Below, piece by piece: positions 1 to 64,000 of a DNA stretch of 64,000 nt (position 1 is its first letter; each line of letters opens with the position of its first letter). The DNA is from Bacillota bacterium. Lineage in GTDB: Bacteria; Bacillota; Limnochordia; Darwinibacteriales; Darwinibacteriaceae. A model generated the notes under the pieces. The model was not told the DNA's origin and did not search any database. It saw only the letters and a list, made by a program, of their open reading frames with translations. Location: positions 19,962 to 83,961 of the forward strand of contig DUPN01000050.1 of the NCBI GenBank assembly GCA_012838305.1, in the 5' to 3' direction. The position numbers and the translations under genes are program-made.

Positions 1-18
1 AGAAAAGGAGGAGGTGCC

Positions 19-897
19 ATGATCAATCCAGAATTTGCCCTAAGAGTTGTTATACTGCTAGGAGTCACAGGCCTAATCTCCCTTTTCTACTGGCGCTTAG
101 GAAACCGTGTCTTTCGTTTCCTCAAAATGAGGAGCCCCAGAGTCTGGCTGACCATTGTTTCCACCCTTTTGGGCGGGGCCACCATGTTCCTGCTCTTTAC
201 GGTCTGGGTATACCATGGATTTGGCTACCAACCTGATATTTACCGCGTAGGCGACCGAGGATCGAATAAGGTAGCCATCACCTTTGACGATGGGCCAAGC
301 GAGGAATTCACCATACCGATCCTAGATATCCTCAAGGAGCTGGACGTTCCGGCCACGTTTTTCATGGTGGGCAAACATGTGGAGAAATATCCCCACGTGG
401 CCCAAAGGATCGTGGAAGACGGACACGCAATTGGCAATCATACCCAGAACCACCGAAACCTACCCACGCTGTCCACAGGCGAGCTCCAGAAGGAGATCGT
501 GGAAGCAACAGCGATCATCACGGAGATAACTGGAGTGTACCCCACCTATGTGCGACCGCCCCGGGGCATGTATGATGACCGTTTTCGCCGCCTGGCCACG
601 CTCTTAGGCCAAGAGATCGTACTGTGGTCTATTTCCACTCGAGATTGGCGCTATGGGGTGACAGCCTCCTACATTGAGCGCCTTGTGGAGAGCAAAGTTC
701 GAGGCGGGGATATAATCCTCTTCCATGACAGCGGCTCCTTAATCAGGAGCGAAGGAGGAGACCGCAGAGCTACTGTCCTGTCCCTGGCCAATGTGATCGC
801 CATCATACGGAGCAAGGGGCTGGAGATCGTCCCCTTAGGTGAGCTGCTTCATAGCGCGCCAGCTGAGACCTTCCCCCAAATCGATCGTCCGGAGTAA
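19..897 (+). CDS. polysaccharide deacetylase (NodB/CE4 family), membrane-anchored
   Basis: N-terminal TM segments; NodB motifs TFDDGPSEEFT, HTQNHRNL, RPPRGMYDDR; RBS ggaggtgcc before ATG. Confidence 0.93.
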   Translation: MINPEFALRVVILLGVTGLISLFYWRLGNRVFRFLKMRSPRVWLTIVSTLLGGATMFLLFTVWVYHGFGYQPDIYRVGDRGSNKVAITFDDGPSEEFTIPILDILKELDVPATFFMVGKHVEKYPHVAQRIVEDGHAIGNHTQNHRNLPTLSTGELQKEIVEATAIITEITGVYPTYVRPPRGMYDDRFRRLATLLGQEIVLWSISTRDWRYGVTASYIERLVESKVRGGDIILFHDSGSLIRSEGGDRRATVLSLANVIAIIRSKGLEIVPLGELLHSAPAETFPQIDRPE

Positions 898-906
898 GGA
901 GGGAGA

Positions 907-1521
907 ATGATGTACATCGAGACGGCATCCCCGCAAGACGCTCGGGCCATTGCCAAGGTGTATCGAGAGGCCTTTCCAGACAGCGTCCGCTTTTTCTTTC
1001 CAAAAAAACCAGAGGAGCAACTCCTTGAACTCTTGGAGCTGACCTTCCTGGCAATTTTCCACCGAGGAGGACAAGCCGCCTTACTCAAGGACGAAGAAAG
1101 TGGAATCATCGGATACTGCTTTTACCTGAACTCTACCGATAAACCCGAGGGGCCAAGATGGGGCCAGCTGCTTAGAACGCTAGGCCAAATGGCCAGGAAA
1201 ATCACCCTGTGCGAAGCGGCGAGACTCCTTTATAACCAGCTTGTCATGGCTGCAGCTGCTCGGCGCACAGAAAAGACACCTAAACCCCAGGCACAGATAT
1301 TGTCTGTGGCCATTTCCCCAGTTTTTCAAGGACAGGGCCTTGGCACTAGGCTCTTGCGTCACGCCATAAAAGAACTAAGACCGCACAGCATAGGCTTGAA
1401 TGTCCGTATGGATAATCTCCCAGGCCGCCGCCTCTACGCATCAACTGGTTTTCTAACCATAGGGGCGACGCGGGACCTCACCGGGGAGTGGCTCATCTTA
1501 AGAAGGCCGTCAGATATCTGA
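907..1521 (+). CDS. GNAT family N-acetyltransferase
   Basis: VAISPVFQGQGLGTRLL acetyl-CoA binding motif; GRRLYASTGF. Confidence 0.85.
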   Translation: MMYIETASPQDARAIAKVYREAFPDSVRFFFPKKPEEQLLELLELTFLAIFHRGGQAALLKDEESGIIGYCFYLNSTDKPEGPRWGQLLRTLGQMARKITLCEAARLLYNQLVMAAAARRTEKTPKPQAQILSVAISPVFQGQGLGTRLLRHAIKELRPHSIGLNVRMDNLPGRRLYASTGFLTIGATRDLTGEWLILRRPSDI

Positions 1522-1530
1522 CGGCCTTTA
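1503..1530 (+). terminator. perfect palindrome overlapping the stop codon of the GNAT gene; probable intrinsic terminator
   Basis: aaggccgtcagatatctgacggcctt is a perfect inverted repeat followed by a short T-run. Confidence 0.6.
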
Positions 1531-1542
1531 ACCTACCTACGG

Positions 1543-1782
1543 CTAATCCTTCCTCCTGCCGCGAGCCATGCGCTCAAGCAAGAGGGCACGTTTCTGCCTA
1601 ATTCGCTCCTGAACCTGCTCCGTTTGCTCCAAATCCAGATGGGCTTCCATCAGTTCGCCCCCCTCTACCCGCACCAGAAGCCAGACGCCCTCTCCACTTC
1701 CAACTGGCAGACTGCTGAGGGGGACCTGAAGCTGGGTTTGCTGCTCCCCTTCCACGAGAAGTACCGCTGTGATATTATCCAC
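1543..1782 (-). CDS. DUF3006 domain protein (N-terminus probably extends upstream of the GTG)
   Basis: small acidic protein next to a ComEC-like MBL protein; in-frame upstream codons encode VIDRFVDNITAVLLVEGE, typical of DUF3006. Confidence 0.7.
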   Translation of the reverse strand: MDNITAVLLVEGEQQTQLQVPLSSLPVGSGEGVWLLVRVEGGELMEAHLDLEQTEQVQERIRQKRALLLERMARGRRKD

Positions 1783-1819
1783 GAAACGATCGATAACAGC
1801 CGAAACGAACTGTTCGTTC

Positions 1820-2983
1820 TTAATCCTCCTCCACTCCTTTAATGTAGGCCAGACCCTGCTGCTTAATCTCTTCTATCCTCTGGGGCCCTAATCCAGAGAC
1901 CCACTTTAAGTCATCGACACTCCGAAGGGGAAAGGACTCCCGCAGGGCCAGAATCTCCCGGGCCCGCGCCGGCCCTATGTGCACGATGCGCTGCAAATCC
2001 AGGAAGGAGGCTGTATTCAGCTCCACACGCCCCTGGGTGTCCATATCCTTTTGATAGCCACTGCCGAGGGGAAGAGGCGACTCGCCGCTGGCAAACGAGA
2101 CAAGGTCATAACTGGTTCCATTGGTTGACACGACTATGGTCCCGTTTTGGTCCGTGCCATAAAGGTACACGCCTAGGATCTTCAGGCGATTGACAACCTC
2201 CTCATGGGGGTGGCCAAAACTGTTTTGCCGGCCCGCCGAATAGATGGCCGCCTCGGGACGAACAGCCAACAAGAACTCTAACGATGATGAGGTACGTGAA
2301 CCGTGGTGACCGAGCTGCAAAATTTGCGCCTTGAGGGGTTGACTTCCTTGGAGCATGCGAGTCTCTGCCCTCCGTTCGGCGTCACCGGTAAAGAGCAATG
2401 CGATCTGGCCGTATACAGCACGCACCACAATATTCGAGTCATGGAGGTTGGTGCCAACTTCTGCCGGATTCAGCACTTCCAACGTGAGTGGACCGAACTG
2501 AAAGAGCTCCCCGGCACGGGGTTCGTAATAGTAGGCGTCACTTTCCAAAATCGCATCAACGACATCCTCAAACAGCATGGTACTATGCTCATAACCGGAC
2601 ATCCAGACTTCCGAGACCTCAAAGGTGCGCAGAACCTCCGGTGCCTGGCCGATATGATCGGCGTGGGGATGGGTGATGATGAAGAGGTCGATGGTCTCCA
2701 CACCAAGATCATGCAGAAAGTCCAGCACATCGCGGCTGTCCCTGTTCCCTGCATCGATCAGGATAGTAAACCCGGGCCCCCTAAGCAGAGTGGACTCCGC
2801 CTGACCTACGTCGAGATAAAATACCTGCATTTCTTGTAGCGCCAGAGAAGTGCCTGCGACTGCACTCACTAAGAGCAGAGTCACCAAACAGACACTTAAC
2901 CATTTTCTACCCACAGAACAACCCCGCCTTCTCCTGGTAAATTCTGTCTTCGCCAGAGATGTCCCCGTCTCCTTCCGAGCCAA
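1820..2983 (-). CDS. ComEC-like MBL-fold hydrolase with C-terminal ComEA-like helix-hairpin-helix region
   Basis: TM/signal at N-terminus; HPHADHIG, LGHHGSRTSSS; C-terminal VELNTASFLDLQRIVHIGPARAREI HhH repeats. Confidence 0.88.
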   Translation of the reverse strand: MARKETGTSLAKTEFTRRRRGCSVGRKWLSVCLVTLLLVSAVAGTSLALQEMQVFYLDVGQAESTLLRGPGFTILIDAGNRDSRDVLDFLHDLGVETIDLFIITHPHADHIGQAPEVLRTFEVSEVWMSGYEHSTMLFEDVVDAILESDAYYYEPRAGELFQFGPLTLEVLNPAEVGTNLHDSNIVVRAVYGQIALLFTGDAERRAETRMLQGSQPLKAQILQLGHHGSRTSSSLEFLLAVRPEAAIYSAGRQNSFGHPHEEVVNRLKILGVYLYGTDQNGTIVVSTNGTSYDLVSFASGESPLPLGSGYQKDMDTQGRVELNTASFLDLQRIVHIGPARAREILALRESFPLRSVDDLKWVSGLGPQRIEEIKQQGLAYIKGVEED

Positions 2984-2993
2984 AGCATATTGG

Positions 2994-4958
2994 TTATTGC
3001 ATCAAGGCTCGCAGGAAGTCTCGGGCTAGGGGAGCTGCGGTTTGACCTCCAACTCCACCTTCTTCCACCAGAACCGCAAAGGCGATCCTTTGACCACTAG
3101 GTAGCTCCGTATGTCCGGCAAACCAGGCATGCATTCCTCCACCCACCACTTCAGCCGTCCCCGTCTTTCCAAAGACACTAAGACCAGCATCTCTTAAGAT
3201 CGTCCCTGTGCCCGTCAAGACCACATCTTGCAGCATTCCATTCATTTGAACCACCGTTTCTGGCTTCAAGGCAGCACTGGGCGGATCCAGCTCTCTGCCG
3301 CTGATGAGATGAACCGGGGGGACATGCCCGTCATTGGCGAACACGCTAAAGATCTGAGCAAGGTGCAACGGGGTTAGCAAGACCTGGTCCTGGCCAATGG
3401 AGGACCAGGCTAGGGCCACTCGGCTGCGCTGCGGCGTACCCACCTGTCCTGGAACCATGGGCAGCCCGAGCTGAAAGCTTTGATCCAAACCGAGGCGGGA
3501 AAAATATTCTTGCAATTTGGCCGCACCCAGATTCAAGCCCACCTGGGCCACGGTGGTATTAATCGACTCTACCACCGCTAGATGCAGATTATGTTCGCCA
3601 AAGACCTGTCTTTGATAATTGCGTACGATGTTACCCTCCACCACCAGTTCCCCAGAATCGGTGAAACTGCTTTCCGGTTCATAGAGCCCCTGGTCCAAAG
3701 CTGCAGCCACCGTTACCACCTTAAAGACAGAACCCGGCGGGTACAGTCCCTGCACAGCCCGGTTAAACATGGGGCGGCGCAAATCACCACTGAGCTCCTG
3801 CCAGCGCTCGGTACTGATCCCGCCCACGAAGTCATTGCCATCGTAGCTTGGCGTAGAGGCCAGGGCCAAAATGGCTCCGGTTTGGGCGTCCAAGACCACG
3901 AAGGCTCCAATGCGATCGCCTAAAGTGTCATGCGCCAGCCCTTGCAGGCGGCTGTCGATGGTGGTTACCACATCTTCCCCATCCAGCACCGGTTTTTCCG
4001 CCAGAAGGGTGCGGGAATCTCCCGTTATTACATGGAAACGGTAACCAGGGCGTCCCCGCAGCTGATCGTCTTGACTCTGTTCCAAGCCTGAACGTCCCAC
4101 GATCTCTCCACTCATGTATTCCCGCTCGGGATAGGCGTCCAACATAGCGGCGGTCACCTCACCAGGATAGCCAGTAATATGGGTGGCGTAGGCGCCCTGT
4201 GGGTAGCTTCGGGCCTCGACTCTTCGGAAAAAGATGCCTGGAATGGGCCGCAATACGGGATCGACCCGATGATACTCTGCCTCCCTGATGCGAATCAGGG
4301 GGACAAACCAGTGCCCCTGTACGCCGGGTGCTTGGTACTGTCTCTGTACATAGTCAGGATCAAGACCTAGTTCAGTCTGTAAAGCTGCCAACAGCCTGTC
4401 GGGATCCGTAATGCGATCAGGTTGGACACCCACGGCTACAAGACTTCCCTCCCCAGCCAGGATTTGGCCATCGCGATCCAGAATCTGTCCGCGTTTTGGC
4501 TCGAGGCGTTCCCTCATGTAGTCGGCTTGAAGTCCATAGGCAGGTAAGGGCAGGTTGTTCTCCCACTGCACCTTCCACTGATCGAAGATGGTCTGCCGTT
4601 TCAGGTGCAGGTTGGCCGTTACCACCATGGGTTCAAAATAACGGCTTTCATAGCGCAGCGCGAAGGTATAGACGGCATCTGTGTTCTCCTTGGAAAGGAG
4701 CGCAAAATCGCTCAGTTCCATCGACGACAGGCCGAAGGCTTGACCAAACTGACGATAGGCCTGTCCCAACTCGCCTGCGGGATAGGGCTCCCCTTGGTAG
4801 TACAGCTCTAGGCCATCAAGGTCTTCTGCCACAATCTGCTCCAGAAACGCTTCCGCCGTATCAGCCGGATCCTTTTGCAAATAATACCAGACCACAAACC
4901 CTCCTACAGCTCCTGCAACAAGGAGAATAACTACAGCTGCCAGCACAGACTTTTTCAT
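2994..4958 (-). CDS. penicillin-binding protein (NTF2-like/MecA_N, dimerisation and transpeptidase domains)
   Basis: GSVFKVV (SxxK), SIN, KTGTAEV motifs; N-terminal TM; start set at MKKSVLAAVV behind a GAGGAGA RBS. Confidence 0.92.
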   Translation of the reverse strand: MKKSVLAAVVILLVAGAVGGFVVWYYLQKDPADTAEAFLEQIVAEDLDGLELYYQGEPYPAGELGQAYRQFGQAFGLSSMELSDFALLSKENTDAVYTFALRYESRYFEPMVVTANLHLKRQTIFDQWKVQWENNLPLPAYGLQADYMRERLEPKRGQILDRDGQILAGEGSLVAVGVQPDRITDPDRLLAALQTELGLDPDYVQRQYQAPGVQGHWFVPLIRIREAEYHRVDPVLRPIPGIFFRRVEARSYPQGAYATHITGYPGEVTAAMLDAYPEREYMSGEIVGRSGLEQSQDDQLRGRPGYRFHVITGDSRTLLAEKPVLDGEDVVTTIDSRLQGLAHDTLGDRIGAFVVLDAQTGAILALASTPSYDGNDFVGGISTERWQELSGDLRRPMFNRAVQGLYPPGSVFKVVTVAAALDQGLYEPESSFTDSGELVVEGNIVRNYQRQVFGEHNLHLAVVESINTTVAQVGLNLGAAKLQEYFSRLGLDQSFQLGLPMVPGQVGTPQRSRVALAWSSIGQDQVLLTPLHLAQIFSVFANDGHVPPVHLISGRELDPPSAALKPETVVQMNGMLQDVVLTGTGTILRDAGLSVFGKTGTAEVVGGGMHAWFAGHTELPSGQRIAFAVLVEEGGVGGQTAAPLARDFLRALMQ

Positions 4959-5102
4959 AATGTCTCTCCTCACGTTTCAATCTTAAGGTATCGATCACAT
5001 CCTTCGAAGACAGGATCTGATTCCTGCCTTACGGACTCAAAAAACTCCATCATCCATGCTTAAAAGCGTTTTACCAACACTTCTCCTTGTCAACCCTTTT
5101 AC

Positions 5103-5132
5103 TTGACAGAATCCAAAGTAATATGCTATACT
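5103..5132 (+). promoter_or_regulatory. sigma-A type promoter for the veg leader
   Basis: TTGACA (5103-5108), 18 bp spacer, TATACT (5127-5132). Confidence 0.75.
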
Positions 5133-5235
5133 ATAGATACACCATTGCAGTGCGCCTAAGCGTTCGTATTGCGATGCTACGATCTCCGAATATCATGGAT
5201 ATGGATGTTTCACAATGTGAGACATCAGTGCCGGC

Positions 5236-5366
5236 CATATGGCACAGCTTGCAGAGCAAGCAAAATGACAGCGGGGGAACCAATTTTGTGGGGTGAATCT
5301 TGCTTCGGCAGGAAGGGCAACTTGGATGCCCTAATCCGTCAGCTAACCTCGTAGGAGTATGCCAAG
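5236..5366 (+). promoter_or_regulatory. c-di-AMP (ydaO/yuaA) riboswitch aptamer
   Basis: conserved ydaO core: gcgggggaaccaattttgtggggtgaatc...gggcaacttggatgccctaatccgtcagctaacctcgtaggagt; P1 closing candidates tggca (5240-5244) / tgcca (5360-5364). Confidence 0.9.
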
Positions 5367-5409
5367 CGCGATCACTGAGACTGAGGTCTCAGCGACTAGC
5401 GCTTTTTTT
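5365..5409 (+). terminator. riboswitch expression-platform terminator
   Basis: AGCGC..CTGAGAC-TGAG-GTCTCAG..GCGCT followed by TTTTTTT, directly after the P1 3' strand. Confidence 0.85.
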
Positions 5410-5469
5410 GTCCCCGGGATCAAATCCCGCTCCGATAGACGAGAACTAACTAGAAGGGGTTGAAGATCA

Positions 5470-5730
5470 ATGGCTGTAGAAAAGCAAACTACCATCGAAG
5501 ACATCAAACACCATCTAGAATCCAATCTGGGTAAGAAGGTGTTCATTCGCGCCAGCAAAGGCCGCCGTCGATTCCTAGAGTCCGAAGGTACACTCGTAGA
5601 AACCTATCCAAAACTCTTCGTCGTTGACCTAGATGAAACAGCGGTACGCCGACGCTCCTATACTTATGCAGACGTCCTAACCGCAAATGTTGAAGTAACC
5701 ATCGACAACAAGAGGGTCGGTTCACACTAG
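5470..5730 (+). CDS. veg: Veg family protein (DUF1021)
   Basis: TTIEDIKHHLESNLGKKVFIRASKGRRRFLESEGTLVETYPKLFVVDLD matches the Veg family. Confidence 0.9.
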   Translation: MAVEKQTTIEDIKHHLESNLGKKVFIRASKGRRRFLESEGTLVETYPKLFVVDLDETAVRRRSYTYADVLTANVEVTIDNKRVGSH

Positions 5731-5755
5731 GACTGTTCTTTCGGTTACCTCCCAC

Positions 5756-5787
5756 AAAAAACCAAGGGCCCATCCCTTGGTTTTTTC
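5756..5787. terminator. bidirectional intrinsic terminator between convergent veg and HD gene
   Basis: aaaaaaccaagggcccatcccttggtttttt. Confidence 0.85.
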
Positions 5788-5790
5788 TCG

Positions 5791-6417
5791 TTATCCGAAA
5801 AGTTCTCCTGCACTTTCCCTACGGAAACGCTCGACAAAATCCTGAACAAAGCGGTCTTTCTCGTCAAAAAACTCCAGCGACTCTCTGTAATTTAGGAGTT
5901 TCCGAACCCTTTGCGCCTGTTCGACGTAATGGTCTCGGTAAAACTGCAGTGAATGCTCCACGGTTTCTCTGCGATAAGCGCTGTGCCAGAAGTTGAGCCA
6001 AATCTCCTGGCTACCGAAGTGGTCAAGAATGTCCGCATCCTGCACAAGCCGCACATAGTCGGGGTACTCTCGGGTCTTACGGAGAGTATGTGCGCCCACG
6101 ATCTCCACAATCAAATCCAGTTTGCATGGGGGTACATGATCACGCAAGAGTTCTCGGCAAATGAGTGCTCCATACTCCCAGTGCGGTTCAATGCCCTTTC
6201 CCACGTCATGAAACCAAGCACCTAAGAGGATGATCGGATCGTAGCTGTCCTGATCTGGCAAAATTTTTTCTCGAAGCCGTAGGGCAATTTGGCCAACCCT
6301 TTGTCCATGGTAATAAGCATAGCCGGGCTCACGGTCTGGATGTGACTGCCTCTTACCCATGCTTTCCCAGGCTTTTTCCTTCAGCATAACGAAATCCATA
6401 TACCTTTGCTCCTTCAC
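5791..6417 (-). CDS. HD domain phosphohydrolase
   Basis: YHGQRVGQIALRL, GAWFHDVGKGIEP (HD), VQDADILDHFG. Confidence 0.85.
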   Translation of the reverse strand: MKEQRYMDFVMLKEKAWESMGKRQSHPDREPGYAYYHGQRVGQIALRLREKILPDQDSYDPIILLGAWFHDVGKGIEPHWEYGALICRELLRDHVPPCKLDLIVEIVGAHTLRKTREYPDYVRLVQDADILDHFGSQEIWLNFWHSAYRRETVEHSLQFYRDHYVEQAQRVRKLLNYRESLEFFDEKDRFVQDFVERFRRESAGELFG

Positions 6418-6542
6418 ATCAGTCTGTTCTAGCTATTCGCACCTCCAGCCCCAAACCCTGTCGAAATTCTAAGTCAACGGCACCAATCGCTGCCTCTTAC
6501 ATAGTCTAGTACGATGAATCCCTTGAAAGGAAGTGCTCCTTC

Positions 6543-6797
6543 ATGGTCTTGGCTGATCTAAAGCCTGGTGAATCAGGGATCATCCAGAGTATCAAAGCCG
6601 AAGACCTCTTACTGCGTCGGCTCTTGGATTTGGGTTTTGTACCCGGAACTTTGATTCAGGTCTGCTTCAGCAGCCGCCGGGGGGATCCCATCGCCTACCG
6701 GGTGCGCGGCACGGTTTTAGCCCTGCGACGCTCTACAGCTGACAAAATCATCATTCGTTATCTAGGAGGGTCGGCTCTGTGTCCCCACGAAACCTAA
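6543..6797 (+). CDS. feoA: FeoA family ferrous iron transport protein
   Basis: LRRLLDLGFVPGTLIQV and SH3-like fold pattern; overlaps feoB. Confidence 0.88.
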   Translation: MVLADLKPGESGIIQSIKAEDLLLRRLLDLGFVPGTLIQVCFSSRRGDPIAYRVRGTVLALRRSTADKIIIRYLGGSALCPHET

Positions 6798-8620
6798 TCG
6801 CCCTGGCAGGTAATCCCAACACGGGGAAGAGCACTTTGTTTAACAAACTTACCGGACTGAAGCAGCACACGGGCAACTGGCCCGGGAAAACTGTTCTCTT
6901 GGCCCGAGGAAGCTACACCTATAGGGGACAAACCTATGATATCACAGATCTTCCCGGTACCTACTCCCTTCTTGCCTCGTCGCCAGAGGAGGAGGTAGCT
7001 CGGGATTTTATCTGTTCTGGGCAGCCCCAAGTCACAGTGGTTGTGGTGGATGCCACGGCCCTGGAGCGCAACCTGAACCTGGTGCTGCAGATTACACAGC
7101 TCACCGAGGACGTAATCGTCTGCCTCAACCTCATGGACGAAGCGGAGCGCCAAAATATAACGCTTGATCTTAATCGACTACAAGCAGAACTGGGCGTGCC
7201 CGTCGTACCCACCACCGCCACGACAGGAGCCGGTCTGACAACACTAAAGGAAACCATTGCCCGGATGATCAAAAGAGAGTTAAGACCGCAGCCCAAGTCA
7301 TTGGAGCTCGATCCAAAACACCCTGCTGCCTCCCTCTATTCCCACGCTGAGAAGATCACGCAACAGGTGATCAAAAGTTCTAGGCCAGGTCCCGATCGCA
7401 CCGAGCGCCTAGATAAGCTGGTTACGTCTCCCCACTGGGGCGTTCCCTTGATGCTGAATCTATTAGCTCTCATTCTTTGGCTCACAATTGTAGGAGCCAA
7501 TCATCCTTCTGAACTTCTAGCTCAGATTTTCTCCTGGCTGGAAGACGTCTTAACCCTGCTCTTTCTCAGACTAGGCAGTCCGGCCTGGCTCCATGGTGCC
7601 CTCATCTTAGGGATGTATCGCGGCTTAGCCTGGGTCGTGGCTGTAATGCTGCCTCCCATGGCCATCTTCTTCCCCCTGTTTACCCTGCTGGAGGACTTCG
7701 GTTATCTTCCCCGCCTGGCCTTCAACTTAGATGGCCTCTTTCATAGGGCGGGGGCCCATGGAAAACAGTCACTGACCATGGCCATGGGCCTAGGCTGTAA
7801 CGCGGCCGGTGTGACCGCGGCCCGGATTATTGATTCGCCTCGCGAGCGCCTGGTCGCTATCCTCACAAACAATCTCGTCCCCTGTAATGGACGCTTCCCC
7901 ATGCTCATTGTCATGGGAACGATTATGGCGGCTTCGGTGGCGAATATCCAAGGTGATGGATTCTTGGCAACGCTCGTGGTTCTGATCGCCCTGATCATCA
8001 GTGTCCTGGTAACACTGGCGGTCTCCAAACTCCTCACCTCCACCATTCTCAGGGGCGAATCGTCCTTCTTCATCTTGGAACTCCCCCCTTACCGTCGTCC
8101 CCAGATCGGTACCGTACTGATCCGCTCCTTTCTCGATCGGACCTTAGCTGTGCTCTGGCGGGCCCTGATCGTGGCAGCCCCCTGCGGTCTCTTAATCTGG
8201 ATTCTTGCCAACACCACTCTGGCCGACAGCACCTTGCTGGTCCACTTAGCTAAGTGGCTGCAGCCTCTCGGGAGGGCCATGGGTCTTGACGGAATGATCC
8301 TCCTGGCCTTCCTGCTTGGACTGCCCGCCAATGAAATTGTTATTCCCATCATCTTCATGGGTTACCTGTCCGAAGGAGCCCTGATGGAAGTTCAAGGACT
8401 CGCCACAATTGAACACATCTTGGTGGCCAATGGGTGGACCTGGCTCACCGCCCTAAATTTCTTGATCTTTACCCTGTTTCACTGGCCCTGCGCCACCACC
8501 CTCTTAACCATAAGAAAAGAGACAGGAAGCCTGCGCTGGACACTCCTATCCGCCTTCTTACCAACAGCTCTGGGCACTTGCCTCTGCCTGATTGTCACTG
8601 CCATGGCCTCTTTGATCTGA
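6779..8620 (+). CDS. feoB: ferrous iron transporter FeoB
   Basis: GNPNTGKSTLFNKLTG, DLPGTYSL, GLGCNAAGVTAARII, GLPANEIVIPI; multi-TM. Confidence 0.95.
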   Translation: MSPRNLIALAGNPNTGKSTLFNKLTGLKQHTGNWPGKTVLLARGSYTYRGQTYDITDLPGTYSLLASSPEEEVARDFICSGQPQVTVVVVDATALERNLNLVLQITQLTEDVIVCLNLMDEAERQNITLDLNRLQAELGVPVVPTTATTGAGLTTLKETIARMIKRELRPQPKSLELDPKHPAASLYSHAEKITQQVIKSSRPGPDRTERLDKLVTSPHWGVPLMLNLLALILWLTIVGANHPSELLAQIFSWLEDVLTLLFLRLGSPAWLHGALILGMYRGLAWVVAVMLPPMAIFFPLFTLLEDFGYLPRLAFNLDGLFHRAGAHGKQSLTMAMGLGCNAAGVTAARIIDSPRERLVAILTNNLVPCNGRFPMLIVMGTIMAASVANIQGDGFLATLVVLIALIISVLVTLAVSKLLTSTILRGESSFFILELPPYRRPQIGTVLIRSFLDRTLAVLWRALIVAAPCGLLIWILANTTLADSTLLVHLAKWLQPLGRAMGLDGMILLAFLLGLPANEIVIPIIFMGYLSEGALMEVQGLATIEHILVANGWTWLTALNFLIFTLFHWPCATTLLTIRKETGSLRWTLLSAFLPTALGTCLCLIVTAMASLI

Positions 8621-8677
8621 GGGATAGACTTGGCGAAGGGGGCCTTTTCCTTTGGACCTTGTCATTCCGTTAAATAT

Positions 8678-8707
8678 TTGACGCAAGCCTATAGAAAGAT
8701 ATATAAT
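8678..8707 (+). promoter_or_regulatory. sigma-A type promoter for PFOR
   Basis: TTGACG, 18 bp spacer, TATAAT; about 170 nt leader. Confidence 0.65.
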
Positions 8708-8815
8708 TGGGAAGGAATCCATGAGCGAATCGAGAAATGAGTTCCATGGAAAAAATGCCTGTCCTTGTGACGCCAGTCACTATTTGTTCGTTCTTTGGCC
8801 AGGGCCGATCTATAG

Positions 8816-12394
<3,579 letters not shown>

Positions 12395-12413
12395 GTCCAT
12401 CTGTTCGAAAAAG

Positions 12414-12442
12414 CGAAGCAGCCCTCAGGGGCTGCTTTTTCC
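12414..12442 (+). terminator. intrinsic terminator after PFOR
   Basis: agcagccctcaggggctgctttttcc. Confidence 0.85.
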
Positions 12443-12443
12443 T

Positions 12444-13049
12444 TTAGGCAAAGACATGGTTGCCAATCTGCAGCCGTACAGTCTGGGTCCATACCCAACT
12501 GGACGGGGCAACTTTGCGAGGATTCCAGAAGAAAACGGAACCATGGGTGGGATCCACCCCTTTGCGCGCTTCCAATACAGCCAAATAGGCTAGATTGTTG
12601 GGTGTTTGGTTGATGGTTCCATTGGACACCACTTCAAACTGGCGAGGTTGATAGACGGCCGCCCTAACGCTATCGGGAAATCCAGGGTGTTGAAGGCGGT
12701 TGAGCAAGACAGCGGCAACAGCAATCTGCCCGGTAAACGGTTCACCTCTGGCCTCAGCATACACCAAACGAGCCAAAAGACCAATATCGTCCAGATCCTC
12801 CTGGGAGTAATAATCCTCCGGCAGGACAAATCCGCCCTCCAGGGAAGGTAGAATTGGTGTGCTTAGAACCGGTTCTTCCTTCTCCCCTGCCTCCTTCTCC
12901 GATGCTACAGGAATCAGCAACTCTTGACCCGGCACAATGCGATCACCGGCGCTGGGATTGACCGCTAACAGATCCTCAAGACGAACGCTATACCTCTTGG
13001 CCAGAGCCCATAAGGTATCACCGGGCTGCACCACATGGATGAGGGCCAC
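12444..13049 (-). CDS. LysM domain cell wall hydrolase (SleB/hydrolase_2-like)
   Basis: N-terminal LysM HVVQPGDTLWALAKRYSV; C-terminal LARLVYAEARGEPFTGQIAVAAVLLNR SleB-like domain. Confidence 0.9.
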   Translation of the reverse strand: MALIHVVQPGDTLWALAKRYSVRLEDLLAVNPSAGDRIVPGQELLIPVASEKEAGEKEEPVLSTPILPSLEGGFVLPEDYYSQEDLDDIGLLARLVYAEARGEPFTGQIAVAAVLLNRLQHPGFPDSVRAAVYQPRQFEVVSNGTINQTPNNLAYLAVLEARKGVDPTHGSVFFWNPRKVAPSSWVWTQTVRLQIGNHVFA

Positions 13050-13197
13050 AGCGCTCCCCCCTTTCCTTTAGAATTGTCTCTAACGATAAGCTATGCAAAC
13101 ATGCCCTTCCCGGCGACAGCTCCCATGACCTAGAAGGAAGAATAGGTCTCCCTGTCAAATTAGGGATAGACAGAAGGATACTTAAAGGAGGACAACC

Positions 13198-13902
13198 ATG
13201 ACTACACCGCATAATGCTGCTAAGCCCGGTGATATCGCCAAGACCGTTTTGATGCCGGGCGATCCGCTCAGGGCCAAATTTGTGGCCGAGACCTATCTTT
13301 CCGATGTAAAATGTTATAATGAGGTCCGGGGGATGTATGGCTTTACAGGGCTCTACCAAGGTAAACCCGTATCCGTGCAGGGTCACGGTATGGGAATGCC
13401 TTCCATTGGAATTTATACGTACGAACTGTATAATATGTATGATGTGGACAACATCATCCGGATCGGTTCCGCCGGAGCCATTCGTGAGGACGTCAAGATC
13501 ATGGACCTAGTCTTGGGCATGGGCGCCTGCACCGATTCGAATTACGCCTATCAGTACGGCATGCCCGGGACCTACGCTCCCATTGCCACCTATGACCTCT
13601 TGGAGAAAGCGGTGGAGATTGCCAAAGAAAAGGAACAGAAATACTTTGTAGGCAATGTCCTTTCCGCCGACATTTTCTACAACCCACTTGGCCACGGACC
13701 ATGGAAAGAGATGGGTGTGCTAGCTGTGGAAATGGAAGCGGCAGCCCTGTACCTAAACGCAGCAAAGGCCAAGAAAAACGCCCTGTGCATGCTGACCATT
13801 TCCGATGAAATCCACAGCGGCCAGGAACTGCCGGCCCATGATCGCCAGGTGAGTTTTACCAAGATGATGGAAATCGCCCTAGAGTTGGCCATCAGCCTGT
13901 AA
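13198..13902 (+). CDS. deoD: purine nucleoside phosphorylase DeoD-type
   Basis: [41 protein letters not shown]. Confidence 0.95.
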
Positions 13903-13919
13903 AGGGCGCAGCAACAGCA

Positions 13920-13948
13920 AACCCAACCCCCTTGGGTTGGGTTATTTT
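13920..13948 (+). terminator. intrinsic terminator after deoD
   Basis: aacccaaccc-cctt-gggttgggtt then attttag. Confidence 0.7.
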
Positions 13949-13968
13949 AGGTACTTTTGGAGGTTCCC

Positions 13969-15228
13969 ATGAAAAGACCATTCGTAGATGCCCAGACATT
14001 GCGCAGCATTGCTTCTGAATATCCCACACCTTTCCACCTCTATGATGAGCGGGGTATCCGTGAAAACGCCCGCCGACTGCACCAAGCCTTTGCCTGGAAC
14101 CCAGGATTCAAGGAGTATTTTGCGGTCAAAGCCACGCCCAATCCTGCGATTTTGGAAATCCTGCGGGAGGAAGGCTGCGGAGTAGACTGCGCCACACTGA
14201 CCGAGCTTATGCTGGCTGAGGCCGTAGGATTTGCAGGGCATGAAATCATGTTTTCATCGAACATGACACCCTTTGAGGACTTCCAGTTAGCGCATAAACT
14301 TGGGGCCATCATTAACCTTGACGATCTCACCGATGTGGAGTATTTTCAAAGGCTCCCTAGTATCCCCGAGACGGTCTGTTTACGGTATAACCCGGGGGGG
14401 AATTTCCGATTGACCAACGAGATCATGGACACCCCTGGCGAGGCCAAGTATGGCTTGACCAGAACCCAACTCACTGAAGCCGTGACCCAATTGCTTCAGC
14501 TCGGGGTGGGAAAATTCGGCCTTCACGCTTTCTTAGCCAGCAATGTGACGAGCAACGACTACTATCCCACCCTAGCGAAAATGCTCTTCGAGGTCGTCCG
14601 CGATCTCCAGGCCGAAACGGGAGCAAGGTTTACCTTTGTGAACCTCTCTGGCGGAATCGGCGTGCCTTATCTTCCCGGCCAGGAGCCAGCGGACATTTCC
14701 AGAATTGGAGCCGGTGTGGAGCAAGCCTTCCAGGACATCCTCGTTCCTGAAGGTCTGGGCCATCTGGCCATCATGACTGAGCTGGGCCGCTTTATGCTCG
14801 CTCCTTACGGGCATCTGATCGCCACGGCGATCCGCCACAAAAACATCCATAAGAACTACATTGGTCTGGATGCATGTGCGGCTAACCTCATGCGCCCGGC
14901 CATGTATGGATCCTACCACCACATTACGGTGGCAGGGAAAGAAGACCATCCCTGCGATCACATCTACGATGTTGTGGGCGGCCTCTGCGAAAACAACGAT
15001 AAATTCGCTATCAACAGGCATCTGCCCCGAATTGAGCAAGGAGACCTGGTGGTTATCCACGATACGGGCGCCCATGGTTTTTCCATGGGCTATAATTACA
15101 ATGGCAAGCTACGTTCAGCAGAAGTGCTGCTGAGAATGGACGGAAGCACCAAGCTTATTCGCCGCGCTGAGACTCCCGCAGACTATTTTGCCACCCTAGA
15201 GCTGCCCATACCCTCATCTAGAACGTAG
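13969..15228 (+). CDS. PLP-dependent diaminopimelate/ornithine decarboxylase family (LysA-like)
   Basis: FAVKATPNPAILEILREEGCGVDC; NLSGGIGVPYLPGQ; ELGRFMLAPYGHLI; CENNDKFA. Confidence 0.85.
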   Translation: MKRPFVDAQTLRSIASEYPTPFHLYDERGIRENARRLHQAFAWNPGFKEYFAVKATPNPAILEILREEGCGVDCATLTELMLAEAVGFAGHEIMFSSNMTPFEDFQLAHKLGAIINLDDLTDVEYFQRLPSIPETVCLRYNPGGNFRLTNEIMDTPGEAKYGLTRTQLTEAVTQLLQLGVGKFGLHAFLASNVTSNDYYPTLAKMLFEVVRDLQAETGARFTFVNLSGGIGVPYLPGQEPADISRIGAGVEQAFQDILVPEGLGHLAIMTELGRFMLAPYGHLIATAIRHKNIHKNYIGLDACAANLMRPAMYGSYHHITVAGKEDHPCDHIYDVVGGLCENNDKFAINRHLPRIEQGDLVVIHDTGAHGFSMGYNYNGKLRSAEVLLRMDGSTKLIRRAETPADYFATLELPIPSSRT

Positions 15229-15747
15229 CCTATCCTGGAACTGTTTGCGGAATTTGGCCACCTTAGGGGCGATGACCATTTGGCAGTAAGCCTGCTCGGG
15301 GTTTTGGGCGAAATAATTGCGATGATAGGGCTCTGCGGGATAAAAGGCCTGCAGCTCTGTGACTTCCGTAACGATGGGATCGTCCCACAGTTCAGCCATG
15401 GCAGCCATTACCTCTTGAGCCGCGTCTCTCTCGGACGGGTCTTCATAGAAGATCACGGAACGGTATTGGCTTCCGACATCGGCCCCCTGCCGATTCAGCG
15501 TTGTGGGGTCATGGGTGCTGAAAAAGACCTGCAAGAGCTGCTTGTAACTGATAATACTCCGATCATAGGTGATCTGCACCACCTCGGCATGACCCGTCTC
15601 GCCGGTGCATACCTGTTGATAACTTGGATTTTCTACATGTCCTCCGCTGTAACCTGAAACAACCTTTACAACGCCGGCCAAATCACTGAAAATGGCTTCT
15701 AAACACCAAAAACAGCCTCCACCAAAGGTGGCCCTCGCTTGATCCAT
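15214..15747 (-). CDS. msrA: peptide methionine sulfoxide reductase MsrA
   Basis: ATFGGGCFWCLEAIFSDLAGVVKVVSGYSGG; start placed at MDQARATFGGG, the longer 401-aa ORF is an upstream extension. Confidence 0.93.
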   Translation of the reverse strand: MDQARATFGGGCFWCLEAIFSDLAGVVKVVSGYSGGHVENPSYQQVCTGETGHAEVVQITYDRSIISYKQLLQVFFSTHDPTTLNRQGADVGSQYRSVIFYEDPSERDAAQEVMAAMAELWDDPIVTEVTELQAFYPAEPYHRNYFAQNPEQAYCQMVIAPKVAKFRKQFQDRLRSR

Positions 15748-15789
15748 AGGTCTCGTCCCTCCAAATTCATCGTAAGAAAAGGTGATCAC

Positions 15790-16554
15790 TTGGAATCCAT
15801 ATACGGGTTTCCTCAATACTATGAAATTGCGTTTTCGTACCGGGATATCGCCTCTGAAGTGGATGTGATGGAAGAGGCTATCCGCAGGTACTCGAAAATT
15901 CCCGTCCACAACGTGTTGGAGTTGGCCTGCGGCAACAGCCCCCATATGCTGGAGTTCTCTTCCCGGGGTTATCAATACTCTGGACTGGATTTGAGCCCAA
16001 CTATGGTCGAGTTTGCCAAAGAGAAGGCCAAAAACGAAAACCTCGACGTCCAGTTTTACCTGGCCAACTTTGTTGATTTTCGCCTCAAGGAACCGGTGGA
16101 CTTTATCTACATTATGCTCGGTTCGCTCTATGTCAATAACACCGAGGAGCTCCTGAGCCACTTCAGTGCGGTGGAGCAAGCCCTCAAGCCCGGTGGGCTC
16201 TATTTTCTGGACTGGTGCATTGACTTCTCTCCCCTGGATAACACCCAAGACAGCTGGGTGATGCGCAAAGATGGCATCACGGTCACCACCCTTTATACGA
16301 CCCGCCTCTTCCATGCCGCAGAACAGCTCTACGAAGAGAATATCCTCTTTACGGTTAAGGATCACGGTATCCAAAAGACATTGGCACATAGGGGATCCAG
16401 GAGAGCGATCTTTCCCCAAGAGTTCGTGCTGGCCACAACCAAACTACACCACTTTGAGCTTCTCGGTTGGTGGAATGACTGGAACTGGAAAAGGCCCCTC
16501 GGGGAAGGACGGACCGAAATCATCCGCCCCATCACCATTTTACGACGTCTTTAA
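15790..16554 (+). CDS. class I SAM-dependent methyltransferase
   Basis: VLELACGNSPHMLEFSSRGYQYSGLDLSPTMVEFA; TTG start proposed after an aaggtga RBS. Confidence 0.82.
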   Translation: MESIYGFPQYYEIAFSYRDIASEVDVMEEAIRRYSKIPVHNVLELACGNSPHMLEFSSRGYQYSGLDLSPTMVEFAKEKAKNENLDVQFYLANFVDFRLKEPVDFIYIMLGSLYVNNTEELLSHFSAVEQALKPGGLYFLDWCIDFSPLDNTQDSWVMRKDGITVTTLYTTRLFHAAEQLYEENILFTVKDHGIQKTLAHRGSRRAIFPQEFVLATTKLHHFELLGWWNDWNWKRPLGEGRTEIIRPITILRRL

Positions 16555-17723
16555 CCCTGACAGAGGCGGTAGATGCCCAAGACATCACTTTGCCCGAGGG
16601 GCAGGAAACTGCCGAGTCTTTTCGTATCGCCCGCTGTAGCCATTTCGGCCATGTCCTCCAGCCGATCAGCGGGGATGTTGGCGTCAGACAAGGTTGTGGG
16701 CAGGCCAATACGGCGGAAAAAGTCCTCTAGACGCCGGATTCCTTCCAGAATTGTCTGTTCTGGATGATGGAAATTCTGTTCCACACCGAAGACGCGGACC
16801 GCAAACTGCACAAAACGCTCTGGATCCTGTCGGTATACATACTTCATCCAAGCAGGAAACACAATGGCTAATCCCGCACCATGGGCCAGATCATACATTG
16901 CGCTCAGCTCATGCTCAATGGCATGGGAAGCCCAGTCCTCGCTGCGGCCCACACCCAACAGACCGTTATGGGCCACCGTTCCAGCCCACATAATATTCGC
17001 CCTTGCCCCGTAATTCTCCGGTTCGGCAATCGCCTGAGGAGCTTCCTGGATAATGCTGCGCATGGCTCCCTCGCAGAGATGATCGCCCAAACCCACATGG
17101 TCTTCCCTGGTGAAATAGCGTTCTAAGATATGGGCAAACATATCAGCCACGCCGCAGGCGGTCTGATACGCAGGCAAGGTGTAGGTGAGTTCCGGATTCA
17201 TCAAGGCGAATTTCGGACGCATGAGAACAGAACCATATCCGACTTTCCGCCAACCATCCTCGTTGGTCACAACAGCACTGGTACTGGATTCGCTCCCCGC
17301 GGCAGGAATGGTCAAGACCACACCCACGGGTAAGGTCTCCCTCGCTTTGGCCTTTCCTGCATAAAAATCCCAGACATCTCCCTCATACGGAACGCCGATG
17401 GCGATGGATTTGGCGGAATCGATCACACTTCCCCCGCCCACGGCCAAGATCAGATCCACCCGCTCCTCACGTGCCAACGCAATGCCTTGACGAACAAGGC
17501 TCAACCGCGGATTGGGCTGAACACCGCCGAGCTCCACGATCTCCAAACCTGCCTCTTGGAGCGAGGCTGTCACCCGGTCCTTGAGACCCGTACGTACAAT
17601 GTGCCCGCCGCCATAGTGTAGCAAAACCTTCTTACCCCATGCTGCCGCCTCTTTACCTGCGTGTTCCTCCGCTCCCCGTCCGAAGACAATCTTTGTGATG
17701 TTAGAATACGTAAAGTCAAGCAT
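16551..17723 (-). CDS. iron-containing alcohol dehydrogenase (BDH/YqhD-like)
   Basis: GGGSVIDSAKSIAIG; AAGSESS; HAIEHELSAMYDLAHGAGLAIVFPAWMKY. Confidence 0.92.
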   Translation of the reverse strand: MLDFTYSNITKIVFGRGAEEHAGKEAAAWGKKVLLHYGGGHIVRTGLKDRVTASLQEAGLEIVELGGVQPNPRLSLVRQGIALAREERVDLILAVGGGSVIDSAKSIAIGVPYEGDVWDFYAGKAKARETLPVGVVLTIPAAGSESSTSAVVTNEDGWRKVGYGSVLMRPKFALMNPELTYTLPAYQTACGVADMFAHILERYFTREDHVGLGDHLCEGAMRSIIQEAPQAIAEPENYGARANIMWAGTVAHNGLLGVGRSEDWASHAIEHELSAMYDLAHGAGLAIVFPAWMKYVYRQDPERFVQFAVRVFGVEQNFHHPEQTILEGIRRLEDFFRRIGLPTTLSDANIPADRLEDMAEMATAGDTKRLGSFLPLGQSDVLGIYRLCQG

Positions 17724-17740
17724 ACTCTTCCTCCTCCTGA

Positions 17741-18727
17741 TTAAGAGATCATAGAATTATCCTTCGTGAACTGAACCAATTCCTGCACATAGCCAAAAGC
17801 AATCGCAGTTACTGTATCCGCGCCTCCATAGTACAAAGCCATGCGCCCCGTTGCACTATCCACCAGAGCGGCACAGGGGAAAGCCACATTGGGAACATCA
17901 CCGACGCACTCATAGTACGTTTGCGGTGATAAGATATAGGGATGGGTCCGGGCAAGCACTTTCCAAGGCTGATCAAGATCCAGCAGGGCAGCACCGACAC
18001 TGTAGACGAAACCGTTACAGGATGTGAGGACACCATGGTAGATCAGGAGCCAGCCTTCGGACGTTTCAATGGGGATGGGACCTGCCCCGATTTTCGTAGA
18101 CTGCCACCCAAGGGTGGTGCCCATGACATGGCGATGCCGGCCCCAATAGGTCAGGTCAGGGCTCTCACTGTAAAAAATGTCCCCGAAGGGAGTGTGTCCA
18201 TTGTCGCTCGGCCGAGAGAGCATGGCGAAGTTGCCCTTAATCTTGCGCGGGAAGAGCACCCCATTGCGGTTAAAGGGCAAAAAGGCGTTCTCCAACTGAT
18301 AAAATGTCGCAAAATCCTTCGTATAGGCCACACCAATAGTTGGGCCGTGGTAGCCATTGCACCAGGTGATGTAGTAGCGGTCCTCGATCCGGACCACTCG
18401 GGGATCATAACCGTAGACAAAATCTCCAATGTCTGGATCATAACAGACAAAGGAGATGGGGTCATGCTCAATGGTCCAGTTCAGGGCATCCTTACTGCGT
18501 CCAGAATGGATGCGCATCTCTCGGGCTCTATTGTCCACCCGAAATACACCGCGAAATTCTTCACCGAAAGGTACCACAGCGCTGTTAAATATGCTGTTGG
18601 CGCAGGGGATTAGATCCCGGGGAATCACCGGGTTTTGAGAAAAGCGCCATAAAACATCACTACTTCCAGCCGGCCGCTCCTCCCAGGGAATATGGGGAAG
18701 TCTCTCACCAACGATCCTTACACTCAT
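17741..18727 (-). CDS. glycoside hydrolase family 130 (mannoside phosphorylase family)
   Basis: [58 protein letters not shown]. Confidence 0.88.
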
Positions 18728-18751
18728 GGTCATCCTCCTTGATGCTTTCTG

Positions 18752-19375
18752 CTAGATCGTATCGGGCTCGGGATACTCAACTCCGAACGTTTCTACCGTA
18801 AGCTTCTCCATGCGCTGCTCCGCAAGGGGTTTATCCATTCTATCCCGGGGTGCCGATACAATGGCATCGGCCACGTCCATGCCCTTCACCACCTGGCCAA
18901 AGGCCGCGTAGGCACCGTCTAGATGGGGAGCATCAGCCACCATCAGGAAAAACTGGGAGCCTGCTGAATCGGGCCTGTTTGTGCGGGCCATGGAAATAAC
19001 GCCCCGCTGGTGCTGGAGGGTATTGGCAAAACCATTCTGTTCAAATTCTCCCTTAATGCTATAGCCGGGACCGCCTGTGCCTGTACCTGTTGGATCTCCA
19101 CCCTGGATCATGAAACCTGGAATGATACGGTGAAAGATCAGTCCATCATAATATCCCTTTTGTACCAGAGAAATAAAGTTGTGCACGGTGTTAGGGGCAA
19201 CCTCGGGGAACAGTTCAATTTCCATCACCCCAAGTTCACCACAGTCTACTGTAACCACAGGGTTTTTCGCCTGCGCATCCTCCGCATGAGCGGGATTTGC
19301 TGCAGCAATAACCATGGCCACAACTCCAAATATCAGCCCTGCCGTCCGCACATAATCCACTGCGCCAACCTCCAT
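18752..19375 (-). CDS. exported cyclophilin-type peptidyl-prolyl isomerase
   Basis: signal peptide ending NPAHAE; FHRIIPGFMIQGGDPTGTGTGGPGYSIKGEF; GSQFFLMVADAPHLDGAYAAFG. Confidence 0.93.
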   Translation of the reverse strand: MEVGAVDYVRTAGLIFGVVAMVIAAANPAHAEDAQAKNPVVTVDCGELGVMEIELFPEVAPNTVHNFISLVQKGYYDGLIFHRIIPGFMIQGGDPTGTGTGGPGYSIKGEFEQNGFANTLQHQRGVISMARTNRPDSAGSQFFLMVADAPHLDGAYAAFGQVVKGMDVADAIVSAPRDRMDKPLAEQRMEKLTVETFGVEYPEPDTI

Positions 19376-19393
19376 CTGTATGATTTTCTTTGC

Positions 19394-20713
19394 TTAAAAG
19401 GACCCACTGCCCAACGTTACGCTGGCAAAGACCGTGGTACTCTTGGCCAAGCCTCCAAACTCTGTTGCTTCCCCACCATAATTGAAGGCCACCCCTATGC
19501 TGGGCGAAATTTTGCTGATGGGGGGAAGGCTCAAGGTTGCGCTCACAGTGCCCGATTGATCCGACAAGTTGCTATTGAGAAAGATAGAAACGGACAGCTT
19601 CGTGTTCAGCAGTTTGTTCCATCCCACCATGGCCCCGAGGTAATGCCTGCCGGTGGAACCCAGATCAGTTAGCCGGATTTTGGCCGCTTCCGCAGGATTT
19701 GTGATCAGCAGCAAGCCATAGTACTTACGGAGATTCTGCACCTCCTCCTGTTTTCGGTACCCTTCACCATTGAAGTAATACTGCGCTGCTGCAGTCAAAT
19801 TAAACAGCCCTTCGGGGTCATCATGACTATACCTGGCCCCAACCGTGGTATGGAAGAAAAGCTGATCCTTTTTGTAAACCGGATAGTGGAAGGGCAGATC
19901 TCCGGCGAAGGCCTTGTCCGAGCCCTTACTCAGAACCGCTTCCCCGAAGATGGCAAAATCACCCAGGGAAGACGAGAACGTCAGCATACCCCGGGGAGCC
20001 TTGTCCTTTTGGTAAAAACCACCCAGGCCGATCTCGGTCCCCCCTACCACAAATTCCATCTTGGGAGCGAGGGCCACCTTGGATATGACATCCACGTCGT
20101 CCAAGAGGGTGTAGAGGTAATAGTTGGTGCTGCCTCTGGGGTAGTGCACTTTCAAAGCCACGGGACCTTCCCGTTCTGCTCCTGGGTCGAGGGGATCAAG
20201 GCGCCCGATATTGATCACATCGGCTGGACTAAAGAAATAGCCCACGCCCCATTTCACGTTTTGCTTTCCAGCCCGGAAGAACACTTTGTTCTCATAGTTA
20301 AAATCGGAGAATAGCTCTTGGAGGCTGATCTCCAGTGGATCCTGGGCGTTTGCTCTTCCGCCGCGCTGCTTGTTAACTGCAGAGCTGAGGCCCAGCTTGC
20401 CAAAGACTCTAAAGTTAGGATCGGGCCTCGCATCGAGGTAGAGTTGACCGCCCAAGGATACCCCCAGATTATCCAAGGGATCAGCCCCTTCCACCAAGGT
20501 TCTGGAAGCATTGGCCGAAAACCGGTAGTTTCCCCCGTAATCCCAGCCGTCCTGGACTAAAAGGGCTTCCTCCGGCGGCAGAGTCCCTTGCTCTTCCTCG
20601 AGTTCCACAAATAAATCGCCGCCAAAAAGGTCATCGAAATCTGTGGCCCAGGCTGTACCCCTTACACCTAGGGAAAAAAACAGTACAGCCAGGAGGATTA
20701 CCTTATTGCGCAT
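19394..20713 (-). CDS. predicted outer-membrane beta-barrel protein with signal peptide
   Basis: signal peptide MRNKVILLAVLFFSLGVRGTAWA; many alternating-residue strands; C-terminal SVTLGSGSF ends in Phe as in BAM-assembled porins. Confidence 0.7.
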   Translation of the reverse strand: MRNKVILLAVLFFSLGVRGTAWATDFDDLFGGDLFVELEEEQGTLPPEEALLVQDGWDYGGNYRFSANASRTLVEGADPLDNLGVSLGGQLYLDARPDPNFRVFGKLGLSSAVNKQRGGRANAQDPLEISLQELFSDFNYENKVFFRAGKQNVKWGVGYFFSPADVINIGRLDPLDPGAEREGPVALKVHYPRGSTNYYLYTLLDDVDVISKVALAPKMEFVVGGTEIGLGGFYQKDKAPRGMLTFSSSLGDFAIFGEAVLSKGSDKAFAGDLPFHYPVYKKDQLFFHTTVGARYSHDDPEGLFNLTAAAQYYFNGEGYRKQEEVQNLRKYYGLLLITNPAEAAKIRLTDLGSTGRHYLGAMVGWNKLLNTKLSVSIFLNSNLSDQSGTVSATLSLPPISKISPSIGVAFNYGGEATEFGGLAKSTTVFASVTLGSGSF

Positions 20714-20724
20714 GTTCTTCCCTC

Positions 20725-21492
20725 CTAACGGTTCACTCTCTCAATATATGCTTTGGTAAAAACATGATCAGGTATGTCGCTGACTGAGATCTCGCTTACA
20801 CTGATCTGTGTCTTCTGCCCTTCCACCAGCTCGTCAAGGAAGATCAGCTGTACCGGAATGAACACGTCACCCACCTTAGTGTACTTGGGGAAGAGACTTG
20901 TACGCATCAGTCGATAGGTCAAGCTGTACTCTTCAGCCTTCAGCACTAACTCACTGTCCTTGGTCACCCAGATCTTGGCATAGGGAAAGGGAACGGTATC
21001 ATCCACCGCCTTAAGATCAATGATGTACACGTCAAAACTACCCAGAACGCCTTCCATGTACCCCTCCACCTCATAGGAGTCGGAGTAGCTCGTAGAGCCG
21101 AAGTCTGCGTTCCTGGCGTCGGAACCCTGGAAGGTTTCTTTCAGGGAGGTGTGGGCAAACTGGCGGCTGGAGGGATCATAGAACCACAGATTGTCACCTT
21201 CCAAGAGATACCCCTGCCCCTTTTCGGTTATGGGTTCCTGAATGAGGAGCAAAAAGCGCTCACCATCATCCCGTCGAAACTGCCGTACCACCATTTTTTC
21301 GATCCCGGATTCGGGATTCTCCACAATCATGGTCAGTAAGGCGGAAAAGTCGGTACGATCAAAGCGGGATTGTTCATCAAGGCGTTTGAGAATGGCCTCA
21401 ATGTGAGTAAAATCTTTATCTTGCGCCCCAACGGCCAACGCTGCGGCTAGGACAAGGAGCAACAGCACAAAAATGCGTGTGATTTTCTTCAT
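20725..21492 (-). CDS. outer membrane lipoprotein-sorting (LolA-like) protein
   Basis: signal peptide; MVVRQFRRDDGERFLLLIQEPITEKGQGYLLEGDNLWFYDPSSRQF typical of LolA-like sorting proteins. Confidence 0.85.
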   Translation of the reverse strand: MKKITRIFVLLLLVLAAALAVGAQDKDFTHIEAILKRLDEQSRFDRTDFSALLTMIVENPESGIEKMVVRQFRRDDGERFLLLIQEPITEKGQGYLLEGDNLWFYDPSSRQFAHTSLKETFQGSDARNADFGSTSYSDSYEVEGYMEGVLGSFDVYIIDLKAVDDTVPFPYAKIWVTKDSELVLKAEEYSLTYRLMRTSLFPKYTKVGDVFIPVQLIFLDELVEGQKTQISVSEISVSDIPDHVFTKAYIERVNR

Positions 21493-21503
21493 CGAAAACC
21501 CTC

Positions 21504-22850
21504 CTAAGTATGGGAACTGAGTGCCTTCATCGGAGACAATTTGGCGGCGGCCCTTGCTGGCCAGTAGGCCGCAATCAGACTAGTGAAAACGACTAAGGCT
21601 GTGTTCAGAATCGTCTCTGGCAGAGATAAAGCGAAGCTGATCCTCCCGTCATCCAGGAAAAACTGCATGGACGGTGCAGCATTAAAGCGGATGCTCCCCA
21701 CCACTAAGGTAACAACGGCTGAAAGCACCAGCCCGGCCAGGCAGCCCAATAGGCCAAGGAAGACGGCTTCCCAGAGGAAAATATGCTTAACTTGCTTCTG
21801 GTGCATGCCAAAGGCACGCATAGTACCAATTTCCTTCGTCCGTTCAATCATCATCATCCTAAATGTGTTGGTGATCCCAACCATGGTCACCACGAGCAGA
21901 ATCAGAAAGATCACCAAACCGACGCGATTCAAAACACCCACGACCAGTTCTACAGCCTCCATAATCTGGTTAATATTCATGACCTGATACCTTGTACCTT
22001 CCCAGCGTGTGACTTCTTCCTGCTGGGGCAGGGGATCAATGGGCATGCCTCCCACCGTTACGGACACCTCGGGCTCCGCTTCTGCTTCGACTTCTTCTTG
22101 CTCGTCGGGATTTCTGAGAGCCTCTCTGAAGGTGCGGGCGAAGATCTCTACCCCGTCCAAATCGGTGACAAACATATTCAACAGCTGGTACTCATGGGGA
22201 TCCATGCCCAAGAGGGCATTCAGATAGGAGCGACTGATATACGAGGCTGACAGACCGAGCTGCTCTTGATCCTCAATCAATGCCGCCACCTTGACCTCTC
22301 CCACGTTTTGTTGACCTGTGAGGGTCTCCAAGCGGATCAGGAGGGTCTCGCCCACCAAGACCCCCAATCGTTCCGCCACCGGTTGGGGCAGGATAATCAC
22401 GTCATCCTGGGTAAGAACCTCGTTCAGAGAACCCTCCGTAACAGCGAGGCTGCCGAGGAGTTTATCTTCTTCCTCAAAGTCAACACCATAGAGAAGGTGC
22501 ATGGTTTGTTTGGAACCAAAAATCAAGGAGGGCATGGCCTGGCTGCGACGGGTGAAGCCCTCAATCTGCGCTGCATTTTCTTCTAGCAGGCGATCTAAAC
22601 GCCCATCGGGGCGAATTTTCATGATCATCTGCCCAGCATCCGTCCACTCCCGCCCCATAATAAAGACGTGACCGCCCAAGGCATGGGAAAAATTGTCACG
22701 AATATTGCCCACCACGCCACCGGTGAGCGCGTTAATCAGGGTGATCACCAACATGCCGAAGGCGATGGCTCCGGCCAGGAGGAAACTGCGCTTTTTCTGT
22801 CGAGAGATATTGCGAAACGCTACCTTCATCGTTAGGAACATCCAGATCAC
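21504..22850 (-). CDS. ABC transporter permease, FtsX/LolCE/MacB type
   Basis: MKVAFRNISRQKKRSFLLAGAIAFGML; ERTKEIGTMRAFGMHQKQV; large extracytoplasmic domain. Confidence 0.9.
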   Translation of the reverse strand: MIWMFLTMKVAFRNISRQKKRSFLLAGAIAFGMLVITLINALTGGVVGNIRDNFSHALGGHVFIMGREWTDAGQMIMKIRPDGRLDRLLEENAAQIEGFTRRSQAMPSLIFGSKQTMHLLYGVDFEEEDKLLGSLAVTEGSLNEVLTQDDVIILPQPVAERLGVLVGETLLIRLETLTGQQNVGEVKVAALIEDQEQLGLSASYISRSYLNALLGMDPHEYQLLNMFVTDLDGVEIFARTFREALRNPDEQEEVEAEAEPEVSVTVGGMPIDPLPQQEEVTRWEGTRYQVMNINQIMEAVELVVGVLNRVGLVIFLILLVVTMVGITNTFRMMMIERTKEIGTMRAFGMHQKQVKHIFLWEAVFLGLLGCLAGLVLSAVVTLVVGSIRFNAAPSMQFFLDDGRISFALSLPETILNTALVVFTSLIAAYWPARAAAKLSPMKALSSHT

Positions 22851-24328
22851 CTCGAACTTTCCATGGCCTTCAAAGGCGACGTTCTCATGACAATAGCGGT
22901 GGGATAGGTGCTGGCGACAACACCCACGATAAGGATCACCACGAAGGACATGATCACCGACGACAGCGATAAAACGGGACGAAGCACCGGGCCGCCGTAG
23001 ATGATCTCAAAAAAGACATTGCTGGCCTTTAGCCCCACCCGATTAAGGATAAAGAGTACCAGAGCTCCACAAAGCACGCCGATTGTACCTGCAACTCCTG
23101 AAAGGAGTAAAGTTTCCCAGACAACCATGCGTCGTACGAAGCGCTTCTGGGCACCGATGGCCCGCATCGTCCCGATTTCTGCCATGCGTTCCGTCACCGA
23201 GATGACTAAGGTATTCATGATAATGATAATGGCCACGATGGCGATGACAAAGACAACACCGTTAAAAATGCTCTTGATACCATAGGACAGCTCGGCCATG
23301 GCCCCGGCTCCCTGCAGCCACGTTCTAGTCTGGGCCGCAATGCCTTGATCAGCAAAGAACCTGGCGAAGTCTGCCTCTGCCTGCCTTAGGTAGCGCTCGT
23401 CAGTCAAACGAACCAAGAGGTACTGCCAGGCTCCCAGATCCTCCACATTGGATTCGTCCCTGCCCGTGGTATCGCCGAGCAGGGAGAACCAGTAATCATC
23501 TCCAACGTTCCCCTCTTCCACCTCGACCGGGGCAAAAAGGGAATCAAAGGAAGCAAAAATGTCGTCTTCATCAATCGTTCCAAGAAAAGCACGTTCATCC
23601 TCGTTCAGGTCTACCGCTGTGGTGTGACCCACCACCATTCCGGCCAGGGCTCTCACATTGGAAATGTCCATCAAGGAAACCATGTCCAGCTGCACATTGG
23701 ATTGCTTGAACTGAAAGATCCCGGTGATCTGCACTTCACGAATTCGCATCCCCGTGAGGGTGCTCGCTGAAGTAAACAAAAGCTTATCTCCTGGTCGGAA
23801 CGTAAAACCAACGCGCCTCTCCAAGAGTTCGGCTACCGTCTTGTTTAGGAGGACTCCCTGCTCACCTGGCTGCCAGAACTCTCCTTCCAAGAGTTCTACA
23901 TTGTCGGGAAACATAGCTTGGTACTGCCCAGGAATGACGCCAAAGAGCTGCGTCGCGCCGAGCATGGTCTCCCCCCTGGAGATCATCGCTGCCCCTGACA
24001 CCTGGGGATTGATGTACTCTACATAGGGAAGTGAATTGGCAAACTCTACAATCTCTGCATAGTCGGGAATTCTAGGGACGGCCTGTTCGATGGCGGTAAC
24101 GTCCTGGTATCCAAATAGAGTCAGATTACCCCGACTTTGCCCTGTGATCATGAGGTGTCCTGTGTAATTCTTGATATAATAGCGTTCGATGCCCGCGGCC
24201 GCGGAATCCATAAAGGAGTTGCCCACCACCAAGACCATGATGCCAATCACCATGATCACACCGATGATGGTCGTCTTAACCTTGTGTTCGCGAATATTAC
24301 GCCAGGCAATGGTGAGGATGATTCTCAT
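22847..24328 (-). CDS. ABC transporter permease, FtsX/LolCE/MacB type
   Basis: IAWRNIREHKVKTTIIGVIMVIGIM; TERMAEIGTMRAIGAQKRFV; 4-nt overlaps with both neighbours. Confidence 0.9.
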   Translation of the reverse strand: MRIILTIAWRNIREHKVKTTIIGVIMVIGIMVLVVGNSFMDSAAAGIERYYIKNYTGHLMITGQSRGNLTLFGYQDVTAIEQAVPRIPDYAEIVEFANSLPYVEYINPQVSGAAMISRGETMLGATQLFGVIPGQYQAMFPDNVELLEGEFWQPGEQGVLLNKTVAELLERRVGFTFRPGDKLLFTSASTLTGMRIREVQITGIFQFKQSNVQLDMVSLMDISNVRALAGMVVGHTTAVDLNEDERAFLGTIDEDDIFASFDSLFAPVEVEEGNVGDDYWFSLLGDTTGRDESNVEDLGAWQYLLVRLTDERYLRQAEADFARFFADQGIAAQTRTWLQGAGAMAELSYGIKSIFNGVVFVIAIVAIIIIMNTLVISVTERMAEIGTMRAIGAQKRFVRRMVVWETLLLSGVAGTIGVLCGALVLFILNRVGLKASNVFFEIIYGGPVLRPVLSLSSVIMSFVVILIVGVVASTYPTAIVMRTSPLKAMESSR

Positions 24329-25038
24329 AATAGGTTCCCTGCCTTAGCCCCAGTCTTACTGTCCTCGACGACGAGGCCATCGAGGAGCTGAATCACGTGA
24401 TCGGCGATCTCCATAATGGTTCGGTCGTGGGTGGAGAAGATAAAGGTCGTGTTGAGCTCAGCGTTCATTTTCTTCATCAGTTCGATAATGCTTTGACCGG
24501 TCTTGGAGTCCAGATTCGCCGTGGGCTCATCGGCCAAGACGATCTCCGGTTTGGTGGCAAGGGCTCTGGCAATGGCCACCCTCTGCCTTTGCCCTCCGGA
24601 CAGTTCGTTCGATTTGTGGTGCATATGGTCGGCAAGTCCCACCGCCTCCACTAAGAACTCGATCCACTCTTTGATCTCCTTCTTGCTGGGGCGATTCTTA
24701 CCTAAGAGCAGGGGAAACTCAATATTCTCGTACACATTGAGCACAGGAATCAGGTTAAAGGATTGGAAAATGAAGCCCAGCGTTTCATGGCGCAGCGTGG
24801 TGAGGCCTTTATCCTTCAAGCCCTCGGTGATCGTGCCATCAATACGCACAACGCCCTCTGTGGGCTGGTCAATACAGCCGATAAGATTGAGAATGGTCGA
24901 TTTCCCCGACCCTGACGGCCCCACAATCGAGGCAAAGTCTCCCTTGTCTATGGCAAAGGTTACACCCCTCAAGGCATGGACTTCTGCCTTCCCGAGTGTA
25001 TAGACCTTCTTAACGTTCTCCAGTTCAACTATGGCCAT
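24325..25038 (-). CDS. ABC transporter ATP-binding protein, LolD/MacB type
   Basis: GPSGSGKSTILNLIG Walker A; LSGGQRQRVAIARALA; VLADEPTANLDS. Confidence 0.95.
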   Translation of the reverse strand: MAIVELENVKKVYTLGKAEVHALRGVTFAIDKGDFASIVGPSGSGKSTILNLIGCIDQPTEGVVRIDGTITEGLKDKGLTTLRHETLGFIFQSFNLIPVLNVYENIEFPLLLGKNRPSKKEIKEWIEFLVEAVGLADHMHHKSNELSGGQRQRVAIARALATKPEIVLADEPTANLDSKTGQSIIELMKKMNAELNTTFIFSTHDRTIMEIADHVIQLLDGLVVEDSKTGAKAGNLL

Positions 25039-25070
25039 CGGATCGTCCCCTTTTTTGCCCTAATATAATC

Positions 25071-25099
25071 AGTATACCCCAGTGGGTGTGTCTATTCAA
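25071..25099 (-). promoter_or_regulatory. sigma-A type promoter for the ABC/LolA/beta-barrel operon
   Basis: minus strand TTGAAT, 17 bp, TATACT, about 35 nt upstream of the ATPase start. Confidence 0.65.
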
Positions 25100-25174
25100 T
25101 GTTTCCCCTTCCCGGTGGCAAATTCCTGGATGCACATAGTAATTCGCCCCTGGCTGGCCTTGGGCTGTCCGTAA

Positions 25175-25219
25175 CAAAAAAGCCGGGTGGTCCCTGCAGG
25201 CCCCAACGCGGCTCTTTTC
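25175..25219 (-). terminator. probable intrinsic terminator after the NuoL/MrpD-like gene
   Basis: agccgggtgg...ccaacgcggct inverted repeat flanked by A-run and T-rich tract. Confidence 0.6.
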
Positions 25220-25232
25220 TTCCTAGCTCATC

Positions 25233-26924
25233 TCACTGTCCCTCTTTCTGCTTGGCATCCTTTCTGCCCCTCCAAGCCTTCCAGGCTCCCTCAAAGCTGA
25301 GCCAGGCCGGAAGTTCGTAATGAAAGAGGTTTGTCTTCATGCCCACTGCGAACAGGACAAAGCCCGCGGCAAGGGTCAGAAGCATATCCCTAATAGCAGG
25401 CCACTCCCAAAAATCGATATGCCGCAGCACCTCAACGCCCCTGATCCCACAGCTCCGAGCGGCCGGACTGACCAGAAGACCCAGGATCCATTCGGGTTTG
25501 CGGCCAATAACGAGCATAGCAAGGGAGAGCAAAAGCATGGCCACAGCCAGCGGACGTCCTTCTCCGAGTTGATCCCGGACAGGGGTTTTCTGTTTACCAA
25601 AAAAGGTCAAGCCAATGAGCTTCACAAAGGAAGCTGTGGTGCCCACGCCAACGAGGACAAAAAGTCTCTCCGCCCAAACCATAACTGGGCTCCCCAGAGC
25701 GGCCGCATCCAAAATGCTGTGGTGCAGTAGAGTCTTGCTGATGTAGCCGTTGAGGCCAGGAGTGCCGGTGATCCCAAGTGCAGCAACGAACATCATCAGG
25801 GCTGTCAAAGGGAATTTGTTCCACAGCCCCCCTAGTTTGTACAGATCAACTTCGCCTGTGCCCAGAATGATAATACCCACGCCGAAAAAGAGAGCGGACT
25901 TGAACAAAGCGTGGTTGAGGGAGTGGAAGATGGCACCTGTTATGCCCACTGCTCCGCTCTGTCTTAACACTAAGGCGGACCCGATACCGACCACAATATA
26001 ACCCATTTGACTAATGCTGTGATAGGCCAAAAGCCGCTTGGCATTACCCTGCAGCAAGGCAAGGCAGACCCCGACGAGCATGGTCAGAACGCCGATCACC
26101 ACCAAGAGAGTGCCCACCCAGGGAACAAGGTCCGTCTGACCCCAATTCAGAAGCTGGCCCGTTCGAATCAGTCCGTATGCCCCCGTCTTAATTAGGATTC
26201 CCGATAGCAGGGCACTGCCAGGGGTGGGTGCGACGGGATGTGCCTGGGGGAGCCAGATGTGCAAGGGCACCAGGCCGGCTTTGATGCCAAAACCGCCAAT
26301 GAGCAGAAGAATGGCCATGGTAAAAGCAAGGCGATATGCTGTGTTTGTGGCTGCCACTCCGATGCGCAAATCTATCCCCGCTACGTAAAGTAAGATAATG
26401 GCGATCCCGATGAATACACCTGCTGCCAACCCAAGATGATGGTATAAGGAACCGGCCTCCTGGGCTTTAGCATCGTCTTGATGATGGGTTACCCAGGCCT
26501 GTGAGGTCATGGTCATCAACTCAAAAAACACCAGCAAAACGAGGAAGTTGCCGGCTAAGAATATGCCTTGAGTTGCTCCTAAGGTGATCAGATAATAACG
26601 GTAAAAATCCTTACTCTGCTCCTCATATTTCATATAACTGTGCATATAAATCCCAGCAGTAAACCACACGAAGGCGGAAAAAAGACTGAACAAAGCAGAC
26701 ACCGAGTCCACTCGTAAGATGGATTGCAGCAAACTAAAGGAGCTGAATCCAAAGGTGAAGACTCCCCCGCTGCGAGCCAAGGTCATGGTCACGATGCTAG
26801 CTAGGAGAGTGGCTGCAGCAGCCCCCATGGCCACTGCAGAATAACCCCGCTGGGAATTTGTTTTTCTTAAGAAAATTGCACCAATCATCGGAACCAGAAT
26901 CAATGCCAGAATCAAGAACGTCAT
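25233..26924 (-). CDS. NADH dehydrogenase / Mrp antiporter subunit (NuoL/MrpD/HyfB-like)
   Basis: LLVFFELMTMTSQAW, GFGIKAGLVPLHIWLPQAHPVAPTPGSALLSGILIKTGAYG; many TM helices. Confidence 0.9.
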   Translation of the reverse strand: MTFLILALILVPMIGAIFLRKTNSQRGYSAVAMGAAAATLLASIVTMTLARSGGVFTFGFSSFSLLQSILRVDSVSALFSLFSAFVWFTAGIYMHSYMKYEEQSKDFYRYYLITLGATQGIFLAGNFLVLLVFFELMTMTSQAWVTHHQDDAKAQEAGSLYHHLGLAAGVFIGIAIILLYVAGIDLRIGVAATNTAYRLAFTMAILLLIGGFGIKAGLVPLHIWLPQAHPVAPTPGSALLSGILIKTGAYGLIRTGQLLNWGQTDLVPWVGTLLVVIGVLTMLVGVCLALLQGNAKRLLAYHSISQMGYIVVGIGSALVLRQSGAVGITGAIFHSLNHALFKSALFFGVGIIILGTGEVDLYKLGGLWNKFPLTALMMFVAALGITGTPGLNGYISKTLLHHSILDAAALGSPVMVWAERLFVLVGVGTTASFVKLIGLTFFGKQKTPVRDQLGEGRPLAVAMLLLSLAMLVIGRKPEWILGLLVSPAARSCGIRGVEVLRHIDFWEWPAIRDMLLTLAAGFVLFAVGMKTNLFHYELPAWLSFEGAWKAWRGRKDAKQKEGQ

Positions 26925-27214
26925 GTTTCAGCCTCCACTACCACAAATGATCATCCATGAGATCAAAAACACCCACCATCCAAACCGTCCGGCCACAGAA
27001 AATGGGTCCTTGGTCTTCCGCTCACAGCTACTACTATACTATTTTGTGAAACATTAATCAAGATCAATCCTCTACCATCCGCCAAAATTAAGCTTCCAGC
27101 TAGCGGTACAGATCCTCTGCAACCCGAATACGCAGAAGGAGACCACCGCCTCAAGGAGAATTCACCCAAAAGAGACTTCGCTGGGCCTAGACCCACTACG
27201 AAGGAGGAATACGG

Positions 27215-28522
27215 ATGTGTGATACCATGGTCGCTTTGGGAAATTCGACCAAGGATGGTCATGTTATTTTCGCCAAGAACAGCGACCGTCAGCCAAATGA
27301 GCCCCTGCTCATGCTAGACATTCCCCGTCAGCAGCATGCACCGGGCAGCCAGGTGCACTGTACCTACATCAGCGTCGATCAGGTCAGGGAAACGTATCGT
27401 GTGCTGCTGTTTAAACCCTCCTGGATGTGGGGAGCCGAAATGGGAGCCAATGAGTTCGGCCTGAACATCGGCAACGAGGCCGTATTTACCAAAGTCAGAC
27501 AAGGCCCTAACAGCCTTTTGGGAATGGACTTAGTGCGGCTGGCTCTAGAACGCTGCAAAACCAGCACAGAGGCCCTGCACTTGATGACCGATCTCTTGGC
27601 CAAGCATGGTCAGGGAGGGAACTGCGGATATGAGAAGCGCTTTGTTTACCATAACTCTTTTTTAATCGCAGATCGCAACTCCGCTTGGGTCTTGGAGACC
27701 GCCGGCCCCTATTGGGCCGCTCAAAAAGTTCATGACGTGCGGGCTATCTCCAATCGGCTCAGCATAGGCCGTGACTTCGATCTGGCCCACCCTGAACTCG
27801 TTGACTATGCCGTTTCCAAGAAGTGGTGTCGGAATGCGAATGATTTCGATTTTGCCCGCTGCTACTCCAACCATCTTGTCACCAGGTTCAGCGGCTCGCA
27901 AAGCCGCCAGGGGGCCTGCTCCCTTCGTTTACACCAGGAAAAGGGACAGATCACCGTAGAAACGATGATGGAGATTCTTCGGTCCCATGAGCAGAAACTC
28001 GGTCACCAAGGACCCTTCCGTCGTTCCTCCCTCGGGAGCGTCTGCATGCACGGGGGAGGCTTGGTGGGAGATCACACAACGGGGAGCTACATCGCCTCCC
28101 TAAGCAGCACCTTGGATACCTACTGGGTCACAGGGAGCTCCACTCCCTGCATTTCCGTCTTCAAGCCCTACTGGATGACAGAAAACGAGATCCTCTTTGA
28201 TCGAGAGCAAGGAGAAGCCCTGCATTATTGGCTATTCAGGGAAGAATTCCATCGTCTTGTACTGCAAAACAAGGTGGACAACCTAGACAATCATCTCCGC
28301 CAAGGAGCGGATCTGGAACGCAAAGCCCTGGATCAAGCAGCTTCCCTGGGCGCGGAGGCGGAGCCAGGCAAGCTTAACGCCATCATGGCAGAGTTCTGGC
28401 AGGTCGAAGAGAAGCTGGTGCAGACCACGGTGGAGGAGAGCCGATGGAATCAAGGGAACATGAAGGGCAGCCCCTACTTTCGGCATTACTGGAAGAAACA
28501 GACGAAAAAACTCGGTTTCTAG
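27215..28522 (+). CDS. secernin-like peptidase C69 family protein
   Basis: MCDTMVALGNSTKDGHVIFAKNSDRQPNE (N-terminal nucleophile Cys); GMDLVRLALERC; YHNSFLIADRNSAWVLETAG. Confidence 0.85.
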   Translation: MCDTMVALGNSTKDGHVIFAKNSDRQPNEPLLMLDIPRQQHAPGSQVHCTYISVDQVRETYRVLLFKPSWMWGAEMGANEFGLNIGNEAVFTKVRQGPNSLLGMDLVRLALERCKTSTEALHLMTDLLAKHGQGGNCGYEKRFVYHNSFLIADRNSAWVLETAGPYWAAQKVHDVRAISNRLSIGRDFDLAHPELVDYAVSKKWCRNANDFDFARCYSNHLVTRFSGSQSRQGACSLRLHQEKGQITVETMMEILRSHEQKLGHQGPFRRSSLGSVCMHGGGLVGDHTTGSYIASLSSTLDTYWVTGSSTPCISVFKPYWMTENEILFDREQGEALHYWLFREEFHRLVLQNKVDNLDNHLRQGADLERKALDQAASLGAEAEPGKLNAIMAEFWQVEEKLVQTTVEESRWNQGNMKGSPYFRHYWKKQTKKLGF

Positions 28523-28526
28523 ACCT

Positions 28527-29588
28527 TCACTGTGTGGCGATTGTCTCCAAAAGCTCCATCACTTCCTCGGCGATCAGGAGAACTTCAGTGACCCTTCCCG
28601 GCCCTGCCGGCAGCATAAAAGATATTTTCCCGCTGCGATTCTTCTTATCCGCCAGCATAGCCCGGATCAACTTCGTCCAGAGTCCCTCCTTTAGGGTCAG
28701 CCCAGCGCCTGTCCTTCCCAGGAGGGTCAGGATCGCCTGGCTCTGGGCTGAATCGATCAAGCCCAGGCCCTCCGCCATACGGGTTTCTAGATAGAGACCA
28801 ACAAAGACCGCTTCTCCATGTGTGTATTGCTTGTAGAACGTTACTGCTTCCAGAGCATGGCCTATGGTGTGACCACAGTTGAGGACTTTACGCACGCCAT
28901 GTTCCTTTTCGTCCTGGGCCACCACCTCTGCCTTGATTTCACAGCAGCGTTTGATGACTTCTGTGAGGATCTCCTCCTCCAGCGCAAGCAGCTGGGAGAG
29001 GTGCTCCTGCAGATAACAGAAGAAGGCGTAATCCCAAGCCAGTCCATATTTGATCACTTCAGCGAGACCACTGATAAAATGACGTTGGGGCAGGGTCTGA
29101 AGGGTTCTAGGGTCAATGAACACCCCTTGGGGCTGATAAAAACTCCCCACCATATTCTTACCCCCTGGCAAATTGACCCCCGTTTTTCCGCCTACTGCAC
29201 TGTCTACCTGGGCCAGCAAGGTGGTGGGCACCTGGATATAGGGAATGCCCCGCATATAGACGGAGGCGCAAAAGCCTGCCAGATCGCCTACCACACCTCC
29301 GCCTAAAGCCACCACAATAGAATGCCTGGTCAGCCCGGATTTTTGCATTCTGTCAAGAATCGCTGCCGCAGTCTGGAGATTTTTTTCTTCTTCACCCGGT
29401 GCAATCACGATTTTGTGCATCGTCAGGTCCCAAGCAGGACTGCGACCATAGAGAGCATCCACCGCCTCGTCTGTGATTACGACCCCACCCTCCGCTGGGG
29501 GCAAAAGGTCTTGGAGGTCATCTAGTAGACCTGGGGTAATCTGCAGGGAATAGCTGGAGGGTCCTAAATTGACTTGTACCGTCTGCAT
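28527..29588 (-). CDS. aroB: 3-dehydroquinate synthase
   Basis: ALGGGVVGDLAGFCASVYMRGIPYIQVPTTLLAQVDSAVGGKTGVN; start set at MQTVQVNLGPSSY. Confidence 0.95.
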   Translation of the reverse strand: MQTVQVNLGPSSYSLQITPGLLDDLQDLLPPAEGGVVITDEAVDALYGRSPAWDLTMHKIVIAPGEEEKNLQTAAAILDRMQKSGLTRHSIVVALGGGVVGDLAGFCASVYMRGIPYIQVPTTLLAQVDSAVGGKTGVNLPGGKNMVGSFYQPQGVFIDPRTLQTLPQRHFISGLAEVIKYGLAWDYAFFCYLQEHLSQLLALEEEILTEVIKRCCEIKAEVVAQDEKEHGVRKVLNCGHTIGHALEAVTFYKQYTHGEAVFVGLYLETRMAEGLGLIDSAQSQAILTLLGRTGAGLTLKEGLWTKLIRAMLADKKNRSGKISFMLPAGPGRVTEVLLIAEEVMELLETIATQ

Positions 29589-29601
29589 GAAAACACCTTC
29601 C

Positions 29602-30891
29602 TCATTTAACAACCTTCTGCAGCACCCGCTTAAACCCTGGAAAAGAAATGTCGATGCAGGCACTGTCCTGGATTCGCACAGAACTAGGGGCAAACAAGCC
29701 AGCCACCGCCAAGGCCATGGCCATGCGATGATCACCATAGCTTGCCAACTCCACTCCCCCGCGGATCCTGCTGGGTCCTTGGATCACTAAACCATCGGGG
29801 AGTTCTTCGATGCGAACGCCCAGTTTGCCAAGCTCCGCAACGAGTGCAGCGATGCGATTCGATTCCTTCACTCGCAGCTCCTCGGCCCCAGTGATGGTGG
29901 TTGTTCCTTCAGCCATTGCTGCAATCACCGCCAGAATGGGAATTTCGTCCACCAGGACCGGGACAAGCTCCCTTGTTATGGTTGTTCCATGAAGCATCCT
30001 ACCCCTGACCACAAGATCGCCCACCTTCTCCCCGGCCCAATTCTTTTGGTTCTCCACCGCGATGGCGGCTCCCATCTTCCCTAGTACATCAATGATCCCG
30101 GTGCGGGTGGGATTAAGCCCAACATTGCGAATAACCAGATGGGAACCTGGCATGGCTGCCGCGGCGCAAAGGAAAAAGGCCGCTGACGAGATATCTCCGG
30201 GTACCCGTATCTCTTGGGCCTGCAGTTCGGAACAAGCCAACCGGATCGTACCATCGTCCACCTGGATTCTCGCCCCTAACGAGGCCAGCATGATCTCTGT
30301 GTGATCGCGCGCAGGAAACACTTCCCTAACAAGGGTCTCGCCCTCAGCGTACAGACCAGCTAGAAGAATGGAGGACTTCACCTGAGCACTTGGAATTGGC
30401 AGGGTATAATCAATGCCCCGCAGTTTCCTTCCCTCAATTGTGAGAGGCGGCCGGTCGGTTCCATCTACCCCACATAGAGCAGCACCCATCTGCCGCAGCG
30501 GTCCGATGATTCTGTCCATGGGTCGCCTCTGCAGAGAAGCATCTCCGGTAATGGTGCAAGAAAAGCCTTGAGCCGCTAATATGCCGCAGATTAAGCGCAT
30601 CGTGGTTCCAGAGTTCCCCGCGTCCAACACCTTTTCGGGAGCCCGAAGTCCCCTGAGACCACGCCCACTGATGACCACGCCCTGCCCTGCGTGCTCAATC
30701 TCCACCCCCAACTGCCGAAAGCAGCCTATGGTGTTCTGGCAGTCCAAAGCGGGCAGAAAGCCGCGAATCCTCCCTTTCCCCTTGCTGATGGAAAGGAGCA
30801 TCACGGCTCGATGCGAAATGGATTTATCCCCTGGAACAGTGATCTGCCCCTCTATGCGGCTGATCGTTTGCGTTTTTAGCAACTTGATCAC
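29602..30891 (-). CDS. aroA: 3-phosphoshikimate 1-carboxyvinyltransferase (EPSP synthase)
   Basis: VPGDKSISHRAVMLLSI; DAGNSGTTMRLICGIL; RVKESNRIAALVAEL; DHRMAMALAVAGL. Confidence 0.96.
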   Translation of the reverse strand: MIKLLKTQTISRIEGQITVPGDKSISHRAVMLLSISKGKGRIRGFLPALDCQNTIGCFRQLGVEIEHAGQGVVISGRGLRGLRAPEKVLDAGNSGTTMRLICGILAAQGFSCTITGDASLQRRPMDRIIGPLRQMGAALCGVDGTDRPPLTIEGRKLRGIDYTLPIPSAQVKSSILLAGLYAEGETLVREVFPARDHTEIMLASLGARIQVDDGTIRLACSELQAQEIRVPGDISSAAFFLCAAAAMPGSHLVIRNVGLNPTRTGIIDVLGKMGAAIAVENQKNWAGEKVGDLVVRGRMLHGTTITRELVPVLVDEIPILAVIAAMAEGTTTITGAEELRVKESNRIAALVAELGKLGVRIEELPDGLVIQGPSRIRGGVELASYGDHRMAMALAVAGLFAPSSVRIQDSACIDISFPGFKRVLQKVVK

Positions 30892-30970
30892 CTCACCTAA
30901 TTAAAGGGACGGCTGCATACATTTGTCAAGCCTTTTCTGTCCCTTGTGCCCAGCCAGCGTCAAAATGTCC

Positions 30971-30999
30971 TTGACAAAGTGGAGAAAGGGTTTTATCCT
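30971..30999 (+). promoter_or_regulatory. sigma-A type promoter for the thrS T-box leader
   Basis: TTGACA, 17 bp spacer, TATCCT. Confidence 0.65.
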
Positions 31000-31007
31000 T
31001 AGGACAA

Positions 31008-31297
31008 TAGATAAAGATGATGAATAGGAAGAGTAACCATCATTAACCTGACAGAAAAGGGAGTGTTGGTGAAAGCAGAAGCTTTGTTTTCGCCAAGCTG
31101 AGAGCTCCCCCAGGGGCGTTTTGGCGAAAACCACCTAGGAGTTGCCAGCCGAACTTGGACAGAGTCCGTCTGAAAGTAAGCGAGGCCGGGAGCACCGTTA
31201 CATGCAAGCAAGGAGTGGACTTGTCTTTGGCGATCAGGCCGGAGACAGTCAATTTGGGTGGAACCGCGACAGCCTCGTCCCATGTGGATGAAGGTTT
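31008..31297 (+). promoter_or_regulatory. T-box leader with terminator upstream of thrS
   Basis: T-box motif gggTGGAACCGCG (31257-31268), following terminator hairpin cctcgtcc-catg-tggatgaagg-TTTTTTT; stem I GTTTTCGCC/GGCGAAAAC with ACC specifier candidate at 31130-31135. Confidence 0.88.
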
Positions 31298-31328
31298 TTT
31301 TATTTCCCAACAGAAAGGAGCGATAGTC

Positions 31329-33062
31329 GTGGATGAAAACATTGGAATGATAAATAAAGAGGAGGTCATGCGTCATACTGCTGCCCACATTATGGCCCAA
31401 GCGGTCTTGAGGCTGTGGCCCGAGACGAAAATCGCCATCGGACCTGTGATCAAGAACGGTTTTTACTATGACTTTGACCTAGAACACAGGTTTTCTCCTG
31501 AGGATCTGGAGACGATTGAAGCGGAAATGGAGAAGATCATTGCAGAAGATCTGCCCATTGTCCGAGAAGAGCTCACCCGGGATGAAGCTGTGGAAATGTT
31601 TGCAGCCCAGAAGCAAGATTACAAACTGGAGCTATTGGAGGGACTGGATGAGGGGATCAGCATCTACCGCCAGGGCGAGTTTGTGGATCTCTGTCGAGGA
31701 CCGCACCTAGAATCCACTGCAAAGGTCAAGCATTTCAAGCTGCAGAATGTGGCCGGTGCATATTGGCGCGGTGATTCCAAACGACCGATGCTGCAGAGGA
31801 TCTATGGTTTGGCCTTCCAGAACGGCAAGGACCTCAGGGCCCATCTGCGCATGCTAGAAGAAGCGGCCAAGCGGGACCACCGAGTGCTGGGACGTCAATT
31901 GGATTTGTTCAGCATCCAAGACGAGGGACCTGGTTTCCCCTTCTTCCACCCCAAGGGAATGGTACTGCGCAACTGTCTCGAGGAGTATTGGCGTGAGGAA
32001 CATCGCAAGCATGGATATGTGGAAATCAAGACTCCCATCATGCTTCACGAAGATCTCTGGCATCGTTCAGGGCACTGGGACAACTACAAGGACAATATGT
32101 ACTTCTCCACCATTGACGAGCAGACATTCGCCATCAAACCCATGAACTGTCCCGGTGCTATGTTGCTGTACAAACGTAAGCTGCACTCCTATCGGGATCT
32201 GCCGATTCGAATGGCGGAAATGGGCTTGGTGCACCGCCACGAGTTGTCAGGAACGCTGCACGGTCTGATGCGAGTTCGCGCCTTTACCCAGGATGATGCG
32301 CACATCTTTATGCTCCCCAGCCAAATCCAGGAGGAGATCGAAGGGGTGATTGACTTTGTGGATGAGGTCTACAAAGCCTTCGGGTTTAAGTACCACGTGG
32401 AGCTGTCCACCAAGCCCGAAAACGCCATTGGTGATGACCAGATGTGGGATACCGCCATCGAAGCCCTGCGACAGTCTCTGGAGTCCAAAAGGCTCGACTA
32501 TGTAGTCAATGAAGGTGATGGCGCTTTTTATGGACCGAAGATCGATTTCCATCTTGAAGACAGCATTGGACGGACCTGGCAATGCGCCACAATTCAACTG
32601 GACTTTGCCATGCCGGAGCGCTTCGACCTCACCTACATCGATGAGGACAACGAGCGCAAACGCCCTGTGATGATCCATCGAGTGCTTTACGGTGCTTTGG
32701 AACGCTTCATGGCGATTCTGGTGGAGCACACAGCAGGGGCTTTCCCCACTTGGCTTGCTCCCGTGCAGGTGCAGGTGATCCCCGTAGGCGATGATTATCT
32801 CCACTACGCTCATGAAGTAGAGAACATCCTCTTCAAGGAAGGAATACGTGTAGAAGTAGACGGCAGAGGGGAAAAACTAGGCAAGAAGATTCGCGAAGCC
32901 CAGCTGCAGCAGATCCCCTACATGCTCATCGTAGGGCAAAAGGAGCAGGAAGCCCAAAAAGTAGCTGTACGGCATCGCCGAGGCGGCGATCTAGGAACGC
33001 TGGACACCCTTGAGTTCATCAACAGAGTTAAGGAAGAGATTGCTCAAAAGAAACAGGACTGA
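31329..33062 (+). CDS. thrS: threonyl-tRNA synthetase, apparently without N-terminal TGS domain
   Basis: HTAAHIMAQAV and DLCRGPHL editing-domain motifs; MNCPGAMLLYK, RHELSGTLHGLMRVRAF; GTG start after AAAGGAG RBS, upstream ORF lies in the T-box. Confidence 0.95.
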   Translation: MDENIGMINKEEVMRHTAAHIMAQAVLRLWPETKIAIGPVIKNGFYYDFDLEHRFSPEDLETIEAEMEKIIAEDLPIVREELTRDEAVEMFAAQKQDYKLELLEGLDEGISIYRQGEFVDLCRGPHLESTAKVKHFKLQNVAGAYWRGDSKRPMLQRIYGLAFQNGKDLRAHLRMLEEAAKRDHRVLGRQLDLFSIQDEGPGFPFFHPKGMVLRNCLEEYWREEHRKHGYVEIKTPIMLHEDLWHRSGHWDNYKDNMYFSTIDEQTFAIKPMNCPGAMLLYKRKLHSYRDLPIRMAEMGLVHRHELSGTLHGLMRVRAFTQDDAHIFMLPSQIQEEIEGVIDFVDEVYKAFGFKYHVELSTKPENAIGDDQMWDTAIEALRQSLESKRLDYVVNEGDGAFYGPKIDFHLEDSIGRTWQCATIQLDFAMPERFDLTYIDEDNERKRPVMIHRVLYGALERFMAILVEHTAGAFPTWLAPVQVQVIPVGDDYLHYAHEVENILFKEGIRVEVDGRGEKLGKKIREAQLQQIPYMLIVGQKEQEAQKVAVRHRRGGDLGTLDTLEFINRVKEEIAQKKQD

Positions 33063-33074
33063 TAAGAGGAGCGT

Positions 33075-33118
33075 AAAGGGCAGAGTCACTGGTCCGATGA
33101 CCAATTGACTCTGCCCTT
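33075..33118. repeat. long inverted repeat between convergent thrS and hypothetical gene (possible terminator, no clear T-tract)
   Basis: aagggcagagtca...tgactctgccctt. Confidence 0.6.
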
Positions 33119-33130
33119 CGCCTACTCATC

Positions 33131-33613
33131 TCACCAAGTGTGTTTCAGAGAATAGGTTCTGAAGTCATTATGTGTGCCGGCCAATAGCAATCCAAGTGCC
33201 AGCAGCACCCGCAGATCCTTCAGCAGAGGATGGGGATCCTGAACCCCTTCAGCCATCAGAAAGGGCACCTTACGAACATGCTCCAAGAACTCCAATTGCT
33301 CATCTGTGAAGCCCGTCAACAGCTTCAGATCCCCTTCCGGCACCAAACTCCGCAATTCTTGGGGTATCCGTTCCAGATCGCCTTCCTGGAAATTGCCATA
33401 GAATGTTCTCCATTGGTCAGTGCTTAAGCCAAGAAACTCTGCAATTTGGGCATTGTTGGCGTATCCCTTTTGCGCGCAGTCAACGGCAATCTTCACCCTC
33501 AACTGAGGATGTCCCTCACACGCCTTCTGCAGGAAGTCCAAAGATGCCTGGACATACGAAGATTCTGAACGAAGAATATTTACCTTCCTCCCGTTTACCC
33601 TCCCTGGTGCCAT
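33131..33613 (-). CDS. hypothetical protein with possible HTH segment
   Basis: 160-aa ORF in intergenic space; GYANNAQIAEFLGLSTDQWRTFYGNF resembles a helix-turn-helix. Confidence 0.6.
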   Translation of the reverse strand: MAPGRVNGRKVNILRSESSYVQASLDFLQKACEGHPQLRVKIAVDCAQKGYANNAQIAEFLGLSTDQWRTFYGNFQEGDLERIPQELRSLVPEGDLKLLTGFTDEQLEFLEHVRKVPFLMAEGVQDPHPLLKDLRVLLALGLLLAGTHNDFRTYSLKHTW

Positions 33614-33684
33614 TACTATTCTAGGCCGTTCTCAAAAATCCTGCTTGTTTTTTTAATTTTTTATCACTATGTCTGATAATTGTA

Positions 33685-34677
33685 TTATTGTACACTTGGA
33701 TCGGTGGGAACACGTAACAGATCGCCAACTTGGAGGCTGTTAGGATTGGAAATACCATTCTCCTCGGCAATCAGCCGATACAGACTGGGGTCCCCCAACA
33801 ACTCTCCCGCAATGGACCACAAATTGTCCCCGCGCTTCACAACATATTCCACATAGCGAGGTACCGTTGGCGGCGGAGCAATGGTGGTTGTTTCCCGCGC
33901 TGGGGCTGCGGTCTCAGAATCCTCAGTTCCTGGTGCAGGAGATTCCCTGCGAGGAGCGCTTTCCGGCTGCACAGGCTGCATGGTAACCACAGGATCTGGC
34001 TCCATGGCGGTCTGGGTCAGCGGCTGCGGCGGAGGTTCCGGCTGGAAGTACATGTCCCGAATAATGGAGTAGCCTGCTGTACCGCCCAGGATCAGCAAGA
34101 ACACAATCAACACCGCCACGACCATTCTCAGCCAAGGACTGGGTCGATCCAGGGCAATACCCACTTCATTTTCGGCCATATCCCTCAGCACATAATAGCC
34201 GTCTAAACGGCTCCACTCGCCATCGACCACACGATAGGCCGCCCTTTCACTTCCCTGCGTGTCCATGACATAAGCGACTTGCCAGGGTTTGGGGAAGAAA
34301 CGTTGGTGTTGCTCCCGATCGAGCTTGGACAGGAAGACGCCGAATCCTGGATGGGTATGGACCCAGCCAAGGATCTCCTCCCCCGCCTTCAAGGCCATTT
34401 GCACAGTCCTGTAATGATCCTGGTTAATCACCAGGCGCGAAGCATCACTTTTTTGAGGAATGGGCACAAAACGCTCCACCATGAGTTCGTATTGCTCAGC
34501 TGACTTGAGCTCTTGCTTTCTTCCAACCAAAAACCCGCCGTGTTCACCGAGGGAATGGAGATGCGAAAATTGATCGATGGCCAGCATGACTTCCTCGCGA
34601 AAAACCAGGCGCGGAAAAGGACCGGCCTTACCCACTAAGAATCGTCTGGTGGAAAAGGTTATGCGTTCTTTACCCAA
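33685..34677 (-). CDS. JAMM/MPN+ metalloprotease domain - TM helix - LysM domain protein
   Basis: JAMM residues E45 (GEHGG) and HTHPGFGVFLSKLD; TM helix about aa 183-205; Pro-rich linker; LysM YVVKRGDNLWSIAGELLGDPSLYRLIAEENGISNPNSLQVGDLLRVP. Confidence 0.85.
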   Translation of the reverse strand: MGKERITFSTRRFLVGKAGPFPRLVFREEVMLAIDQFSHLHSLGEHGGFLVGRKQELKSAEQYELMVERFVPIPQKSDASRLVINQDHYRTVQMALKAGEEILGWVHTHPGFGVFLSKLDREQHQRFFPKPWQVAYVMDTQGSERAAYRVVDGEWSRLDGYYVLRDMAENEVGIALDRPSPWLRMVVAVLIVFLLILGGTAGYSIIRDMYFQPEPPPQPLTQTAMEPDPVVTMQPVQPESAPRRESPAPGTEDSETAAPARETTTIAPPPTVPRYVEYVVKRGDNLWSIAGELLGDPSLYRLIAEENGISNPNSLQVGDLLRVPTDPSVQ

Positions 34678-34688
34678 GGCACTCCCCC

Positions 34689-35612
34689 CTAAAATATGCT
34701 GAAGTCGAGAACGTCTGACAAACGTCGCAACATGCTGATGCCCACCACGCTATTGCCCTTACGATCCAGGGCAGGTCCATAGGTGGCCAGGCCGTACTGT
34801 CCGGGAACCACGCCCAAAATCCCACCGGAAATTCCACTCTTGGCGGGAATCCCCACCTGGATGGCGAACTCCCCGGACCCATTATACATACCGCAAGTGA
34901 CCATAAAGGTAGACACTAGACGAACGGCATTGGCAGAGACAATGGGGGTACCGGCTCCATTTATACCTTTCGCAGCCAAGAACATGCCTATGCGGGCAAG
35001 GTCCGCACAATTTACTAAAATGGAGCATTGGCGAAAGTACAGATCAAGGACTTCTTCTACATCACCTTCCAGGCCGTTGATATCTTTCAGGAAGTAGGCT
35101 AACGCACGATTGCGATGGCCCGTCTCCTTTTCTGACAAATAAACCGCTTCGTCAATTTCTATCGGCCGATCAAGGATGCTTTCCAGGAGCCCAGAAATCA
35201 GAGAGAAGCGCTCCTCCACGGAAGCGCCTGGAATGAGAGAGCAAACGGCAATCGCCCCCGCGTTAATCATGGGATTCAGGGGCTTCTGCTCCGACGTCTC
35301 CAGCTTGACAATGCTGTTAAAGGAGTCCCCGGTTGGTTCAGAACCAACTTTGGCAAAGACCACCTCGACGCCGCGCCGCTCCAAGGCCACCAACAGGCTA
35401 AAGACCTTAGAGATACTCTGGAGCGTAAAATTCTGTCGCGTATCCCCAGCTTCAAAAAGCCCCCTCGCGGTCATCATGGCTACTCCTGCCATCTGGGGGT
35501 CAGCCTTCTTCAACTCCGGTATATAGCTGGGTAATTGACCGCGCTCTGCATGCTTGCGGCATTCCTGCACTACCTCATTCAAAAGCCCGCTGTAGTCAAA
35601 GACAGAACTCAC
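34689..35612 (-). CDS. glsA: glutaminase
   Basis: GQLPSYIPELKKADP; QSISKVFSL; PLNPMINAGAIAV; NCADLARIGMFLAAKGINGAGTPI; GTG start after ggaggtagagac. Confidence 0.94.
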   Translation of the reverse strand: MSSVFDYSGLLNEVVQECRKHAERGQLPSYIPELKKADPQMAGVAMMTARGLFEAGDTRQNFTLQSISKVFSLLVALERRGVEVVFAKVGSEPTGDSFNSIVKLETSEQKPLNPMINAGAIAVCSLIPGASVEERFSLISGLLESILDRPIEIDEAVYLSEKETGHRNRALAYFLKDINGLEGDVEEVLDLYFRQCSILVNCADLARIGMFLAAKGINGAGTPIVSANAVRLVSTFMVTCGMYNGSGEFAIQVGIPAKSGISGGILGVVPGQYGLATYGPALDRKGNSVVGISMLRRLSDVLDFSIF

Positions 35613-35661
35613 GTCTCTACCTCCAATACAGAACCCATGAGAATCGGCAAAGAGATAGACC

Positions 35662-36858
35662 CTAGGCAGGGTCGTTAAGGGCGCTCCAGACACGAATGGT
35701 ATCCTTCCCTGCCTCCTTTGCTTGATACATGGCCTGGTCTGCAAACAAGAGCAGTTGGTGCTTATCTTTGGCATCTTGAGGCGCCGAAGAAATACCGATC
35801 GATACGGTAATAGGCTTAGTCCAAACGGTCCCCTGGAGGGATTCTAGATTAGTCACGATCCGCTGGGCTACGCGCTGTGCACCGTCACCGGACATATCCC
35901 TGAGCAGCACAACAAACTCGTCACCGCCGTAGCGAATGACCCTATCACCCGATCGGATGCTACTATTAACTGTTTCTACCAACTTCTTAAGGACTTTATC
36001 GCCTTCGCAATGCCCATAGGTATTGTTGTAATCAGAAAAATCGTCAACATCAATGAAAAGCAGGGATGTCGCCTCCTGGGACGGTTCCCCCAGCCAACTG
36101 GTTAAGTAGCGGAAATTGTAGGCTCCAGTCATCTCGTCAACAACCAGTTCTTCCTCCAGTTCCTGCCGGCGGGCCCGCTCACTGCTGACTTCCGCCGCAG
36201 CCTTGAGCAGTCCCGACAGATTCAGTAGTAACAGAGAAAAGGCCAAAATACCCCAAAGTCCATAGCTGATGCCAAAAAACGTGAAGATGACCCCAATGAA
36301 TGCGTTACTCAAATTGCTGTAGAAATTGGGCCACCCCAGCTCTCGGATCTGGTCAAACCAGGTGACTCCCCTCCAGATGGAAACCAGGAGGCAGACTAGG
36401 GCTATGTTGGCAAAAATATAGGCTAAGATACCCCCTGACAGAGCCAGAACGAAGCCCAACCCTGTCGTGCCAAACGTCCTGCTAAAAAGTTGAAGGGTAA
36501 TGGAACCCAAGAAGGTGCACAGGGCAAATTGGGCGGCGTTAAACATCGTCCGCTGCCACTCCTTTTTATGCCTGACACCGTCATAGATACCCCCCAGCAC
36601 CGAAATGGCCATGGCCGGAGTTGGACCGCAGAAATACATGAGGGGCAGCACAGCAGCGGTACTCAAAGAATATTCAATACGATCTCCTATCCGCACCACA
36701 ACGGTCTGCAGATAGAGCATCAAAGCACCAAGTATAAGCATAAAGGGCCAGTTGGCCCAATCCGGGTTTTGATAAAAGGCAATCCCCACAACAACGGTGA
36801 TAACTGCTATCACATAGATGGCCGCGTAAAATAACCTTTCTGATCCTTTAGGCTCCAA
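35662..36858 (-). CDS. membrane-bound diguanylate cyclase (GGDEF domain)
   Basis: multi-TM N-terminus; intact active site RYGGDEFVVLL. Confidence 0.92.
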   Translation of the reverse strand: MEPKGSERLFYAAIYVIAVITVVVGIAFYQNPDWANWPFMLILGALMLYLQTVVVRIGDRIEYSLSTAAVLPLMYFCGPTPAMAISVLGGIYDGVRHKKEWQRTMFNAAQFALCTFLGSITLQLFSRTFGTTGLGFVLALSGGILAYIFANIALVCLLVSIWRGVTWFDQIRELGWPNFYSNLSNAFIGVIFTFFGISYGLWGILAFSLLLLNLSGLLKAAAEVSSERARRQELEEELVVDEMTGAYNFRYLTSWLGEPSQEATSLLFIDVDDFSDYNNTYGHCEGDKVLKKLVETVNSSIRSGDRVIRYGGDEFVVLLRDMSGDGAQRVAQRIVTNLESLQGTVWTKPITVSIGISSAPQDAKDKHQLLLFADQAMYQAKEAGKDTIRVWSALNDPA

Positions 36859-36934
36859 GTAAGCACCCCCCCGGGCAACGCTTTACTAATTATGGTATTT
36901 CTGTGTTAATCAGCAATGTCCTGCCAGATCTGGT

Positions 36935-37543
36935 TTACTTCGTTAAAAAAGGCTTTTTCTGCGAGGAGTCATCAACAAATTGGAGGATTGACTGTAAGAT
37001 CTCGCCTCTTCCCTGACCTGTTTGTGCGGAAAACAAAAGTGGTGCTGTGCCCAGCGAGTCACGGATGATCTTGGTCTGGCGTCCATACTGCCCCCGGCTG
37101 ATCTTGTCCAGCTTCGTGGCAATCAGGACATAGGGCATGTCCATGGTCTGCAGCCACTGGCTCATGGTCTGATCATCTGCGGTGGGCGTATGTCGCACAT
37201 CAACTAGGTGCAAGACGCCAACCAAATTGGGGCGGCCCATGAGGTAGGTCTCAATCATGGGTCTCCATTTTTTGCGGACCGACTCGGGCACCTTAGCAAA
37301 CCCGTAACCGGGCAGATCGACCAAACAAATCGTGTCCACCCGGTAAAAGTTCAAGGTCTGGGTGCGTCCAGGCTGATTGGATGTACGGGCAAACTTCTTT
37401 CTGTTAACGAGAGTATTAATGAGAGATGACTTGCCAACGTTGGAACGACCCACCAGAGCGATTTCCTTGCGATCATGGACGGGATAGCCCTTAGGGTCCA
37501 CTGCGCTGGTGAGAAACTCGGCGTTATGCAGATTCAAGCTCAT
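36935..37543 (-). CDS. engB: ribosome biogenesis GTP-binding protein YsxC/EngB
   Basis: [53 protein letters not shown]. Confidence 0.95.
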
Positions 37544-39981
37544 GTCCTCTCTCCCATCCACGGTTCACCCCCGGCGGGAAGATTCGGTAGCATGAAGGGC
37601 AAAGGACCCTCGCTCTCCGCGACCGGATACAAGGCATGACCGAGGACCTCATCCATGTGTTCAACCAAGGAGATCTGCAACTTGCCCAACACAGAACTTG
37701 GGATTTCTTCCAAGTCTTTTTCGTTATCCACAGGAAGCAGAACATGGGTGATGCCCGCGCGGTGAGCGGCCAAAAGCTTTTCCTTTACACCGCCGATGGG
37801 CAGCACTCTGCCGCGCAGCGTGATCTCGCCTGTCATGGACAATTCATGTCGTACGGGGCGATTGGTGAGCGCGCTGGCTAAGGCTGTGGCTATGGTGATC
37901 CCAGCAGAGGGGCCGTCTTTTGGAATAGCACCCTCAGGAATGTGCATGTGGATATCACATCTCTCATGGAACTTGGGATCGATACCCAGTTCCGCAGCCC
38001 TAGACCTGAGGTAGCTCAGGGCGGCCTGGGCCGATTCACGCATCACTTCACCGAGTTTTCCGGTGAGAGTCAACTTCCCTTTACCATCGACCACTGTCAC
38101 CTCAATAGAGAGGATCTCCCCACCCACCGTGGTAAAGGCCAGACCTGTGGCGACTCCCACCTTGTCTTCCGTATTGGCTTGGCTCTGATGGTAGCGGGGG
38201 ATGCCCAGGTACTTGTGCACGTTGCTCACAGTAACGCGGGCACTTTGGGTTTGTCCCTTCACAATTTCTGTAGCCACCTTACGGCATACAGTGCCCAAAC
38301 GCCGCTCTAAGGTGCGAACCCCGGCTTCTTTGGTGTATTCATGAATAATCCTGTAAATGGTGTTATCGGAGATTTGCAGCTGCTCCGGTGTCAAACCATT
38401 GCTCTTAAGCTGTTTAGGCCAGAGATGCCGCCTGGCGATCTCAAACTTCTCATATTCGGTGTAACCGGGAATCTCGATCACTTCCATTCTGTCCCGCAAG
38501 GGAGGGGGAATGGAGTGCAAGACATTGGCTGTGGTGATGAAGAGGATCTCGGAAAGATCAAAGGGAACCTCGAGATAATGATCGCCGAAGCGATGATTCT
38601 GCTCCGGATCAAGCACCTCTAAGAGGGCGGAGGCAGGATCACCCCGGAAATCGGATGCCAGTTTGTCCACTTCGTCCAGGACAATGACGGGGTTAAGGCT
38701 GCCCACAGTCTTCAGAGTCTGGATGATTCGACCAGGCATCGATCCAATGTAGGTGCGGCGATGCCCTCGGATCTCCGCCTCGTCCCGCACACCCCCCAAT
38801 GACAGACGGGAGAAATTGCGGTTCAAAGCAGTGCCCACAGACTGGGCCAGCGATGTCTTGCCCACTCCAGGGGGACCAACAAGACACAGAATCGGTCCCT
38901 TCGAGGACTTCGTCAGTTGCCGAACAGCCAAAAACTCCAGGATTCGCTCCTTCACCTTGTCCAAGCCAAAGTGATCCCGATCGAGAAGTTCCTCCGCGAC
39001 ATTAAGATCCAATCGATCCTTGGTCCGTTTGGACCAGGGCAATGCGAGCATCCAATCGATATAATTGCGGACAACAGTGGCCTCCGCGGCCATGGGAGCC
39101 ATACGTTCTAGCCGATGGATCTCATGAAGAACCTTAGCTTTAGCCTCTTTCGGAAGTTTGGCCTTTTCCAATTTATCTTTTAGTTCATCAATCTCGGTGG
39201 AGCCCCGTTCGTCCCGCTCACCGAGCTCCATTTGGATGGCTTTGATCTGCTCCCGCAGGTAGTACTCCCGTTGCGCCTTCTCCATCTGTTTACGCACGCG
39301 CTGCTGAATATTTTTCTCCATGCTCAGGATTTCACCCTCGCGGTAGAGCAAACCTAAAATAGCCTCCAGCCGTTTATCGACGGGAAATATCTCCAGCAGC
39401 CGTTGTTTCTCCTTGAAAGCTACGTTCAACTGGCTGGCAATTGTATCCGCGAAACGGTGAACATCCTCAATACTGCTCACCGTCAATAATACCTCGGCCG
39501 GTATTTTCTTGCCAAGGCGCACATACTTTTCAAACTCCTCACGCACAATGCGCATTAACGCCTCGCGCTCGTAACGATCCATCTCTCCGACTGTTTCAGG
39601 AACAGGTGTTACAAAGGCCTCGTAATAGCCTTCAGCATCATCAATATGCTCCAAGTTTACTCTGGAGATACCCTCCACTAAAACCCGGATCTGACCTTCT
39701 GGCACTTTGAGCAGCTGTTTCACCTCGCACAAAGTACCGACATCATAAATATCTTCAGGCTGCGGATCCTCCGTAGCCACCAGATGCTGAGCCGCCAAAA
39801 CAATACGGCCGTCCCTGAGCATAGTCTGCTCAACGGCTTCGATGGAGCGGACACGCCCCACCTCAAGCGGCGTTACCATGTAGGGAAACACCAGAGTTCC
39901 ACGGAGAGGTAGCAACGGATAAGTTTGGGACTTAATTGGTTGTACCATTTCTACACCCCCATAGTATCGTTCTATGTCCAT
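37540..39981 (-). CDS. lon: ATP-dependent endopeptidase La (Lon); true start may be ATG at 39948
   Basis: [29 protein letters not shown] catalytic Ser; full-length Lon. Confidence 0.97.
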
Positions 39982-40000
39982 TGTATCATAGTTTGGAAAA

Positions 40001-41704
40001 TCAGGGAATTATCCCCGAAGAGATTTTAGGAGACGCTCCCAATAAGCCATGAGTGTTGAGGGCTGTGAAGGGAACGTGACTTTGCCCCTCGCCGGCCTCC
40101 AAAAGTGCATGCTCCAGCACTTCAGAGATCTTCTTCACGGGCACAATCTCGATCCCGGGTATCGTGGCCAAAATGTCCTGCCAGTTCGCTGCGGGAATGA
40201 GCACCTTGGTGATCCCCTCTTCCGCTGCAGCTCTGACCTTAGGTACAATCCCACCAACAGCCTTAACCCAGCCATGAATCGTCACTTCCCCCGTCATGGC
40301 CACATGACTGGTGACCGGCCGGTTGGTTAAAGCCGACGTTACAGCTGTGACCATGCTAACTCCTGCCGAAGGACCGTCAACGGGAACTCCGCCTGGGAAA
40401 TTAATATGGATGTCATAGTCTTGGGGATTCAGCCCCAGACAGGCTTTGAGCACCGTAAAGACATTGTCGACTGAGCAGCGAGCCTGGGAGCGGCGGCGCA
40501 TCGTGCGTCCCTGCCTTCCGAACTCCTCTTCTTCCATCACCCCCGTCACCTGCATACGTCCCTGGTTTGGTCCAACCAGGATGGCGGTGGCTTCTACCTC
40601 GATCACGGTTCCAATATTCGGTCCGTACATGGCCAGACCATTGACCACCCCTACTGTGGGATCCTGGCGAATTTCGCTCTGCGGTCGAGGCGCATACTGC
40701 CCGCAGTTGAGTACCCATTCAATATCGGCTTTGGCAATACTGCTGCGACCATCCGTGGTCACCACTCCGGCAGCGATTTGGACAATGTTCACCGCGTCAC
40801 GGCCATTGCTGGCAAAACGCTTGATTTCGCCCAGGGCCTCAGGATCCAGGGGGTATTGGATCCTCTTGGCGGCATTGTCAGCGATAACTCCAATCTCTTC
40901 GGGACTTAGATTGCGAAAGAATACCTCCAGGCAACGGGAGCGCAGTGCTGGCGGAAGATCTGAGGCCAGACGGGTTGTGGCACCTATCAGCCGAAAGTCC
41001 GCAGGCAAGCCATGTTCGAAAATCTCACGAATGTGTGCCGGGATATTATGATCTTCCGAGGAGTAGTAGGCGCTGTCCAGGAACACTTTGCGATCTTCCA
41101 GCACCTTCAGGAGCTTATTGAGCTGAATGGGATGGAGTTCCCCGATTTCATCAATGAAGAGCACTCCGCCATGGGCCTTGGTCACCGCTCCAGGCTTTGG
41201 TTGAGGGATTCCGGCCACCCCTAAGGGGCCTGCCCCCTGGTAAATGGGATCATGAACCGAACCCAGTAGAGGATCTGCGATGCCGCGCTCGTCAAAACGG
41301 GCGGTTGTTGCGTCGACTTCGACAAAGACCGCATCACGTTGAAAAGGAGACAAGGGATTGGACTTGGCCTCCTCCAGCACAACCCGGGCCGCGGCAGTCT
41401 TGCCCACACCTGGAGGGCCGTAAACAATGACGTGCTGGGGATTGGGTCCGCACAAGGCAGCCCTTAACGCCTTCAGCCCATCGTCCTGCCCAATGATCTC
41501 CTGAAAATCCCTGGGTCTTGTTAATTCTGACAGCGGCTCGGTAAGGCGAATGGCCTTCAGCCTTGCCAGCTTATCCATCTCCTTTCTGGACTCCCGATCA
41601 ACAGCAGATTTCGTACCTTGCTGCTGCCGTAGGAGATTCCAGAAATAGAGGCCAATGACGATAGCAAAAAACAGATTGATCAATCCGAGGATACCCATGA
41701 TCAC
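40001..41704 (-). CDS. lonB: LonB-type membrane-anchored ATP-dependent protease
   Basis: N-terminal [38 protein letters not shown]; sits between lon and clpX. Confidence 0.92.
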
Positions 41705-41749
41705 TTCACTCCTCTCCGAGACTCACACTCTATTATGCCCGGGGAGAAG

Positions 41750-41784
41750 AAAAAGGATAAGCCGGAACAAATCCGACTTATCCT
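41750..41784 (-). terminator. intrinsic terminator after clpX
   Basis: minus strand AGGATAAG(t)CGG-atttgtt-CCG(g)CTTATCCT then TTTTTC. Confidence 0.8.
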
Positions 41785-41808
41785 GAAGTTGACCATTTGG
41801 TTTGCACC

Positions 41809-43071
41809 TTAGGCGCTCTCTTCTTTGCCTTTGCCCTTTGCTTTGCTGCGAACAATCAAGGGCTGTTCTGCTTTCTCCACCGAGGCCAGGGTAATCACGC
41901 ACTTGGACACATGTTCTTCGGTAGGTACATTATACATCACATCGAGCATAATTCCCTCCACAACCGTGCGTAGACCCCGAGCTCCGGTCTTTTGTTCCAA
42001 AGCCTTATCTGCAATCATACGCAACGCTTCGGGTTCAAACTCCAGCGCCACCCCATCCATATGCAAAAGCTTCTGGAATTGCTTGACCAGAGCGTTCTTG
42101 GGTTCGGTCAAAATCCGCACTAAGGCATCGGCATCTAGGGCATCTAGAGTGCACACCACGGGCACACGACCAATGAACTCCGGGATGAGACCGTAGCGCA
42201 GCAGATCTTCCGGCATGGTCTGGCGCAAAATGTCGCCAAGCTTTTTCTCTTCCCGGGTAAGAACTTCGGCACCAAAACCAATGTTCTTGTGCCCAATTCT
42301 TCTCTCAATAATCTTCTCCAACCCGTCAAAGGCACCACCGCAAATGAACAGAATGTTCGTGGTGTCGATCTGGATAAATTCTTGATGGGGGTGCTTGCGT
42401 CCACCCTGAGGGGGAACAGAGGCCACTGTGCCTTCTAGGATTTTTAGCAGCGCCTGCTGCACGCCTTCTCCAGATACGTCCCTGGTGATGGATGGATTTT
42501 CCGATTTGCGGGCGATTTTGTCAATCTCATCGACATAGATGATGCCCCGCTCGGCGCGTTCCACATCATAGTCCGCGGCCTGAATCAGCTTCAGCAAAAT
42601 GTTCTCCACGTCTTCTCCCACATAGCCTGCCTCCGTTAGACTCGTGGCATCGGCGATGGCAAAAGGTACGTTGAGAATGCGAGCCAAGGTCTGCGCCAAG
42701 AAGGTCTTGCCGCTCCCGGTGGGCCCCAGCATGAGGATGTTACTTTTTTGAAGCTCAACATCATCCGCTTTTTCATTGCTGTTGATCCGTTTATAGTGAT
42801 TATAGACGGCCACAGCCAAGGCCTTTTTGGCCTCGTCCTGGCCAATCACGTACTCATCTAAAGCTTCCCGAATTTCCTTGGGCTTGGGAACGCTGTCCAG
42901 TTCAATATCATGTTCTTCGGTGAACTCTTCCTCGATGATTTCGTTGCAGAGCTCTATACATTCATCACAAATGTAGACCCCTGGTCCGGCGATGAGCTTC
43001 TTTACCTGCTCCTGCATTTTCCCGCAAAAGGAACATTTCAACTGTCCTTTTTCATCGCCAAATTTGAACAT
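41809..43071 (-). CDS. clpX: ATP-dependent Clp protease ATP-binding subunit ClpX
   Basis: [16 protein letters not shown] zinc finger; [15 protein letters not shown]. Confidence 0.97.
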
Positions 43072-43091
43072 CCAATCACCTCACTCGTCGC

Positions 43092-43679
43092 TTACGACTG
43101 TTCGTCTTTGCTCCCGCTCTTCGTGAGCACGCCATCGATCAACCCGTACTCCCTGGCGCTCTGCGCTGACATATAATAATCTCGATCTGTGTCCTGTTCG
43201 ATCCTCTCTAGAGGTTGGCCTGTATGGTGTTGCAGGATCTTGTTGGCCTTGTTTTTCAAGAGCAGGATCTCTTTCGCCTGAATTTCGATTTGGCTGGCCT
43301 GCCCCTGTGCACCACCTAAGGGCTGGTGAATCATGATGCGCGAATTGGGCAACGCAAAGCGTTTGCCCTCAGCCCCGGCGGCCAGGAGTAAGGCGGCCAT
43401 ACTAGCGGCCATACCAACACAAATTGTGGAGACATCCGCCTTGATGTACTGCATCGTGTCGTAAATCGCCAATCCCGAATAGATTACCCCTCCAGGGCTG
43501 TTGATATACAGGTTAATGTCTTTGTCAGGATCCTCTGACTCTAAGAACAGAAGTTGGGCAATGATCAGATTGGCCACATGATCGTCAATGGGACCGCCAA
43601 TGAAAATAATGCGATCCTTAAGGAGCCGGGAGTAAATGTCAAAAGCCCGTTCTCCTCTATTTGTCTGCTCTACAACCAT
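43092..43679 (-). CDS. clpP: ATP-dependent Clp protease proteolytic subunit ClpP (start could be a few codons upstream)
   Basis: [56 protein letters not shown]. Confidence 0.95.
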
Positions 43680-43725
43680 TGGGATTAAAACACTCAATCC
43701 TCTCCCGCCTTTCCGTATCCAAGTT

Positions 43726-45057
43726 TTATTCTTGCTCTGCCGCCTCCGAAGGAGCGTCCACTTCGGTAATCTCGGCGTGATCAACGATAAGCTGGATCGT
43801 CTTTGTTCTGCCGATGGTATGCTCAATAGCTTCCCGTTGGCTTTCCCAGTATTCACGCATTCTTCCCTCTACTTCAGGGGTGAGCTCACCGCCGTGACTC
43901 AGATATTCCTGAATCTTCTCATTCACTTCTTCACCACTGACAGTAATACCTTCTTGTTCCCGGATGGCCTCGAGGATTAGGTCATGCATGATCCAGGTCT
44001 TGGCCACGGGCTCAAAGGACGCCCTGATTTCCTCCCGGCTCTGACCGGTCATTTCCAGATACATCTCTTCACTAACCCCGCGCCTGGCCATGCTGGCAAG
44101 GTAATCCTCCATGATGTGCTCTGCTTGATGATCAATCATGGATTGGGGAATCTCACAAGGACTATCCTCAGCAATAAGCTCTAATAGTCTATTCTCCACT
44201 TTGGCAGTGGTTCTGCGGGTAGCCTCGTCCTCTAAGTTTTTCCGAATGACCGCCTTCAATTCATCCAGCGTTTCATATTCGCTAATGTCCTTGACAAATT
44301 CGTCATCAATCTCCGGAAGGGACTTCTCCTTCAACTCTTTGACCGTGACGGTAAAGGTGGCCTCTTGGCCCGCCAATTGCTCCGCATGATATTCCTCGGG
44401 AAACGTGACCTGGATATCTCCGGTCACACCCACTTCAAAACCCACTAACTGCTCTTCAAATCCAGGAATGAAGGTTCCGGCGCCAACTTCCAAGGTGTGA
44501 TTCTCCCCAGCGCCACCGCTAAAGGGCTTTCCGTCCACATAACCGACAAAATCAATTACAGCAAAATCGCCTTCCTGCACGGTGGTGCGATCCGCCACGA
44601 CAAGTTGAGAGTTGCGATCCTGTTCCTGCCTAAGAACGTCGTCAACACTTTCATCGGTAATCTTGACGATCTCTCGCTCCACCTGGAGACCCTTGTATTG
44701 ACCCAGCTCAAGCTGTGGATAAACATCAACGGTATAGGTAAAGGTGGCGCCCTCTGCAGGGTCGATTTGCTCAACATCCACATCCGGCTGCGCCACTGGC
44801 TGGATCTCGGTTTCTGCCAGAGCATCCTGGTATAGCCGGAGCAGCAAAATGTCCACCGCATCTTCCAGGAAGACATTGGGACCGTAATTCAGCTCGATGA
44901 TCTTGCGAGGCGCTTTGCCTTTGCGGAAGCCTGGAATGTTGATCTTTTTCACGTTCTTCCGATACGCTTCCTCCATAGCTTTTTCCAAAACATCCGCCTC
45001 TATGTCCACGGTCAGCTTGGCCCTGCTCTTCTCCAATTTCTCTACTTTAACCTGCAT
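43726..45057 (-). CDS. tig: trigger factor
   Basis: [16 protein letters not shown] ribosome-binding signature; FKBP-like domain. Confidence 0.96.
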
Positions 45058-45137
45058 ATGATAGAATCTCCTTTCTTTCCCTTAACGCAAAAAAAGTACA
45101 CTTGAGAGTGTAACTAGACTATGTACATGAAAATGAA

Positions 45138-45223
45138 TGGTGCAGGCGGAGAGAGTCGAACTCTCACGGGGGTTGCCCACTAGATCCTAAGTCTAGCGCG
45201 TCTGCCAATTCCGCCACGCCTGC
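45138..45223 (-). tRNA. tRNA-Leu (anticodon TAG)
   Basis: cloverleaf with long variable arm; anticodon loop CTTAGGA; encoded CCA. Confidence 0.95.
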
Positions 45224-45236
45224 ACATCATGGTAGA

Positions 45237-45312
45237 TGGTGAGCCATCCGCGACTCGAACGCGGGACACCCGGATTAAAAGTCCGGTGCTCTACCGACTG
45301 AGCTAATGGCTC
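45237..45312 (-). tRNA. tRNA-Lys (anticodon TTT)
   Basis: anticodon loop CTTTTAA; GTTCGAGTC T-loop; encoded CCA. Confidence 0.96.
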
Positions 45313-45457
45313 ATCATAATCACGCTACTTGATTATAACAGAGAGGAAAATGAGGGTCAACTCCTTTTGGACTAGTTTAGACTAGTTCGTGGGGGAAAAA
45401 ACCTGTATAATAGGAACGGAAGAGCCCAACAGTCTTCAAGGTGCAAGGAGAACAACC

Positions 45458-46594
45458 ATGAGAATTCCTCGACGTTATTGGCGTAATTTGGATTGGCCTC
45501 TCATTCTTTCCGTCTTGGCCCTAACCGTGATCGGTCTAGTGGTCATCTATTCCGCGTCCTACACCCAGCTCGTTACGGCGGGCATGAGCCCCTTGCACTA
45601 TGTTCGCAGCCAAGTTGTGGCCTTCAGCATTGGACTGGCCATTGCCATTATCATTGTATCCATCGATTATAGAGCCTGGAAACGCTGGACTCGATTGATC
45701 TATCTGGGCACGATGGCCTTGTTGACTGCTGTACTTGTCCTGGGTCAAACCGTCTTCGGCTCCCAGCGCTGGGTTCGCCTGGGACCCATGAACCTTCAAC
45801 CATCCGAGTTGGCCAAAGTCGCCCTGGTTCTTGCACTCGCCCAGGTATTTGAGGACGAGCACAATGCGCAGAATCCCAAGAGTTTCATGGGAGCCCTGGT
45901 ACTGGTCCTGCTCCCCGTGGTTCTCATCCTCCAACAGCCCGATCTGGGCACCGCGGCCATTTATGTAGGACTCTTCTTCACCATGTGGTACGTGGGAAAT
46001 GCCAAGACCAAACACATTATCATCGCTGGTGGAGTTCTAGTTGCGGGAACCCTTGGGGCTATCACTGTTTCTCTGCGGGGATGGCTAAGCATCATCAAGC
46101 CCTATCAGCTCACCCGGATTTTGGTCTTCCTCGATCCCTATTCCGACCGCAATGGAGCAGGCTGGAACATCATTCAGTCCATGATTGCCATTGGATCAGG
46201 CGGATTCTTAGGGAAGGGCGTTCTCAACGGCACCCAAAGCTCTCTCCACTTTTTGCCCGCCAATCACACGGACTTCGTTTTTTCCGTGATCGCCGAAGAA
46301 TTCGGTTTTTTGGGATCTGTGATCGTCCTAACTCTGTTTGTGATCGTAATTTGGCGCGGTCTGCGCATCGCCGCCATTGCCAAGGACACCTACGGCACAC
46401 TCTTAGCCACTGGAGCAACCAGTGTTTTCTTCTTCCACCTGGTCATCAATGTTGGCATGACCCTTGGGTTTATGCCCATCACAGGACTTCCCCTACCCTT
46501 CATCACCGCCGGGGGAAGCATTATGCTCACAAGTATGATCGCGGTGGCCATCATCCTCAATGTGGGCCTACGCAGGAGCAAAATAATGTTTTAG
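45458..46594 (+). CDS. RodA/FtsW/SpoVE family (SEDS) protein
   Basis: multi-TM; GSQRWVRLGPMNLQPSELAKVALVLALA; GFMPITGLPLPFITAGGSIML; start set at MRIPRRYWRN. Confidence 0.93.
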   Translation: MRIPRRYWRNLDWPLILSVLALTVIGLVVIYSASYTQLVTAGMSPLHYVRSQVVAFSIGLAIAIIIVSIDYRAWKRWTRLIYLGTMALLTAVLVLGQTVFGSQRWVRLGPMNLQPSELAKVALVLALAQVFEDEHNAQNPKSFMGALVLVLLPVVLILQQPDLGTAAIYVGLFFTMWYVGNAKTKHIIIAGGVLVAGTLGAITVSLRGWLSIIKPYQLTRILVFLDPYSDRNGAGWNIIQSMIAIGSGGFLGKGVLNGTQSSLHFLPANHTDFVFSVIAEEFGFLGSVIVLTLFVIVIWRGLRIAAIAKDTYGTLLATGATSVFFFHLVINVGMTLGFMPITGLPLPFITAGGSIMLTSMIAVAIILNVGLRRSKIMF

Positions 46595-48688
46595 CTCCAA
46601 TGCCAAAAGGAGCATAGTAGACGATCCGAAACTCAAGCATGTGGCTGCGGCCACGACCCCAGAGTCGTTAAAGAAAAAGGCGGCCGTGGATCCGATAACC
46701 ACCCCCACAATGGCTTTCGCAGTGAGGGGGTGATTTTCTTTTAGCCAAAAAATGAACCGGGAGGGCCAAATAAAGCTCGCTCCTACTCCTACCAAAGCCA
46801 CAATGAGGGCATTGCTCCACTGGCTGTAACGGAGCAGCTTGATGTTCATGGCCACTTTGCGTGTGATAATCATCCACAGCGCGGCGGCGCCGTCACGCCG
46901 TACAAGCTCGACCGTCTGCCCGATGTGGGACTGCGTGCCTTGTGCATTGGAGCCGTCCACCACCATCAAGAGGCTCAAGACCGCTGCCATTGCCAGTACC
47001 AAGCATAAAATGGTACCTAGCCCCACCCTTCGCTCGGTCAAAGCCGTCCAGGTAGCTCCGAAACCAAAGACTGCACTGATTGCACCGCCCACATTTGTCC
47101 CCAGGGAAGGGACGGCAATTGTAAACAGCAAAGTCCCGAAGTAGAAAAGGCCCAGGACATTCCGCCAATGCCTTGGCCATGCGACCTTTTCCGCCAAAGT
47201 CGCCCAACCCATAATGGCCGAACCAACCAGAATCCCCATAAACTCGTTCCCTAGACCATAAAAGCGAGCACCGCCCAGGGGGTCGTACCCCAGAAAGGAG
47301 TAACGCATCAGCCAGCTGTCAAAGACTACATCAAAGCTGATCGTGACCGTGACAGCTAAAGATAGAAATCCAACTAAGACCAGTGACTGTACTCTGCGAA
47401 CGGACAAGATCACTACCCCAACAATCACGGCCAGGGCAGCCCAAGGATGACTGTTCCACAAAAGGAGGAACAAGGGTGCAGCCAGTAGGAGCAGCAGGCC
47501 AAGCTGCAGGAAGCGGACCGCCTTCGCTGGTAAGGAGGAAGCTACCACCAAAGATAACAACACTGCGGTGTAGATCAGAATCTGGGCAATCACCATCATC
47601 CGCAGAACCAAACCGCGGTACTGGGCCAGAAACCCTATTTTCTCCGCCATCTCACTGAGCCAGAGCTGCGCTTCCTTGTGCCCAAGAGGCTCTACAGAGG
47701 CCGGCCGCCCTATAAAGGACTGGTCATGGTCCACCCCCAGAAGCTCCAAAATGGTTGGGGCCAGATCCATATTGCAGATCAGGCCCGGCCAGCGTGTGGT
47801 GGCAGAGGTCAAGAGGCCCTCCTCTAATCCCCAGCACAGCACAGGAGTCAACGAATATCCCCGGTTCAACAAAGCCTGTGAGGGATAGGCACTTACCACC
47901 ATGACCGCTGTCCCTGGCCTGCGCCCTGCCAAGAGCCCCTGTACTAAGCCATAGGCCTCTCGAACCATGCGCTCTCGCAGCCTAGTTCTTTGTTCGGGAA
48001 GCAATTGGTCCTGGTACTGCTCGAAGCGGAAAGGATCCCCTAGGTCAACCACGACAAAAGGTTCCTCAGCCTGCTGTACTTCTCGGCCAAGTCGAGCATA
48101 GTCGGTACGGATACCATAGGGGTAAGCAGAATCGGCGAGGGTGAACTCCGACCCCACACTACCATGCCAGACCCTGCCCCAGGTATCCATGGCCACTAAG
48201 GCAGCCCAGCCGTGGGGGTCCAGTCCATCGCTGTTGCCCATTACCCTTACAGCCATGCCCGCCTCGCTCAAGGCCGATCCCAGAGCACCAGGCTCCACAA
48301 CATAGTTAGCAGGTTGCACAGCACGGATTTCAGCAATCCTAGGTTGAACTATGGAACTAGGCTCCAGACCGGTATGGCGGCTAAATAGCTGGTATCCCGG
48401 CTCCCCTTGGTAGAAGGCGGCAGCACCGGCTAGACCATTTGCTCTGGCACCAGCTCCTATGCTCAGATAGGCAGCGGTTAGGGCCTCCCCGCCAGCGGAG
48501 CGAGTATTGAGCCATGCCCACGCCGCAGGGCCATCTAACTGCATGCCTTGGATGTCCTCCCACGAGAGACCATGCCACAAGAGCAAAATGACTTGGTCCA
48601 CGCCTTCAGCACCAAAGACCGGTACCGCTTGGTTAAGGCAGGCGGCAAGTGTCAGACAAAGAAGCGCAACAAGAGGCCGCGACTTCAT
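46568..48688 (-). CDS. membrane protein with alkaline-phosphatase-superfamily-like N-terminal domain and about 10 C-terminal TM helices
   Basis: signal peptide/lipobox-like N-terminus; VILLLWHGLSWEDI, NMDLAPTILELLGV; TM half with FYGLGNEFMGILVGSAIMG and FFNDSGVVAAA. Confidence 0.75.
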   Translation of the reverse strand: MKSRPLVALLCLTLAACLNQAVPVFGAEGVDQVILLLWHGLSWEDIQGMQLDGPAAWAWLNTRSAGGEALTAAYLSIGAGARANGLAGAAAFYQGEPGYQLFSRHTGLEPSSIVQPRIAEIRAVQPANYVVEPGALGSALSEAGMAVRVMGNSDGLDPHGWAALVAMDTWGRVWHGSVGSEFTLADSAYPYGIRTDYARLGREVQQAEEPFVVVDLGDPFRFEQYQDQLLPEQRTRLRERMVREAYGLVQGLLAGRRPGTAVMVVSAYPSQALLNRGYSLTPVLCWGLEEGLLTSATTRWPGLICNMDLAPTILELLGVDHDQSFIGRPASVEPLGHKEAQLWLSEMAEKIGFLAQYRGLVLRMMVIAQILIYTAVLLSLVVASSLPAKAVRFLQLGLLLLLAAPLFLLLWNSHPWAALAVIVGVVILSVRRVQSLVLVGFLSLAVTVTISFDVVFDSWLMRYSFLGYDPLGGARFYGLGNEFMGILVGSAIMGWATLAEKVAWPRHWRNVLGLFYFGTLLFTIAVPSLGTNVGGAISAVFGFGATWTALTERRVGLGTILCLVLAMAAVLSLLMVVDGSNAQGTQSHIGQTVELVRRDGAAALWMIITRKVAMNIKLLRYSQWSNALIVALVGVGASFIWPSRFIFWLKENHPLTAKAIVGVVIGSTAAFFFNDSGVVAAATCLSFGSSTMLLLALELKHYFAPA

Positions 48689-49779
48689 GTCATCATTCCT
48701 TCATAGAGAGCCCTTGTGCAGCGAACCATACGGTCCTCGCCAAAAAAAGCGTCGACGCGCTCCCGGTTGTATTTGCCCATAGCCCTGGCCTTTTCTGGTT
48801 CTTTGAGTACATGGAGCAATGCCGCGGCCAATTCCGGGGCGCTTCCTGGCAACACCATGATGCCGCCACGACCAGGCACCACCGCCTCCCGCAGGGCGGG
48901 TAAGTCCGAGGCCACCACGGGCAGACGGCTGGCCATGGCTTCCAGCACACTGACATTAAACCCCTCGCTCAAACTCGGTAGAGCATAACAGTCCCAACCG
49001 GCCATTAAACTTGGCACATCATCGCGCCACCCCAAAAACAGGGCCCTGCCTTGCAGCCCCAGTCTTTGAGCATACTGCTCCAGTCTAGGGCGCTCGGGAC
49101 CATCTCCGACCACGACTAGGTGCAGTTTGGGCACGATTTTGGCAATCAACGAGACCGCTTCAAGGAGGGTGGCTATGCCCTTTCCCGGAATGAGACGGGC
49201 TACCGTTCCAACCACCTGATCATCGGGCTCGAGCCCTAACGGCAAACGTGATGCATCCATAGAAACGTTGCCGAACTCCTTGGAAGAGATTCCGTTATGA
49301 ATCGTGAGAACTTTATTTTCCGGCACAAAGGGAGTGATCTGCGAACGAACCGAATCGGAAACACTAATGATGGTGTTCATACCCCTAAACATCCAGCGTT
49401 GGACAAGGTTGGTTCCCCATTGGGCAAGGCGCGATGAACTTTGGGGTAAGGAATTATGAGCGGTGAACAAAAAGCAGGGATGCCGCATGGGCGCTAAGGC
49501 TGCGGCGGTAACCAAGGCCGCTTTGAGACCATGGGCATGCACAATATTGGCCTGCTCCTGTCTTAAGAGTCGTCTGAGGATCCTGCTGGCCGCGATGTCC
49601 CGCCGAAGGTGCAAACCATCTGCCAAATCCAGGGAGATAAACCGCCGGTCGCCAGCCCATTCCCGTAATGCGGCCGGCGCCACCACCACGATCTCCAGGT
49701 CGGGAATTCCGTTGAGCAGCTGCTTCAGATGATGCAGAATTCCCCCCTCCGCAGGACGAACCACCCAGATTATCTTCAT
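48685..49779 (-). CDS. glycosyltransferase family 4 (GT-B)
   Basis: AEGGILHHLKQLLNGI; VGTVARLIPGKGIATLLEA; PSLSEGFNVSVLEAMASRLPVVASDLPALREAV. Confidence 0.92.
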   Translation of the reverse strand: MKIIWVVRPAEGGILHHLKQLLNGIPDLEIVVVAPAALREWAGDRRFISLDLADGLHLRRDIAASRILRRLLRQEQANIVHAHGLKAALVTAAALAPMRHPCFLFTAHNSLPQSSSRLAQWGTNLVQRWMFRGMNTIISVSDSVRSQITPFVPENKVLTIHNGISSKEFGNVSMDASRLPLGLEPDDQVVGTVARLIPGKGIATLLEAVSLIAKIVPKLHLVVVGDGPERPRLEQYAQRLGLQGRALFLGWRDDVPSLMAGWDCYALPSLSEGFNVSVLEAMASRLPVVASDLPALREAVVPGRGGIMVLPGSAPELAAALLHVLKEPEKARAMGKYNRERVDAFFGEDRMVRCTRALYEGMMT

Positions 49780-49864
49780 CAACTCGGCCCCCTTTGTCTC
49801 ATTTATTTTGGGCAAAATTTATGAATCAATACGGGGCATGCTACAGATAGAAGGGAGGGATCGG

Positions 49865-50287
49865 ATGCGCCGAGCAACGTTTATCACCCTTGTTGCAGTG
49901 GGTATCTTGGTGCTAGGTGCGAGGCTTTTGGTCAGCGACAGACTCCCCAGTGAGAATCCTCCAGGGACGGAGATACAGTTTGTGGAATACGGTCCATTCC
50001 ATAGGTTAAGTACGTCCAACTCACCCTTGTCTCCCATGCAAAGCGCTATTGACCGTGTTTCGGAAGCGGCTGTGCAAGGGCAATGGACAGAAGCGGCTCG
50101 AGCCGCAAGGGAGCTGGAGCAAGACTGGCGGGGACTGATTGTGCGGGGTGCGGCGAATCTCCAAACGGAGCAGGACATGGAGGCAGCCATGGAAAACCTC
50201 TACCTGAATGTGTGGAGCCAAGATGAGCAGGGCGTTCTGGCGGCGGCCCAGAAACTCACAGCCCTCCTGGGCCAGCTGGCGGAGTAA
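49865..50287 (+). CDS. DUF4363-like small exported/membrane protein
   Basis: N-terminal TM; WTEAARAARELEQDWRGL pattern; intergenic position with RBS. Confidence 0.55.
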   Translation: MRRATFITLVAVGILVLGARLLVSDRLPSENPPGTEIQFVEYGPFHRLSTSNSPLSPMQSAIDRVSEAAVQGQWTEAARAARELEQDWRGLIVRGAANLQTEQDMEAAMENLYLNVWSQDEQGVLAAAQKLTALLGQLAE

Positions 50288-50313
50288 GAAAAGGGAGCAG
50301 CGGCTCCCTTTTA
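50288..50313. terminator. bidirectional terminator between convergent small genes
   Basis: aaaagggagcagcggctccctttt. Confidence 0.65.
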
Positions 50314-50318
50314 ATCTA

Positions 50319-50549
50319 TCAGTTCTGTTCTGGGTTCTCTGGATTCTGTTTGCTTTGACGTTTCTCCCGCTCACTCTGCTGCTGAGCCTGCTGCTGCTGT
50401 CTTTTGTGCACCTCTAGATGGCGATTCGCCAGCTCTTCGGCAGTCTCATAAAAATGGTTAGCGTTGACTAAGCCAGCCGCCTTTTGATTGTGGGGTCGAT
50501 TCTGTGGATTTTTCTTCTTCTTTTTGTCTGGCGACACTTCTTCGAGCAC
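50319..50549 (-). CDS. small, charged Q/K-rich hypothetical protein (possibly starting at the second GTG)
   Basis: RBS AAGGAGG; KKKKKNPQNRPHNQKAAGLVNANHFYETAEELANRHLEVHKRQQQQ; own bidirectional terminator. Confidence 0.5.
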   Translation of the reverse strand: MLEEVSPDKKKKKNPQNRPHNQKAAGLVNANHFYETAEELANRHLEVHKRQQQQAQQQSEREKRQSKQNPENPEQN

Positions 50550-50633
50550 CTCCTTCTTCCCTAGTATGGACGAAGGAGTTTTGATTTATGATGCCGAATT
50601 TCAGGTGTAGACCATCATGGAGGAGGCACGGAA

Positions 50634-51521
50634 ATGAGCGTAGCCATCGTCGCTAATCCCCTAGCGGGCAGAGGTCGGGGCGCAAAAATTGCACAGGCAA
50701 CCAAAGAGCTCCTGACCGCTCAAAAGGTGGATTTTCAGCTACTCTTCACAGAACACCCCGGACATGCCATCGAGTTGGCACACGAGGCCAGCAAGAACCA
50801 CGAACTGGTTGCCGCTTTGGGAGGAGACGGAACTTGCAGAGAAGTTCTGGAGGGAATCTGGACCAGTTCCGCTACATTAGGCATTATCCCGGGAGGCACA
50901 GGCAATGACTACGCCAGAGGCTTGGGCGTGCCCAGACAGATTGAACCTGCCCTTGAGGCCTTGCTGCAGGGCCAAGAGGTCGCACTTGACGTAGGACTAG
51001 AAAATGAAACCGTCTTTGGACAAATGGCCTCCATCGGATTTTCCGCCGACGTCTTGGAACATGTGAACAACAACCGCGATGGGTTCTGGAAAGGATCCGC
51101 CGCATTCTTGGCGGGGGTTGTGGCCACCCTGCGAAATTTGCGCACATATGCTGTGAAAATTAACTTGGACGGGACTGTTCTGGAAAAAGAAGTGATCGCC
51201 CTCTTTGCGTTGAACATGCCCTATGGAGGAGGGGGCATGAACTTCGCCCCGGAAGCCCGCTATGACAGCGGCCATTTCCACCTGCTGTTCATCGAAAAGA
51301 TTTCCAAAATGGAGTTCGCCGTCACGCTGCCGAAGATCTATCCAGGGAAGCACATTACACACCCTGCTGTTACCATCTTAACAGGAAAGGAGATCACCAT
51401 TGAAGGCGATCCCCTGCCCATCATGATTGATGGAGACATTTTTCCAGCCAGGCCCTTTCATGCCAAGATCGTACCTCAGGCGGTAAGGGTGCGAATCCCA
51501 ATAGCAACCCCAGCTCTTTAG
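50634..51521 (+). CDS. diacylglycerol kinase / lipid kinase (YegS/DgkB-like)
   Basis: ANPLAGRGRGAKIAQ; GGDGTCREVLEGI; GIIPGGTGNDYARGL. Confidence 0.92.
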   Translation: MSVAIVANPLAGRGRGAKIAQATKELLTAQKVDFQLLFTEHPGHAIELAHEASKNHELVAALGGDGTCREVLEGIWTSSATLGIIPGGTGNDYARGLGVPRQIEPALEALLQGQEVALDVGLENETVFGQMASIGFSADVLEHVNNNRDGFWKGSAAFLAGVVATLRNLRTYAVKINLDGTVLEKEVIALFALNMPYGGGGMNFAPEARYDSGHFHLLFIEKISKMEFAVTLPKIYPGKHITHPAVTILTGKEITIEGDPLPIMIDGDIFPARPFHAKIVPQAVRVRIPIATPAL

Positions 51522-51537
51522 GCTGGGGTTTTTTATA
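51507..51537 (+). terminator. intrinsic terminator after lipid kinase gene
   Basis: aaccccagctctttaggctggggttttttat. Confidence 0.88.
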
Positions 51538-52710
51538 CTAGATGATTCCCAACTTCCTTCCCACCTTGGCAAAGGTATCCAGTGCGAACTGCAGGTCATC
51601 TTTGTTGTGCGCTGCGGTCACTATGGTACGTACCCGCGCCTTGCCTCTGGGTACTGTGGGGAAGGCCAATCCCTGAGCAAACACTCCGCCCTCAAAGAGG
51701 TCATCGGCCAACTGCATCGCCTTACGCTCGTCGCCTACGATCACTGGGATAATCGGCGTTGCACTCACTCCGGTATCGAATCCAAGGGCACTTAGCCCCT
51801 CACGGAAAAACTCGGCATTATTCCAGAGCGCCTCAATAAGCTCTGGTTTTTCGATCAGGAGATCAACGGCGGCCATTCCTGCGGCAGTCACTGCAGGTGT
51901 AAGGGAGGTGCTGAAAAGCACGGGTCTTGCCCTTTGAACCAGATAGTCGATGAGCTTCTGGGGCCCGGCCACATAGCCGCCTAACACTCCAATGGCTTTG
52001 GACAAAGTACCCACTTGAATGTCCACCTGACCGTGGAGATCATAGTGATCGACTGTGCCTCTTCCGTTCCGGCCTAAAACCCCACTGGCATGCGCATCAT
52101 CCACCATGACAATGGCGCCGAACTCCTTGGCCAACTTGACCAGTTCATCCAGTGGTGCGATATCGCCATCCATGGAAAACACACCGTCTGTCACTACGAT
52201 GGTGCGACGTCCTTCCGCTTCTTGGAGAACAGCTCGCAGTCCATCCATGTCAGCATGGGGAAAAACCTTAATCTGGGCGCGGCTGAGGCGAGAACCATCG
52301 ATAATGCTGGCATGGTTGAGCTCGTCGCTAACGATGACATCCTCACGACCCATAATACAACTGACCGTACCTGAGTTTGCAGTAAATCCCGATTGGAAGA
52401 TCAAGCATGCCTCCACGTTCTTGAACTTGGCCAGTTTATGTTCAAATTCTTTGTGTAGATCCATTTGCCCAGCAATGGTACGAACTGCACCTGACCCTAC
52501 CCCTAGTTTCTCCGTCGCTTTAATCGCTGCTTCGATTAAGCGGGGATGATTTGCCAGCCCAAGGTAGTTATTGGAGGACAGGTTGACCACGGATTTTCCA
52601 TCATAGACACAGCGGGGCTTCTGCTCACCGGTGAGGGTGCGCGGTTGGCGATACAAACCTTGATCCTTCAGATTTTGAAGCTCTTCTTCCAAGAAACGCA
52701 GTGCATCCAC
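51538..52710 (-). CDS. kbl: glycine C-acetyltransferase (2-amino-3-ketobutyrate CoA ligase)
   Basis: SSNNYLGLANHPRL; VDDAHASGVLGRNGRGT; TLSKAIGVLGGYVAG; coupled to tdh. Confidence 0.93.
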   Translation of the reverse strand: MDALRFLEEELQNLKDQGLYRQPRTLTGEQKPRCVYDGKSVVNLSSNNYLGLANHPRLIEAAIKATEKLGVGSGAVRTIAGQMDLHKEFEHKLAKFKNVEACLIFQSGFTANSGTVSCIMGREDVIVSDELNHASIIDGSRLSRAQIKVFPHADMDGLRAVLQEAEGRRTIVVTDGVFSMDGDIAPLDELVKLAKEFGAIVMVDDAHASGVLGRNGRGTVDHYDLHGQVDIQVGTLSKAIGVLGGYVAGPQKLIDYLVQRARPVLFSTSLTPAVTAAGMAAVDLLIEKPELIEALWNNAEFFREGLSALGFDTGVSATPIIPVIVGDERKAMQLADDLFEGGVFAQGLAFPTVPRGKARVRTIVTAAHNKDDLQFALDTFAKVGRKLGII

Positions 52711-53762
52711 TACAATTCACTCCCATCTGGATAAATGACAACCTTTCCGCACTGACCAGCCTTCATCAGCTCAAAACCCTCTCCAATACGTTCGAAGGGT
52801 AGACGATGGGTGATCAATGGGGTGAGGTCCAGCCCGCTTTCGAGGAGGGCCTGACCCTGGTACCAGGTTTCAAACATTTTTCGGCCATTGATGCCAAGTA
52901 CGGTAGCACCCTTAAACACAATAGCGGTGGCAAGATCCATCGTAATTGGCTTCGATGGAATGCCCAAAAGCGATGCGGTTCCTCCATTGGCCAAGCACTT
53001 GAAAGCATCATTGATGGCCGTTTCACTGCCAGACATCTCCAAAAGAACGTCAATACCGGCGCCCTTGGTGATGGCGAAAACCTCCGAACAGAGATCCTCG
53101 GTACGAACATCAATGGTTGCATCGGCTCCGAATTGTCGGGCCAAATCCAGGCGATAACCGCTCACGTCCGAGCAGATTACCCTCTTGGCCCCTGCCTTTT
53201 TGGCAATGGGAATAGACGCCAAACCAATGGGTCCAACGCCGGTAATTAAGACCTCCGCACCCACCAAATCGCAGGCCAAAGCTGTATGGACTGCGTTCCC
53301 GTAAGGATCCTGAATAGCGGCAACTTCGGGATTGACATCATAGTCCCACACCCATAGGTTTTCGTACGGAACGGTGACGTATTCGGCAAAACAACCGTCT
53401 CGATCGACACCAACAATCTTGACTTGCTGACAAATGTGTCCCCGGCCAGTGCGGCAGAAACGGCACACTCCACAGGTGAAATGGGTTTCAACGGAGACAA
53501 AGTCGCCCTCTTTGACGCCCTTCACTCCGGTCCCCAGCGCTACTACATCCCCGCAGAATTCGTGGCCGAAAATCAGAGGCGGAGTAATACGGTTCTGTGC
53601 CCACTGATCCCAAGAGTAGATGTGCACATCCGTACCGCAAATTGCGCTAACCCGCACTTTCACCAACACTTCGCCCGCCTGTGGCGTTGGTATGGGGGCT
53701 TCAATCAGCTTGAAACCTGCGGCAGCCTCGGTTTTGGCCACAGCCTTCATCGTCTTTGACAT
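52710..53762 (-). CDS. tdh: L-threonine 3-dehydrogenase
   Basis: CGTDVHIYSWDQWAQNRI; GHEFCGDVVALG; zinc ADH fold; start set at MSKTMKAVAK. Confidence 0.93.
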   Translation of the reverse strand: MSKTMKAVAKTEAAAGFKLIEAPIPTPQAGEVLVKVRVSAICGTDVHIYSWDQWAQNRITPPLIFGHEFCGDVVALGTGVKGVKEGDFVSVETHFTCGVCRFCRTGRGHICQQVKIVGVDRDGCFAEYVTVPYENLWVWDYDVNPEVAAIQDPYGNAVHTALACDLVGAEVLITGVGPIGLASIPIAKKAGAKRVICSDVSGYRLDLARQFGADATIDVRTEDLCSEVFAITKGAGIDVLLEMSGSETAINDAFKCLANGGTASLLGIPSKPITMDLATAIVFKGATVLGINGRKMFETWYQGQALLESGLDLTPLITHRLPFERIGEGFELMKAGQCGKVVIYPDGSEL

Positions 53763-53893
53763 AGATGCTACCCCTCCAAAATGAGACAATTTCCCCTTCG
53801 TGCATTTCTTCCATTCCTGCTCCGATTTATCCTGCCAATCCCTAAAGGAATTGTCTGCTATCCGCTCTTTTTCGCCAACAGAAAAGGAGGCGA

Positions 53894-53920
53894 TCAAAAA
53901 AGCAGCCCCTCGGCTGCTCC
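53894..53920 (-). terminator. intrinsic terminator of the tRNA operon
   Basis: minus strand ggagcagccgaggggctgcttttttg. Confidence 0.85.
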
Positions 53921-53929
53921 AGTTTCAAA

Positions 53930-54007
53930 TGGGGTGAGTAACCGGATTCGAACCGGCGACCTCCAGGGCCACAACCTGGCGCTCTAACCAACTGAGCTAT
54001 ACCCACC
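53930..54007 (-). tRNA. tRNA-His (anticodon GTG)
   Basis: anticodon loop TTGTGGC; G-1 and discriminator C; encoded CCA. Confidence 0.95.
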
Positions 54008-54015
54008 GTTTTGCT

Positions 54016-54091
54016 TGGTGCGCCTGGCAGGAATCGAACCTGCGGCACTCGGATTAGAAGTCCGATGCTCTATCCCCTGAGCTACAGGCGC
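54016..54091 (-). tRNA. tRNA-Arg (anticodon TCT)
   Basis: anticodon loop CTTCTAA; encoded CCA. Confidence 0.95.
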
Positions 54092-54108
54092 CTCTTGTTA
54101 GCTAGGAA

Positions 54109-54182
54109 TGGAGCGGGTGATGAGAATCGAACTCACATAGCCGGCTTGGAAGGCCGGTGCTCTACCATTGAGCTACACCCGC
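54109..54182 (-). tRNA. tRNA-Gly (anticodon TCC)
   Basis: anticodon loop CTTCCAA; encoded CCA. Confidence 0.95.
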
Positions 54183-54190
54183 ACGATACA

Positions 54191-54268
54191 TGGTCGGGGC
54201 GAGAGGATTTGAACCTCCGGCCTCCTGCTCCCAAGGCAGGCGCGCTAGCCAAACTGCGCCACGCCCCG
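54191..54268 (-). tRNA. tRNA-Pro (anticodon TGG)
   Basis: anticodon loop CTTGGGA; encoded CCA. Confidence 0.95.
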
Positions 54269-54324
54269 ACTGACAATGTCAATCTTACCATACAAATCTA
54301 ATCTGTGTCAACTGCAATTCTGTG

Positions 54325-54376
54325 AATGGGAAGGGGTCGTACCCCCTGGAAGAAAATGGGGGGTACGACCCCCATT
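54325..54376. repeat. strong intergenic inverted repeat (REP-like or terminator-like)
   Basis: ggggtcgtaccccc-tggaagaaaat-ggggggtacgacccc, beginning at the rdgB stop codon; no U-tract. Confidence 0.8.
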
Positions 54377-54979
54377 TCAAACTAACCTGCGAATCGGTTC
54401 GAGTATGCCCCGCATGGCGCGGTAGCGATGGCTGATCGTGTTTTTCACCTCGGGTTGAAGTTCAGCCATGGTCTGCCCCAGCTCCGGTAGGAAAAATAGG
54501 GGATCATAGCCGAAACCCCCGCGGCCCCTGGGCTCAAAGAGGATCACACCGCGGCAAATCCCCTCTGAAAACTGTACCTCTCCTTGTGGTGCGGCTAGAG
54601 CAATCACACAGCGAAACTGCGCCCCCCGCTCCGCGAGGGGTAGGCCCGCGAGCTTGTGCAAGAGCAGCTCATTGTTGCGCCCATCGCTCACCGGTTCCCC
54701 GGCGAAACGCGCCGAATATACCCCTGGCGCTCCCCCGAGGGCATCTACCTCCAGTCCTGAATCATCGGCCAGGACAAGCTCCCCCGTTAGCCCAGCGATT
54801 TCCAGCGCCTTTTTCTTCGCATTGTCTTGAAAGGTCTCGCCGTCTTCGAGCACCGGGGGATAGTCTCCCATCTCAGGCAAGCCCAGAACCTGCAAATTCA
54901 GATGGGCTGTTATCGCTTTAATTTCCTCAATTTTATGCTGATTGTGGCTGGCGACCACCAAACGTCTTGTGACCATCAC
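54377..54979 (-). CDS. rdgB: XTP/dITP diphosphatase (RdgB/HAM1)
   Basis: [49 protein letters not shown]. Confidence 0.96.
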
Positions 54980-55713
54980 TTGTTACCGAACTTCTTGGCC
55001 AGGTCCTCCATGAGAAGACTCTTTTGCTTATCCAACAACACCGAGATACCCTTTTCCGCCAAATCCATCATCTGTCCCATTTGTTCACGGGTGAAGGGGG
55101 CGCCTTCTGCGGTACCTTGTACTTCCACAATCTTACCACTCTGGGTCATGACCACATTGAAGTCCACTTCCGCCGCGAAATCCTCGGCATAGTCCAAGTC
55201 CAAAACAGGTTCACCATTGACGATGCCTACACTCACTGCTGCTAGGTAGTCCTTCACTCCCACATTTCCATCGAGCTTGCGAAGGGCGTCCGCCAACGCA
55301 ATACAAGCACCTGTGATGGAAGCGGTCCTTGTTCCTCCATCGGCCTGGATTACATCGCAGTCGATCCAAATGGTACGTTCCCCAAGGGCTTTCAAGTCTA
55401 CCATTGATCGGAGAGAACGGCCGATGAGACGCTGAATCTCATGGGTACGGCCCCCTATCTTGCCCCTGGATGCCTCTCGTTGGTTGCGAACCGAGGTGGC
55501 CCGGGGTAACATGGAGTACTCACCGGTAATCCATCCCTCACCCTGCCCGCGCAGAAAGGGAGGTACTTTATCCTCTATTGAGGCGGTGCAAATCACCTTG
55601 GTGTTTCCAATTTCCATGAGAACCGAACCTTCTGCGTACATATTGATATTGCGCGTAATGGTAACTGGCCGCAGTTCATCCCGGCGCCGACCGTCAGCCC
55701 TGGTGTAATTCAT
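54976..55713 (-). CDS. rph: ribonuclease PH
   Basis: [44 protein letters not shown]. Confidence 0.97.
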
Positions 55714-56276
55714 TATTCCGCTCCTTCCGCTCGCCAATCTCGATACTTGGCGACACCCTGTTCGTACAGATTATTTCCTTGACTATCGATGGCCACAATC
55801 ACGGGGAAATCTTCCACCACCATTCGGTGTACAGCCTCTGCCCCTAGATCAGGATAGGCTATAGCTTCCACTTCCTTGATACTCTGTGCAATCAGAGCGG
55901 CAGCCCCACCGATGGCCGCGAAGTATACTGCACCATGCTCTTTCATTGCTTCAATTACTACGCTGCTGCGACCGCCTTTACCGATCATCCCCTTGATACC
56001 CTGCTGCAAAAGGGGGATCGTCAAACCATCCATACGCATGGACGTAGTGGGTCCCGCTGAGCCAATGGCCTCACCTGGTTTTGCAGGGCTTGGTCCCACA
56101 TAGTAGATGATGGCTCCCTTAGGATCAAAGGGCAAAGGCTTTCCTTCAGCGATCAGTTTGACCAGGCGCTGATGTGCAGCATCTCTTGCGGTGTAAATGA
56201 CTCCAGAAATCGCCACTTCATCGCCGGCACGCAAAGCCTCCACATTCTCTAGCGGGGTTGTAAGAACTCGCTTCAT
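55713..56276 (-). CDS. class I fumarate hydratase/tartrate dehydratase beta-type subunit
   Basis: [77 protein letters not shown]. Confidence 0.94.
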
Positions 56277-57670
56277 TTTTTTCTCCCTTCTGGCTCATAC
56301 TCTACCTTGAGATTCTGTACCAAGGCACGGAAATGCTCGCCCCTGGCCATGAAGTTGGCATACTGATCATAGCTGGCGCTGGCGGGTGACAGCAAGACGA
56401 TGTCGCCTGCTTCACCCCTACCGCGGGCCACAGTCAGGGCTTCTCCTAGGTCTTCGACTACCGTAAAAGGAACACCTCCCGCCTCCCCCACGGCCTGGCG
56501 TATTTTCGGTCCAGTCACCCCCAGGAGTATGAGGTGCTTGACTCGGCTGCAAATAACTTCACCTAACTGCGTAAAGGATAGCTTTTTGTCTGAGCCGCCG
56601 GCAATAAGAATGATGGGCGCCTCAAAAGCCTGCAAGGCTGCGATGGTGCGATCCGGCGTCGTGGCGATTGAATCATTGTAATAGCGGACACCCTGGACCT
56701 CATCCACGAGCTCTAGACGATGTGCTACCCCCGCAAAGGTGCGGCCCACCTCAGCTATGGCCTGCCAATTGGCACCGGATAGCTGGCTGAACAGGGCAGC
56801 GGCCAAAAAGTTGGCTGCATTGTGTCTACCGGGCAGAACTAATTCTGAACGCCTGGCAAACGCCAAGCGACTCCCTTGATCCAAATAGATCAGATCATCA
56901 CCATCCAGATAAACGCCTGGATTAACCTTGGAGACTAGACTAAAGAAGTAGACTCTCCCCCTCGCCTCTGCAGCCATGGCTCGGGTCAGGGGATCATCGT
57001 AATTTAGGACCAAGAAATCCTGTTGACCCTGATGCCGATAGATATTCTGCTTTGCTCTAATGTAATTATCCATAGTGTGGTGCACATCTAAGTGATTTTG
57101 GGCGATATTGGTGATCAATGCACCATGTGGACTTTGATCCAAGCCCTCCAGCTGAAAACTGGACAGCTCGAGCAGCACATGATCCTGTGGGCCAATTTGC
57201 TCTAGTTCCAAAATCAGCGGTCTGCCGATATTGCCTCCCACATAGGTAGACAGGCCGCTTCGTTTGAGCATTTCAGCCACGAGACTTGTGGTCGTTGTCT
57301 TTCCGCTGCTGCCAGTGATGCCGTAGATTGGGGCGCGGCTGTAACGAAACACGAGGCCGATCTCGCTTTCCAATCGACCGAGTCTTGCCGCTTGCTGCAG
57401 TTCAGGCAGGTGTTTGGGAACACCGGGACTGACCACGACCGTATCAAAACTCTGCAATCCCTGCAAATAGTGGGAACCCAGGATCAACTCAATACCCAGC
57501 GACTCCAACTCGTCCAGGCCCTCACCGAATTCATGCCCTTGTTTTTGATCCCTTCCACTAAGCTCGGCACCGGCCCGCTTAAGAAAACGAATCAGGGCCA
57601 CATTGCTGATCCCCAGACCAATCACGGCCACCCGCCTGCCAGACCAGTCCCTCCCAAATTGTGTGTCCAT
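56273..57670 (-). CDS. murD: UDP-N-acetylmuramoylalanine-D-glutamate ligase
   Basis: GITGSSGKTTTTSLVAEML; NIAQNHLDVHHTMDNYIRAKQNI; YYNDSIATTPDRTIAALQAF. Confidence 0.95.
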   Translation of the reverse strand: MDTQFGRDWSGRRVAVIGLGISNVALIRFLKRAGAELSGRDQKQGHEFGEGLDELESLGIELILGSHYLQGLQSFDTVVVSPGVPKHLPELQQAARLGRLESEIGLVFRYSRAPIYGITGSSGKTTTTSLVAEMLKRSGLSTYVGGNIGRPLILELEQIGPQDHVLLELSSFQLEGLDQSPHGALITNIAQNHLDVHHTMDNYIRAKQNIYRHQGQQDFLVLNYDDPLTRAMAAEARGRVYFFSLVSKVNPGVYLDGDDLIYLDQGSRLAFARRSELVLPGRHNAANFLAAALFSQLSGANWQAIAEVGRTFAGVAHRLELVDEVQGVRYYNDSIATTPDRTIAALQAFEAPIILIAGGSDKKLSFTQLGEVICSRVKHLILLGVTGPKIRQAVGEAGGVPFTVVEDLGEALTVARGRGEAGDIVLLSPASASYDQYANFMARGEHFRALVQNLKVEYEPEGRKK

Positions 57671-58464
57671 TAGGCCCTCTCTCCCGACATAGGATGACAT
57701 TGTACCGTTGGCAATTTTTCTTGGAGCAAGCGCTCTGCGGTCTCTTGAAACGTGGTCGGATCACCGCTGACCCAAAAACCTGTCCCAGCTCCCCTGGGGC
57801 CCATCTCCGCCGGCTCAAGAGGGAGCTCCTCCGTCACGTGCAGTGCCAGTGAGGGGGCCGGATCCACAATCCGCACATCGGGGCCCAGTAAGTCGACTAA
57901 GAGCTCCTGCAGAAACGGATAATGTGTGCAGCCAAGTACAAGGGTATCCACGCCTCGCCCCACCAGGGGAGCTAAGTACTCTTTTAACGCATCTCGGGTC
58001 ACCTGCGCTGTAATCTGGCCTGCCTCAATCAGAGGGACCAGGCGGGGAGCGCTTTGCACAAACACCTGCCCCTGGGGATAGATCGTGCGGAACATAGTTT
58101 GATATACTCCACTTTCTGCCGTTCCACGCGTGGCCAACACTCCCACGCGGCCTCCACTTACCGCCACAGCCGCCTGCACCGCACTCTCAATAATGCCAAA
58201 AACAGGGATTCCCACCCTATCCCTGACACGCGGCAGGACTAGCGCACTCGATGTGTTGCACGCCACCACTACACTTTGGCATCCCTGTGTCTGGAAAAAA
58301 CCTACAATTTCCCAGAAGTAAGTTTCTAACTGTTCTGGACTCTTTTCACCATACGGAACATGACAAGTGTCACCAAAATAGAGGAGCCGTGCGTTTGTGT
58401 ACCGCCGCAGCTCACGCCATACAGAAAGCCCTCCCACACCGGAGTCATAGATACCTATTACCAA
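57670..58464 (-). CDS. murI: glutamate racemase
   Basis: IYDSGVGGLSVWRELRR; VVACNTSSALVL; LVLGCTHYPFL. Confidence 0.96.
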   Translation of the reverse strand: MVIGIYDSGVGGLSVWRELRRYTNARLLYFGDTCHVPYGEKSPEQLETYFWEIVGFFQTQGCQSVVVACNTSSALVLPRVRDRVGIPVFGIIESAVQAAVAVSGGRVGVLATRGTAESGVYQTMFRTIYPQGQVFVQSAPRLVPLIEAGQITAQVTRDALKEYLAPLVGRGVDTLVLGCTHYPFLQELLVDLLGPDVRIVDPAPSLALHVTEELPLEPAEMGPRGAGTGFWVSGDPTTFQETAERLLQEKLPTVQCHPMSGERA

Positions 58465-58489
58465 GAAAATTCCCCCAAAAGTATCAACA

Positions 58490-59026
58490 TCATAGATGGG
58501 AACTGCCTATCAGCTCATAGTCCTTGCTCAGAGGTTCCCTAAGATCGAGATGGCCGGCGAGGGTGGTGATCAGCCGGTTTTCCACCAAGATCTGCACCTT
58601 CTGCACGCCTTGGACTCCACTAAGAGTATTGACAATGCCATAGACGGTCAAAATCTCAGATGAACTTCCCCCCGGATGGTTGGTGATCAGATGATGGCTG
58701 AAATTTAGGAACAAGGTCCCGTCCCGTTGGCTATACCCCAAAAACCTCACATCTTTGGGAAGGACCCCAACACTGCCTGAGAGGCGAGGGCCCTCCAGGA
58801 GACTGGCTACGCGTTCGTCAATCGTTCCTTCCCCTTGACGAAACTCAGGGATGAGACCATCGCCATCGGGCGAGCCAAAATACACGGCATAGAAAGGCTG
58901 CTTCACATCGACGGACACCGGCAGCGTCTGCCTCTTTTCCCAGGCAAGATGGAATACCCCACCGACTACCAGCGCCAGGAGCAGAACACCGCTTAACATG
59001 GCTACGCCGCGCTTTAGTCTCATCAC
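58490..59026 (-). CDS. GerMN domain protein (sporulation/spore germination type)
   Basis: single TM; VYFGSPDGDGLIPEFRQ; GTLFLNFSHHLI..SSSEILTVYGIVNTL. Confidence 0.88.
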   Translation of the reverse strand: MMRLKRGVAMLSGVLLLALVVGGVFHLAWEKRQTLPVSVDVKQPFYAVYFGSPDGDGLIPEFRQGEGTIDERVASLLEGPRLSGSVGVLPKDVRFLGYSQRDGTLFLNFSHHLITNHPGGSSSEILTVYGIVNTLSGVQGVQKVQILVENRLITTLAGHLDLREPLSKDYELIGSSHL

Positions 59027-59035
59027 GGTCGCCCC

Positions 59036-60862
59036 CTACTTCTTGTTCTCCAGGTAAAACCGCTTGATCCCGTTATAGATGCCCTGAGCAGCTGCCTCTT
59101 GAAAACCCGGAGCCCGAAGAAGCACCTCTTCATCAGGATGATCCAAGAATCCCACTTCCACCATGATGGCAGGCATACGGGTATTGTTAAAAACAGCCAG
59201 ATCATCCCTGCCCCAAATTCGCCGATTAGCCAAAGTAATGGAGTTCACTAACTCCTCCTGGACTGTCCGGGCAAAGACTTCCGAAACAGGATCTTTTGCC
59301 CTGTACAGGGTCTCGGTTCCTCTGACGCTACCCTTGTTCAAGCTCGCATTGGCATGCACCGAAACATAGAGATCGGCATTGGCTTTAGCGGCGATCTCGG
59401 GGCGTTCGAAAATGGAGACATAGACATCTGTATTCCTAGTATACACAACTCGAGCTCCCGCCTGACTCAAAAACTCCCCCAAAAAAAGGGCAATGGCCAA
59501 GTTGACATCCTTCTCAAAGGTACCCTGATAGCCTATTGTCCCTGGATCAGACCCTCCATGACCAGGGTCGACCACGATGGTCAAGCCTGTCAAAACCCCG
59601 TCCGCGGTGGGGATTTCCTCGGTCAAAGCCGTCGTCGACGGCGTATGCTGTGCAGCCATATAAGCATGGACCTCGCGGGCTGTTCCAGCAAACAGAGGAA
59701 GGACAAAACCTCCGTCGTCCAACTTTTCCAAGGGGAGTGGAGCCACGGGCTCCGTGACCTGCAAAACAACCCTCGTCACAGAGGACGTATGCTGGCTAAC
59801 CCTGAAGCGGGCGATTCGCCCCTGATTAATCACCCGGTCAAAGGAATTGATCATCAATGTGGTTTCCTGAAGGTCCATTACCAGTCGGAGCGGCTCCTCT
59901 AGATACACTGTTTCAATAACCGGGGCCGCCGAGGCCTGAAACCGAATGCGGAAACTATCGCCGTCTGCTTCCAGTTCAATGCTGTTGAGCTGAAAGTTAA
60001 ACTCGATTTCTAGACCTCCATCGGGCCAGGGCGTCAGGGCATAGCCCGTTGACGCCTTCAAATCAACCACAACCCGCATGGTCTGATCATCGAAGCGGCT
60101 CGATCGAATGGAGCGAATCACAGGATCGTCGTTGACCTGAATTGGAGGCAGGGCATCGCCTTCCACTCCGTAGAGATCGATCACCAGTCGGTCCGGTTCC
60201 GTTAAAAGGTGGGTCTGGTAATCAGTATATGAATCGAGGTCAAGAAAAACCCTCGACCTTGGCCCCCCCATGTAAAGGATCTCTCGCAGCCCCTGCTCTT
60301 CATCGGGATGGTACAAAACGATCGGTTCACTCCGATCCCCGTCGGGCTGGATAACCACGGTAACAGAGTCATCAGACGGGATTTCCGCCTCTACAATAGG
60401 TTCTTCGGAGAGCATTGCGATCAAAGAAGTAAGCCGCGGCGCCGGTCTCTGGGAGAGTTCTAGACGTAGGCCCATGATGTTTTGATCAAAGAGAAGACTC
60501 CAACTCCGTTGGTTGGCAATAAAAAGTAGGGGTATCACGATTTCCCCTTCAATCAACTGCGGAGCAACCTTCAAATGGTGCGTTTTCCCATCCACCTGTG
60601 CACTTTCACTGCCTACCTGCATAAGAATGTTTTGATCCCCAAACGTCATATGTATATCCCCATTGGTGATCCTTACCTCGGCCCCCAGGTACTCTTGGAA
60701 TACCCAGGTGGGGATCATAAAACTACCATTCATCAAAACCAGAGGTTGTTTGAGCTCCACTTCGTTCTCGCCAACGAAAAGTCGCATCGAAGCATGGGAA
60801 AGATTCGGGTAAAAAATGGATACTAAAATTAGGAAAAATGCAATGAGGGCAACACGCTTCAT
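59036..60862 (-). CDS. N-acetylmuramoyl-L-alanine amidase (stalk-like N-terminus, AMIN, Amidase_3)
   Basis: VVDPGHGGSDPGTIGYQGTFEKDVNLAIAL; VSVHANAS; MVEVGFLDHPDEE; AMIN-like repeats. Confidence 0.94.
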   Translation of the reverse strand: MKRVALIAFFLILVSIFYPNLSHASMRLFVGENEVELKQPLVLMNGSFMIPTWVFQEYLGAEVRITNGDIHMTFGDQNILMQVGSESAQVDGKTHHLKVAPQLIEGEIVIPLLFIANQRSWSLLFDQNIMGLRLELSQRPAPRLTSLIAMLSEEPIVEAEIPSDDSVTVVIQPDGDRSEPIVLYHPDEEQGLREILYMGGPRSRVFLDLDSYTDYQTHLLTEPDRLVIDLYGVEGDALPPIQVNDDPVIRSIRSSRFDDQTMRVVVDLKASTGYALTPWPDGGLEIEFNFQLNSIELEADGDSFRIRFQASAAPVIETVYLEEPLRLVMDLQETTLMINSFDRVINQGRIARFRVSQHTSSVTRVVLQVTEPVAPLPLEKLDDGGFVLPLFAGTAREVHAYMAAQHTPSTTALTEEIPTADGVLTGLTIVVDPGHGGSDPGTIGYQGTFEKDVNLAIALFLGEFLSQAGARVVYTRNTDVYVSIFERPEIAAKANADLYVSVHANASLNKGSVRGTETLYRAKDPVSEVFARTVQEELVNSITLANRRIWGRDDLAVFNNTRMPAIMVEVGFLDHPDEEVLLRAPGFQEAAAQGIYNGIKRFYLENKK

Positions 60863-60922
60863 ATTCTTACCTCCAGCTGTACTTATTACCATCACTTCTC
60901 CCTAGAAAGGAGGAATCCTCTT

Positions 60923-61741
60923 ATGGCATCGCGCTTTTGGCTGCGCTTAGGCAAACTCGGCTTGCTCTGTCTGTTAGCCTATTTGCTCCTGGCCTATACG
61001 ATTGTGGTCACCATTATACTTCGTGCAGAACTGTCCATTGTCGAGGCTACCAAGGTAATTTCTGTCTTTCAGACCCCCCAGCAGCAGAGCATCCTAGAAG
61101 CGCAAGTTCGCAACGTATTCGGGGATCCCATTCCCCACGCCGTCGTGATCGTAGGAGATCATCTGGTACAAGCCGACAACACGGGGGTTTTTCAAGTCGC
61201 CGACCTCAAGCCCGGCCGCCATACCCTCGAGATCTTTGCAGGGGACTACGCCAAGTATACAAGGGAAATACAGGTGGAAGAGGGAACCAATAGCCCCACC
61301 ATCAAGTACGAAACAGGCCTCTGGCCCCAAGTTTTTCTGGTCGATTTCCATATTTTCTACAAGGACAACGATGCGATCTTTGGTATGATCGGCTTCGCTA
61401 ATGGTACCACAGACCCCATCTACATCGAGCGGGCCACCCTGTTGAGCCCAAGGGGCGACGTGATCTGCGACCTGCTCCATGATCATAATGGATTTGCTTA
61501 CTACACGGATCGTTCCAGCAAACTTGAGGTGGTGCACGAACCGCAGGAGGCCTTAAAGTGGGCTCCCCGCATGGTCCAAGGCGGTGAGTTCCCTCCCCTT
61601 TCGGGATACTTCCCCCCCGGCCTCTACAGCCTGGAGGTGCACTACGCCTTCCAAGAGGGTCATGATCTTGGTCAATACCAGGTGCTCACCATAAAAGACC
61701 ACCTCAATCTGGACAACAACTGGGATCCCCATCTTCCGTAG
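60923..61741 (+). CDS. membrane-anchored hypothetical protein with carboxypeptidase-regulatory-like (Ig-fold) domain
   Basis: N-terminal [46 protein letters not shown]. Confidence 0.65.
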
Positions 61742-61787
61742 CAAGCCCAATTCTGTTATAATGATGTCTGAAGGAGGGGTGCTGGCA

Positions 61788-62243
61788 ATGTCTCAGATCA
61801 AGACCATTGCGGAAAACCGCCGCGCTCGTCATGATTACTTCATCGAAGATACTATGGAAGTGGGTATCGTTCTACAGGGTACCGAGGTTAAATCCCTCCG
61901 CGCGGGACGGGTCAATCTTCGGGACAGTTTTGCCCGGGTTGAGAACGGCGAGGTCTTTCTCTACGGCACGCACATTAGCCCTTATGAGCAAGGGAACCGC
62001 TTTAACCATGATCCCACCAGGCCGCGCAAACTCTTGCTCCACAAACGAGAAATTCGCCGCCTGATTGGCAAGACCAAAGAAGAGGGCTACACCCTCGTTC
62101 CCATCCGTCTTTACTTCCTGCGAGGCCGCTGCAAGGTGGAACTAGCCCTGGCCAAAGGGAAAAAACTCTATGACAAGCGGGATGCGGCAGCGAAAAGAGA
62201 CGCCACCAGACGGGCTCAGCAGGCCATGGGCAGAGAGCAGTAA
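61788..62243 (+). CDS. smpB: SsrA-binding protein SmpB
   Basis: [36 protein letters not shown]; immediately upstream of tmRNA. Confidence 0.96.
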
Positions 62244-62255
62244 TCCTCTGGAATC

Positions 62256-62284
62256 TTGACATAGCGGCGCATATTTGCTATGCT
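62256..62284 (+). promoter_or_regulatory. sigma-A type promoter of ssrA
   Basis: TTGACA, 17 bp spacer, TATGCT. Confidence 0.75.
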
Positions 62285-62295
62285 ATAGCTACCAC

Positions 62296-62644
62296 GGGGG
62301 TGAATCAGTTTCGACGTGGGTAGGAAGAGCATCAGAAGCGAGCCGAGGTCCCCAATGCCGCGTTAAAAGTGGGAAAGCATTAACTGCAAACAATAATTAC
62401 GCCTTAGCTGCTTAGTTCAGCTAACGTCCCTTGTTTCTCTGTCTGTTAGAAACAAGACCGACGCCAACTTACAGACTACCCTTTAGGCCTTGCCCGGAGC
62501 CCGAAGGGGAACTTTACGGGCTGGTTCGTCCTTTGGCTGGCCACAAGGCAGAAGGATGAACGAGAACTAACTTTGTGGCTGCGCTCGGAGATGCTGGTGT
62601 AATTTCACTTGCGGACAGCGGTGCAACTCCGCTCACCTCCACCA
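62296..62644 (+). ncRNA. ssrA: tmRNA; tag reading frame GCA..TAG at 62386-62415 encodes ANNNYALAA
   Basis: GGGGGTG 5' end pairs with CACCTCC-ACCA 3' end; TTCGACGTGG; GCAAACAATAATTACGCCTTAGCTGCTTAG tag ORF; pseudoknot-rich body. Confidence 0.96.
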
Positions 62645-62661
62645 AAACATATTGTTCTTGG

Positions 62662-62687
62662 GAGTCTGCCTGCAGACTCTTTTTTTG
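62662..62687 (+). terminator. intrinsic terminator of ssrA
   Basis: gagtctgcctgcagactcttttttt. Confidence 0.88.
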
Positions 62688-62745
62688 TCCCTACAACGAA
62701 AAATCCTCTGCCCGCATCAGGACAGAGGATGTGCTTCGCATCAGC

Positions 62746-62967
62746 TTAGAACCACACCGATAATACGACAGAAAGGACCAGGAAACCAACGGCTAGATAC
62801 GTGGTGGCCGTTGAGAGAATTTCTTCGCTTCCCTTGCGCTGATTGAAAAACATCCGGCTTCCTCCACCGATGGAGCCCAATCCCTCACCCTTGCTTTCCT
62901 GCAAGACTACAGCGACAATCAAAGCGATACACACGATAAACTGGATAATCATCAAAAAGGTTCCCAT
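62746..62967 (-). CDS. secG: preprotein translocase subunit SecG
   Basis: two TM; VVLQESKGEGLGSIGGGSRMFFNQRKG. Confidence 0.93.
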   Translation of the reverse strand: MGTFLMIIQFIVCIALIVAVVLQESKGEGLGSIGGGSRMFFNQRKGSEEILSTATTYLAVGFLVLSVVLSVWF

Positions 62968-63080
62968 AGTTAAATGACACCTCCCTGCCCCTTTTTCAGC
63001 ATGCTACTAGGTTATTTTACCACAGTGGAACCCTGTGAGCAAGTGTAAAAAGGCAATAGCGCTCTATGCAGTGTCCAAAG

Positions 63081-63842
63081 CTAAGGTCCGTTTTGGTCCT
63101 TACCGGCGGACTCCAAAATGAAATGGGAAATGGCATGGGCCACCCCATGATCGTTCTCGCTTAAGGTAACCACATCGGAGACGTTTTTGATCAGCTCCTC
63201 GGCATTGCCCATGGCCACCGCCAAACCCGTAGACTGCATTAAGTGCAGATCATTATGGCTGTCCCCAATGGACGCAACATCCCCCATGGTGAAACCAAAG
63301 TGCTGGCAGAGCCGGGCAATTCCAGACGCCTTCGTGACTCCCCTGGCGGTAACCTCCAGGGTGTTGGGGGCCGCGTAGGTAACCTCAGCTGTCTCCCAGG
63401 AACGTACAATCTCACGGAGCTGTGCGATCAACCTGCGATCGTCATGGCGAAGACCGAATTTGAGCCACTCCTCTGCGAACAGAGAGTGGATCCAATCCCG
63501 GCGGCGGACTAACCGATCAACACTATACCCCCAATAATGCGCCCCATGTTCTTCGGCTAACCCATGCAAAGCCCTGACAACCTCCTCAGATAGGAGCTGC
63601 CTTGCTAAGAGCTGCTGTGAATTGGCCCACACCTCGGCGCCATTGGCCAAAACAAGGGGCAGGTCCAGGCCGAGTTCGTCCAAGTAGGACTGGACCTTGG
63701 GCATGCCTCTGCCTGTGGCCAAGGCTACTACTAGACCTGCATCGACGGCTCTTCTCAACCAGTGCTGATTGCGGGAACTCATCGTCTTATCTTCCGACAG
63801 CAGTGTTCCATCTAAATCTATAGCAAGCAGTTTGTATTTCAT
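63081..63842 (-). CDS. Cof-type HAD-IIB family hydrolase
   Basis: LLAIDLDGTLLSEDKTMS; ALATGRGMPKVQSYL; ASIGDSHNDLHLM. Confidence 0.94.
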   Translation of the reverse strand: MKYKLLAIDLDGTLLSEDKTMSSRNQHWLRRAVDAGLVVALATGRGMPKVQSYLDELGLDLPLVLANGAEVWANSQQLLARQLLSEEVVRALHGLAEEHGAHYWGYSVDRLVRRRDWIHSLFAEEWLKFGLRHDDRRLIAQLREIVRSWETAEVTYAAPNTLEVTARGVTKASGIARLCQHFGFTMGDVASIGDSHNDLHLMQSTGLAVAMGNAEELIKNVSDVVTLSENDHGVAHAISHFILESAGKDQNGP

Positions 63843-63873
63843 AATCTCAATCCTTGTCGCACCCAGGCCCTTT

Positions 63874-64000
63874 CTACTTCATGGCCGCCTTGCTCATTCC
63901 CGTCATGATGTACTTCTGCAGGACTAAGAAGAGCAGGACAATGGGGATAATGGCCATGACAGCACCAGCCATAATTTCGTTGTAGTTGGCCGTTTCCATA
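63874..64000 (-). CDS. carbohydrate ABC transporter permease (MalG-like), C-terminal part only; truncated by window edge
   Basis: minus-strand translation METANYNEIMAGAVMAIIPIVLLFLVLQKYIMTGMSKAAMK*. Confidence 0.85.
   Translation of the reverse strand, partial: METANYNEIMAGAVMAIIPIVLLFLVLQKYIMTGMSKAAMK

Follow-up and report, generated by a model that had tools for sequence, protein, structure and literature searches.

The locus examined here raises the question of what a JAMM peptidase does in a bacterium with no detectable ubiquitin-like (Ubl) tag system, given that enzymes of this class are best known for processing or removing such tags. The gene lies within a window (the whole stretch of 64,000 nucleotides that was analysed) and encodes a protein in which a JAMM site is joined through a transmembrane (TM) helix to a LysM domain. 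Its parts and its conserved neighbours are collected in Table 1.

Table 1. Features of the JAMM-TM-LysM locus, with positions in the window
Feature	Position	Strand	Details and evidence
160-aa protein, conserved downstream neighbour	33131..33613	(-)	19 loci, at +1 or +2
JAMM-TM-LysM protein gene	33685..34677	(-)	330 aa, TTG start; orthologues in 22/23 family genomes
C-terminal LysM domain, aa 275-324	33706..33855	(-)	Pfam LysM 1.8e-8; pLDDT around 90 or higher
Pro/Thr/Glu-rich disordered linker, about aa 206-274	33856..34062	(-)	low pLDDT; less constrained than JAMM or LysM
Transmembrane helix, about aa 183-205 (predicted helix 181-211)	34063..34131	(-)	orthologue hydropathy; AlphaFold2
JAMM/MPN+ domain, aa 24-166, Rpn11-like fold (predicted)	34180..34608	(-)	Pfam JAB/Prok-JAB; AlphaFold2; Foldseek
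Zinc-site motif H107-x-H109-P-x6-S117-x-x-D120 (HTHPGFGVFLSKLD)	34318..34359	(-)	invariant, 29 aligned proteins
Catalytic Glu, E45	34543..34545	(-)	26/26 in clade
Ribosome-binding site AGGGGGGAG, which overlaps the stop codon of glutaminase	34682..34690	(-)	sequence
Glutaminase (GlsA), immediately upstream of the JAMM gene	34689..35774	(-)	TIGR03814 5.2e-114
Membrane GGDEF protein, conserved neighbour	35662..36858	(-)	Pfam GGDEF; conserved in 19 loci

The start codon was located 11 bases past the glutaminase stop codon, with AGGGGGGAG upstream; most orthologues had ATG at the same position, and in orthologues the start was preceded by a GGGGAGAG box. Pfam matches above the curated cut-offs were obtained at both ends of the protein, i.e., Prok-JAB (aa 45–137, 1.3e-6) and JAB (aa 48–126, 7.3e-6) towards the N-terminus and LysM (aa 278–324) at the C-terminus, while the JAMM constellation of Glu plus HxHP-x6-S-x-x-D was complete (E45, H107, H109, S117, D120). 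The AlphaFold2 model, which was based on an alignment of 29 sequences (mean pLDDT = 82.9), contained a JAMM fold modelled with confidence (pLDDT by block mostly > 90), the long helix, a disordered linker and a confidently folded LysM domain. An MPN fold is therefore predicted for the window protein. Among solved folds, Foldseek placed Rpn11 first, followed by BRCC36, CSN5 and the archaeal CsRpn11-ubiquitin complex; the TM-score for 6fnn was 0.72, normalised to the target. A sequence profile search of solved structures likewise ranked CsRpn11 and Rpn11 at the top.

The clade holding the window protein comprised 26 sequences (f1, f2 and f5, from loci named Limnochordia, Clostridiales or Bacillota), all of which retained E45, H107, H109, P110, S117 and D120; other than P110, for which only the clade figure applies, these residues were also invariant in the alignment of 29 proteins. 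Of the 23 family genomes, 22 carried the protein, and it was also present in several others of the window's order. Calculated from those pairs with measurable dS, several pairs being saturated, dN/dS was about 0.02–0.06 for the JAMM domain, 0.1–0.5 for the linker and 0.08–0.19 for LysM; within the gene, constraint is thus tightest on the JAMM domain. Since orthologues occurred throughout the family and the JAMM domain was so strongly constrained, chance was excluded, and the combination of JAMM site, TM helix and LysM in one protein was confirmed as real. Domain order, motif, helix and LysM had all been proposed in the original prediction, and each of them proved correct. In a genome of the same genus (L007/L037), an in-frame TAA within the linker split JAMM-TM from the LysM reading frame, which may represent a pseudogene, an assembly error or a natural LysM-less form.

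A scan of genome contigs gave 467 relatives, of which 80 were kept for analysis. Most of these had one TM segment after the JAMM domain, as judged by hydropathy, and for 55 more distant relatives Pfam matched JAB in every case and LysM in 26. They came from Clostridia, Synergistota, Armatimonadota (Zipacnadia), Vulcanimicrobiota, Planctomycetota and others. Relatives in other phyla were mostly found within YukD-type Ubl operons, alongside genes for Ubl, E1, E2, RING and a trypsin-like protease. Clustering of neighbours recovered E1-like proteins in 41 loci, E2/Ubl in 44 (the two being merged in one cluster), zinc-finger proteins in 35 and trypsin-like proteases in 27, with some members of these clusters being chance or antisense joins. 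Examples from the operons were named by Pfam as YukD (1.9e-16), ThiF (5.7e-57), UQ_con (1.9e-8), Prok-RING_1 (3.2e-11) and Trypsin_2 (7.6e-32). The architecture is thus widespread, and the window protein shares its design with the JAMM component of Ubl operons. An earlier proposal that had drawn attention to this domain combination was upheld in that the architecture is real and conserved, but it is not unique, and its wide occurrence in Ubl operons had been missed. The operon Ubl was about 89 aa long and ended in ..PEITAG, with AG invariant in 19 sequences; the suggestion that the substrate would carry a C-terminal GG is accordingly a poor fit, as the Ubls of homologues end differently and none was found in the window's genome.

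Several further features were observed among these relatives. Short acidic-hydrophobic motifs (DFDIDILE, DIDITLQ, EIEILEDE, DIDLEED) recurred at the ends of different Ubl-operon proteins (L058–L112), affecting 21 of 21 trypsin-like proteases (2.1 expected by shuffling) and 21 of 67 JAMMs (3.8 expected), and none of 25 Limnochordia JAMMs; they look like SIM-like Ubl-binding motifs. An E2 (UQ_con) domain was joined to a long stretch that contains membrane segments and has FHA at its C-terminus in L059 (1470–3197) and in the E2 genes of L066, L069 and L072, an arrangement that suggests phospho-regulated, membrane-bound conjugation. In L070, L080, L091 and L092, some of which are from Vulcanimicrobiota, D120 of the JAMM-TM-LysM protein was replaced by Glu and no E1 or E2 genes were found within the flanks examined, making these a possible second orphan group.

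The window's lineage stood apart from these operon-bearing relatives. No E1, E2 or Ubl gene occurred near the window's JAMM gene or in the loci of its family, and the application of profile searches to genomes extended this original observation, made for the immediate neighbourhood, to the whole genome. Across 101 genomes, the window's own among them, neither the E2 nor the Ubl profile produced a credible match, the few matches being short with E > 0.001; the E2 profile scored 174–274 bits in six control genomes. An E2 query that included the FHA domain matched in many genomes, but only through that domain (residues 468–596), and such matches were discarded; the profile just described covered the E2 part alone. 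The E1 profile gave 605–687 bits in controls against one partial match of 61 bits in the window's genome, and no E1 of the matching type was found there, in a search that covered this genome and three relatives. The partial match concerned a 235-aa protein that looks like TcdA. PF08817 matched in two of the controls but in no Limnochordia genome of the 11 searched. PF02597 (ThiS/MoaD) was found in some other Limnochordia, but neither in the window's genome nor in three further members of the family. Any single absence is weak in a genome that is 95% complete, but the absence repeats over the family. A fast-evolving Ubl could nevertheless escape profiles of this kind. Because the same architecture occurs elsewhere mostly in complete YukD-type operons, the window protein is an orphan of that pathway rather than a one-off fusion.

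The gene order usual in the window's family was lon, ysxC, the GGDEF protein, glutaminase, JAMM-LysM and the 160-aa protein, followed by thrS on the opposite strand. Glutaminase preceded the JAMM gene by one position in 17 loci, and the two genes are probably co-transcribed. The 160-aa protein was matched by neither Pfam nor NCBIfam. Eight loci (L047, L050–L052, L054–L057), of which half belong to outer families, contained a PrcB_C-domain protein directly after the JAMM gene; it had an N-terminal hydrophobic segment and, in the four that were scanned, Pfam values of 4.8e-16 to 3e-13. This PrcB-like protein was rejected as a partner, since it adjoined JAMM in those eight loci only and was absent from the window. 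A check for an Rfam element near the JAMM gene produced no support, and a second JAB match in the window's genome (L002) was identified as RadC and set aside.

The position of the TM helix between JAMM and LysM means that only one of the two domains can be outside. The N-terminus had no signal peptide-like character. Lys and Arg residues flanking the helix, summed over 26 proteins, numbered 86 on the N side and 41 on the C side, totals that favour N-in for this Limnochordia set but a weak signal protein by protein; in a wider set, 35 of 68 TM proteins favoured an N-in arrangement. Given the N-terminus, these totals and the homologues encoded beside cytosolic E1, E2 and Ubl genes, a cytosolic JAMM domain and an extracytoplasmic LysM are likely, as had been supposed originally. 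Control of the protease by the state of the cell wall, or a part as an inside-out sensor of the wall, as first suggested, would be putative roles of such a protein.

Eleven homologues from other Limnochordia genomes retained a JAMM-like domain and LysM, in most cases separated by a clear hydrophobic segment, and none had a complete JAMM site. The HxHP motif was changed to HAAP, HARP, HVRP, RLQA, LSHP, ALRF and so on, or E45 was replaced, the latter in 8 of the 11. In the tree, L144 fell inside the clade of intact sites and the remaining broken homologues outside it, which requires at least two losses of the site; the differing substitution patterns suggest more than two. Given long branches and only modest support for the outer group, orthology of the outer homologues is likely but not proven. 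As all eleven keep the architecture with an incomplete site, the ancestral role in Limnochordia may not need catalysis. The GGDEF gene also adjoined the broken JAMM gene of L144, and a signal peptidase I (Peptidase_S26) gene adjoined those of L137 and L139.

The interpretation that we favour, by a modest degree over even chances, is that of a cytosolic JAMM peptidase, tethered to the membrane and anchored to the wall, which is related to the Ubl deconjugases and now cuts a non-Ubl substrate. The single-pass protein would hold an active-looking Rpn11-type JAMM, presumably zinc-binding, in the cytosol, while LysM outside would bind peptidoglycan and so anchor it. In the Ubl-operon relatives, the JAMM would process the tail of Ubl and release Ubl from its targets close to the membrane; in the window's lineage, the enzyme would instead cleave an extended tail or loop of some non-Ubl protein at the membrane's vicinity, and LysM would set the place, and perhaps the time, of cleavage. 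A non-Ubl substrate is the most likely kind because no Ubl, E2 or matching E1 was detectable, yet the site has been kept. Descent from a Ubl-linked form is plausible but not proven, since the tree does not root the group. The fuller scenario, in which an Rpn11-type JAMM left Ubl biology, came to be held at the wall with a non-Ubl target, and turned into a pseudoenzyme in sister lineages, is put forward tentatively, at slightly less than an even chance.

The main rival to this peptidase is a non-catalytic, wall-linked scaffold or sensor, because the architecture persists in sister lineages where the site is incomplete. The JAMM fold would then bind a cytosolic partner while LysM reports or fixes the position at the wall, and catalysis, where kept, would not be the core function. 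Retention of both domains in all eleven broken homologues, across many substitution patterns, speaks for such a role, and it has a parallel in eukaryotes, where the catalytically dead MPN- proteins Rpn8 and CSN6 are scaffolds. A pure scaffold would, however, need neither the invariant site residues nor the strong constraint on JAMM that are seen in the window's clade, and we regard this role as rather unlikely. Less probable again is a true Ubl-processing or deconjugating enzyme whose Ubl, and possibly a reduced E1 as well, exists but has diverged beyond detection. Relatives of the same architecture do belong to Ubl operons, and the alignment still contains the stretch that matches Ins-1 of Rpn11 (for the role of this region, see PMC6043591); against this, the window's genome had no detected E2, YukD-type Ubl, ThiS/MoaD or matching E1, and the acidic-hydrophobic termini of many Ubl-linked JAMMs were absent from 25 of 25 Limnochordia JAMMs. 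Export of the JAMM domain to act on cell-wall peptides is very improbable. LysM is a wall binder, and JAMM and NlpC/P60 wall-hydrolase domains do occur together in phage tail proteins (PMC1779556), but this would conflict with an N-terminus that does not resemble a signal peptide, with the helix that separates JAMM from LysM, with the total K/R counts and with the cytosolic E1, E2 and Ubl partners of homologues.

Comparison with described systems places the protein in the LysM-associated bacterial JAMM group, as JAMM and LysM are found together in one window protein. 'Bacterial lysM-associated JAMM' sequences are named in the legend of Fig. 1 of a 2018 Nat Commun paper (PMC6043591), where they were left out of the map; they share the JAMM core and LysM with the window protein, and the paper is silent on a TM helix, on their context and function, and on any loss of catalytic residues. 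The corresponding phrases occurred in no other paper of the literature searched, nor was any study of the orphan state or of broken JAMM sites found in it, most subscription papers being outside its scope. Predictions of bacterial operons that combine JAB, E1, E2 and Ubl go back to 2006, in a paper that leaves LysM unmentioned (PMC1779556). The JAMM of YukD-type operons is often JAMM-TM-LysM, like the window protein, whose lineage differs in having no detected Ubl, E2, matching E1 or operon neighbourhood. Burroughs, Iyer and Aravind reportedly predicted these YukD-type operons, with E1, E2, Prok-RING_1 and JAMM, in 2011. Rpn11 and CsRpn11 are the best fold matches and the closest solved sequences; unlike the window protein, they work on ubiquitin, either as soluble proteins or within the proteasome lid, and contain neither a TM helix nor LysM. 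BilC and the CBASS JAB deconjugases share the JAMM fold, but their scores of 13.7 and 19.4 bits were very weak and they lack LysM; with no operon of Ubl, E1, E2 or CD-NTase near the window gene, membership of Bil or CBASS was rejected. HvJAMM1 and DRJAMM are also prokaryotic JAMMs, and are described as cleaving SAMP1 or MoaD conjugates; their substrates are Ubls of the ThiS/MoaD type, not found in the window's genome. Membership of the phage-tail JAMM-NlpC/P60 group was dismissed, as Pfam found no NlpC/P60 domain in the window protein.

An intact and strongly constrained JAMM without a detectable tag system, its site broken in sister lineages that nevertheless retain the same wall-linked design, constitutes a natural experiment on the function of LysM-JAMM proteins, and the Limnochordia case bears on how a deubiquitinase-like enzyme changes its job. 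In Clostridia and others, the occurrence of JAMM-TM-LysM proteins in operons with E1, E2, RING and Ubl points to membrane-bound, wall-linked ubiquitin-like signalling in bacteria.
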